A stretch of DNA of 42,242 bases from Methanomicrobiales archaeon (GTDB taxonomy: Archaea > Halobacteriota > Methanomicrobia > Methanomicrobiales > Methanospirillaceae), in NCBI GenBank assembly GCA_026394765.1, contig JAPKXQ010000088.1, positions 1 to 42,242 on the forward strand. The letters are read 5' to 3'. Positions 1 through 42,242 of this stretch are shown here, one piece after another. The translations under genes were made by a program, and so were the position numbers. The notes beneath the pieces were generated by a model. That model ran no database searches. It saw only the letters and a program-made list of their open reading frames with translations, and was not told the origin of the DNA. Position 1 is the stretch's first letter. The number at the start of each line of letters is the position of its first letter.

Positions 1-2
1 AT

Positions 3-365
3 CTCTCTTTTGACCTGATCGCGACAAGCCCGGCTCGCCGTGCATATGAGACCGCTGATATCATCGCACGAGACCTAGGTCTTCTCTCTCGGCTCACCAC
101 ATGGGAGTCACTGGCAACGACTGGGGACGAGGGGGAGGTTGCTGCAGCACTTGAGCAGTACGAGGGGGAGGGCCCCCTCCTCCTTGTGGGGCACGAGCCC
201 ACTCTCAGTAACCTTGCGGCATACCTCATAGGGCTAGGTGCGGGAGGAGGGATACACCTCGCAAAGGGTGGTCTCATCCGGCTATCAGGAGACATTGGTG
301 ACGGGCCCGGGTCATTGGAGATCCGCTGGCTTCTAACACCCGCGATGATGAGTATGGGCCAATAG
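3..365 (+). CDS. sixA: SixA-like phosphohistidine phosphatase, 3' end (partial)
   Basis: The reading frame is open from the left edge to a TAG at 363-365, giving 120 residues without a start. Seen in the sequence: an SPARRAYETADII segment followed about 50 residues later by LLVGHEPTLSNLAAYL. In the histidine phosphatase superfamily (SixA branch) the first corresponds to the conserved SPxxRAxQTAxI helix and the second contains the second catalytic histidine (VGHEP). The N-terminal RHG motif lies outside the window. The family removes phosphate from phosphohistidine or other small phosphoesters in the cytoplasm; the substrate in methanogens is not known. The next gene starts 91 nt downstream on the same strand. 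The fold assignment is fairly secure, the specificity is not. Confidence 0.8.
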   Translation, partial: LSFDLIATSPARRAYETADIIARDLGLLSRLTTWESLATTGDEGEVAAALEQYEGEGPLLLVGHEPTLSNLAAYLIGLGAGGGIHLAKGGLIRLSGDIGDGPGSLEIRWLLTPAMMSMGQ

Positions 366-456
366 AGGGACAGATGAAGGCAAAGTACGACCCTTATATT
401 GAGAGTTCTGAACCTGTTCGACAGAGTTTTTCGTACAGAGCCCCAACACACTCCTC

Positions 457-1032
457 TTGATCGACACCCCCTCTCTCCTCCTCATCGGAGTCGGCCTCGC
501 AATGGACTGTTTTGCCATCTCGCTCGCTGCCGGAACCACCCGCGCAGCCAGGGCCCCCAGGGCAGCCCTCACCCTCGCGCTCTCTTTCGGTCTGTTCCAG
601 GCAGGAATGACCCTCTTTGGGTGGGGGGCGGGGAGCTGGGTGGTGGGTTCTATCGCAGGTTTTGCCCCTCTAATTGCATTTGGCCTCCTCACTGGGGTCG
701 GACTGAAGATCCTGGTCGAGGCATGGAGAGGGGGAGAAGAGGTGCGGGAGATAAGGGGCATTCTTACCATATTTGTACTCTCGGTTGCAACAAGCCTGGA
801 CGCCCTTGCAGTGGGTCTTTCGTTTGCAGTCTTCTCGATCGATATCGTGTGGGCAGCCCTCCTTATCGGATGTATGGCTTCTCTCTTCTCATCCGTGGGC
901 CTCTACCTCGGTGGGGCCATCTCCAGACAGCTGGGTAAGCATGCCGAAGCCCTCGGAGGGGTCATCCTCATTACAATTGGGATAAAGATCCTAATTGAGT
1001 ATGCCTCTGCCACCCCTATCTTCCTCTATTAG
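457..1032 (+). CDS. mntP: MntP-like manganese efflux pump
   Basis: A 191-residue integral membrane protein with about six hydrophobic segments. Two internally related motifs are visible: GLAMDCFAISLAAG near residue 15 and VATSLDALAVGLSF near residue 110. These are the duplicated, aspartate-containing helices typical of the MntP family, which exports Mn2+ across the cytoplasmic membrane. The start is TTG at 457: the frame is closed upstream by a TGA at 409, there is no ATG or GTG in between, and the family normally begins about 15 residues before the first AMD motif, as here. No strong ribosome site is visible. Length is normal for the family (about 185-190). Cation specificity is inferred from the family only. 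Confidence 0.82.
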   Translation: MIDTPSLLLIGVGLAMDCFAISLAAGTTRAARAPRAALTLALSFGLFQAGMTLFGWGAGSWVVGSIAGFAPLIAFGLLTGVGLKILVEAWRGGEEVREIRGILTIFVLSVATSLDALAVGLSFAVFSIDIVWAALLIGCMASLFSSVGLYLGGAISRQLGKHAEALGGVILITIGIKILIEYASATPIFLY

Positions 1033-1130
1033 CCTCCAGACGCAGTACCTGATTGTGCAGGGAAGGCATGGTCTTCCTCACCGTGAGATGACGCTCAAAT
1101 TTGGTAGTGCGATCAAGGAGCCATGCTGAT

Positions 1131-2405
1131 ATGGACCCTATCAGTGCATTTGCAATCACTTTCACGGTGATATTCATCGCCGGGGTCGCCTTCAGGATCT
1201 CCCCCTTCTTCACCCTCACCGGAGGAGCCCTCCTCTTTGGTCTCCTTATCGGCCTCTCTCCTGACGTCCTTGTTGCAGGGATCACTGATGGGATGGGGAG
1301 AGTTTTTGGCGTGTTTGCTATGATCATCCTCTCAGGGATGGTCCTGTCAGCGCTCCTCAAAGAGCAGGGGCTGATTGAGGTGATAATCGACGACCTCTCC
1401 AGGTTGTCTGCACGTCCCGGGACACTCGCGGCAGTTAGTGGATACCTCCTGAGTGTACCCCTAACCTGCACCATCACTGCATACGTCCTCCTAATCCCGG
1501 TCCTCTCACCCCTCGGACGAAACCCCCACCATAAGACGGCCATCCTCACCCTCGCGGCAGTGTCAGCCACGGTCTCCTACGTCCTCATCTTTCCTTCCCC
1601 TGTGGTCGCACCGGTCTTTGCTGGGATGGCACAGGACCTCTCCCCACTCACCTACCTCGCCGTTGCTATCCCTCTATCAGCCCTCATAGTTGGTGCGTGT
1701 ATCATAGCAGACCGGATGAAAGAAGGTAGAGATCTCACCACCGCTCCTCTGATAAGACCACACCCCATCAAGCCAGAAACGACCACAAATGGAATATCCC
1801 CCCGCATGAGGGCCTGGCTACCTTTCTTCGTTATGGGAGCGGTGATGGTCTGTGCGTTCTCATCCGGCGTCAGCCATCTGATCATCATTGAGGTTACCCC
1901 AGTATCAGGGATGATATCAGCCCTCCTCCTTGCTCCACACGCAGCATGGCGCCCGTGCACCAAAGAGGGAGTGCAGCGTGCAGGAGTGATCCTCTTTGAC
2001 ATCTGTGGTGCTGGTGCACTGGGTGCCCTCATTGTGGAGGGGGGATTTTCTACCGCTGCCTATACTTCACTTGCCCCAGTCCTTCCCCAGGTCCTCATCC
2101 CCTTCACGCTAGCAGCGATAATCCAGACCGCTCAAGGGTCCCGGATCACCACCGCGGTGGTCACCACCGCAACCCTCGTGAGCATACCATCCCTTACAGC
2201 CGGCATCAGCCCTCTCACCACGGTCCTGATGGTATCAGCCGGGACCTGTCTATTCTCTACCGTGACCGACCCCTTCTTCTGGATCATCTGCAGGACCACA
2301 GGGGCACCCCCCCTGGAGGTAACGCTCCGCTACACCATCCCCCTCGCACTCGCAGGCCTTACCATCCTCGCTGCTGCTCTCTCCATCCAGTTCTTCACCA
2401 TTTAG
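1131..2405 (+). CDS. GntP-family (gluconate/H+ symporter-like) permease
   Basis: A 424-residue polytopic membrane protein with 11-12 hydrophobic stretches. The segments FFTLTGGALLFGLLIGL near the N terminus, the central QTAQGS motif (IIQTAQGSRITTAVVTTATL, about residue 330) and the helix pattern around them resemble the GntP/citrate-type permeases, which take up organic acids with protons. An upstream TTG at 1101 keeps the frame open, but ATG 1131 is preferred because AAGGAG lies at 1115-1120, ten bases before it. The 3' end overlaps the convergent agmatine-pathway gene by 11 bp. The substrate cannot be read from the sequence; no sugar-acid catabolic gene is nearby. The N-terminal half of the match is weaker than the central motif. 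Confidence 0.72.
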   Translation: MDPISAFAITFTVIFIAGVAFRISPFFTLTGGALLFGLLIGLSPDVLVAGITDGMGRVFGVFAMIILSGMVLSALLKEQGLIEVIIDDLSRLSARPGTLAAVSGYLLSVPLTCTITAYVLLIPVLSPLGRNPHHKTAILTLAAVSATVSYVLIFPSPVVAPVFAGMAQDLSPLTYLAVAIPLSALIVGACIIADRMKEGRDLTTAPLIRPHPIKPETTTNGISPRMRAWLPFFVMGAVMVCAFSSGVSHLIIIEVTPVSGMISALLLAPHAAWRPCTKEGVQRAGVILFDICGAGALGALIVEGGFSTAAYTSLAPVLPQVLIPFTLAAIIQTAQGSRITTAVVTTATLVSIPSLTAGISPLTTVLMVSAGTCLFSTVTDPFFWIICRTTGAPPLEVTLRYTIPLALAGLTILAAALSIQFFTI

Positions 2406-4341
2406 GTGAGGAAGGCCGAGTCAGGAAACCAGGCTGCTGCTGCGTGATGCAGTGGATGGCCCCCATCCCTTCGATCATTGCCCTGCAGTCGATACCCCTG
2501 ACATCCCGGTCTGGGAAGAGAGGTTTGAGTGTAGCGAGTGCGCGTGCATCCATTGGGTCACCGTAGGTTGGGACAAGGACAACTTCGTTTCCGATATAGA
2601 AGTTCGTGTAACTAGCAGGGAGGGGGTGGTCCTTTCCCACACACCCCGGGACAGGGAGCGTAACAATGGCAAGTGGCAGTCCGTCCTGATCTGTGGCAGA
2701 AGACAGGCGTGCGTAGTTCTCCTCCAGCACTGCGTAATTTATGTCACTGGGGTCATCACTCCTGCTGCACACTACCGTTCTTTCGTCTACAAACCTCGCA
2801 ATATCGTCGATATGGCCATCGGTGTCATCTCCTTCTATCCCTTCCCCGAGCCATATCACCTTTCTCACCCCCAGGTAGGCCATCAGGTACTGCTCGATAG
2901 CGTCACGGGAGAGGTGCGGGTTTCTGTTCCTGTTCAGGAGACACTGCTCGGTGGTGAGGACCGTTCCCCTCCCGTTCACCTCGATCGAACCCCCTTCGAG
3001 GACGATTCCCGGAGAGAAGACCGGTACTTTTAGGAGGTGGTGGAGTAGGGATGGAACCTCCCGGTCAGCGGCAAGGGTCTCGTACTTCCCACCCCAGGCA
3101 TTGAAGTCCCACTGGACCATCGCGACACCCGGTCCCTCACCCCCCACGAGGAACGTCGGACCATAGTCCCTGAACCAGACATCAGCGTATTTGGTGATGT
3201 AGAGGACGACTTGTGACGGGTCGCCCCCGTCACGCCGAATACGCGCAGCGATATCTACCGCTATCTGATCGTCCTGCACCAGGAGATGCACGGTCTCGCT
3301 CTGGTGGAGAGCGAGGATTATCGCAATAAACGTCTCTCTCACTCTGAAAAGATCAAGAAACGTCTCTTTGTCATGAGGCCAGGCGAGCCAGACCGCGTCA
3401 TGGCGCTCCCACTCGGCCGGCATGCGGTACCCCCGTGCAGCCGGGGTACAGAGGACTGCCCCACCACCTGAATCAGGTGCACGCCCCTGCCCGGTGAGGG
3501 TATGATAGGTTTCAGGACGCCTGTTCCTAAAAAATCCCCAACCCTCACGGGTCCGGGAAGGAACCTCCATGTCCAGATCAGCGACTATTACTGCCTCGTC
3601 TTCCCTCCCGGCACGTGCTATCACTGCACCAAAGGGGTCAGCGACAAAGGAGTTGCCAAAGAAGAGGAGGCCATCCTCACGGCCGACACGGTTCACCGGG
3701 GCGACGTACACGCTGTTTGCGATGGCGTGCCCCAGCTGGACTGTCTCCCATGCGCGAGCCCAGTCCCCCTCGCAGGTCTCTTCATCACCGCGGATCCACC
3801 CGATAGCAGTGGGATAAAAGATTAGGTCGGCACCCATCAAGGCCACAGTACGTGCTGCTTCAGGGAACCACTGGTCATAGCATATAAGGACTGAGAACGT
3901 GGCATGATCAGTCTGGTAGACCCTGTACTCCTCACCAGGTGTAAAGTAGTCCTTCTCATAGAAGAGGGGGTCGTGGGGTATGTGGACCTTCCTGTATGGA
4001 GGGTGGACAGGTCCGTTCTCTCCGACCACCACCGCGGTGTTGAAGAATTTTCCGTCCTGGCCACGCTCATAGATAGGGACAATGACGGTGATCTTCAGTT
4101 CCTGTGCAACCCTGGATACTTCAAGCACCGTCTTTCCATGGAGGGCTTCTGCATATGGAGCCGCATCTGCACTCCTGCTATGCGACCTATACTGGGGGAA
4201 GTAAAGTGACCTGAAGAGTTCAGGGAGGCAGACAATCACTGCACCCCGCGATGCCGCGACCCGTACCCCCGCAATTGCCAGATCCAGGTTCTTATCAGGG
4301 TCTGGGGAGACCCTCATCTGTACTAAACCTATCCGCACCAT
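2395..4341 (-). CDS. aguBA: Fused N-carbamoylputrescine amidase / agmatine deiminase
   Basis: One 648-residue reading frame carries two enzymes. Residues about 1-295 are a nitrilase-superfamily domain with the full Glu-Lys-Cys triad (E41 in LPELF, K118 in YRKVHIP, C154 in ICYDQWFPEAAR), closest in pattern to N-carbamoylputrescine amidase (AguB). Residues about 299-640 are agmatine deiminase (AguA, PPAD fold): WLAWPHD, WFRDYGPTF, DDTDGHIDD and the catalytic Cys in GMGAIHCITQQQP (C631). Together they would convert agmatine to N-carbamoylputrescine and then putrescine with release of two NH3 and CO2. In most organisms these are separate neighbouring genes. The start is taken at ATG 4341 (protein beginning MVRIGLVQM, as in the family); ATG 4350 and TTG 4377 are in-frame alternatives. 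No stop or frame slip lies at the junction. Confidence 0.9.
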   Translation of the reverse strand: MVRIGLVQMRVSPDPDKNLDLAIAGVRVAASRGAVIVCLPELFRSLYFPQYRSHSRSADAAPYAEALHGKTVLEVSRVAQELKITVIVPIYERGQDGKFFNTAVVVGENGPVHPPYRKVHIPHDPLFYEKDYFTPGEEYRVYQTDHATFSVLICYDQWFPEAARTVALMGADLIFYPTAIGWIRGDEETCEGDWARAWETVQLGHAIANSVYVAPVNRVGREDGLLFFGNSFVADPFGAVIARAGREDEAVIVADLDMEVPSRTREGWGFFRNRRPETYHTLTGQGRAPDSGGGAVLCTPAARGYRMPAEWERHDAVWLAWPHDKETFLDLFRVRETFIAIILALHQSETVHLLVQDDQIAVDIAARIRRDGGDPSQVVLYITKYADVWFRDYGPTFLVGGEGPGVAMVQWDFNAWGGKYETLAADREVPSLLHHLLKVPVFSPGIVLEGGSIEVNGRGTVLTTEQCLLNRNRNPHLSRDAIEQYLMAYLGVRKVIWLGEGIEGDDTDGHIDDIARFVDERTVVCSRSDDPSDINYAVLEENYARLSSATDQDGLPLAIVTLPVPGCVGKDHPLPASYTNFYIGNEVVLVPTYGDPMDARALATLKPLFPDRDVRGIDCRAMIEGMGAIHCITQQQPGFLTRPSSPKW

Positions 4342-4377
4342 ACCTACCATTCTCTTCGCCGAATACGTGGCCTCCAA

Positions 4378-4557
4378 CAGTATAATGTCTTCCTTATCGC
4401 ATGGGGGAGGTTCTCACCCTCATCTGCAACCGCCTCACCCTCTGCACCGCATCATCGCCAGGCTCATCAGGAGTAAAGAGCGAATACCTCTCTTTAATGA
4501 TGGGTGCGGTGGTCTTCCCGTCACGCTTTGGGCAAGAAGTTCATGGAGGAGAGAAAC
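4378..4557. other. Divergent intergenic region
   Basis: Roughly 180 bp between the divergent agmatine-pathway gene and the flavoprotein gene. On the minus strand a weak TATA-like ACATTATAC sits near 4379-4388, about 25-30 nt before the likely transcript start of the fusion gene. On the plus strand GGAGGAG at 4545-4551 serves the flavoprotein start at 4558. No RNA gene or repeat was recognised. Confidence 0.4.
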
Positions 4558-5628
4558 GTGATAAGATCGGGTGGAGGGGGGGTCATCACTTCTTTCCAGC
4601 TCAATGAGGTCCTCATCGCAGCATCGAGGGCCCCGAGCCCATGTAACCGGCAGCCCTGGCGGTTCACAACCACAGGTGAGGCCCAGTTCCAAGTCGCACT
4701 TGACCATGAACGGCTACTTCCGGTCCTTGACCCTTACCACCGGGAGGGCCACATCGCGGTGGGAGCGTTCCTGGAGACGGCGGTCATTGCAGCGCGCGGG
4801 GCAGGCAAAACCGCCGACTTGCAGTACTTCCCTGACGGGTGGTACGGCCAAAAAGAGTTGCGGGACCTCCCAGTCGCACGGGTTACACTCGATCCCGGCC
4901 AAGTTTCCAGGTCAGACCCCCTCTGCACTGCAATCTCCACCCGTCAGTCGAACATGAGAGCCTATAACCGGCGGCCTTTGAGTGACCTCCACCAGACAAT
5001 GCTCCTGGATTCCTGCTCTGCGTACCAAATACCCATCGCATTGACGCAAGATCTGGGCCTTATCCAGGAGGTCGCAACACTCCAGGCCCGAGCAACAGAA
5101 GTCATGCTGGAGGACCCACTGCGGCAGGAGGAGTTCTTCAGTCACTTCTCCGGTCTCTCGGGGCGAGGGATAGTGCCTGGGGGATACGGCCTCGCTCAGT
5201 GCGGGTACGGGACGATTCACGCTTCAATGATGAGTCTGGTCCAATTAATGCGGTGTTATCTCCTCAACAAAGAGGACGCCGCTGCCTCGTTGTACAGTGC
5301 TATGGTCTTTCGGGAGATGATGAGCGCTGCAGCCCTCGGCTGGGTAAGTACAAAGGGGTCTTCCCGGATCGACCAGGTCCTCGCCGGTCGTGCCTACGCA
5401 GCTGTGGACCTCACCGCAGCAGCGTGTGGAGTCGCCATTCATCCAATGACACATATCCTCGGTGATTACCCTGCCATGAAGGGCCTTTCTGACTCTCTTG
5501 CCCAACTCCTGGGAGTCACGTCCGGGCGGACTATCCAGATGCTCTTCAGGGTTGGGTATGCAAGACCTGTCCCGAAGACAGAGAGGCGGAATACAGGTGG
5601 ATCTTCCCAGGTGCGCCCGGTTACATGA
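4558..5628 (+). CDS. Acg/nitroreductase-like FMN-binding protein
   Basis: A 356-residue protein. The N terminus has SRAPSPCNRQPWRF, matching the R-x-A-P-S-x-x-N-x-Q-P-W phosphate/FMN-binding signature of the nitroreductase superfamily, and the length and the later RAYNRRPL and PMTHILGDYP segments resemble the Acg subgroup, which carries two degenerate nitroreductase halves. The family binds FMN; in mycobacteria Acg is proposed to store or sequester flavin, and no reaction can be assigned here. GTG 4558 is chosen as the start because a strong GGAGGAG at 4545-4551 lies six bases upstream; the frame stays open to GTG 4504. The gene stands alone, with the next plus-strand gene about 100 nt downstream. 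Confidence 0.7.
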   Translation: MIRSGGGGVITSFQLNEVLIAASRAPSPCNRQPWRFTTTGEAQFQVALDHERLLPVLDPYHREGHIAVGAFLETAVIAARGAGKTADLQYFPDGWYGQKELRDLPVARVTLDPGQVSRSDPLCTAISTRQSNMRAYNRRPLSDLHQTMLLDSCSAYQIPIALTQDLGLIQEVATLQARATEVMLEDPLRQEEFFSHFSGLSGRGIVPGGYGLAQCGYGTIHASMMSLVQLMRCYLLNKEDAAASLYSAMVFREMMSAAALGWVSTKGSSRIDQVLAGRAYAAVDLTAAACGVAIHPMTHILGDYPAMKGLSDSLAQLLGVTSGRTIQMLFRVGYARPVPKTERRNTGGSSQVRPVT

Positions 5629-5724
5629 TGTGGGGCATACACTGCTTATGCATAGCGGTTTGGCCCGCACTTGCCACATCCTTGAAGTGATCTCCCCCCA
5701 GAGTAATGAATAGGCAGAATTTCG

Positions 5725-6135
5725 ATGTTTGAGTACCTCAACCGCTTCGAAAAGGGAGTATACCTGATCCTCATCTTAGTGCTCGCCTTTGTGGTTGGAG
5801 TCTCAGTTGTTGAGCTCGTCTGGATGGTTATCCAGGGTTTGATTAATTTTACCCCGTTAAGGCTTGAGAACTACGAGCTCCTCAACCTCTTTGGTTTCTT
5901 CCTCCTCGTCTTAATAGGCGTGGAGCTTCTGGACACCATCAAGATGTACATCATAAAAAACGAGATCCACGTCGAGATCGTGGTCCTCCTCGCGATAATC
6001 GCCATCGCACGCAAGGTGATCCTTCTAGAGTTCAGCGAGCAGGACTACCTCATGGTCATATCCATCGGGGTCCTCTTCATCTCCCTCTCGGGGGGCTACT
6101 ACCTGGTCAAGAGGGCAGGGACCAAAATCGAATGA
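5725..6135 (+). CDS. PsiE-family membrane protein
   Basis: A 136-residue protein with four predicted membrane helices: about residues 10-37, 48-72, 78-95 and 103-125. The stretch VEIVVLLAIIAIARKVILLE between the second and third helices is the conserved core of the phosphate-starvation-inducible PsiE family. Biochemical function is unknown in any organism; some bacterial members are induced by phosphate limitation. The ATG at 5725 has only a weak AGGCAG upstream. The gene is flanked by non-coding DNA on both sides and appears monocistronic. Confidence 0.75.
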   Translation: MFEYLNRFEKGVYLILILVLAFVVGVSVVELVWMVIQGLINFTPLRLENYELLNLFGFFLLVLIGVELLDTIKMYIIKNEIHVEIVVLLAIIAIARKVILLEFSEQDYLMVISIGVLFISLSGGYYLVKRAGTKIE

Positions 6136-6383
6136 GTGGGGGCCCAGTCTGGCGCAGTAAATGTACTGGTTGGATGCAGAACGAATGCAGTGTGCTGCCC
6201 GGCCACTGCTATCGAGGTGACTAGGGCCAATTATCAGGGACCAAACGATTTGGAGCATTCTTCTTATCTGTCACTCCCCTGCAGTCAGTGTAAGATAATG
6301 CTCCAAAATGGCTACGACTATCCCCAAGTCTCAATATGGGCGGCCTGACCAGGGCCCTTACTGATATGAAACCCCCTGTTTTT
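6136..6383. other. Intergenic region with long inverted repeat
   Basis: About 250 bp without a supported gene, lying between the convergent PsiE-family and SnoaL-like genes. It contains the inverted repeat listed separately at 6249-6307. Short open frames exist on both strands but none has a ribosome site together with a recognisable protein. Confidence 0.5.
6249..6307. repeat. Perfect 11-bp inverted repeat forming a 59-nt hairpin
   Basis: TTTGGAGCATT at 6249-6259 is the exact reverse complement of AATGCTCCAAA at 6297-6307. Inside it, ATCT (6266-6269) can pair with AGAT (6293-6296), and CACT (6272-6275) with AGTG (6287-6290), leaving a loop around a CTGCAG palindrome. The element sits between two convergent genes. 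It could be a bidirectional transcript-end structure, a small structured RNA, or a remnant of a miniature mobile element. There is no long T run after it, so a classic terminator is not favoured. Confidence 0.6.
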
Positions 6384-6806
6384 CTACCGCTCTTGTGAGT
6401 TGAATCCTGGCACAATCACCTGTGCTCCTTCCCCAGCAGAGAGGTGAAGGTGCGCTATAACCCAGGTATGGCCAGTCCCCCGGAGGACTGCAGTCATGTA
6501 TCCCATGACGCTGTTCTCTCCCAGAACGAACCGCCAGGTCCCACAAACCCATGCAGTAGTGCCCTCGGCTGCGATTATGATGTTGTCAAATGCGAGGGAG
6601 CACCCAGGGTCTGATGAAAGGTCTCTCTTTGCGAGAGCTACAAATGTCTCTCTCCCTTCTGTTACTGAGCTGCAACCTGGGCCAAACCATGTAAATACGT
6701 CGTTAAGGAGAGCTGATGTAGTCTCGAAGTCCTTCCTGGAGTACGAGGAGGCGAAGCGGTCGATGATATCGGTGACCTGGACCCGCGTCTGCGCACTGAC
6801 CGTCAT
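6384..6806 (-). CDS. SnoaL-like / NTF2-fold protein
   Basis: About 140 residues. The pattern of an N-terminal helix (IIDRFASSYSRKDFETTSALLND), a WFGPG turn, and then alternating beta strands (TTAWVCGTWRFVL, HTWVIAHLHLS) is that of the SnoaL-like/DUF4440 branch of the NTF2-fold superfamily. Members include small hydrolases, isomerases and many proteins of unknown role; no catalytic assignment is possible. The start is uncertain: ATG 6806 gives a protein beginning MTVSAQTRVQVTDIID, which fits the fold; ATG 6860 would add 18 residues of unlikely composition. Neither has a good ribosome site. The gene lies downstream of the terminator-like hairpin at 6947-6982. Confidence 0.6.
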   Translation of the reverse strand: MTVSAQTRVQVTDIIDRFASSYSRKDFETTSALLNDVFTWFGPGCSSVTEGRETFVALAKRDLSSDPGCSLAFDNIIIAAEGTTAWVCGTWRFVLGENSVMGYMTAVLRGTGHTWVIAHLHLSAGEGAQVIVPGFNSQER

Positions 6807-6946
6807 GTGAGGAATAGGTAGATCCCAGGGGATGAAGGCTCTTTGCCCCCTACAGGACATTTATTCATGGACCCTGTCTTTTGAGGGGCCCGGAGACGAA
6901 ATATGCAAGAGGGCCGGTATACAGCCTGGGTGTGTGAGTGGTATCT

Positions 6947-6982
6947 AAAAAAAATATGGCCGTGGTGGTGTAATGCCCACGG
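6947..6982 (-). terminator. Hairpin plus T8 terminator
   Basis: CCGTGG at 6960-6965 pairs with CCACGG at 6977-6982. On the minus strand the stem is followed by eight T residues (A8 at 6947-6954 on the plus strand). It begins directly after the stop codon of the small secreted protein gene, so it most likely ends that transcript. Confidence 0.65.
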
Positions 6983-7498
6983 TTATAGCCTGCCCCCGGA
7001 TAGATAATCGGCAGAGAACGTGAAGAGGTGGATAGCACCGTTCGCAGTCACCTCGTTAGAGTAATCAAGGATCGCGGCAGGGCCAGAGATACCCCTTCCC
7101 TCAATACCGTTCCCTGCGATGGAGGCAGAGATTGTCCCATCAGCGGCTGTGATTACCGGTACCCTAAATGATTCCGGGATGCCTTCCGGGGATATCACCC
7201 CAAATTCTGGTCTCCTATTGGCCCCATTGAGACCATCTCCTGATGGTTGGGTGATGAATGGTGTACCGGCCTCGTTACTGGCCGCTATATTCCGGGTAGA
7301 TGCCACGGCGCATATTGCAGTCCCCTCAAGCGGGCACCACATGGGTGCTAATGAGGTGTCGCACGCAGCTCCCGGCGCGGGACATTGCCCACACCCTCCC
7401 GAACCTCTACAACCAGTGCTTTCTGCCACGCACGGCCCTGCAATGAGGAGGGCTACTGCGAGCACCGAGAGGGTGGCAATATATCTGATATGTATCAT
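6983..7498 (-). CDS. Small secreted protein, Cys-rich N terminus, unknown function
   Basis: A 171-residue protein not assigned to a family. It starts with a classic signal peptide (MIHIRYIATLSVLAVALLIAG, cleavage probably near CVAES at residue 26). The mature N terminus is rich in cysteine: CRGSGGCGQCPAPGAACDT followed by MWCPLEGTAICAV, seven cysteines within about 45 residues, which could form disulfides or hold a metal or cluster outside the cell. The remainder is Gly/Ala/Ser rich with predicted beta structure and no further membrane segment, so it is probably exported. GAGAGG lies seven bases before ATG 7498. It is followed by a hairpin terminator and appears to be a single-gene unit. Confidence 0.65.
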   Translation of the reverse strand: MIHIRYIATLSVLAVALLIAGPCVAESTGCRGSGGCGQCPAPGAACDTSLAPMWCPLEGTAICAVASTRNIAASNEAGTPFITQPSGDGLNGANRRPEFGVISPEGIPESFRVPVITAADGTISASIAGNGIEGRGISGPAAILDYSNEVTANGAIHLFTFSADYLSGGRL

Positions 7499-7829
7499 GG
7501 TATAACCTCTCTATTGGTTAGGGGCGCCAAGGGTGCGCACGAGATCCACAAAGACCATTGGCACCATGGTGCCCCACCTGGTGCGGCTCCGGAGAGTCCA
7601 GTAATGTCCTCCCGGCTCCGGCACCATTCCTATAGTTCCCGCCTGCCCTATTTGTATTCTTGAGATGTACCTGGTTCAACAGGGGGTCATTTTACATCAT
7701 CCACTTAAACGACCGGGTGGGATAGAGGATCTCACTCACTATTGCTCCCGGTGAGCCCAAAGAATGGGGCCAAATGTGCATCCTCGGGACATCTAATAGA
7801 CGACAGAAAAAGAGGGATTGGAGGAGACA
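7499..7829. other. Intergenic region between two secreted-protein genes
   Basis: About 330 bp lying between two minus-strand genes. It holds the ribosome site of the small secreted protein at its left end, a perfect 14-bp palindrome GGCACCATGGTGCC at 7560-7573, and an AT-rich stretch near 7648-7660 that could be its promoter. A pyrimidine tract seen on the minus strand as CCCTCTTTTTCTG (about 7803-7815), just after the stop of the large surface protein, resembles an archaeal T-rich termination signal. No gene is supported. Confidence 0.4.
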
Positions 7830-10800
7830 CTACCTAAGCTTGAGAAAACCCATCCCAGGGAAAAGTTCTATGGTCTTTTCGGCACTGGACTGGGGGGAGC
7901 CTGATCCTGATGCACTTCCTATCACCTGGTCCCTTATCTGCTGCTGCTGGAGGGATGTCTGACCCGGGGCTGTGGAGTCACCAGAGTACTGGAGGTAGAC
8001 CTTCTGGAATGTCTTTGTGTTGGACCCCCCATACCCTCCGATCTTTTTCAGGATGATACCATCCATGTTCCGGATCACTGGCCACTTCACGCAGAACGTC
8101 CCGGTCCATGTCTCGTACCCCTCTTTTTCGAGGGTTAAGGTGTGGCAGCCTTCAGGGACCCCGAAGAGGTACTTGCCATCGGTTTCGCCGTAGCTGACAC
8201 CATCAATAGAGATCTTTGCGCCTGATGGGACGGTGCGGAGGAGGAGCGCTGCTTGAGTCCCAATAACCGTAAAGGGTGGGGAATCTGTGTTATACTTCCC
8301 ATCCGGGTTGGTGACTCTGATGAACCAGAACCCGCTTGCGGCATTGGTGAGGTCAAACGTGCAGGTGAGGTAAGTCGGGTCATGCACGATGACGTTAGTT
8401 CCAGGTATGTCAGTCTGGTCGTACCTGGTCAGATGGACCGTAACATCCCCTTCAGTTGCAAAGTTCTCACCCCATACCATCATATCCACCGTGGTCTGTA
8501 TGTTTGCGGCAGTCGGTAAGATACTGGTCACCACGGGTGAGCAGGTATCGGTTGTCGCAGTACTGTTCACCCAGGTCTGGTTTATCCGTCCATTCGTTCC
8601 TACGGTGTGGGTGCTGATCGTATGGGTTGATGAACACGCTAGTCCTGATGCTGTATAAGCCTCTGCCCCTTTGGTCACGTTCTCCTTAAAGACACCGTCC
8701 AGGTAGACCATCACTTTTGAAAACCCTGAGTTTACAGGGTCATTCCATTCCCAGGTGAGGGTGTTCTCCTGGATGGAGGTCGTCTGAAGGTTGGTGATGC
8801 TTGCAGGGGAGGGGACTGGTTGTTCAGGCGCAGTCCTCGCTATGTATGTAGCGTTCGCGCTCATGCCCCCATACTCATACACTGCCTGGACTGTTAGCGC
8901 ATAGTTGGTATCGGGTGTCAGGTTGGGGGTACGATAGATCTCAACCCCGGCGAGCACGATGCCCTTGAGCACCCCATTGAGGAATACGCTTACGTGGGTG
9001 AACCCTGATTGTGTCGGGTCAGTCCAGGTCCAATTGATAGACTCCGGGAGATATGTGGTGTTGCGGAGGTTTGTAACTGGGTCAAAAACACCAGGTGCGG
9101 TCATCGCAGTGTGGGTGACCCAAGTCTGATTGACCAGGCCCGTGGTCCCAACGGTATGTGTACTGATGGTATGCTGTGTGGATGGGAGTAGTGCAGAGGC
9201 AATGTAGGTCTGGGTACCTTTGGTCACGTTTTCCTTGAAAACACCGTCTAAATACACCATGACCTTATCGAAATCTGCTGACGAAGGATCTGCCCAGGCC
9301 CAGGCGATCGAGGTCTGCTGGTATGTGGTGTTGTGGAGGTTGGTGACACTCGCTGGGGAAACGGGTGGAATAGGTGCTGTCATCGCAGTGTGGGTGACCC
9401 AAGTCTGATTGACCAGGCCCGTGGTCCCAACGGTATGTGTACTGATGGTATGCTGTGTGGATGGGAGTAGTGCAGAGGCAATGTAGGTCTGGGTACCTTT
9501 AGTCACGTTTTCCTTGAACACGCCATCTAAAAACACCATGACCTTATCGAAATCTGCCGATGAAGGATCTGACCATGCCCAGGTGATCGAGGTCTGCTGG
9601 TATGTGGTGTTGTGGAGGTTGGTGACACTCGCCGGGGGAACGGGTGGAATAGGTGCTGTCATCGCAGTGTGGGTGACTTTCTCACTCATCACACCGCCCA
9701 AGTACACTGCCTGGGCAGAGAGGGTGTAGTAGGTAGACGGGGTCAGATTTCCAGAGATGTATGTCATCTCACCCTTTGCAACTGATTCCTTGAACTCGTC
9801 GTCAAGGTATACGTCAACAGACTGGAAATCTGAGCCTGTCGGATCAGTCCAGTTCCAGGTTATAGAGTAAGGTAGGTAGGTTGTATTGGTGAGGCTTGTG
9901 ACCGGGGGCCACTCATTCCCAACGATTTTTACCTCCCGCTGGTCGATAGCGACGACATCATAACCGCTGTTCAGGCCAAGGGCGTAGAGGTAGTACTCTC
10001 CCTCCAGGAGGCCATTCAAGAACGTTTGATTGACGACGACGACGTTCCCTGATGAATTATGGTCCGCTGCGCCATAACCAGGAGTGATAATGATGTCTCC
10101 AACTGAGAGTGGAGGTGTTGAGTCACCCACCTGGGTAATGTTGTAATTAAACGGCTCTCCTTGCCCCACATCGTTTTTGAGCGCCTCGATCAGCAGCGTT
10201 ATTACCGGAGTCCCGGGGGTAATGATCGTGTCCCAGCGATCTTGAGCGTTTTTAAGGAGATGGTTGAGGTCTATGTCCATCCTGACGTCGTACTCTACAT
10301 CATCGTTCTTGATGAGGATGTAGCCTATACTCTTGATAGCACCGGAGTTTGTGAACGAAACGCCAAGGTCGTGTGGTGATTCCTTGTTGTATGTATAGAC
10401 ATCAGGTGCTGGAGTACCATTGATGGTTATATGGGATTCGCCTTCAAGGATCACCACGGGCATTAGAGAGCACGCAGTAATCGTCTTGAACTCCTTTTTG
10501 TAATTAAACGCATTGAGGAAGTAGAGCCCTTGAATTGGGGCACTGGGCCCTGGAGAGAGCCCCTGCGCATTTAACTGGCTCACATCATAGGACTCGAGGT
10601 TATAGTTGAGGTCCTGATAGAGTAAACTCCAGTTGCTCATGTATTCTGTTTTGAAGGCGATAATCCCAGAGATCGTAGTGGTATTGGTCGCAAGTTCGAT
10701 AGCGATTATCGCAGGATCATATTTAGGCGAAGTGCCCTGGGTATAGAGGTAAGCTATCTGGGAGAAGCTTGCAGGGTCTTCCATATTGCCCCTTGCGAGC

Positions 10801-11318
10801 GAGAGGTTCGCTTTCTCTCCAACGATCATCCCTACTTCGCCTGGTACCTCAGTCGAAAATGAGGGGACATTGAGCTTGGTGTAGACGTTATACTCCTGAA
10901 GATCGAAAATATCGAGAGTACTATCAGCGGGTCCGATCCACTCGAGGCTGTTTCCATTATCCTCGTATGAAGTTGTCGTAAAAACCCGCCTTAAGTTTCT
11001 GAACTGGGGAAGTTTGATACTTTTCAGGTCACTCCAGTCCCCTGACGTGCTCTCGAGCACTGTCGAGGTACGTGAGAGGTTGAAGATGTCGATCATATCG
11101 ACCTTGTCAAATGTTATCCCCTTCACATTCTGGGTTTTGTTAAGTGTGAGACGGAGATAGGGATCAGCAGCTGACACCGTCCCGACGAGGATAAAGAGTG
11201 CAATCGCAGCGATGAGAATGCAGCTGATTGACTTTTTCTTCGGCCACTCCTGCTGGAATCCTCGCTCGCTTACCCTGCAGACTCCACCATGCACTAAGCT
11301 CCTAGGGATTTTTATCAT
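7830..11318 (-). CDS. Large secreted surface protein with Fn3-like repeats, IPT/TIG-like and PEGA domains
   Basis: 1162 residues. A positively charged stretch is followed by a signal sequence (ISCILIAAIALFILVG) ending near AADPY. Residues about 40-470 form an extracellular region I do not recognise, rich in NxT/NxS sequons. From about 473 come five Fn3-like repeats of about 90 residues (starting near 473, 562, 654, 746 and 839), marked by a TNL.NTTY...W.W.DP...F..V.V.LDG pattern. The second and third differ at only four of 93 residues. An IPT/TIG-like unit (near 928) and a PEGA domain (near 1019, VPSGAKISIDG...GCHTLTLEKEGYE) follow. No C-terminal membrane anchor is visible; the tail is Gln/Ser rich. 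ATG 11318 is chosen because AGGTGG lies eight bases upstream; an in-frame start at 11357 is less likely. A cell-surface binding or adhesion role is an inference. Confidence 0.8.
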   Translation of the reverse strand: MIKIPRSLVHGGVCRVSERGFQQEWPKKKSISCILIAAIALFILVGTVSAADPYLRLTLNKTQNVKGITFDKVDMIDIFNLSRTSTVLESTSGDWSDLKSIKLPQFRNLRRVFTTTSYEDNGNSLEWIGPADSTLDIFDLQEYNVYTKLNVPSFSTEVPGEVGMIVGEKANLSLARGNMEDPASFSQIAYLYTQGTSPKYDPAIIAIELATNTTTISGIIAFKTEYMSNWSLLYQDLNYNLESYDVSQLNAQGLSPGPSAPIQGLYFLNAFNYKKEFKTITACSLMPVVILEGESHITINGTPAPDVYTYNKESPHDLGVSFTNSGAIKSIGYILIKNDDVEYDVRMDIDLNHLLKNAQDRWDTIITPGTPVITLLIEALKNDVGQGEPFNYNITQVGDSTPPLSVGDIIITPGYGAADHNSSGNVVVVNQTFLNGLLEGEYYLYALGLNSGYDVVAIDQREVKIVGNEWPPVTSLTNTTYLPYSITWNWTDPTGSDFQSVDVYLDDEFKESVAKGEMTYISGNLTPSTYYTLSAQAVYLGGVMSEKVTHTAMTAPIPPVPPASVTNLHNTTYQQTSITWAWSDPSSADFDKVMVFLDGVFKENVTKGTQTYIASALLPSTQHTISTHTVGTTGLVNQTWVTHTAMTAPIPPVSPASVTNLHNTTYQQTSIAWAWADPSSADFDKVMVYLDGVFKENVTKGTQTYIASALLPSTQHTISTHTVGTTGLVNQTWVTHTAMTAPGVFDPVTNLRNTTYLPESINWTWTDPTQSGFTHVSVFLNGVLKGIVLAGVEIYRTPNLTPDTNYALTVQAVYEYGGMSANATYIARTAPEQPVPSPASITNLQTTSIQENTLTWEWNDPVNSGFSKVMVYLDGVFKENVTKGAEAYTASGLACSSTHTISTHTVGTNGRINQTWVNSTATTDTCSPVVTSILPTAANIQTTVDMMVWGENFATEGDVTVHLTRYDQTDIPGTNVIVHDPTYLTCTFDLTNAASGFWFIRVTNPDGKYNTDSPPFTVIGTQAALLLRTVPSGAKISIDGVSYGETDGKYLFGVPEGCHTLTLEKEGYETWTGTFCVKWPVIRNMDGIILKKIGGYGGSNTKTFQKVYLQYSGDSTAPGQTSLQQQQIRDQVIGSASGSGSPQSSAEKTIELFPGMGFLKLR
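9105..9662 (-). repeat. Two tandem 279-bp near-identical repeat units
   Basis: Units 9384-9662 and 9105-9383 are adjacent, in phase (93 codons each) and nearly identical in DNA as well as protein; the encoded units differ at four residues (P/S, T/A, S/A, F/Y). The neighbouring Fn3-like repeats of the same protein are far more diverged. This indicates a recent in-frame duplication or gene conversion within the surface protein gene. Confidence 0.9.
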
Positions 11319-11360
11319 TATCACGCCACCTTGAATGATATAGTGGGGATTAGACACGGC

Positions 11361-11385
11361 AGAATATAAAAGTTTTTATAGTTGT
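11361..11385 (-). promoter_or_regulatory. TATA-box region of the surface protein gene (possibly bidirectional)
   Basis: The minus strand reads ACTATAAAAACTTTTATA here, a good archaeal TATA box about 45-60 nt before ATG 11318. The core (TATAAAAGTTTTTATA on the plus strand) is nearly palindromic, so it could also bind TBP for leftward or rightward transcription. Confidence 0.6.
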
Positions 11386-11437
11386 GAGCGATCTCGACAT
11401 ATCATGACAACTCAGGCTTTTCACCATGAGTGGAAGC

Positions 11438-11452
11438 ATTACTTATTTTTTA
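11438..11452 (+). promoter_or_regulatory. Putative TATA box of the HTH-PAS sensor gene
   Basis: ATTACTTATTTTTTAC lies about 25-30 nt before ATG 11474, which lacks a clear ribosome site. The spacing suggests a leaderless or nearly leaderless transcript. Confidence 0.4.
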
Positions 11453-11473
11453 CAGATCATGGTCTGATGATCG

Positions 11474-14400
11474 ATGGAGCATGACCCGGGGAAGGTGAGA
11501 GCGGTCCTCGCCCTCCTGGAAGATCACCCCGGGGGTCTGAACATTACCGCAATTGCGCGAAACGTCGGAATCAACCGAAATTCCCTAGCTAAGTACCTCG
11601 ATATCCTTATTCGAGACGGGCGCCTCGAAGAACAGGGATTTGGGAAGTCAAGAGTCTTTTTTAAGGCTCATAGGCTGCCCTTTTTCAGAAATTATAGGTG
11701 TGCTCCCCGACCCGGTCATTATCCTTAACAGGGGCTATATGATGGTCCAGGCCAATGATGCGTCCCTGGAGTTATTCGGAATATCACGAGAGGCACTGGT
11801 GGGCCATTCTCCTTGGCAGACTCTCCCGCGCCTGGAAGATCTCATACCGCGCGGATTGCTGATTGCTGCGCTCGCAGTTCAAGCCAGTACCAAGATGAAA
11901 GGACGGTCTAGGTGCGAGGAGATGAGCGCAGGATCAGGGTCCGGGCTTTTAGCGTCGTCCTAGAAGGAGGTACTGCCGGGACAGTGATAACTCTTCAGGA
12001 TAAGACCGGAGAATGGAGGGCCCTCCAGGCCCTTGCAAAGAGTGAGGAGCACCACAGTTCCCACTTTGAGGGCCGGAATGAGGTGGTATGCCACCTCTCT
12101 CATGACTATTCCCTCACATTTCTCAATACGATATGGTTGCAGGCCCTTGGATACGCCCGTGATGATTCCATCGGGAGATCGTTCCTTGAATACATCGGAA
12201 CTGATCAGCGCACCAAGTTCATCGATGCAGTCAGTACCCTCACCAATGGTGAGGTGCGCACCTGCACGCTCCCCATGTCGCACGCGGATGGGTCCATTCG
12301 GGTGCTCTCATGGACGATTCGGTTGATGCCCGGGGGTTTTATGATGCCCGGTAAGTACCAGGCGGTTGGAAGGGTCATAACAGATACGCGGGAAGAGACG
12401 GACTGCAACACCCGCTATAGTCAGAAGATAGGCCTTCTCGCACGCCTGTGTGCCGCATTTCTGGAAGTTACGCAGCCCGCTGAGGTGTATCAGATGATCG
12501 CAGACCATATCAGGGCCCTTCTTCCCGCTGCTAGAGCAGTGCTGGTCTGCACCAGTAGTGCTGGGGAAACAAAATTAGAGCTCATAGCATATGCTGGTGA
12601 CCTACCCAGGGACCGCTTGTGTTTCCTTATCGACGAGGGAACGGTCGCGGTAAATTCTGCTGGCACCCTCTCCTTCCTTCATGACCTGTCAGAGACAAGA
12701 ATTGCACGGGTCAACCAGGCCGAACTCGAAGCGTTCGTAATGGGTGAGCTCCCCCTTAAGGCAAAGGACGATGTAATTGGGCTACTACAAGAGTTTCGTA
12801 CTGGGGAGAGCTACTGCCTCCTACTCATGCAGGACCAGGACTCAGTGACCTTTGCAGTGGTCCTCCTCTCCAGGGGGTGTCATCTCTTTGAGGACCCCAA
12901 TCTCCTCCTGACCTACATCACTTCTGCTGCGGTTGCCCTTGCGTATGCTAATACCACATCACTGGTTGCAGAGATCGATGCAAAGGTGAGGTTAATGTGC
13001 GAAACTGTTCCCCAACCCATCGCAGTTATCGCGCCGGATAGGAAGTACCATTACCTCAACCAAGCATTTACTGCGCTCTTTGGGTACACCCTCGATGACA
13101 TTTCGGATGAAAGACATGGGTCCGAACTGGCGTTTTTGGACCCTTCGCTCGGTCGACGGCCAGACAAGTCCTGGGTGTTAGACCCTTCCATCTCCTGGGC
13201 CGGGGAGGAACAGCCCCATACATTGGAAGTGCAGTGCAAGAATGCTATGAAAAAGTCAGTCATGGTTCGTTCCATCACCTTCCCTGACAGGTACCAATAC
13301 CTCATCTTCACCAACCTGAGCGATGCCAGTGAAGCAGGGGAGGTACGGAGTCATCTCGCTGCGATCTTTCGTTCCTCCCATGATGGGATCATTGGAACTA
13401 CAAAGGAGGGAGTTGTGATGCGCTGGAACCCTGCAGCTGAGGAGATCTATGGCTACACCGCCGAGGAAGCCGTCGGTCGGCACATATCCTTCCTGGCCCC
13501 TTCGCACCTCATCCACGAGGTGCATGAGATCCTTGAAAAGATCAGAAATGGGAAGAAAATCGAGGAGTATGAGACCCAGAGGGTCCGAAAAGACGGTCGA
13601 TCGGTCCAGGTCCTGGTGAGTATCTCCCCAACCCGGGACCGGGGAGGAAGCGTTGTTGGGGCCACTATGTTCATCCGGGAACTTCCATTCTGCCAGTCGG
13701 GTCTTGAGGCCCCCACACTCACCCATTTGCTGCACTCGCCCACGAAGAGGAAATAGGGGCCTGTATTGCAGGAGGCGGCCTGGAGGGACGGGTCTTGTGG
13801 GTCAATGATCACCTCGTTCGGCTGGTGGGTGCACCGGGCGCGGCCGACCTTATGGGCAGACGAATTGAGGATATTTTTGAGGGAGATGGTGCGTATCGCT
13901 CACTCTATAGCGATCTCACTTTGTATGGTATCGCGATTGGAAGGGTCGTCTCACTCCGCCATAGCGGTTCTCCTGGGGTGGTGGTATCGATGCTCCCCAG
14001 GTTCAACTCCCAGGGGGGCCTGGACCAGGTCTTTCTCGTCCTGCGACCTCTTAAGGGGGCAGAGACCTGGGAAGGTGTTGCGCGAACGAGGGCCCTCGAT
14101 GATATTGCCATTCTCGTGGAGGCGTCCCCTGACCCTTCATACCTCGTTGACCGCCACCACCGGGTCCTCGCCTGGAACCTCCCGATGGCAAACTTCTCAG
14201 GTGTCGAGAGGGACCTGGTGATAGGGACGTCCCGGCACCGTCAGGCCCTCGTGCTCCCTTATTTTTTACTCCCTCCCCTCACCGACCTTGCCGGGCTATC
14301 GGAGAGTGCACTCATCCTCCGTTGCCCCAGGTGCCGACGGGCTGGGAGGCACACCCTTGCCGAAATTGCCGCACCGGGCCGCTATGGCGGGAGGGCGGGA

Positions 14401-14957
14401 GTCCTCCTGGCCAGTGCATCACCAGTCATAAAGGCAGAAGGAAAGACCGTGGCAGTACTGGGGTCGGTCCGTGAAATATCCCGCTGGATCGAAGGCACAA
14501 ATCCGAGTGTGAGGGTTCAGGAGTCTGACTTGGATGATGCGAGTGCCCTTACCGCTTCTACATCGCTGGTACATTCACTCTACCGCAACCCTGACAGGGC
14601 TGCCACATCCACTCTCCAGTCAGGTGCATTGGGACTGATTCGAAACCCTCTTCTCATACTCGATGAGAGAGGCTGGGTTATCGATGCCAACCAGGCCTAT
14701 TGCGAACTTACAGGTTCAGACTGCGGAGTTCTCCAGCAAAGGGGGAGCTTCCTCTCCTGTGTGGCGCCAGAAGACCGGCGTTCCCTCGCCGGGGCCCTGC
14801 AGGACGAGGAGCATGGAAAGTCGTTCCGCATCAAGGTCCTCACGTCATCAGGGCGTCGTCCTGGTCTCCTCTGTCTCTCCCCTGTATCAAGGAAAGAGGG
14901 TGGACAAGGGGGTTTTTTGCCATCTTTCTCGAAGACCTTCCTACAGGAAGGCAGTGA
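11474..14957 (+). pseudogene. HTH-multi-PAS sensor/regulator gene broken by four single-base frame changes
   Basis: Translated across frames this is one protein of about 1160 residues. It starts with a winged-helix segment (LNITAIARNVGINRNSLAKYLDILIRDGRL), then a PAS domain (LPDPVIILNRGYMMVQANDASLELFG), further PAS domains (for example MRWNPAAEEIYGYTAEEAVGRHI), a GAF-like stretch near 12430-12960, and two more PAS-like units to the end. HTH-PAS proteins of this layout are common regulators in Methanomicrobiales. The frame changes are: one extra T in the T5 run 11681-11685; one base missing near 11907-11918; one C missing in the C5 run 13710-13714; one T missing in the T6 run 14913-14918. After the last repair the protein ends GGFFAIFLEDLPTGRQ at 14957, a normal PAS ending; without it the frame runs to 14979. 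The longest intact pieces are 11912-13756 and 13795-14979. Either the gene is decaying or the assembly has homopolymer errors; protein similarity on both sides of every break is intact. Confidence 0.75.
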
Positions 14958-15031
14958 CGCCTGGGTCCGGGGGCGATGAGGCTTCATTGGGGAGGCAATA
15001 TCGATATCTCCTCCCACAGTGAACAGGTGGT

Positions 15032-16003
15032 ATGATGCAACACTTCCGCGGATGTTACCTGGCTTTCGTCCTCCTTGCGGTGACGTTAGGGGGAGCTGCC
15101 TCTGCACAGACTGTGAATATCAGTCCTGACCAGATAAGTGGGGGCGGTCCGGTCTCAATCACTGTTTCCGGCCTTGCCGACAATATGACCTTCTCCCTCG
15201 CGATCGAGGGGACCTTCCCAGTCAGTCCCGGGGCAGAATTTTCCTTCATCATGCGTGACCTTGTTCTCCCTTTCACCCTGGAAGAAGGGACCATGACTGC
15301 GACACTCTCAAATACTCAGTCCAATCTTCTCGAGGTCCAGAAAGGGGAGACCACTGTGCGTAAGGTCGGTGCTTCGAAGAATGGAACATTTACCACCGAG
15401 AACCAGGGCACCCTCCCGAGTGGGACCTATGACACTATCACCATCGGGGGAACGGCACTCCCGGGTGCCAGTTTGGTCGGGGCGTCTGTCCGAATGCATG
15501 GGAGAAAAGTTGGGCCCAATGATGCAGTGATCACCTTCTCACCCGGCGGGGTCAATTCCGGTACAGTCGATGTCTCGGTTGCGATCGGGGACCAAACAGT
15601 GCTGCAACGAGTCTACCAGCTCGGAGTGAGTGTCACTCCCTCCGGGGGTTCAGGGGGAGGGGTATCGTACTCTGATGGAGGAAGTAACGGCGGAGGAGGT
15701 AGCGGAGGTGGGAGTAGTGGGGGTGTCAGCATTGTGGCATCACCTGTAACGAGACCAGTGAACCTCGAGAATGGGACAAGTACCGTTGTGACGACGAAGA
15801 ACGAGTCTCCTACAGCGTCACCGGTCTCTTCTCCGCAGACCGAACTGACCAGACCTGCAACCACCCAGGAGAGGCCTGCGCAGGGGACTACCCCAGGGGA
15901 ACAGAGTACCTCCCCGCCTCCCACCAGAGCAGGGATGCTGCCCGGAGTGCTCCTCGCAGCACTCGTAACTCTAACCCTGGTAATGGCCCGTAAGAGGTCC
16001 TGA
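15032..16003 (+). CDS. Secreted protein with Gly/Ser and Thr/Pro linkers and C-terminal membrane anchor
   Basis: 323 residues. It has an N-terminal signal peptide (YLAFVLLAVTLGGAASAQ, cleavage after about residue 26) and a beta-rich extracellular domain of about 180 residues beginning TVNISPDQISGGGPVSITVSGL. A low-complexity linker follows (Gly/Ser, then Ser/Thr/Pro, about residues 205-295), and the protein ends with one hydrophobic helix and a basic tail (GVLLAALVTLTLVMARKRS). That layout is typical of archaeal cell-surface proteins, possibly O-glycosylated in the linker; no archaeosortase PGF motif is seen. GGTGG lies just before the double ATG 15032/15035. No domain family was recognised. 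It lies upstream of a DUF1616 gene and opposite a MoxR operon that may act on such proteins. Confidence 0.7.
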   Translation: MMQHFRGCYLAFVLLAVTLGGAASAQTVNISPDQISGGGPVSITVSGLADNMTFSLAIEGTFPVSPGAEFSFIMRDLVLPFTLEEGTMTATLSNTQSNLLEVQKGETTVRKVGASKNGTFTTENQGTLPSGTYDTITIGGTALPGASLVGASVRMHGRKVGPNDAVITFSPGGVNSGTVDVSVAIGDQTVLQRVYQLGVSVTPSGGSGGGVSYSDGGSNGGGGSGGGSSGGVSIVASPVTRPVNLENGTSTVVTTKNESPTASPVSSPQTELTRPATTQERPAQGTTPGEQSTSPPPTRAGMLPGVLLAALVTLTLVMARKRS

Positions 16004-16142
16004 TACGGCGTCTATCCCCGCATATCAGGGGGATACCCTCGACCTCCTCATCGATTCCTTCAGCCCCGGGCAGGTCGGGACCGATATCAGGCTGATCCTC
16101 GTCTGGCTCCCCCTCACCCTCGGAGCGATCTATCTCCCGGTA

Positions 16143-17000
16143 GTGAACGAGACGCCGCTAAGGGTAGTCTTTGCTCTCCCTGTCGTCCTCTTCATCCCGG
16201 GCTATGTACTGATTGCTGCTCTCTTCCCGGGTTCTACCGAGATAGACTCCATAGAGCGAATAGCCCTCTCATTTGGCCTTTCAATCGCAGTCGTACCTCT
16301 GATCGGCCTCGCACTCAACTATACCCCCTTTGGGATCCGTCTGGATCCGATCGTCCTCTCGCTCACCATCTTCACCCTCGGAATGGTACTCGCCACCCAG
16401 GTGCGACGGGCCCGCGTCCCGCCAGGGGAGCGGTTTGTATTCTCTCCTGGTCCTACCATAACTGCTGTTAGGGACGAGTTCTTTTCAACCAGAGCGTCGC
16501 GTCTTGACCGCGCGCTCAGTCTTATACTTATGGTGGCGATAGTGGCTGCGGTGGCGACCACGGTCTATGTCGTCGTGGTCCCAAAGGAGGGTGAGAAGTT
16601 CACTGAGTTCTATATCCTCGGGCGGGAGGGTATGGCAGCTGAATATCCTACAGACTTGACCCTTGGAAAGCCGGACCAGATTATCATTGGGATCGGGAAC
16701 CACGAGTACCGCAATGTCACCTACACGGTAGAAATCCTTCTCCTGAACATCACCGAGAGTGAGACCACGAATACATCAGAGTTTCATAGGATGGAACTCC
16801 TCGACAGTTTCTCTGCAACGGTGGCCCATAACACTACATTTCAGGAACAACGCTCGATCGTGGTGAACAGCACAGACTTTAATCAGATAAAGTTCCTCCT
16901 CTACAACACCACCGCTCCCCCCGATGACCTCCCAGTAGAAGAACGGATCAGACAGAGCTACCGGGACCTACATCTATGGGTGAAGGTACACCCCCTTTGA
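16143..17000 (+). CDS. DUF1616 membrane protein (N terminus unclear)
   Basis: 285 residues from GTG 16143. It begins inside a membrane segment (LRVVFALPVVLFIPGYVLIAALFPG), continues with helices near residues 41-58 and 75-85 and a further one near 125-145, then has an extracytoplasmic beta-rich domain (GKPDQIIIGIGNHEYRNVTYTVEILL). These are the marks of the DUF1616 family, which has no known function and often neighbours surface-layer or polysaccharide genes. The same frame is open back to 15984 and encodes a family-like first helix (LILVWLPLTLGAIYLPVVNETP), but no ATG, GTG or TTG precedes it there. The true start is therefore either non-canonical or obscured by a single-base change. The 3' end overlaps the convergent minus-strand gene by 53 bp. 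Confidence 0.75.
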   Translation: MNETPLRVVFALPVVLFIPGYVLIAALFPGSTEIDSIERIALSFGLSIAVVPLIGLALNYTPFGIRLDPIVLSLTIFTLGMVLATQVRRARVPPGERFVFSPGPTITAVRDEFFSTRASRLDRALSLILMVAIVAAVATTVYVVVVPKEGEKFTEFYILGREGMAAEYPTDLTLGKPDQIIIGIGNHEYRNVTYTVEILLLNITESETTNTSEFHRMELLDSFSATVAHNTTFQEQRSIVVNSTDFNQIKFLLYNTTAPPDDLPVEERIRQSYRDLHLWVKVHPL

Positions 17001-17760
17001 TTGGAGTGAGGAACAAGGTTAGGTCACGGCCCCGTTTTGGGACCGATGTCCGGACCACCTGAACCGGTGCTGCCATACACCGGGCTGTGAGGGTTGCAAG
17101 GAGACTGCATACCGGGCACGGGTACATAGTGCAGCACTTGGGAGACTCTGCCTGCACCACGCGACAACCTGCGATCAGGCGATACCCCCTGACATTTAGG
17201 AGAATTGAGTCCCCAGTGATGGTGACGTCCACGCCATCAGCCACCTCGAGGACCTCTACGAGTACCTCCCGGGCTACCTCTCCGAGCCGTGCAATCTCAC
17301 CTGGCACAGTGAGGGAGTGGTCTGTTGTAAGGTGTTCCAGGAGTGGTGCCGCAGAGGAAACGACCCTGAATGCACACCCTGAGTCGTCTGCAACGACCAG
17401 GTTATCCCCAACAAATGTTGAGGGAAGCGTCTCCTGGACAGGTATAAACTGGGTAACTCCCTCAGCGCCCCAGGGAATGAACACTGCATCTCCCGAAAGA
17501 CCAAGGTCGCTACATATGCGGGAGACTGCAATTGTTCCCCCTGGCGCAAGGAGCGCAGCATGACCCACCTGTGGTCCCCGTTCACTGGAGAGGGTGAGAG
17601 AGAAGACCCCTGCAATGAACGAGGCAACGCCGCAGAGATAAAGAGTCGCACTCGTTAAGTCTCTCCGGTCGGTCATTGTAGCGACTGATAGGAGTCCGAC
17701 AGCAGCAAGCACGAGGACGAATCCTGCGCGGTAATAGGGGTCAGTGAAGACTCTTCTCAT
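16948..17760 (-). CDS. Last gene of the MoxR operon: membrane-anchored protein of unknown function
   Basis: 270 residues, family not recognised. Two N-terminal hydrophobic helices (residues about 12-28 and 38-56) are followed by a roughly 200-residue soluble domain. Visible in it are a segment VFIPWGAEGVTQFIPV, a second half VADGVDVTITGDSILLNVRGYRL, and a cysteine cluster CCTMYPCPVCSLLATLTARC (residues about 210-230). The paired Cys could bind a metal or form disulfides. ATG 17760 overlaps the stop of the gene before it (ATGA), so translation is probably coupled. The C-terminal end overlaps the convergent DUF1616 gene by 53 bp. Its place at the end of a MoxR/DUF58/DUF4129 set suggests a role in the same envelope process. 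Confidence 0.65.
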   Translation of the reverse strand: MRRVFTDPYYRAGFVLVLAAVGLLSVATMTDRRDLTSATLYLCGVASFIAGVFSLTLSSERGPQVGHAALLAPGGTIAVSRICSDLGLSGDAVFIPWGAEGVTQFIPVQETLPSTFVGDNLVVADDSGCAFRVVSSAAPLLEHLTTDHSLTVPGEIARLGEVAREVLVEVLEVADGVDVTITGDSILLNVRGYRLIAGCRVVQAESPKCCTMYPCPVCSLLATLTARCMAAPVQVVRTSVPKRGRDLTLFLTPIKGGVPSPIDVGPGSSV

Positions 17761-18227
17761 GTCCTACCCCCTATAAGCCTTCGGCATGACCACCTGTCCG
17801 CAGCGAGGATTAGGATTACAGCAACAGATGTTGTCGCGGCAAACAGAGGCAATGCCTCCCAGGGATGGCGGAATGTCGAGAGGGCAATTCCTCCGGTGAT
17901 CGCAATGATAATGGAGACTACCAGGGGGAGTGGTGCACCACGGTTTCCAGATCCCCCAGATCCCTCGAGAGTTAGGGTGAGGAGGAGGGCTTCAAAGAAG
18001 AGGGCCGGAAGGAGTGACGTCCAGGCGACAGGGAGGAGGAGGGGCTGTCCAGCGAGGAACAGGAAAAACCCGCTCCCTTGTGAAGTTTTGAGTAGCGCTG
18101 CAACCACTAGGAAAGCAAAGATCAGAACAGAGCCCACTGGGAAGAGCGGGGTCTCCCAGAGGACAACCGCGGCCCCCGTGGCCACGGTCGCGAGGGTGAG
18201 TCCCAGTAAAGGGGCATAAAAGTTCAC
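17757..18227 (-). CDS. Small polytopic membrane protein in the MoxR operon
   Basis: 156 residues, about five hydrophobic segments, no soluble domain and no family recognised. GTG 18227 is taken as the start: it overlaps the TGA of the DUF58 gene (GTGA), and GAGGTGG sits four to seven bases upstream. A longer reading from 18269 would start inside the DUF58 coding sequence and has no support. Its stop overlaps the next start (ATGA). Small membrane proteins of this kind accompany many MoxR-DUF58 operons and may form the membrane partner of the complex. Confidence 0.65.
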   Translation of the reverse strand: MNFYAPLLGLTLATVATGAAVVLWETPLFPVGSVLIFAFLVVAALLKTSQGSGFFLFLAGQPLLLPVAWTSLLPALFFEALLLTLTLEGSGGSGNRGAPLPLVVSIIIAITGGIALSTFRHPWEALPLFAATTSVAVILILAADRWSCRRLIGGRT

Positions 18228-19540
18228 CGTACCACCTCGACAGTCGTTGCACCCAGTGCGGTGATCCATTCTGCCGCTTTCACCCCTGCCTGTTCTTTTG
18301 GTACCACGAGGTGGACCTTACTCCCCCTCACCAAAGCCCCGGCAATGACCTGGCGCACATGCGAGGAGTCCCCGAGCAGGGGGGTGAACAGAATGACATC
18401 TTTGACACCCAATATGACGTATGCCCGCATGACCGCCGATTCAAAGGCCATTGGCCTGATCCATGGGGTGACAAGGGACGTGGCATTGAGTAATGACGCA
18501 AAGAACTTCCCCTCACCGCGAATTCCTGTCTCCTTCAGGGCGTGCTGCGAGAGTGACTGGACCATGGCCCTGGCTTGTGCGACGCCCAGGACACGGTAGC
18601 TATGAACCAGCTGGCTGCCTGCTTTGAGGGCCGCCACATCCCGTCTGAGGCGGTAGACGTCCCGCTCAAGGGGGGCGAACCTCAGCACATTCGGCCCTGA
18701 TATCACCAGGAGTGAAGCGACGTGGTAGTCGCGGGAGGAGGCGGCAAGGGACTCCATGACCGCTCCAATGAGACGGTCCAGGCCCACAGCCCTGGGGTCC
18801 TCCACTCCATCAGGAACATCGAGTATGTGGAGGGGTGGCCGTCCCAGGACCCCACTATACTCCCGGACAAAGAGCCGGGAGTACTTTGCGGTCAGTTTCC
18901 AGTCTATGATCCTGGGGTCATCTCCTGACTGGTAGTCCCTGAAGGCATGGATCCCAAATCCTTTCATAAGCCCTGGCTTGGACCTTTCTGTGTCGCCCTC
19001 CTCACCTCCGGTTGCCTTCCTGGTAAAAGCACTGACCGGGTCGACAGCAAATTCCGGGAACAGGAAAGTGTCACCCTGCCGGGTGACACGCCACGAGAGG
19101 AAAGGATCGGTGCAGGTAATAGAGATCCCCTGAAACCTTGCCTTCCCTGAGGAGAAGAGTGCCATGACATAATGGAGAACAGAAGAATGGGTGCCTGGAG
19201 AGAGAAATTCAGTCTCTATGGGCCCTGACTGGAGGTCTCCTCCTGCAGGGATTATATCGCAGACCCTGGCTGAAATGCCATCTGGAACTGTGCAGGAGAC
19301 CACTGATGTGACCCTCACCGGTGATCCCTGCCTGACGACCTCGCGCTCTGCGGTGCGGGAGATCGTGCATGACGCTGCAGTCCCATGAAACGACAGGACC
19401 GAGACTGCCACCCGCACGATGAGGAATGCAGTGATCGACCCTCCAAGTGCCAGAACTGCGATCTCATCAAAGACCCAGGCGTACACTATCAGGATAACAG
19501 CGGTAGAAGCAAGCCCCCGCGTGGTAAGTGTCGCCTCCAC
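18224..19540 (-). CDS. DUF58 protein (MoxR partner)
   Basis: 438 residues. Two hydrophobic segments near the N terminus (about residues 10-50) are followed by a beta-rich region. The DUF58 signature SGDDPRIIDWKLTAKYSRLFVREY lies near residue 203, and the remainder resembles a von Willebrand factor A-like fold (ILDVPDG, then VASLLVISG). DUF58 proteins are encoded with MoxR AAA+ ATPases and are thought to serve as the substrate-side or adaptor partner of these chaperones. The start is GTG 19540, three bases after the MoxR stop; GAGGTG lies about ten bases upstream within the moxR end. The protein is normal in length for the family. Confidence 0.85.
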   Translation of the reverse strand: MEATLTTRGLASTAVILIVYAWVFDEIAVLALGGSITAFLIVRVAVSVLSFHGTAASCTISRTAEREVVRQGSPVRVTSVVSCTVPDGISARVCDIIPAGGDLQSGPIETEFLSPGTHSSVLHYVMALFSSGKARFQGISITCTDPFLSWRVTRQGDTFLFPEFAVDPVSAFTRKATGGEEGDTERSKPGLMKGFGIHAFRDYQSGDDPRIIDWKLTAKYSRLFVREYSGVLGRPPLHILDVPDGVEDPRAVGLDRLIGAVMESLAASSRDYHVASLLVISGPNVLRFAPLERDVYRLRRDVAALKAGSQLVHSYRVLGVAQARAMVQSLSQHALKETGIRGEGKFFASLLNATSLVTPWIRPMAFESAVMRAYVILGVKDVILFTPLLGDSSHVRQVIAGALVRGSKVHLVVPKEQAGVKAAEWITALGATTVEVVR

Positions 19541-19543
19541 GGG

Positions 19544-20449
19544 CTACGGCACCTCGGTGCGCCCCAGGATCTCCTCGATCACTGCGTTTGTGGTAACGCC
19601 GGTCAGTTCTGCTTCTTTTTCGAGGATGAGCCGATGGGAGAGGACACGGGGTGCGAGCCACTTCACATCATCAGGGATGACAAATGGGCGCCTGTGAATT
19701 GCCGCAACCGCCTTGGCGCCCTGTACAAACGCGATGGAAGCGCGGGAACTCGCACCGAGCCGCACGGCACCGTGGGTACGCGTCGAAAGGATGATATCAC
19801 GGATGTACCCCATCACGCTCTCCTCGATATGGATAGTGCTGACGGTCTGGATCGCAGAAAGGATCCCAATTTGGTCCAGGGCTGGGGCGAGGTCCCTGAT
19901 ATAAAGGTCCCAGTTAAGGTCACCTCTCGTCGCACGCCGGATCACCTCTAGTTCTCCGTCAGCATCCAAGTGGACTAGGTTCGTGCTGAACATGAACCGG
20001 TCCTTCTGCGCTTCGATGAGGGGAAATGTCCCCTCAAACTCGAAGGGGTTTTGGGTGGCAAAGACGATGAAAGGGGGGTCGAGCGGGATAGTCACCCCGT
20101 CGATCGTCGTCTGACGTTCACTCATAGACTCTATAAACGCACTCTGGGTCTTGGGGGAGAGTCGGTTTATCTCGTCGATAAGTAGGAAGTTTGAGAAGAT
20201 CGGCCCTTTCTTGAGGGTGAACTCACGGGTATGCGGGTCATACATCCGGACCCCTAATATGTCAGCCGGCTGGCTGTCCACCGCGCACTGGAACCGCGAG
20301 AACTGGCACCCTGACAGGCGGGCTAGAGCCTTTACCACGGTGGTCTTGGCTGTACCAGGGAGCCCCTCTATCAGTATGTGCCCTTGAGAGAGGAGGCCTA
20401 CGACGCCGAGCTCAATAAGGCTCTCCTTTGCGACGATGAAGCGCCCCAT
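19544..20449 (-). CDS. MoxR-family AAA+ ATPase
   Basis: 301 residues from ATG 20449. Walker A is EGLPGTAKTT (about residue 29), Walker B LLIDEINRLS (about residue 90), and the MoxR-specific ATQNPFEFEGTFPLIEAQKDRF block and the sensor-2 region GASSRASIAFVQGAKA are present. MoxR ATPases act as cytoplasmic chaperones in maturing enzyme complexes or envelope systems together with DUF58 proteins. The frame continues upstream with a typical MoxR N terminus (PSRGLEAISVVFSTISDR) for about 20 residues, but has no ATG, GTG or TTG before it is closed. The tandem ATG at about 20503-20508 is one base out of frame. A single missing base near there would restore a normal start, so the 5' end is uncertain. 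The protein core is intact. Confidence 0.88.
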   Translation of the reverse strand: MGRFIVAKESLIELGVVGLLSQGHILIEGLPGTAKTTVVKALARLSGCQFSRFQCAVDSQPADILGVRMYDPHTREFTLKKGPIFSNFLLIDEINRLSPKTQSAFIESMSERQTTIDGVTIPLDPPFIVFATQNPFEFEGTFPLIEAQKDRFMFSTNLVHLDADGELEVIRRATRGDLNWDLYIRDLAPALDQIGILSAIQTVSTIHIEESVMGYIRDIILSTRTHGAVRLGASSRASIAFVQGAKAVAAIHRRPFVIPDDVKWLAPRVLSHRLILEKEAELTGVTTNAVIEEILGRTEVP

Positions 20450-20514
20450 CCGATCGGATATGGTCGAAAAGACTACCGATATGGCTTCGAGACCACGGGA
20501 CGGGTCATCATCGA

Positions 20515-21402
20515 TTAGCGTTGCTGGCGTTTTCTCATCCTCCGAAAGACGAGACCAATGCCGATGATACAGAGCACCAACACACCGATCCTTACTGTAC
20601 TACTCTTCTTGAGATCTTGAAGTAGGCGCGTGGTGGGGCCTGCACTCCCGGTGTGCCCATTGATCAGGTCGAGAGCGGTGTGTGCCCTAAGGCCGAACAT
20701 CCCCTGGATAAACCTGAGATTCTCACTATTTGAGTCCTGTACTCCCATTGCGTTGATGACAACAGAAGGGTCTGAGACCAGCATGAGAAGTCCTCCTTCC
20801 AAATCTTCAGTGGCGATGAGAGTGAAACGGCCGATCTCCTCTTCAGGGGAGATCCTACCATCTCCGTCCTTGTCTAACCAGGAGAGGAGGGTTGTTGTGA
20901 TGAGGGGATCGCCCCCCTCTACTACCGCTGCCCGGTTTGTTATTATAGACGTGACATCAGGAAGGAGTGTCGTATTACTGGACCGTACCCCCCGGACCAT
21001 GCGGGGGTCATTATACTCCCGGTCGAAACTGGAGAGGTTAGCAGGGATGACACGCATTCCGCTGGAAAGAGCGATAAGGAGGGAATTAGCGGCCCCACTA
21101 TCATCTGCAATCACAATTGCATTGCCTCTTCTTATGAATTCGCGCAAGGCAACGACATCTTCAGAATCAAAGTCAGGATATGGGGCAATAATTATTAAGG
21201 TTGTATTATCCAGAGCCTGTAGAGTGGAGGTGTCCCACACCATGCTCCCTCCGGCATCTTCTACGATCCGATGCAGAGTGGAGGTTCCGTTCCACTCGAT
21301 ATTGTACACTGAGAACTCGTTCGTATCTGCCACGAGGTGGACCGAAAGGACCATGAGGGAGAGGGCTATTATCCCTCCGGCAGCCCAGTTAATCGCGCTC
21401 AT
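20515..21402 (-). CDS. DUF4350 membrane-anchored protein
   Basis: 295 residues: an N-terminal membrane segment (about 7-27), a large extracytoplasmic domain, and a C-terminal helix (VRIGVLVLCIIGIGLVF) with a basic tail. The domain contains the hallmark of DUF4350: a stretch like TLIIIAPYPDFDSEDVVALREFIRRGNAIVIADD, related to glutamine-amidotransferase-like folds, near residues 65-105. DUF4350 genes regularly neighbour MoxR, DUF58 and DUF4129 genes. An EF-hand-like loop (DKDGDGRISPEEE, about residue 180) may bind calcium. ATG 21402 is preferred because AGGGAG lies five bases upstream; it overlaps the upstream gene's end by 14 bp. Confidence 0.8.
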   Translation of the reverse strand: MSAINWAAGGIIALSLMVLSVHLVADTNEFSVYNIEWNGTSTLHRIVEDAGGSMVWDTSTLQALDNTTLIIIAPYPDFDSEDVVALREFIRRGNAIVIADDSGAANSLLIALSSGMRVIPANLSSFDREYNDPRMVRGVRSSNTTLLPDVTSIITNRAAVVEGGDPLITTTLLSWLDKDGDGRISPEEEIGRFTLIATEDLEGGLLMLVSDPSVVINAMGVQDSNSENLRFIQGMFGLRAHTALDLINGHTGSAGPTTRLLQDLKKSSTVRIGVLVLCIIGIGLVFRRMRKRQQR

Positions 21403-23278
21403 GGGGGCTCCCTTCAAGTTCCTGAGCGACGGCTATGAACTTTGCGAGCAGCCGATCAGCTCTTCGCCCCTCGTCTGCCCTGCCATAACGGACCACTTCG
21501 TACATCAGCACAAAGTCCCGCATGCTGGTGAGGACAGCAGCCACACTCACCTTCCTGCAGAACTCCCTGGGTGAGAGGGACTCTGCTCCTGGTATGTCAG
21601 CACGCACCCGCCCCTGTTCCCGAAGGGTGAGGTACAGGATACGGGCCGCCTCGCGGGGAAAAGACCCTGATTTCTCATAAAACGCGGTTGATGCCTCATC
21701 GGTAGTGGAAGGGATCCAGACCGGGGTGGGCCGGGAGATATGCCCAACACCAGTTTGCAGTCCAGGGATATTTTCGAATGCATGGTGAGTGGCATCGGAG
21801 TCATCATCGACAGTCTCACCCCGTATATCATCTCGGGGTGTGGAGCCCGGTTCAGGGGTGGATGACGCCCTCTTTGTCCTGGTGATCCCTCTCACCCTCC
21901 TTCGCCGACGCAGATAAAGGAATGCCACAAGGAGGCCGCACGCAACTCCTCCAAAAGTCGCACCCGCCTGAAGAAGCAGTGGTCCATCTTGCAGTGGGCT
22001 GACGCTTGTCCTGGTCTGAGAGGGGCCTCGGATGGAAAAGACGAGATCTCCACTCTGTGATGGGGTGAGGGGAAACCCAGTTCCTTTGAAAGATGCAGAT
22101 ACTGTATGCCGGCCCTGCTTAAGTGTGGTGCTGAGCGTGAACTTTCCGTCATAATCAGTAGTTACAGTCTGGTATGGTGAACTGTCTACATTGACTACTA
22201 CAGGTCCGTCACGCACATTAACGCCGTTTCCTGTAAGATTTCCTGACAGGACGAGGGTCTCATCCCCTTCCAATCTACCAAAAAGTCCGAGTGATGATGA
22301 AGATGTCTCAACCGTGACGGTATTGACATCTGAACGAGTATCTGCGAGCCGTGCGAAGAAGGTATGATCCCCTCGTGCGATACGTGCAATGGGAAAGAAA
22401 TACTCAAACCTCCCTTCGTCATCGGTGGTCACGTTCTGGATCGGTGAGAAATCGAGGAAGATATCCACCTCTCTCCCGCTCAGTTCACTCCCAAGTACAC
22501 GTCCTGTTATGCTGATGGTCTCACCAAAGCGAACCCTGTCGGGTGAGGTCCCAAGCATGATCCCTGCCACGCCCGGTTGCCGCGGGGTAGTAGAGTCAGT
22601 CGTAAGCGCCTCAAGGTCCTGCTTCCAGGACTCGTGGTCCTGCTCGAGGTCAGCAACAACCCCACGAAACTCCCGCTGGCTCTCTCTGTAGGGGTCAGTG
22701 TCAAGTTCCAGGCTCTCTGCAGAGGATATTAGTGCCTCACTCTGTTGTGAGTAATCTGTATAGGACTCGCGCATCTTCTTCCTGAGTGTCTCGCCCTCGA
22801 TTATGACTGCCGAGAGCATCGTTGGGTCCTGATCGTCCCGGAACTGGACTTCCAGGCGTTTTAGGTCAGTAAACCGTTTCTGGTTCTCAAAGAGCGCACT
22901 CAGGTACTCCTGGTTCTTCTCATTCGCCTTCTTGAACTCTTCCACCTCGCTTCCCGTCATATCCAGGTTCACAACGAGGTTGTTCAGCTGTCCACTCCAC
23001 GCGAGGTAATTATCGAGTTCCTTCCCGGCACCCTCGAGGTCCCGCGACCTGACTGTCAAAACAATGGTCCCTGTTGAACCGATGAGATCAGACAGCAGGG
23101 GGAGGACCTCCCCGGATGCGTTACGGGTGGCAGTTCTCAGATCTGTAGGATCAGTGTGGAACTGGGTGGTCTCCTGCCCACGTTCATAGAGTACGGTCGT
23201 CGTTGCATGGAGTGCTACTATGGCAAGGGAGGCAAGAACTGCTATAGTGAGTGCCAGGTGGAGGACGATACGTCTCAT
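21389..23278 (-). CDS. Coiled-coil, Ig/carboxypeptidase-regulatory-like protein with cytoplasmic DUF4129 domain
   Basis: 629 residues. The order is a signal anchor (residues 4-25), an acidic coiled-coil-like ectodomain (about 60-215), and two or three beta-sandwich units (about 235-410) of a type that recurs as TTDDEGRFEYFFP and TTDYDGKFTLSTTL (CarboxypepD-regulatory/Ig-like). A membrane helix follows (about 440-458) with a five-Arg stop-transfer, then a linker, and finally a DUF4129-like domain near 540-625 (AARILYLTLREQGRV...LSPREFCRKV). DUF4129 domains often sit on transglutaminase-like proteins of MoxR loci; no transglutaminase triad is seen here. ATG 23278 overlaps the preceding stop (ATGA). 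It may be the membrane-spanning sensor or substrate receptor of the operon, an inference from its position. Confidence 0.78.
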   Translation of the reverse strand: MRRIVLHLALTIAVLASLAIVALHATTTVLYERGQETTQFHTDPTDLRTATRNASGEVLPLLSDLIGSTGTIVLTVRSRDLEGAGKELDNYLAWSGQLNNLVVNLDMTGSEVEEFKKANEKNQEYLSALFENQKRFTDLKRLEVQFRDDQDPTMLSAVIIEGETLRKKMRESYTDYSQQSEALISSAESLELDTDPYRESQREFRGVVADLEQDHESWKQDLEALTTDSTTPRQPGVAGIMLGTSPDRVRFGETISITGRVLGSELSGREVDIFLDFSPIQNVTTDDEGRFEYFFPIARIARGDHTFFARLADTRSDVNTVTVETSSSSLGLFGRLEGDETLVLSGNLTGNGVNVRDGPVVVNVDSSPYQTVTTDYDGKFTLSTTLKQGRHTVSASFKGTGFPLTPSQSGDLVFSIRGPSQTRTSVSPLQDGPLLLQAGATFGGVACGLLVAFLYLRRRRRVRGITRTKRASSTPEPGSTPRDDIRGETVDDDSDATHHAFENIPGLQTGVGHISRPTPVWIPSTTDEASTAFYEKSGSFPREAARILYLTLREQGRVRADIPGAESLSPREFCRKVSVAAVLTSMRDFVLMYEVVRYGRADEGRRADRLLAKFIAVAQELEGSPHERD

Positions 23279-23535
23279 GAGACTAGGATCTCCATCACTT
23301 TGCGCACCACGATCGCGCCAAAAATTATCACACCCACTGCTATCAGGTAGCGGACTCTGTGGATATGGGACGGCCGGGCGTAGGCCGGGTCGATAAGTTC
23401 TACGATGACAAGGAGGCCGATGAGCGCGAGGACAAAGTAGACCTCCAGGTCAATAGACCGGGCCAGGACTGCGAATCCTGCAACTACCAGGAGCCAAACC
23501 GTAAGTGCAATCAATGCGGCGTCTTTTCTATCCAT
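23275..23535 (-). CDS. Small membrane protein, first gene of the MoxR operon
   Basis: 86 residues with three hydrophobic segments (ALIALTVWLLVVAGFAVLA, LEVYFVLALIGLLVIVELI, YLIAVGVIIFGAIVV). No family recognised. ATG 23535 (MDRKDAAL) is chosen as the start; a longer frame from 23601 adds a hydrophilic Cys-containing stretch and has no better ribosome site. Its TGA overlaps the start of the DUF4129 gene. It heads a run of seven minus-strand genes ending at 16948, all overlapping or separated by a few bases, so it is probably transcribed with them from a promoter in the short gap beside the divergent secreted-protein gene. Confidence 0.65.
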   Translation of the reverse strand: MDRKDAALIALTVWLLVVAGFAVLARSIDLEVYFVLALIGLLVIVELIDPAYARPSHIHRVRYLIAVGVIIFGAIVVRKVMEILVS

Positions 23536-23643
23536 CAGACCGGTCCTGTCGGCTTGTGCACAAGGGAGCTGGGCGGTCCGCATGCAAAAGCCTTGCCACA
23601 AACCTTTTATTGACTATCCCTCTACTATACTCCGGTGAAGTCT

Positions 23644-24153
23644 ATGCGGGCGATCATTGCCATCTGTGCCTTTCTCGTTACCCTCACTGCGATCACTGTA
23701 CCGGTGGCGGCATTAGTGGCCGGTCCCCTCGATATCGCGGTGTATGAGAATGGGGATGCATGTATCACGTTCAGGTACGAACTCTCGTTCTTCGAGACCT
23801 TCGCGGTCTATCTCAGGATCGCCGATCCCTCTGCCGAGCTGAAGGCCGCACTTGAGAAGAACTTCAATAAACCGGTATCGGTCATATCAGCCGGGAGTGG
23901 AATGGCCCAGTTCACGGTTTTTGATTTTGCATCGGTTTATAGGAATGAGGAAGCGGTGACCTACACTACACCATCACTCTCATTTGCCGAAGCAGCCCGG
24001 GTGATCGACCAGTACTGGTTCCGGCCACTAATAACCCTCGACCTCTCCCCCTCGGTGACGACGGTCCGGTTCCCGGATGGATATACCGCGCAGTTTAATG
24101 ATGCGATCAGTATCCCTTCACTCACTCATACCGTTCCTGTAGCGGAAATATAA
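23644..24153 (+). CDS. Secreted protein of unknown function
   Basis: 169 residues with a signal peptide (MRAIIAICAFLVTLTAITVPVAAL) and no other membrane segment. The mature part begins with an extracellular-like beta pattern (AGPLDIAVYENGDACITFRYELS) and contains a region of helices and strands near FDFASVYRNEEAVTYTTPSLS. The family was not recognised. GTG 23635 is in frame, but GGTGA at 23634-23638 then works as a ribosome site for ATG 23644, six bases downstream, so the ATG is preferred. It diverges from the MoxR operon and may share its promoter region. Confidence 0.65.
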   Translation: MRAIIAICAFLVTLTAITVPVAALVAGPLDIAVYENGDACITFRYELSFFETFAVYLRIADPSAELKAALEKNFNKPVSVISAGSGMAQFTVFDFASVYRNEEAVTYTTPSLSFAEAARVIDQYWFRPLITLDLSPSVTTVRFPDGYTAQFNDAISIPSLTHTVPVAEI

Positions 24154-24160
24154 AAAATCC

Positions 24161-24201
24161 CTGGGGTGGGGGAGACCTGACTCCCCCCAGTAGTCCATTT
24201 T
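24161..24201 (+). terminator. G/C-rich hairpin after the secreted-protein gene
   Basis: GGGGGAG (24168-24174) pairs with CTCCCCC (24181-24187) around the loop ACCTGA, with a CTG/CAG closing pair after a bulge. A short TTTT follows at 24198-24201. It lies eight bases after the stop codon. Confidence 0.5.
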
Positions 24202-24202
24202 C

Positions 24203-24216
24203 CCGTACATTATTAC
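24203..24216 (+). promoter_or_regulatory. Putative TATA box for a leaderless transcript
   Basis: TACATTATTACC lies about 28 nt before ATG 24239, and no Shine-Dalgarno-like sequence precedes that ATG (only CACCTCC). The spacing suggests that transcription starts at or next to the start codon. Confidence 0.45.
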
Positions 24217-24238
24217 CCCACTCTCTCCAACCACCTCC

Positions 24239-25591
24239 ATGGATCTCGAGGAGTTTGTCAAGCGCAAGATAAGGGAGGGGTGTCTGATGCCTGATATGGT
24301 AGCTGCGACTGCAGACCGCATCCAGGAGTTTAAAAGTATAGACCGGCACCATGCCGAGGCGCTTGCAGCAGCGGTTATTGAGGAGGTCAGGACCACGCTT
24401 GGACACTGCGGGGACCTCTTTACATTCGAGAGTGCCGGTGTCACTATGGGAGAGTTCGGTGTAGGTTCCCGTGGCACCGGGGACGGATTTGCCCACAGGC
24501 AGATCGCCCGGGTGGTAGGCAGTACGGCAGCTACAGTGGGTGTGGACCAGCTCGATGATGCTGGGGCAGTCACGCTTCATGAGCGGGCCGGAACGCATCC
24601 AGGTGAGGTGCGCCATGTGCTCTGCACAGTGGACGGGATGCACTCACGCCTCTCTGACTACCCATTCCTTGCAGGGTTCCATGCAACGCGGGCGACGCTG
24701 CGGGACCTCTATGTGATGGGAGCAACACCACTGATGCTCTTTTCAGACATCCATGTCGCTGATGACGGGGATGTAGGAAAGATCTTCGATTATACTGCAG
24801 GGATAACCACGGTTGGAGAGGCGATGGGAGTCCCCCTGGTGAGTGGATCGACGCTTCGTATCGGGGGCGACATGGTGCTTGGGGAGAGGATGACCGGATG
24901 TGTGGGTGCGGTCGGGGTCGCAGGCCACCTCACTCCACGAAGGGGAATGATGCCCGGAGACCGGATCCTCATGACTGAAGGGGCAGGAGGAGGGACGATC
25001 GCCACCACCGCTATCTATTCCGGGCACCATGCGGTAGTGGAGCAGACCATCAACCTGCGATTCCTCCGTACCTGCCAGGCGCTACTTGCAAGTGACCAGC
25101 TCTATAAGGTCCACGCAATGACCGATGTGACCAACGGGGGCCTTAGAGGGGATGTTCACGAAATGGCGACCTCTGCTGGGGCATTGGTGATGATCAAGGA
25201 GGATGTCGTTCGGGGGCTTGTAGACCCGACTGTCGCCGGGATGCTTGCAAAGCTCGGAATCGACTACCTTGGGGTCTCTTTAGATGCGCTCCTCATCACC
25301 GCGCCTGCATCAGCGGTGCCTGGGATCGTTGCGGTGATCGAGGGTGCCGGAGTGAAGGTCTGCGAGGTTGGATGGGTAGAACCCGGGGGTCCTGGAGCAG
25401 TGCTCATCCGGGAGGGCAGAGAGGAGCCATTTTCTCCCCGCTTTCGTGAGGCTCCCTACACACCGGTAAAAAGGGTGGTTGATACCTGGAAAAAGGATGA
25501 AAAGACGATGGAGCGGGCAGTGACCCGGGCAGCTGATGCAGCAATAAGAAAGAAGGAGCGCATTGTTGCCCGTCTCACCAGGGGGACCTAG
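24239..25591 (+). CDS. AIR synthase-related protein (PurM/SelD/HypE fold), methanogen type
   Basis: 450 residues. The first 75 residues are a helical extension (DLEEFVKRKIREGCLMPDMVAATADRIQEF). The PurM-like core follows, with the N-terminal ATP-binding domain (GVGSRGTGDGF, DDAGAV), LRDLYVMGATPLMLFSDIHV and GVPLVSGSTLRIGGD. The C-terminal domain begins with GDRILMTEGAGGGTIATTAI and holds MTDVTNGGLRGDVHEMA. The last two motifs recur in SelD/HypE-like members of the family. Such proteins use ATP to activate a carbonyl or selenium-type substrate. Methanogens have several uncharacterised paralogues, including the methanogenesis marker 2 group, and I cannot choose between them. ATG 24239 is preceded by a TATA-like box and no ribosome site. 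A stop-codon-overlapping terminator follows. Confidence 0.8.
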   Translation: MDLEEFVKRKIREGCLMPDMVAATADRIQEFKSIDRHHAEALAAAVIEEVRTTLGHCGDLFTFESAGVTMGEFGVGSRGTGDGFAHRQIARVVGSTAATVGVDQLDDAGAVTLHERAGTHPGEVRHVLCTVDGMHSRLSDYPFLAGFHATRATLRDLYVMGATPLMLFSDIHVADDGDVGKIFDYTAGITTVGEAMGVPLVSGSTLRIGGDMVLGERMTGCVGAVGVAGHLTPRRGMMPGDRILMTEGAGGGTIATTAIYSGHHAVVEQTINLRFLRTCQALLASDQLYKVHAMTDVTNGGLRGDVHEMATSAGALVMIKEDVVRGLVDPTVAGMLAKLGIDYLGVSLDALLITAPASAVPGIVAVIEGAGVKVCEVGWVEPGGPGAVLIREGREEPFSPRFREAPYTPVKRVVDTWKKDEKTMERAVTRAADAAIRKKERIVARLTRGT

Positions 25592-25605
25592 TCCCCCTCT
25601 CTTTT
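25580..25605 (+). terminator. Hairpin plus T-run terminator overlapping the stop codon
   Basis: AGGGGGAC (25580-25587) and GTCCCCCT (25591-25598) form a perfect eight-bp stem around the loop CTA, followed by TTTT at 25602-25605. The stop codon TAG at 25589-25591 lies in the loop and stem. The convergent methyltransferase gene ends at 25604. Confidence 0.7.
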
Positions 25606-26338
25606 AGTGACGCCCGGGTTTTGTTCCCCTCGCGCAGATGTTATAGGCGAGATAGGGGAGTTTCTCCTCTACGAATGGCTCCATCCACTTCGCAACCGAA
25701 TAGAAAGGCCAGATAAGGTTCAAGTGTGCAAATGAGCAGCGTCGTGCCTGGACGTCCTTGAACCCTGCACTTGTTAGGAGCGAGTACATCTCATCCTCTT
25801 TATAGTAGCGCTCGTCAAAGTCACCCATGCCGACATGACGGATCCTCATCACCTCGCCCATGGTGTAGATGGCAGGGAGGCCATATGTGAGGATGTTTCG
25901 GCCCAGGGTGCAGATGGCAAGGGACCCTCCCGGACTGAGGACGCGATACGCCTCCTGGAGCATTTTATGCGGGTTGCTCACATAGCTGAAGGCGAGCAGG
26001 CTCGCAACGGCATCGAACGAGTCCCCTTTGAAAGGGATATGTTCGGCAGTGCCCACTGAACACGTACTCTCTCTGCACCTGTGCTGCGCCTTTGCTACCA
26101 TTCCCGGACTGATGTCTATGCCTGTCGCAGTCCCGCCCGATGCAAGGTAGCGGTCGATAAAAAGCCCTGTCCCACAACCTATGTCGAGGAGATGGCCCCC
26201 ACGGGGGAGGCAAGCAAGGATGGTATCGCTGATATGGCTGTAGTAACACCTCCCACGGCGCTGGTGATGGTAGCGGTGGTCGTACTCCGCCGCGACCGAG
26301 TTATAGTGCTGTTGGACCTTGGCCTCTACAGGCGTCAT
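25604..26338 (-). CDS. Class I SAM-dependent methyltransferase
   Basis: 244 residues of the UbiE/COQ5-like Methyltransferase_11 type. Motif I is HLLDIGCGTGLFIDRYL (about residue 46), followed by ATGIDISPGMVAKA and then the AEHIPFKGDSFDAVASLLAFSYV block; the motif VLSPGGSLAICTLG is near residue 140. The substrate is unknown. ATG 26338 is preferred because GAGGTG lies about five bases upstream; a longer frame from 26368 would overlap more of the clamp-loader gene. The overlap of 38 bp with that gene's end indicates co-transcription with rfcS2. There is no link in the sequence between this enzyme and the replication genes beyond the overlap. Confidence 0.85.
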   Translation of the reverse strand: MTPVEAKVQQHYNSVAAEYDHRYHHQRRGRCYYSHISDTILACLPRGGHLLDIGCGTGLFIDRYLASGGTATGIDISPGMVAKAQHRCRESTCSVGTAEHIPFKGDSFDAVASLLAFSYVSNPHKMLQEAYRVLSPGGSLAICTLGRNILTYGLPAIYTMGEVMRIRHVGMGDFDERYYKEDEMYSLLTSAGFKDVQARRCSFAHLNLIWPFYSVAKWMEPFVEEKLPYLAYNICARGTKPGRH

Positions 26339-27332
26339 GGAACACCTCTGTCTGTATCCGTACCGCAAGTGCGTTCAATTGGATATATTCATTGTTACAA
26401 TGGCCTATCAGGTGATCGGTGTCCCCAAGCATCACCGCTATGCGCGGGTCACTCCACTCTCGCCTCATCACCCCACGAAGCTCCCTGAGAACCTCCCTCG
26501 CGTTCATCCCATACTCACTTATCAGGGACTCGAGACGTCGCTGTGCGGTCACGATGTCCCCCTGCCTGATTGCACCAAAGGCGGACGATGCCATCATACC
26601 GGTCTCGGTCTGGGCAGTCCTAGTCAGATCAAATGGCTCTCCGATCTGCTCTACCACCTGGAGGAGCATGATCGCCCGTCGAAGGTCCCCATGAGCAGCG
26701 TTAGCTATCAGTTCACAGAGGTCGGTCCCACATGCCTGATCAACTCCCCGCTCCTGTGCGAGGGTAGCAGAGAGGGCGAGGGTTATCTGGTCGGATGAGA
26801 TAGGAGCAAAGGCGAGGGGCATGCAGCGGGAGCTGATCGCCGGGATTAAGGCTGCAGGGCTTGTGGTTATCAGAATGAAGCGTGAGGTCGGGCTGAACCG
26901 TTCCATGGTCCTACGGAGCGCGTGCTGAACCTCCCGTGAAAGAGACTGGGATTCCTCAAAGACCATGAGCCTGAAGTCTGCATCAAGAGGCCTGAGGGCG
27001 GCGTACCACCGTATCACCCCCTTGATATTGGAGAGTAGGCCCTGGTCACGCCGGAAGATATGGGAGTAGCGTGGATCAGATTCCAGGAAAGCCTTTCCCC
27101 GCGAAAAGAGCTCATCGGTCGGGATGATGGTCGTGTTCTCCAGAGCGGTCTCTCCATAGAGCCCCCTCGCGAGGCATTCCACCGCACTGCTCTTCCCAGT
27201 GCCATGAGGCCCGGATAGCACCATATGGGGGACGGTTCTTGTACTGGCAAACGACCTCATGCGGGATACAATCGCGTCCTGGCCCACGATTGCATCAAAA
27301 GTCGCAGGACGGTACTTCTCAATCCATAGCAT
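26301..27332 (-). CDS. rfcS2: Second clamp-loader small subunit-like protein (RfcS paralogue) with altered Walker B
   Basis: 343 residues starting MLWIEKYRPATFDAIVGQ, the normal RFC small-subunit N terminus. Walker A is SGPHGTGKSS (about 41-49). The Walker B motif, DEAD in RfcS, reads FEES here (about 125-128), and the SSRC arginine-finger motif is present (R at about 169). The C-terminal collar (RDGDLRRAI-like: HGDLRRAIMLLQVV, then helices) is recognisable. Methanosarcina clamp loaders contain two different small subunits plus a large one (established for M. acetivorans); this is a candidate for the second subunit, with the canonical copy at 37753-38724. The loss of both acidic residues at positions 1 and 4 of DEAD could weaken hydrolysis. 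GGAGAG lies about eight bases before ATG 27332. It overlaps ppsA-like and methyltransferase genes. Confidence 0.78.
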   Translation of the reverse strand: MLWIEKYRPATFDAIVGQDAIVSRMRSFASTRTVPHMVLSGPHGTGKSSAVECLARGLYGETALENTTIIPTDELFSRGKAFLESDPRYSHIFRRDQGLLSNIKGVIRWYAALRPLDADFRLMVFEESQSLSREVQHALRRTMERFSPTSRFILITTSPAALIPAISSRCMPLAFAPISSDQITLALSATLAQERGVDQACGTDLCELIANAAHGDLRRAIMLLQVVEQIGEPFDLTRTAQTETGMMASSAFGAIRQGDIVTAQRRLESLISEYGMNAREVLRELRGVMRREWSDPRIAVMLGDTDHLIGHCNNEYIQLNALAVRIQTEVFHDACRGQGPTAL

Positions 27333-28053
27333 TGCAGAGTCTCTCCTGGATCGCATTCAGCGCTGCAGTTAGGTAGTACTGGTTGTTGATAGGCCTTGTA
27401 GGTGGTAGCATTTCCGGGCATTCATTGATCTCCCTGCAGGCATTGGTGATCATGGGCAATGCACGGGTCAGTTCGTCGACGATGGTTAAGGTGGCAGTCC
27501 TCGCAGTCCTCGAGAGGGGGTTTAAATCGATAGTTATCACTTCCTTGCCCATTGCACAGAGGGCCTCGCAGCGGTCACCATCTTCGAGAGGCACCAGGAT
27601 AAGGTCGGCACTGAAGATGCCTTCTTTGAGGCAGAGGGCACGGTCATGCGCGAGAGGGATATTCCGCACGGGAACGCCTGATAGGACGTCCACCCCATGA
27701 GATTCGAGATAAGCGGTTATCTTTCGGATCCGCTCATCGGTCCGGTGGAATAGGTTCACCTCGACTCTGGCACCCGATGCCGCCTGGAGGGCAGCGACCT
27801 CATCAGCTGCGAGTGCTGCGGTGTTGCCATTCACCGAGATGACCGGGCGCTCTGCTGAGCAGATCATCCTCGCGGCGAGGCGGCAGGCAGCGATTGCGCT
27901 CTCTGTAGACACTTCTCCCAAAAGGTAGTCAAAGGCCTCGCCCCTTCCATGGGCGATAAGTCCCTCATGGGTGACAATCCCCTTACAGACCATCGCCACG
28001 AGGTGCTCCCGTACCACCAGGGAGCGGTACCGGGGGTGACTCTCCGGGATCAC
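27319..28053 (-). CDS. 4-phosphopantoate--beta-alanine ligase (archaeal phosphopantothenate synthetase)
   Basis: 244 residues. The N terminus IPESHPRYRSLVVREHLVAMVCKGIVTHEGLIAHGRGEAFDYLLGE is diagnostic for the archaeal phosphopantothenate synthetase family (formerly DUF137). It joins 4-phosphopantoate to beta-alanine with ATP, the second of the two archaeal-specific steps to CoA. Further conserved features include VSVNGNTAALAA and LVPLEDGDRCEAL (nucleotide-binding). The start is GTG 28053, which overlaps the TGA of pantoate kinase (GTGA), so the pair is coupled. A frame open to 28215 lies inside the kinase gene and is not used. The gene ends 14 bp past the start of rfcS2. Confidence 0.9.
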   Translation of the reverse strand: MIPESHPRYRSLVVREHLVAMVCKGIVTHEGLIAHGRGEAFDYLLGEVSTESAIAACRLAARMICSAERPVISVNGNTAALAADEVAALQAASGARVEVNLFHRTDERIRKITAYLESHGVDVLSGVPVRNIPLAHDRALCLKEGIFSADLILVPLEDGDRCEALCAMGKEVITIDLNPLSRTARTATLTIVDELTRALPMITNACREINECPEMLPPTRPINNQYYLTAALNAIQERLCNAMD

Positions 28054-28979
28054 CGCACCACTTCCCGGTGGTCCAGGAGGCGTGGCCCCTCGGTAGCGAC
28101 AGATAATGAATATAAGGTCCCAAACGGCTCCAGGACTGCTTGTGCACCGTCTCCGTAGGCAAAGACCCCGCACCCTAGCATGGTCATGCTTGCCATGACT
28201 GCGGACCGGTCGCATGCAGTTAGGACTGTTCTGACTTCTGGTGGTATTAGGCCGCTGTCCTCTGCGAACCTGCGGGAGAGGGCCATCAAGTCATAGGGGT
28301 CCCTGGGGCACCTTCCTGGATATGCACGGGTCACTCGGGCAAGAGTGTCCGGTGAGGAGAGTACACTCGGCGAGGGCAGGTCTGCAAAGGAGAGGGCGAG
28401 AAGAGGCTCATCCATATCAAAAGAGCGTATCACCGGTGCATGGATCCCTGCACTCTTCCTGCAGTCCCTCCCACCCCCCTGGCACGCCGTGGCGTCCCCA
28501 AGCCCGGTCCTATTCACCACCTCTGCGTGGTGGGCAAGTTCAGCGCACCGCTCTTCCCCGATCCCAAGAGAGAAGACAGCGTCCACTGATGTCGCAGTTG
28601 CCATCACCGCGGCAGCTGAAAGGCCAAAACCCGCACCTATCGGGAGGTGGCACCAGGTTGTTACCGATGCTCTCACCCCACACAGTTCGAGAAGGGTCTT
28701 TACTGGTGGTGACCCTGAAGTGACCTGGTGCAGACCGGTCCGGGGGTCATCCCGGATGATTGTCACATTCGTAGCCTTGGCAGGAGATACCTCTACGGTC
28801 ACCCCCTCGTTGATAACGACTCCTGCTCCGATACTTCCGGATGTGACCACGTCGTCCCCCAGTACTGGCATGAAGTACCCGGAGATATGGCCCGGGCAGA
28901 ACGCCCGCGCGTAGGTGCGCTTCGTTGCCTGTGAGATATCCGAATTTGTTGCGATATCCTCTGTCTCTTCCTCGTTCAT
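28050..28979 (-). CDS. Pantoate kinase (GHMP family)
   Basis: 309 residues. ARAFCPGHISGYFMPV near residue 25 and the GHMP phosphate-binding loop PIGAGFGLSAAAVMATATSVDAVF near residue 97 identify the archaeal pantoate kinase, which phosphorylates pantoate to 4-phosphopantoate. A later ALSFADLPSPSVLSS and the C-terminal MTMLGCGVFAYG loop match GHMP motifs 2 and 3. The first 22 residues before RTYARAF are acidic and hydrophilic; ATG 28979 is the only start in frame with an adjacent purine-rich stretch (GAAGAG directly before it), so it is kept with reserve. Its stop overlaps the start of the ligase for the next pathway step. Confidence 0.88.
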   Translation of the reverse strand: MNEEETEDIATNSDISQATKRTYARAFCPGHISGYFMPVLGDDVVTSGSIGAGVVINEGVTVEVSPAKATNVTIIRDDPRTGLHQVTSGSPPVKTLLELCGVRASVTTWCHLPIGAGFGLSAAAVMATATSVDAVFSLGIGEERCAELAHHAEVVNRTGLGDATACQGGGRDCRKSAGIHAPVIRSFDMDEPLLALSFADLPSPSVLSSPDTLARVTRAYPGRCPRDPYDLMALSRRFAEDSGLIPPEVRTVLTACDRSAVMASMTMLGCGVFAYGDGAQAVLEPFGTLYSLSVATEGPRLLDHREVVR

Positions 28980-29065
28980 CTCTTCGGTCCCAGCGCTAAT
29001 TAAGGCCTGATATGAAACACTTCGTGTCTGATAGGCTACTATGAACCCTTTCGTTTATCTCTGTC

Positions 29066-29914
29066 TTACCAGATGAGGCCACCCTGCCCCTTCTGGATCT
29101 CACGGAGGAGCCTTCTGATCCTGCCAAGGTTGATCTCAGGCGAGGTGAGGATGCAGAGGTACTCTCCATGGAACGGAGCGATTATCACATTACCCCCCGG
29201 GACCTGGAGGGTCATCTGAACAAACTCACCCATATGCATCATACGCGCAATCCCGCGCGCTGACTCGAGGAGGTCTCCGGCCATCACGGTGAGGGACTCG
29301 ACATTCACCTCGCCAATGGAGAGGAGTGAGAGGTCCTCATTGAATACCGAGACCGAGATCACCCCGGGCATAGTCAGGATCTGCCCAAAGAGCATCCTTC
29401 CAACGAGTTCATCCGGGCTCTCCCCAAAGGATTCGAATCCTCCTATTGCAGGAGTCGACTTAACCATTGCGGTGAGAACACCCACCTCCTGCTCTGGGAC
29501 TGCCCCCATCTCGGGAGAAATGGAGTTGGCGATCTTGGGTATTTCAGATGAGGGCGGGACCTCTTGCTCCCTCTCCCGGGTTTGCAGGGAGACGGGGACC
29601 TGGTGAAGGGGTTCTGCTGTGATACGGAGGATAGTTGCCGCATGCGCCATCTCCTCCACGGTATAGCGGTGGAGTGCGAACCAGATAACACGCTGTGACC
29701 TGAGGTACTCTTCGGCTGCCCTTCCCCGCAGTTCCCTGCTCTCATGGTGGATGTAGTAGAGGAGAGGGATCCCGCGCTGGATCAGGATAACCCCCTCGCC
29801 GCCCTCGATCCTGATGATGATCGCACCGACAAAGCGGACCGAGTGGTTGAGTACCCATTCGAGTGGTGCCTGCATCTCCCCTATCTTCACCCCGAGGGGG
29901 ATCTCTCCTATCAT
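29066..29914 (-). CDS. Roadblock/LC7 protein with N-terminal DUF4388-like domain
   Basis: 282 residues in two parts. Residues 1-100 have a compact pattern (PLEWVLNHSVRFVGAIIIRIEGGEGVILIQRGIPLLYYI, then RAAEEYLRSQRVIWFALHRY) that resembles the DUF4388/PATAN type of signalling domain, a tentative match. A variable Glu/Pro-rich linker (about 105-145) leads to a C-terminal roadblock/LC7-like domain: MPGVISVSVFNEDLSLLSIG, MAGDLLESARGIARMM and FVQMTLQVPGGNVIIAPFHGEYLCILT. Such domains dimerise and often modulate small Ras-like GTPases (MglB for MglA is the best-known case). No GTPase is encoded in this window. ATG 29914 overlaps the stop of the shorter roadblock gene (ATGA). Confidence 0.75.
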   Translation of the reverse strand: MIGEIPLGVKIGEMQAPLEWVLNHSVRFVGAIIIRIEGGEGVILIQRGIPLLYYIHHESRELRGRAAEEYLRSQRVIWFALHRYTVEEMAHAATILRITAEPLHQVPVSLQTREREQEVPPSSEIPKIANSISPEMGAVPEQEVGVLTAMVKSTPAIGGFESFGESPDELVGRMLFGQILTMPGVISVSVFNEDLSLLSIGEVNVESLTVMAGDLLESARGIARMMHMGEFVQMTLQVPGGNVIIAPFHGEYLCILTSPEINLGRIRRLLREIQKGQGGLIW

Positions 29915-30297
29915 ACGAGTGCCCCCAGTTCCCCCTTGAACCGTCGGTAGGCCTGCTGGACAGACGCGATGTTGGTGTTCAGTCCTCCAATGATCACCAG
30001 GTACGTCTCCTGGTGTATCGGGAATGTGAGGAGGACGCGTTCTGAAAACTCTACAAAGACCATTGAGAGGTCACGGTCACCCACTGCACGGGCAACACCC
30101 CGTGACTCCTCCATCACAAACGAGATTACAGTGGCGAGGGCGTCCCGGTCTACTGGTCCGGTAATGACACTCCCTCTTACAACACCGTCGTGCTGCACAA
30201 GAACTGTTGCAAGCACGCCGTCTATTACCATATATGCATGAAGTAGGCGGTTAAGCTCTGCAGTCCTCTCCTCTCTCTCTTCGCCACTCTCCGACAT
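29911..30297 (-). CDS. Roadblock/LC7 domain protein
   Basis: 128 residues forming a single roadblock/LC7 domain: ELNRLLHAYMVIDGVLATVLVQHDGVVRGSVITG, a long helix (VISFVMEESRGVARAVG), and the strands LSMVFVEFSERVLLTFPIHQETYLVIIGG, then a terminal helix. It is the same length as MglB-type proteins. ATG 30297 is chosen because GGTGAG lies about eight bases upstream; a longer frame from 30378 has no ribosome site. The stop overlaps the next start, so both roadblock proteins are translated in step and could form a heterodimer. Confidence 0.82.
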   Translation of the reverse strand: MSESGEEREERTAELNRLLHAYMVIDGVLATVLVQHDGVVRGSVITGPVDRDALATVISFVMEESRGVARAVGDRDLSMVFVEFSERVLLTFPIHQETYLVIIGGLNTNIASVQQAYRRFKGELGALV

Positions 30298-30409
30298 GTC
30301 CACTCTCACCCTGGGCCCTGTCCACAACTCCAGCAACCCTGCTTCAATCTGAAATTCCCCATTTCTGGCAGACTGCACGGGGGGAGTACAAGGGTTTTTT
30401 CAACCTGAC

Positions 30410-30838
30410 CTATCCTGAATCCTCCCGCGAGAGGGTGTCTAGGATCTGGTACGTATTCACCATCTTGGAGAACGCGATTGCGAGCTCCCCGATCTCGTCA
30501 TTGCTCGTGACCGGTATCTCGGTCTGCCTCATGTCCCCGGTACTCATGCGTTGGGCAAGATCTGATAGTTGGACTATAGGACGGGTGATGTGGCTTGCAA
30601 GGAAGAAGCTCCACATCACAATGACGGTGAGAGTGACGAGAGTGATTATCAGGATGCTGACCTGAAGGCCGTACGTGCTGATCGCACTCTCGGCTCCCCC
30701 AGTTGAGACGATCCCGAGGAGGATGATGGGCATCATCGCCACGAAGAGCATGCTAACCATCAGCTTATAGAAGATGGGGATCTGAATACCCCTCTTACTA
30801 CCCTGGGAGGTGGCTTCCCGACCGTCTGGAGCGCGCAT
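30410..30838 (-). CDS. Membrane protein with HAMP domain only
   Basis: 142 residues: two membrane helices (KLMVSMLFVAMMPIILLGIV at about 26-45 and VSILIITLVTLTVIVMWSFFLA at about 60-82) enclosing only a short external loop (about residues 46-60), then a HAMP domain (ITRPIVQLSDLAQRMSTGDMRQTEIPVTSNDEIGELAIAFSKM, about 85-128), ending soon after. No kinase, methyl-accepting or cyclase domain follows. HAMP modules normally pass signals from a membrane helix pair to an output domain, so output here may be a separate partner, for example the roadblock proteins encoded next. ATG 30838 has no good ribosome site but a TATA-like sequence about 25 nt upstream. Confidence 0.85.
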   Translation of the reverse strand: MRAPDGREATSQGSKRGIQIPIFYKLMVSMLFVAMMPIILLGIVSTGGAESAISTYGLQVSILIITLVTLTVIVMWSFFLASHITRPIVQLSDLAQRMSTGDMRQTEIPVTSNDEIGELAIAFSKMVNTYQILDTLSREDSG

Positions 30839-30857
30839 ATGTCACTATTCTCCACAT

Positions 30858-30870
30858 GATCTATAAAAGG
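30858..30870 (-). promoter_or_regulatory. TATA box of the HAMP/roadblock operon
   Basis: The minus strand reads CCTTTTATAG at this site, about 22-30 nt before ATG 30838. The lack of a ribosome site at that ATG suggests a very short leader. The coaBC gene ends at 30880, so this marks a new transcription unit. Confidence 0.5.
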
Positions 30871-30879
30871 TGCACGACT

Positions 30880-32106
30880 TCACCCTGCCATCGGAGGATC
30901 CCCTGTGCTCTCCATACCAACGCTTCGTGCCCCCCTCTCTTTTTTTCTCCCAAGGGATCTGATGACCTCGCTCCAGATCCCTTCTGCTGCCTCTTCCTTG
31001 GTCCCAATGACCTCAAACCTTGTGGCAGGGCCGATTACAACAAACCTTCCACCAACACTTCCCATCTCATCTGGGGTGTTTGCCACCACAAGGTCGGCTC
31101 CTGCCCCCAGGAGCTCTGCCGCGCCGCGCTCTCCGTCCCACCCAGCTTTGAATGCCACGGTGAAAGGGGCGTAACTTTCCATCACTGCTGCTATCAGTTT
31201 GGGGAGTGGAATAAGACGTATACTGACCTCTGCTCCACTCGCGATCTTGCCAGCGACCCGCTCAGGTGCATAGTCAGAGATCGCTGCCGCGCTGATGTAG
31301 ATGTCCACATTCCCTTTGTGAAATACGGCGTGCACTGCCTGGTGCATCTCTTCGGAGGTCTCAACCGGGATGTGATCTGCACATAGCGCACCCTCTCTGG
31401 CAACGAGTGTCACCTGAGCTCCGAGCCTGAACGCCTGGAGGGCGATCTCCCGACCCATGAACCCGGTTGACCGGGTGGTGAGGACACGCACGTCATCTAG
31501 GGGTTCACGGCATGGCCCTGATGTGATGAGTACGTGCGTTCCTGCCAGTGGATTCCCGAGGACGGCCCGCTCGCAGTAGAGGACGATCTCATCAGGAGGT
31601 GCGATCTTTGCTTTTCCCTCCTCCATTCTTGGGGGGATGCAACTCAGCCCCCATCTCTCCAACATGGCGAGGTGCGATAAGATCGCGGGGTGCCGGTACA
31701 TACTCCCGTGCATGGCAGGGGCGATGATGACCGGGATACCCGATCCTATTGCGGTGGTGGCAAACGTGGTGACCGGGGTGTCATCGATCCCCAGGGCAAT
31801 CTTGGCAATGCTGTTGGCAGTAGCAGGTGCGATAAGGAGAACCGCTGCACCCCCACCCTCTCCACACCAGGCAACATGCTCAACCATACCAGAAAGCCGG
31901 GTGATGACCGGCTGGCCGGTTGCGTAGGTGAGCGCATCAGGGCTTATGATCCCACATGCCGCAGGGCTCATCACCGCCTGGACCCTGGCACCTCGCCTCT
32001 TAAGAAGGTGGACGAGTTTCACCGTCTCAACCGCGGCGATACTCCCGGTGACACCGAGGACGACCCACTTCCCGCTGAGGGGTAGGGCGTGATCACCACC
32101 GCTCAT
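30880..32106 (-). CDS. coaBC: Bifunctional phosphopantothenoylcysteine decarboxylase / phosphopantothenate-cysteine ligase
   Basis: 408 residues in two domains. The first half (CoaC-like, FMN) has VTGSIAAVETVKLVHLLKRRG and ATANSIAKIALGIDDTPVTTFATTA, and IAPAMHGSMYRHPAI. The second half (CoaB-like) begins near VLITSGPCREPLDDVRVLTTRSTGFMG and includes AAISDYAPERVAGKI and LVVANTPDEMG. Together these enzymes join phosphopantothenate to cysteine (archaea use a nucleotide-dependent ligase) and then decarboxylate to phosphopantetheine. ATG 32106 overlaps the stop of the Taw2 gene (ATGA) and GGTGA lies about six bases upstream. CoA-pathway genes also lie 3 kb away at 27.3-29.0 kb. Confidence 0.92.
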   Translation of the reverse strand: MSGGDHALPLSGKWVVLGVTGSIAAVETVKLVHLLKRRGARVQAVMSPAACGIISPDALTYATGQPVITRLSGMVEHVAWCGEGGGAAVLLIAPATANSIAKIALGIDDTPVTTFATTAIGSGIPVIIAPAMHGSMYRHPAILSHLAMLERWGLSCIPPRMEEGKAKIAPPDEIVLYCERAVLGNPLAGTHVLITSGPCREPLDDVRVLTTRSTGFMGREIALQAFRLGAQVTLVAREGALCADHIPVETSEEMHQAVHAVFHKGNVDIYISAAAISDYAPERVAGKIASGAEVSIRLIPLPKLIAAVMESYAPFTVAFKAGWDGERGAAELLGAGADLVVANTPDEMGSVGGRFVVIGPATRFEVIGTKEEAAEGIWSEVIRSLGRKKERGARSVGMESTGDPPMAG

Positions 32107-32972
32107 CTGATCACCAGGTCCTGGACCGTGTGAATAGCATTTGGACCGCACTTCTTCACGGTTATGACCGATATCGCAGCATCCACACCCGCCTCTTGTA
32201 GGGCCGGTCTCACATCAGGGGGCGATGCACCGCAGGCATGAAGGTGGAGAATGCTGCCGGGACGGACATGAGCAAGAGCATCCGCAAGCATGGAATGAGC
32301 GTCAAAGTGTCCCATGATGATCCGGTCATACACCCCGATGAGCAGGTCCCGGCAGTCACCGCATGCGGGATTGACCCGGGATGCAACACCATTCTCACTA
32401 ATGTTGGTAAGGAGGTACTGGTATGCACCGGGGTTGATCTCCATCGCATGGACGGTGCCACCGTGCAGAGCGACCGGGATGGTGAAGTAACCTATCCCTG
32501 CAAACATATCTGCGACTCTCTCCCCGGGACCAACACTTGTAGCGACCCTCACCTTCTCGGTGTAGTTTCCCTGGGCAAACATAACCGCCATAGGGTCGAA
32601 GCGGAAGGACACCCCTCCCTCCCGGTGGCATACCTCGCCAGAACTTCCATAGATGACCTCAGCATCCGGGAGGCGCATCGGTCCCCTCACCCCCCTCATC
32701 CATATCACCGCTCCTGGACGCCGCCACCTGATGAGGTCTTCTATTTCACCTTCCTCTGGCCTGGGCCCATGAATTACGGCACAGTTACCAAGCATCATAT
32801 ACCTTACCCCTTTGTACGGGACGCGATCAGGGAGGTCGGTCTCCCAGGAGAACCCTTCCCTGACAGGTACATAGGCATTTTCTCCCTGTACATAGGTCCT
32901 CCGGGTCTGGTCGACCCACAATCTCCCCTTGACCACCTTTAGCATTCCTTTAGGGATGACCCGGACTTTCAT
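32103..32972 (-). CDS. taw2: Taw2: tRNA(Phe) wyosine-pathway aminocarboxypropyltransferase (Trm5-like)
   Basis: 289 residues. The SAM-binding motif is VADMFAGIGYFTIPVALHG (about residue 150), then VHAMEINPGAYQYLLTNISENGV, as in the Trm5/Tyw2 family. The position that in Trm5 methyltransferases reads NPP or NLP reads IIMGHFDAHSM here, closer to the Taw2/Tyw2 form, which transfers the aminocarboxypropyl group of SAM to 4-demethylwyosine at position 37 of tRNA(Phe). The N-terminal part, RVIPKGMLKVVKGRLWVDQT..., resembles the family's D1/D2 region. The exact choice between Taw2 and an atypical Trm5 rests on that one motif. It overlaps coaBC by four bases and follows nmd3 by six. Confidence 0.75.
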   Translation of the reverse strand: MKVRVIPKGMLKVVKGRLWVDQTRRTYVQGENAYVPVREGFSWETDLPDRVPYKGVRYMMLGNCAVIHGPRPEEGEIEDLIRWRRPGAVIWMRGVRGPMRLPDAEVIYGSSGEVCHREGGVSFRFDPMAVMFAQGNYTEKVRVATSVGPGERVADMFAGIGYFTIPVALHGGTVHAMEINPGAYQYLLTNISENGVASRVNPACGDCRDLLIGVYDRIIMGHFDAHSMLADALAHVRPGSILHLHACGASPPDVRPALQEAGVDAAISVITVKKCGPNAIHTVQDLVIR

Positions 32973-32978
32973 ACTGCA

Positions 32979-34016
32979 TCAGACAATGACCAGGTGGTCC
33001 TGATCCTTCAGTACCTTCACGCGGTCTCCTGCCAGTACCTTCCTCCAACTGGCGGCCTGGCACTCCAGGGTGGCACCGCTGTCGGGATCGAGGACCCCGA
33101 TGACAGGTCCCTCGACATAGGCGACGATAGTCTCTTCTGCATCACGGATGTTTCCGACGAGCCTTTGTATGTCGGCACTTCGGCGCACGCGGACGCTACC
33201 CGTATTCAGGTCGATATACCGGAAGGTGCGGGACCCTGGCTCAATCACCTTACCATAGGTCCTATTCAACCAAATGATGTCGCCTTTCGTGAGGTTGGGG
33301 AGCCGTACAGCGTAGGTCACCCGGTAGAGGGGGCGTCCTGCCCGCTCACCTGCAAGTTTTGGGTGCGTCGTCACCCGCCCCCCCATCGCCCTGACAATCG
33401 ACCCTGCCACCTCATCCCCAATCTGGTGGGAACTCACGATCAGGTCAAGGCCGTCCTTTGTCTCCTCCTCGCGCACGATAACCGAGAGGCGTTCACCTCT
33501 CTGCTGCATCGTCTCTTCCACCTCTGCTGCGATGCGCTGGGCTGCCGCAAGTTCAGTAGGGGTGGGTCGCCTCCCCTCTGCCCTGACCTGGATGACGCCC
33601 TCATAGTAGTTCCCAGAGATCCGATTGCAGCGGTCACACTGCTCTTTGTTCCAGAAAACCTCTACAGAACAGTCCTTCTCTACCGGTTCACCCCATAAAG
33701 TCCCTGATAGTGTGAAGATAACCGTTGTCCTCTGCGGGTCCTCCTCTCTTACCAAGGCTTTGATTTCGCCGGGCATACATTCAGGATGGAGGTGAATGGC
33801 AGTTTTTGCGACAACGGTTGCGATCTCATCCCGTGTGAGGTCCTGATCCCTCCATACAGATCCTGACCTGGACGCCCCGCAGGTGGAACATACGACTGCA
33901 CGGACACGGGCATCACAAGAGACCCAGGTCTCCTTTGCAACCCTGCACCTCCCGCAGACCTCTCCATCAGTTGAATGTCCTCCACACTGCGGGCAGATGC
34001 CTTCCAGGATCGACAT
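32979..34016 (-). CDS. nmd3: Nmd3-family ribosome-associated protein
   Basis: 345 residues. The N-terminal zinc-binding region contains CPQCGGHSTDGEVCGRC, then CDARVRAVVCSTCG (residues about 8-45) and CDRC at about 130. The remainder (RYIDLNTGSVRVRRSADIQRLVG, then VEGPVIGVLDPDSG) matches the archaeal homologues of eukaryotic Nmd3, the export adaptor of the 60S subunit. In archaea the role is presumed to be large-subunit maturation or anti-association. ATG 34016 is preferred over 34028, because GGTGG lies about eight bases upstream. DUF424, nmd3 and taw2 follow each other closely, an arrangement seen in other euryarchaea. Confidence 0.85.
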   Translation of the reverse strand: MSILEGICPQCGGHSTDGEVCGRCRVAKETWVSCDARVRAVVCSTCGASRSGSVWRDQDLTRDEIATVVAKTAIHLHPECMPGEIKALVREEDPQRTTVIFTLSGTLWGEPVEKDCSVEVFWNKEQCDRCNRISGNYYEGVIQVRAEGRRPTPTELAAAQRIAAEVEETMQQRGERLSVIVREEETKDGLDLIVSSHQIGDEVAGSIVRAMGGRVTTHPKLAGERAGRPLYRVTYAVRLPNLTKGDIIWLNRTYGKVIEPGSRTFRYIDLNTGSVRVRRSADIQRLVGNIRDAEETIVAYVEGPVIGVLDPDSGATLECQAASWRKVLAGDRVKVLKDQDHLVIV

Positions 34017-34028
34017 ACTCCTCACCAC

Positions 34029-34322
34029 CTACATCGAGAAGATCTGGGCATGGGGGACTTGTCCTATCATGAGGCACTCGCCCTCGGATATGAGTCCCAT
34101 CGCGATCGCGATGCCGACTGCCTTCTCCCCCATGAGGTTCACGTTCTGCGCTCCCGACAGTGCTGCTTCCACTTCGTCGTCACTCGCAAGGCGGGTGCCA
34201 TAGAAGGTATCCCAGATAGTCACCTCAAGGTCACCGGCAGAGAGCGTGGTATTGAGGAGATCCCGGTCACAGACCGCGACGACCTCCGCACCGTTGGCCA
34301 TCCGGTGTATCTTCAGGTACAT
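34029..34322 (-). CDS. DUF424 family protein
   Basis: 97 residues starting MYLKIHRMANGAEVVAVCDRDLL. The patterns DTFYGTRLASDDEVEAALSGAQNVNLMGEKAVGIAIAMGLIS are those of the archaeal DUF424 family, whose structure resembles RNA-binding proteins but whose role is unknown. A ribosome site for ATG 34322 is weak; the frame is open to 34370 without support. It sits 12 bases before nmd3 and likely belongs to the same transcript, which together with taw2 hints at translation or ribosome assembly. Confidence 0.8.
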   Translation of the reverse strand: MYLKIHRMANGAEVVAVCDRDLLNTTLSAGDLEVTIWDTFYGTRLASDDEVEAALSGAQNVNLMGEKAVGIAIAMGLISEGECLMIGQVPHAQIFSM

Positions 34323-34373
34323 AGGAGTTATCTCGGCTTCCTTCCGTAAAAGACCAGGGGATAGCCACACCTG

Positions 34374-35201
34374 TCAGAGGTCTATCCCGACCCCATACAC
34401 TGCAGAGGGGGTCGTGCTATGAATGCGGATAGCGTCTTCAACAGTGATCGCACCCTGCAAAAGGAGACTTCGCGTGGTGCGGGGGACCGACTTAGGGCCG
34501 ATCACTGCCCCCGGGCGGCTGTTCTCGTCCATGTAGTCGCTCTCCATAGTGAACATTCTCCCCTGTGCTGCAAGGATCGGGACCGCGGGATGCGTTGCGA
34601 GGAGGGATGGGACAAGCGGTGTGTCAGGGGTTGCGTAGTGCTTCACGACCTTTCCCGGAATGAGACCAACGGCAGCTGCAATCTCTATCATATCAGTACA
34701 TGGCCCGGTCTCGGCATGCACCTGGACCGCACAGCAACACTCTCTGGCAAGGTGGAACGCATGGGCCAGCACACCGTTTGATGCGGTAATCACGTCTGGT
34801 GGTACCTCGTAGTGAGGGCGCCCGCTTTTGAGGGCCACTGCCGCACCCTCAGCGACATAGGACGCAGCTATATCGAGCCCCTCCTTCATCACGAGCGCGG
34901 CCTGGGGAAGTGGCATCCGGGTAGAGAGAGTCGATATCTCTGCCGGGTGGACCCCGAGGACGGGAAATACCGTGAGGCCGGTCTCGCGGACCAGTGCTGC
35001 CACGCGGAGCGTCTCTTCAAAGACCTCTCGGTAGTCCTCGCCCCGGGCCGGGAGAACTCCAAGGGACCCTGCGGGTTTACTCACCAGGAAGAGGTGGGTC
35101 CCACCCGCCCTCTTAAAGTCCTTGGCTGCTTCGATCCCACGGCCGTTTCTGGGATCGATGTGGATGTGGTCATCGGTGATAGGGTGGAGGGGGGGCTTCA
35201 T
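34374..35201 (-). CDS. TatD-like metal-dependent hydrolase
   Basis: 275 residues of the amidohydrolase/TatD type. Metal-binding residues are visible as DDHIHID near residue 10, FPVLGVHPAE near 95, VQVHAETGP near 180 and VKHYATPD near 205, with an ESDYMDE acidic segment near 235. TatD proteins are DNases or other hydrolases; this methanogen subgroup is uncharacterised. ATG 35201 overlaps the stop of the mptD gene (ATGA), so the two are translationally coupled. The long upstream frame to 35399 lies within mptD and is disregarded. The coupling suggests a role linked with pterin biosynthesis, which is only an inference. Confidence 0.78.
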   Translation of the reverse strand: MKPPLHPITDDHIHIDPRNGRGIEAAKDFKRAGGTHLFLVSKPAGSLGVLPARGEDYREVFEETLRVAALVRETGLTVFPVLGVHPAEISTLSTRMPLPQAALVMKEGLDIAASYVAEGAAVALKSGRPHYEVPPDVITASNGVLAHAFHLARECCCAVQVHAETGPCTDMIEIAAAVGLIPGKVVKHYATPDTPLVPSLLATHPAVPILAAQGRMFTMESDYMDENSRPGAVIGPKSVPRTTRSLLLQGAITVEDAIRIHSTTPSAVYGVGIDL

Positions 35202-35551
35202 ATGGGCCCTGCCGAATCGTCCGGGCCACACGCAATGATCTCCATCAGGGGGTATCCCTCGCTCTGGTGGAGACGGGCCTGGCAGGTCGCCTGACCCACC
35301 CGGGTCGTCACCGTGACCTCGAGCATAAGCCCGGATAGTTCTGAGTACCCAAAGACATTGGATGTCATCATGGCACGGTTCAGCGTGACGTCTACGCAAG
35401 TGACAAATGGCTGGAGCGCAACGGCGCTGGCTATGGCGTCTTCAATCCCGGATGCAGTAGCAGAAGAGACAGGTGTGCCTACCCACTGATGATAGAGGGC
35501 TCCGAGCTTGATACCGGCTTCAAACGCGGCTTTTTCCTGATCAGAGTGCAT
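35198..35551 (-). CDS. mptD: MptD: archaeal dihydroneopterin aldolase
   Basis: 117 residues. EKAAFEAGIKLGALYHQWVGTPVS at the N terminus and the later ALQPFVTCVDVTLNR segment match the MptD family (DUF372). MptD cleaves 7,8-dihydroneopterin to 6-hydroxymethyl-7,8-dihydropterin and glycolaldehyde, an early step of tetrahydromethanopterin synthesis, and is unrelated to bacterial FolB. Length is normal. ATG 35551 has GGAGA about 15 bases upstream, a loose ribosome site. It lies about 50 nt after mcm and overlaps the TatD-like gene. Confidence 0.88.
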   Translation of the reverse strand: MHSDQEKAAFEAGIKLGALYHQWVGTPVSSATASGIEDAIASAVALQPFVTCVDVTLNRAMMTSNVFGYSELSGLMLEVTVTTRVGQATCQARLHQSEGYPLMEIIACGPDDSAGPI

Positions 35552-35599
35552 AGTACCGTATTGTTCTCCATTGCTTGGAAAGATCTTCGAACGATCCCT

Positions 35600-37756
35600 C
35601 TAGAGAAGCTTGATAGACCCGCTCCCCGGGGCCATCGACTCGCCACCGTTATGCAGGATCTCTAGAACCCCTTCTATATCTTCGCGGGAGAACCCCTTCT
35701 GCTCAAGGCTTGCAATGACATCATCAGTCCTCGCATAGCCGTTCTCGTCAGCTCGGCTGCGAATGGTCTCCTTGACACTCCTGATGAGGTCGCGCCGCCC
35801 TTTTGAGATGCCGGTAGCAACCTTGTCGATATCATAGGACTGTGATCGCACGTCGTATGCCACCTGGCGAAGGCATGCGTCAACGATGTGGATAACCCTT
35901 GATGCGTCCTCTTTTGTGATATCAGGCGAGAGCCTTACCCGTGCGCTCGCCTCGGCGAGGCGGACTAATGCTTCCAGCTGCCGGGCGGTTACGGGCACCG
36001 GCTTGCTGCTGTCTGCAAGACCGCGGAGGCGGAGATAGTAACTCGTGAGGCCATCTTTGGCCTCGGCTGATAGCATGGGAAAACAGGTCCTCTTTGCGTA
36101 TGCAACGTACTTCCGAAAGATCTGCGGGTCAATTTCAGGAGTGACAGGTTTGAGCTGCTGGGTGATGTACTCCTCGTTCACCCCCGGGATCGGGTCTTTG
36201 GTATGGCGCGCCACGAGCTCCCCGATGCTGTGTGCCTTGAGGATATGGTCGGCGATGGCGGCGTCACGTTTCTGGTCGGGCCGGTCGGTCATAATGAATA
36301 TTAAGTCAAATCGTGAGAGGAGCGAGGGGGGCATGTTGATCTGCTCCCCGATGGGGGCAAAGTCGTCAAAGCGGCCGTACTTGGGATTTGCTGCGCCGAG
36401 GAGGGCACACCTTGATTTGAGTGTTGCAGTTATCCCGGCCTTGGCAACGCTGATGGACTGCTGTTCCATTGCCTCATGGAGAGCGGCACGGTCATCCTTA
36501 TGCATCTTGTCCATCTCGTCGACCGCTGCCACCCCCATGTCGGCAAGGACGAGTGCCCCGGCTTCAAGGGTCCACCTGCCATCGCCAAACTCGTCTTTCA
36601 CTGCAGTCGCTGTGAGCCCGGCAGAGGTGGACGACTGCCCGCTCGTGTAGATCGCCCGTGGTGAGAGCTTAACCACATAGCGGAGGAGCTGGCTCTTGGC
36701 TATCCCGGGATCTCCGATCAAGAGGACATGGATGTCTCCTCTGAGATGGCTCCCGTCAGGCATCTCCTTCATGATCCCCCCGAAGAGCTGGAGGGCTATC
36801 GCCTCTTTGACATCTTCGTTTCCGAAGATTGTGGGGGCTATTGAGTGGACGATCTTCCGGTAGACCTCAGGGTCGCGGGAGAGAGAGAGGATCTCTTCCT
36901 CGTCTTTCTCTAATATCTCTACCTCTTCAAACTCCTTCTCTCCGATCTCTATGGAGTTACACTCAAGGTGGATGTCGAAGATGGTGCTCTTCTCCCCATG
37001 GCTGATACGCTGGACCGATCGTAAGATCCCGTTTATCACCACTCGGTCCCCCGGAGTTACGACCCCAGTCAAGTCGTCGGTCACATCGACATCCAGGGTC
37101 TGGGGCTGTTCCCCACCACGGAGCCCCTCTGGGGACTCCTGGATCCTGATCTTTTGGGAGTCAGTGAACCGGGAGCGTTTAGGTACGAGGTCGAGCTTTC
37201 TGTGGGTGCACCCCTCTACTCCGCACACCTCAGGCTCCTTAAACCTCCCATATCCCTGGTCGCGTTCGGTGAAGTGGCCTGCAGGGCAGCGAAAGACCGC
37301 GGTGACGATCCTGGGGCGGACCTCGGTGGTCTTTCTCAAAATGCCGTCCACTGATACGAACCGGTTGATATGGTCTGACCTGATCTGCCGGATCGCGACC
37401 TTGCGGGGGAGGTTGATGAACCTGATGTTGATTGTCTTTGCTGACTGGCCCTCCTTCAGCTTCACCAGCTGGTGGTTCCTGATTGCCTCCTGGGCGTCCT
37501 CAATCACCTTCCCTGGGTTTTCCAGTAGTTTGTCGGCGATACGGAGGCCAGCTTTCCCAAAGCTCTCCAGATCCTTGTAGTCGATCGGCAAAGACCGCCT
37601 GAAAGGGAACTCGCGGGCCAGATCAGAGAGCTGACGCTTGCACCGCGTCCGCAAGAACCGGCTCCAGTCCGCATCGGCGCTTGTCACCTCTCCAGCCTGG
37701 TCTTCCAGACCAGGGTTGCCTCCTGCCCCTTCCCGGTTCCCCACAGTCACGCTCAC
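35600..37756 (-). CDS. mcm: MCM replicative DNA helicase
   Basis: 718 residues, the usual archaeal length, with no intein. Domains: the N-terminal part with a zinc-binding region ([13 protein letters not shown]...[13 protein letters not shown], about 155-187), the AAA+ core with Walker [12 protein letters not shown] (about 345), Walker [11 protein letters not shown] (about 410), the arginine-finger SRFDLIF (about 482), and a C-terminal winged helix. It unwinds the replication fork as a hexamer. The start is GTG 37756, overlapping the TGA of rfcS (GTGA), so replication clamp loader and helicase are coupled in translation. The replication origin is not recognised nearby. Confidence 0.97.
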
Positions 37757-38724
37757 TTCATACTACGGTCTGCAGTGAGGACAAACCGAGCGATCAACGC
37801 CTCCATCTGGATGTCGGTGTCAGCCCCCTCAGAGAGGCGGAAGTCGGTCTCCCCCAGGTGGTCAATGAGGGCCACCTTGAGGGCCGGGTCCATCTCACGG
37901 TTCACCAGGGCGCGAAAGATCTGGGTTATCAACTCGTCCGGGGCGATCCCCCGCTGATGAAGCAGGTTATCGAGCACGGTGAGCGAGCCTTCGAAGTCTC
38001 CGGATGTGGTCACATCTAATAGCTCGCTGATCTCCTCAGGTCGTGCTGAGGCGGTGATGGCATAGATCATCCCTGCTTCGATTGTGGAGTTGAGGATCGC
38101 TGCTCCCTGGAGGGCGTTGATGGCTTTACGCATGTCCCCCTGTGCGATATAGACGATAGCTCCCAGTGCTTCAGAAGAGATCGAGAGCCCCTCGCGCTCA
38201 GCTATCCGGCGCATCTCTTCTTCCACCGCCGCCGCACCCAGGGGTCGGAAGCGGTAGATGGCACACCGGCTCTGGATGGGATCTATTATCTTGGATGAAT
38301 AGTTGCAGGAGAGGATGAACCGGCAGGTCTGTGCATAGCTCTCCATCGTGCGCCGCAGTGCTGCCTGGGCATCAGTAGTGAGGGCATCGGCCTCGTCCAG
38401 AAAGAGGACCTTGAATGTAACGTCTCCGAAAGGTGAAGTCCTCGCGAACTGTTTTATCTGGTTCCTAACGACATCGATGCCGCGCTCGTCTGATGCATTG
38501 AGCTCGCGAAAGTTCGAGTGCCATGTTGCACCAAAGAACTCCCTGGCTAGGGCAACAGCTGCAGTGGTCTTTCCCACCCCCGCAGACCCGGTGAAGAGCA
38601 GGTGCGGGAGGCTCCCGGTCTTCACATAGGACATGAGACGCTCTATGATCTCATCCTGGCCTACGATTGCCGAGAGCGTTACAGGGCGGTATTTCTCGAT
38701 CCAGATCGCATGATCGTCTTCCAT
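37753..38724 (-). CDS. rfcS: Replication factor C small subunit
   Basis: 323 residues, starting [26 protein letters not shown]. Walker A is [12 protein letters not shown] (about residue 45), the Walker B is intact ([11 protein letters not shown], about 110), the SRC motif is SRCAIYRF (about 155), and the [12 protein letters not shown]-type helix is present ([13 protein letters not shown]). It is the ATPase of the clamp loader that opens the PCNA ring. ATG 38724 is chosen because GGAGG lies about five bases upstream; an in-frame ATG at 38766 and a start at 38781 are less likely. The second, divergent copy is at 26301-27332. Confidence 0.95.
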
Positions 38725-38781
38725 CAGGGCCTCCGGGGAGCGCAGATTTGGGATCTGTATGCTCATCCCGCATGATATCAT

Positions 38782-39132
38782 GATCGGTATTGGCTCAGCT
38801 GCTACCCGGGTGGTGGAATTATATTATTATGGCTGGTGAGGAGGCTTCATACCCGAAATATTTCACGATGAATGACCCATTAGGGCTGCTAGTGCTCCTA
38901 GTCCGCTTGCAGGAACACATCCCCGCAGTAAAGATGATGAAGCGCGCAAATATAATTGGTGCTGGTACAGGTGGCAGGGTACATGCCAGGAATGGGCAGG
39001 TACAAATATCCGATCTGACTCTTTATCAACGAGAAGAATCTGTGTGAGTGATGTCTGATGAAGATATGGTATCTGAGATCTGATGCGGCACCCGATTTCA
39101 GGCGAAGCCGCACATGAGGAGGAGGTCCCCCC
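38782..39132. other. Divergent regulatory region between rfcS and the kinase-GNAT gene
   Basis: About 350 bp. Seen in it: a TATA box for rfcS on the minus strand (ATAATAATATAATTCC, around 38815-38832); a TATA-like AAATATAATT at 38947-38956 on the plus strand, which would give a leader of roughly 150 nt for the kinase-GNAT gene; a stem TGCGGC (39084-39089) / GCCGCA (39107-39112) directly before the GGAGGAGG ribosome site at 39117-39125. No RNA gene or protein-coding gene is supported. Confidence 0.45.
38812..38832 (-). promoter_or_regulatory. TATA box of the rfcS-mcm operon
   Basis: The minus strand reads CCATAATAATATAATTCC here, about 90-110 nt before ATG 38724. It is the best archaeal TATA match upstream of this housekeeping run of genes. 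Confidence 0.5.
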
Positions 39133-41004
39133 ATGATCCTGTCGTCATTGTTAAGAGGACGAAACTCTCTCTGGAATGCCGCCATCATCGGCTCGGCAGT
39201 TGCAGCCATCCTCATAAACCTCATCGGACTCCTCGTGGGGATCATCTCTGTCCTTCCCCACCTCCTCTATATCCCTGTTGTACTTGTAGCATACCGGTAT
39301 CCCAGGCAGGGACTCATCTATTCAGGGATCCTTGGGGGAATATATCTCCTCCTCGTCCTTTTTTTACTAAGTTCCTCCCTGGTGATCATTGGAGAGACGC
39401 TTGTCCGCGTCACTGTGATGGTTATCATCGGGGGCTTACTCGCATTTCTCACCCTTAGGTTGCATGAGCAGGAGTCCCTCTATATGGGCCTGTTCGATCA
39501 CTCTGAAGCAGGGACCATCCTTGTCAGAATTAAGGAAGATGGAAATTTTATTGAAGAAGTTAATGAAACGGCTGCCGGGTTACTCCAGATAACGCCCGAA
39601 GACCTAAGAGGTACTTCACTGAGCTCGTTCTGGAACAGGCAGGAAGAGGGTCTCATCTTTACCCGTCTTGCCAGTGAGGGTGTGGTGCATGCATCAGGTG
39701 CGGTCTTTTCCACCCCGGACGAGGATTTTAGGGATGTCCTCGTCTCTCTTGCCCCCCTTCCTGATCACAGGGCGGTTCTCACGTTTGTGGACATCACCTC
39801 CCGCGTAGCTGCCGAGCGGGCGCTTCAGGCGGCGAATGAGAAGCTCAACCTCCTCTCTCGTATCTCTGCAGACCGCCTGCACGGGTCGGTTGATGCGATA
39901 ATTGAGACTGTTGATGAAGCCTCTGCCTATGGCCCTGACTCTAGGATATTAGAGATTCTGGAGCGGATACGAACTCTTGCCTGGGACCTCGCCAGGCAGA
40001 TCTTCCTCACTGAGGCTTACCATGACCTTGGTTCCTCACCACCGGGCTGGATCCGCCTCCAGCAGGTCCTTCTCTCTTCAGGGCCCCTCCAGAACATAGG
40101 GGATATCTCTCTGCGTATCTGGGTCGAACGCCTTGAGGTGTATGCCGACCCTCTCATCGGTGATGTACTCATTCACCTTGTTGAGAACGCGGTCAGGCAC
40201 GGGGGCACAGTGAAGAATATCGTCGTGTCCTGTCACCATGCCGTGGAAGGGCTCGACCTCATAATAGAAGATGATGGTGTGGGGATCCAAAAAGACCGGA
40301 AAGAGATGATATTTGAATATGACGCAGGAGGTACTGCAGGACTTGGCCTCTTCATATGCCGCCAGATCCTCGCGGTGACTGGTATTTCCATCACAGAGAC
40401 CGGGAGAGAGGGACAAGGTACACGCTTTGTCATCCATATTCCGGAGGATAACTACCGCACCGCGGGGTCCAGTGAGGATGCGCCACCAGTCCCGATTCCC
40501 CGGACCGAGGGGGAAGGAAGAGTGCGGGGGGTCCCGCACAGGTCCGGGACACTTGTTCGGGAGCTCACTGCTCTGGAATTTCCTATCGCCGAGGAACTCT
40601 GGGTCGATTACCATGAGACGAAAGGAGACCCGGCGATCGATCGTATCTTTACGGCTTTTTTAGATGGTGCTGCGGTATCACTTGCACGCTGCCGTCGCCA
40701 CCCGGATGGTCTTGAGGTGGACGCCGTCTTTACTCCCGTGAACTACCGTGGACATGGCTATGCGGACGGTGCAGTCAGAGGCCTTGTTGAGGCCTGTGGC
40801 TGGGAAGCCCTTTACATGCATTCGGTACGCAACCTCACCGGTTTTTATGGCAATTACGGGTTTGTACCCATTGACGAGAAGGAGCTCCCACCCACAATCC
40901 GCGAGCGGTATGCATGGGCTGGAGGACAGATGGAAGGGGCTAATGTATGTCCAATGAAGAGAGAGGTCACCCCTGGGATAGATCCGCATCCGCTTCCTCG
41001 ATAG
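39133..41004 (+). CDS. Membrane PAS-histidine-kinase-like protein fused to a GNAT acetyltransferase domain
   Basis: 623 residues. About four membrane helices (residues 14-110) are followed by a PAS-like domain (about 120-225, FVDITSRVAAERAL ending), a helical DHp-like stretch (about 239-290), and an HK-type ATPase domain with N-box HLVENAVRHGG (about 346), G1 DDGVGI (380), G2 GTAGLGLFICRQI (400) and GQGTRFVIHIP (426). After a Pro/Ser-rich linker (about 436-470) a GNAT fold follows, with RGHGYADGAV as the acetyl-CoA pyrophosphate loop (about 538) and LTGFYGNYGFVP near 568. In the DHp helix the expected phospho-acceptor position reads ISADRLHG instead of the usual xRHD, so no His is in place. 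GGAGGAGG lies seven bases before ATG 39133. The fusion and the missing His suggest it does not act as a standard two-component kinase. Confidence 0.82.
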   Translation: MILSSLLRGRNSLWNAAIIGSAVAAILINLIGLLVGIISVLPHLLYIPVVLVAYRYPRQGLIYSGILGGIYLLLVLFLLSSSLVIIGETLVRVTVMVIIGGLLAFLTLRLHEQESLYMGLFDHSEAGTILVRIKEDGNFIEEVNETAAGLLQITPEDLRGTSLSSFWNRQEEGLIFTRLASEGVVHASGAVFSTPDEDFRDVLVSLAPLPDHRAVLTFVDITSRVAAERALQAANEKLNLLSRISADRLHGSVDAIIETVDEASAYGPDSRILEILERIRTLAWDLARQIFLTEAYHDLGSSPPGWIRLQQVLLSSGPLQNIGDISLRIWVERLEVYADPLIGDVLIHLVENAVRHGGTVKNIVVSCHHAVEGLDLIIEDDGVGIQKDRKEMIFEYDAGGTAGLGLFICRQILAVTGISITETGREGQGTRFVIHIPEDNYRTAGSSEDAPPVPIPRTEGEGRVRGVPHRSGTLVRELTALEFPIAEELWVDYHETKGDPAIDRIFTAFLDGAAVSLARCRRHPDGLEVDAVFTPVNYRGHGYADGAVRGLVEACGWEALYMHSVRNLTGFYGNYGFVPIDEKELPPTIRERYAWAGGQMEGANVCPMKREVTPGIDPHPLPR

Positions 41005-41140
41005 ATCTTTCCCTACTCTTCAAGCGGAAAGCGTCTGATGGTATCGTCAAAGTAGGCCGGGAGGATTCTTCCCAGGGGGCTTGTTCCACAATGTCCGGGT
41101 TACTATTCCTGATATCCAACTCTTCGTGTTGCATAGCCTT

Positions 41141-41830
41141 CTATGAACCTTCGTTCATCGCTGACTTTATCCAGCCCATCTGGAGGTACCACTCGTACTC
41201 GTGTCGCCAGAGGTCCTTGTTGGCAGTCACAAGTGAACAGAAGTAGGCCCTCCGGGTCTGATGGATCTCGTCCTGCTCTGGGTAGCGGTGCTCTCCCCGG
41301 ACCGACTGGGCTAGCTTCCTGCCCAGAGCTCTGGCCGTTTCTTCGGCACTGGTGATCACTTCCGGGTTTCTTCCGATCGCGACCCCCACGCCTCCGATCG
41401 CGGTGGCTCCAAGAGCTGTGAGTGCATAGTTCATGTACTCCACTACCTTGTCCTGGTTGCTCCCTCCCGCAGTGCAGACTGAGCACCCGAACTTTCCAGA
41501 GAACATCTGGCAGTGGATGGCATCTGCAGTCCGGTCAAGGAGTGCTTTTAATGGCGCAGTGACCGCGTCGATGTAGTTGGGAGACCCAAGCACGATCCCA
41601 TCCGCGTCCATCATGCGATCAAAGAGGTCCTGGAAATCATCCAAAAGGATGCACTCCCCTTTCGCATAGCAGGTCCCGCACGCGGTGCAGTACTCGATCC
41701 TCATCTGGTAGAGGTCAATTAATTCGGTGGTTGCACCCTCTTCTGAGGCCCCCCCGAGGACTGCGTTGACCAGTCTGAGCGTCCGGCTCTCCTTGCCCCT
41801 CGGGCTTGCATTCACGCCGATAACTTTCAT
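41141..41830 (-). CDS. isf: Iron-sulfur flavoprotein (Isf-like, flavodoxin fold)
   Basis: 229 residues. The protein begins MKVIGVNASPRGKESRTLRLVNA, the FMN-binding start of the NADPH-dependent FMN reductase/flavodoxin family. It contains CTACGTCYAKGEC near residue 37-49: a C-x2-C-x2-C-x5-C motif, the compact 4Fe-4S site known in the Methanosarcina thermophila iron-sulfur flavoprotein. Family members transfer electrons from ferredoxin and reduce oxygen or peroxide. A PNYIDAVTAPLKALLDRTADA segment near 85 holds the flavin. ATG 41830 is favoured because GAGGC lies about eight bases upstream; the frame continues to 41863 without support. The second conserved cysteine pair CSVCTAGG (about 115) is an extra feature worth noting. 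Confidence 0.88.
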   Translation of the reverse strand: MKVIGVNASPRGKESRTLRLVNAVLGGASEEGATTELIDLYQMRIEYCTACGTCYAKGECILLDDFQDLFDRMMDADGIVLGSPNYIDAVTAPLKALLDRTADAIHCQMFSGKFGCSVCTAGGSNQDKVVEYMNYALTALGATAIGGVGVAIGRNPEVITSAEETARALGRKLAQSVRGEHRYPEQDEIHQTRRAYFCSLVTANKDLWRHEYEWYLQMGWIKSAMNEGS

Positions 41831-41930
41831 AGAATCTGCCTCATGATACGAGAGGAGACTCATGGCGATTTAGAGATAAGGGTGTCGGTCGGGAAGGGCC
41901 CGATGAAATTTGTGAATTGGATCAGGAGTG

Positions 41931-42242
41931 ATGACAGAACTTAACTCCACTCTCCTTATCGGATCTGGTCGCCTCCTCAAGGTCGCAAATCGTGCACCGT
42001 ACCACCGATGCAAGGGGTTTTTCCAATTCCAGTCAAAGGGGTCGCTCATAGGTCCGACGGGTAGGTTTACTGAGATTTCGTTAAACTGTCTTCACGAACC
42101 AAAACGGCAGTGTTTTAAAGTTTCGGGAAGGGGTTGGGAGTTAGAGGTACATTACCCGTCACTTGCAAAGAAGATCGAATCAGGTTCTTCTGAACCTTCT
42201 GAAAAAAGGAAGAGATCAGGGAAAACGATTCCCCTTAACCCC
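41931..42242 (+). CDS. Partial unrecognised gene at the right edge
   Basis: An ATG at 41931 with AGGAG just upstream (41923-41928) opens 104 codons that run to the end of the window with no stop. The predicted product is basic, with several Cys (in HRCKGF, LNCLHE and RQCFKV) and a Ser/Glu/Lys-rich end. No family was recognised. It diverges from the iron-sulfur flavoprotein gene by about 100 nt. It may equally be a chance frame; a check of the downstream sequence is needed to see whether it continues. Confidence 0.4.
   Translation, partial: MTELNSTLLIGSGRLLKVANRAPYHRCKGFFQFQSKGSLIGPTGRFTEISLNCLHEPKRQCFKVSGRGWELEVHYPSLAKKIESGSSEPSEKRKRSGKTIPLNP

Follow-up and report, generated by a model that had tools for sequence, protein, structure and literature searches.

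A membrane-bound, kinase-like protein lacking the acceptor histidine and carrying a predicted GNAT acetyltransferase domain in Methanomicrobiales

The window, a contig of 42,242 nucleotides, belongs to a single MAG (1.83 Mb, 78.8% complete) of the archaeal order Methanomicrobiales and encodes a protein in which a histidine-kinase-like module lacking the acceptor histidine is fused to a C-terminal domain assigned to the GNAT acetyltransferases. On balance, we lean towards reading this protein as a membrane-bound, signal-gated acetyltransferase, whose kinase module would act as an ATP-binding conformational input and not as a phosphodonor. This reading draws on features evident in the sequences, namely the domain order, the missing acceptor, the ATP and putative acetyl-CoA motifs, the repeated coupling of one kinase clade to a single GNAT family, and deacetylase linkage at other GNAT loci; from these we infer nucleotide switching, the direction of control, the substrate, and the reversal of the reaction.

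Domain architecture and the C-terminal acetyltransferase domain

The open reading frame begins with ATG, and in chain order its product comprises four membrane helices, a PAS domain, a DHp-like helix pair, a HATPase_c domain, and the GNAT domain. The features of the gene are as follows:

39133..41004, + strand: fusion gene TM4-PAS-DHp(no acceptor His)-HATPase_c-GNAT, 623 aa
39160..39480, + strand: N-terminal membrane region with four predicted helices (residues 10-116; AlphaFold2 secondary structure; conserved PHLLYIPVV motif)
39493..39807, + strand: PAS domain (residues 121-225; Pfam PAS_9, E = 1.9e-6, match spanning residues 129-222; PAS_4, 9.9e-6)
39796..40023, + strand: DHp-like helical hairpin (residues 222-297; model helices 222-265 and 272-297; alignment with RHD-type kinases)
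39871..39876, + strand: Asp247-Arg248, with Asp at the acceptor position and Arg next to it (Asp-His in orthologues; ungapped alignment with ITRHDL-type methanogen kinases)
40159..40449, + strand: HATPase_c domain with N, G1, and G2 boxes intact (residues 343-439; Pfam E = 2e-16; N-box Asn352; G1 Asp380, Gly382, and Gly384; G2 Gly403 and Gly405)
40552..40962, + strand: predicted GNAT domain of an order-restricted family (residues 474-610)
40714..40716, + strand: Glu528 (Glu or Asp in 16 of 16 aligned family members)
40747..40764, + strand: GNAT motif A, R-G-H-G-Y-A (R/Q-x-x-G-x-G/A), residues R539-A544, putative acetyl-CoA pyrophosphate loop (R539 and G542 invariant in the aligned relatives)
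40846..40848, + strand: Tyr572, candidate general acid of a Y-x-x-x-G-F motif (invariant in the aligned relatives)

The preliminary description had proposed a membrane kinase-like protein with intact nucleotide-binding boxes, and the HATPase_c match, with every tested ATP-site residue in place, agrees with it. HisKA was not matched by the window protein in the Pfam search. The AlphaFold2 model of the whole protein (mean pLDDT 81.8) contains the four N-terminal helices, a PAS fold, two long helices, the HATPase, and a C-terminal alpha/beta domain. In Foldseek searches its core grouped with PAS-histidine kinase structures, which were the best matches, and also with DivL (4q20) and NifL (9qq6).

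The C-terminal domain of the window protein scored below the curated Pfam cut-off for Acetyltransf_1 (E = 0.017; 15.8 vs 20.7 bits), but a stand-alone copy encoded in the same genome (L056), which is 53% identical, exceeded the GNAT cut-off (E = 3e-9, 37.6 bits). Modeled alone with AlphaFold2, the domain reached a pLDDT of 89.8, and its best PDB fold match was human GCN5 (5trm, E = 1.5e-7), followed by E. coli ElaA, Naa50, and N-acetylglutamate synthase. Since relatives pass the Pfam cut-offs, the fold matches GCN5, and motif A and Tyr572 are kept, the acetyltransferase fold proposed earlier for the end of the chain stands, and acetyl-CoA binding and transfer are predicted. Judging by its spacing from motif A, Glu528 occupies what we take to be the position of the catalytic Glu of GCN5/PCAF.

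The acceptor position and the GNAT-linked kinase-like clade

The stretch ISADRL, noted earlier where the acceptor His should be, covers residues 244-249, and the aligned acceptor position within it is Asp247, so the acceptor is indeed absent. Among 49 orthologues, position 247 is Asp in 46, Glu in two, and Gly in one, while position 248 is His in 47, Tyr in one (L046), and Arg in one, the last being the window protein; the related L097 adds a second Tyr at 248. The fusion family thus reads DH where kinases read HD, and the window copy is devoid of that His too. Overall, the acceptor is non-His in 50 of 50 members of the fusion clade. As for a His elsewhere in the DHp helix, which had been named as a finding that would count against the missing acceptor, 47 of the 49 orthologues have one in His248, while the window protein has Arg there and retains His250, which varies in the family (His in 37, Gln in nine, Asn in three). 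A register shifted by an indel, which would bring His248 to the acceptor position, was rejected because the gap-free spacing to the upstream KLNLLS and to the downstream hydrophobic positions is identical. L063, placed as sister to the fusions in the tree, reads RDD, and the acceptor was therefore probably replaced before His248 arose. The likely order of change, as read from the alignment, is acceptor His to Asp first and then Asp to His at +1, which makes His248 likely a new residue and not a moved acceptor.

It is nevertheless conceivable that the core is still a kinase whose acceptor has moved, to His248 in the family and to some other residue in the window copy, so that phosphorylation and not nucleotide binding would gate the GNAT domain. 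The conservation of Asp247-His248 in most orthologues and the intact ATP site agree with this, as does a complete H-box together with an ATP site in 8 of 99 GNAT-linked relatives. However, neither the Arg of the window protein nor the Tyr of L046 and L097 fits such a role, the ungapped flanks put His248 at +1, which is normally the position of the acid, and the RDD of L063 makes this His look like a later change. We regard a displaced acceptor as unlikely.

Arg248 itself could be a sequencing or assembly error, or the private change of one lineage, with the window copy being a normal DH member. The two readings are separated by a single A/G transition (CAC to CGC), and the sequence comes from one MAG of 79% completeness, the sole genome of its genus; the presence of Tyr at 248 in two independent relatives, however, makes this explanation improbable. 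The acceptor position is Asp either way, so the lack of the canonical acceptor does not depend on Arg248.

The 99 GNAT-linked kinase-like proteins formed one clade relative to 48-49 other kinases (SH-aLRT 99) in trees that were quick searches, the linkage being read from loci chosen by their GNAT matches. The acceptor His is missing in 81 of them, and 79 of these 81 keep the N-box Asn, the G1 Asp, and the G1/G2 Gly residues tested. Five others retain RHD together with the loss of the N-box Asn and G1 Asp, and five carry RHG. Apparently complete kinases account for 8/99 GNAT-linked proteins vs 37/48 other kinases in the same loci, a control group in which five REC-HKs upstream of fused genes are counted. 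Since the rows are related, Fisher p values overstate the significance of this difference, and better evidence comes from repeated changes on the tree: at least seven His/non-His changes and 18 letter changes within the GNAT-linked clade. The fused and separate states require five changes on the tree, and fusion therefore probably arose repeatedly. In a further control comprising the genome of the window and two complete genomes (G068 and G111), the His is retained by almost every other kinase whose site could be read.

Simple decay of the kinase part, leaving it without a role, would account for the wide variation of acceptor residues in the clade and for the loss of N-box or G1 residues in some relatives (L064, L065, L072, L074, L119, and L117). 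It is hard to reconcile, however, with the ATP-site residues that all 50 type I fusions retain, with a full-length open reading frame in about 49 genomes, and with the many DHp and HATPase columns that are more than 90% conserved among the fusion orthologues; we consider decay highly improbable.

Type II relatives are found directly behind REC-HK genes whose products have a canonical box of the TRHDL type (L064, L065, L067, L072, L074, L099, L101, L108, and L109). This arrangement, along with DivL among the structural matches of the model, could mean that the pseudo-kinase core serves for docking: it would sense whether a response regulator or the neighboring REC-HK is phosphorylated, much as DivL reads DivK~P, and relay this state to the GNAT domain. 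Type I fusions, that of the window included, are without a recurrent REC neighbor, though, and we find such a role quite unlikely. The intact ATP site in proteins devoid of the acceptor is what we would expect if the core is a nucleotide-binding input.

Distribution, gene neighborhoods, and deacetylase linkage

The fusion is present at full length in about 49 of the 108 genomes of the host family, representing 11 of its 17 genera, and once in another family (L097). The preliminary description had suggested looking for the same fusion elsewhere, and its full-length occurrence in some 48 further genomes of that family and in one of another family means that it is not an assembly artefact. The GNAT family was found in 142 of the 199 genomes of the order Methanomicrobiales, and none of the matches listed from a 295-genome sample of the phylum (E <= 1e-12) fell outside the order. 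Three arrangements were seen: the GNAT may be joined to a kinase-like protein in one chain, it may stand alone and be encoded behind such a protein, or it may be part of a fusion with tandem Usp domains, whose gene often likewise lies behind that of a kinase-like protein. Where HK and GNAT are separate genes, the two frequently share a few bases (L063, L072, and L074).

Proteins in which this GNAT family forms the C-terminus after two Usp domains are encoded at L098:3931-5160, L100:3846-5081, L069:3323-4651, L070:4820-6130, and L076:4295-5638; no description of this architecture was found. In L103, L134, and L136 the GNAT proteins are about 340-380 aa long, and the GNAT domain is preceded by a different N-terminal domain that has no family assignment. 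These genes follow kinase genes whose products read RHG in place of RHD, and additional kinase genes lie upstream.

The genes next to type I fusions vary by genus and include those for the PolD small subunit, NreA with polymerase IV, an adenosine-specific kinase, and a SpoIIE phosphatase. No recurrent response-regulator partner was found for these fusions, and conserved synteny with the replication genes of the window (RfcS and MCM) was not found in other genomes. Replication or repair genes are often near the fusion (L041, L042, L046, L094, and L095; window 35600-38781; L091:10288-11724), but the set (NreA and DNA polymerase IV, PolD small subunit, or RfcS and MCM in the window) differs per group and its presence is possibly a coincidence. 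In six genomes the opposite strand carries a gene for a Cache-HAMP-SpoIIE (PP2C-type) phosphatase near the fusion (L043:7228-9369; L045, L052, L084, L088, and L096). A PF04008 adenosine-specific-kinase gene adjoins the fusion on the same strand at L078:8847-9344, L044:6956-7459, L080, L086, L088, and L096, and could bear on nucleotide sensing.

Of 105 distinct GNAT loci, a convenience sample, 11 have a gene of the HDAC/AcuC family (PF00850) no more than 3 kb away, as compared with about 0.5 expected from a simple density estimate assuming one to two PF00850 copies per genome. These linked loci include opposite-strand neighbors in genus g11, and among the 105 loci no PF00850 gene was found beside any locus of the window's fusion type. 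PF00850 was present in 35 of 41 genomes of the order, including that of the window, where it is located elsewhere than at the fusion. A Sir2 deacetylase (PF02146) was rejected as a partner, being found in none of the 41 genomes. In L128:2812-8784 and L129:2662-8595, a one-strand run of five genes comprises a REC-HK, an acceptor-less HK (RTDL), a GNAT, a Hydantoinase_A, and an HDAC-family protein. L113:1365-9667 (genome G108) has a similar run, in which the HK gene and the HDAC gene are both broken up by long ORFs of the opposite strand (577 and 388 aa) resembling insertion elements.

The substrate might be a small molecule, such as a polyamine or an amino acid, and not a protein. N-acetylglutamate synthase is among the fold matches, the position of the PF00850 genes of L113, L128, and L129 behind a Hydantoinase_A gene would suit acetyl-amine metabolism, and the order is without Sir2 in the genomes searched. 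On the other side, the top fold matches, GCN5 and Naa50, are protein acetyltransferases, and the fusion to a sensory module resembles protein-acetylating type III GNATs; a small-molecule substrate therefore appears rather unlikely to us.

Proposed mechanism and relation to known systems

In the signal-gated acetyltransferase that we favor, the membrane region and the PAS domain would sense a signal. The DHp/HATPase_c core would dimerize and bind ATP or ADP, presumably without the usual autophosphorylation because the acceptor His is absent. Its conformation, set by the signal and the nucleotide, could then open or close the GNAT domain, which would acetylate a partner, probably at a protein lysine, and the AcuC-like deacetylase of the genome would probably reverse the acetylation. 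That the same GNAT is also found in fusions with tandem Usp domains, likewise a module of sensory type, was counted in favor of signal gating. Since eight GNAT-linked proteins look complete, phosphorylation may still matter in some. The preliminary description had envisaged a sensor that controls acetylation of a partner; the comparisons support its sensor module, intact nucleotide site, missing acceptor, and acetyltransferase output, while the ATP switch and the partner-protein target remain suppositions.

More tentatively, and as something possible rather than probable, we propose a Methanomicrobiales-specific system in which sensor kinases have turned into nucleotide-binding, phosphotransfer-dead switches acting in cis or in trans on a dedicated GNAT family, as an acetylation counterpart of two-component signaling with an HDAC-family off-switch. 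The acceptor His was lost repeatedly in this clade, the ATP site was kept, and fusion and gene order tie it to one acetyltransferase family. That the same pairing recurs across the whole order suggests that sensed signals lead to acetylation instead of phosphorylation. Many archaeal two-component proteins are without a known output, and the GNAT-tied clade offers a direct, testable one. Since versions that are complete, that lack the acceptor, or that have a broken ATP site are all found next to this GNAT, the clade is natural material for studying the histidine-kinase fold without phosphotransfer. No description of a kinase-GNAT fusion was found in the open-access literature, and a census of archaeal two-component systems (PMC5847659) makes no mention of acetyltransferases or GNAT.

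Several known systems share parts of this architecture, while none of them (type III GNATs, NifL, DivL, RdmS/MsmS, and AcuB) has a GNAT domain together with a kinase-like transmitter. Type III bacterial GNATs are protein acetyltransferases gated by N-terminal ligand domains (cAMP, NADP, ACT) (PMC8556138), and, like the window protein, they unite in a single chain a sensory or regulatory domain at the N-terminus and a GNAT at the C-terminus. The input of the window protein, a membrane region, PAS, and pseudo-histidine-kinase transmitter, is not among the regulatory domains described there, and ligand control is putative here.

The GHKL domain of NifL from Azotobacter vinelandii binds ATP/ADP without hydrolysis (PMC9866876). 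With its PAS domains, H-domain, and GHKL domain, NifL controls a partner; the order in the window protein is similar, nucleotide binding is predicted, and the NifL structure was among the model's matches. Unlike the window protein, NifL keeps the conserved His, has no enzyme fusion, and acts on NifA. In DivL of Caulobacter, Tyr takes the place of the acceptor and ATP binding is weak (PMC4211667). DivL likewise has a histidine-kinase fold with a replaced acceptor and matches the window model, whereas the window protein has Asp/Arg instead of Tyr, intact ATP-site residues, and a predicted enzymatic output in cis. The kinases RdmS/MsmS (MA_type 2) of Methanosarcina acetivorans are also methanogen kinase-like proteins without an H-box, and RdmS binds and hydrolyzes ATP and has no autokinase activity (PMC11784639); no GNAT has been described on them, and that paper does not mention acetyltransferase.

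Adenine-nucleotide control of protein acetylation is known from Bacillus, in which AcuA and AcuC work with the nucleotide sensor AcuB (PMC13121692). AcuB differs in being a CBS/ACT protein that acts in trans and controls the deacetylase, and the fusion type of the window is not beside a deacetylase gene. The pairing of a GNAT with an HDAC-family deacetylase is nevertheless common to both systems, and GNAT-deacetylase linkage recurs among the relatives of the window protein.
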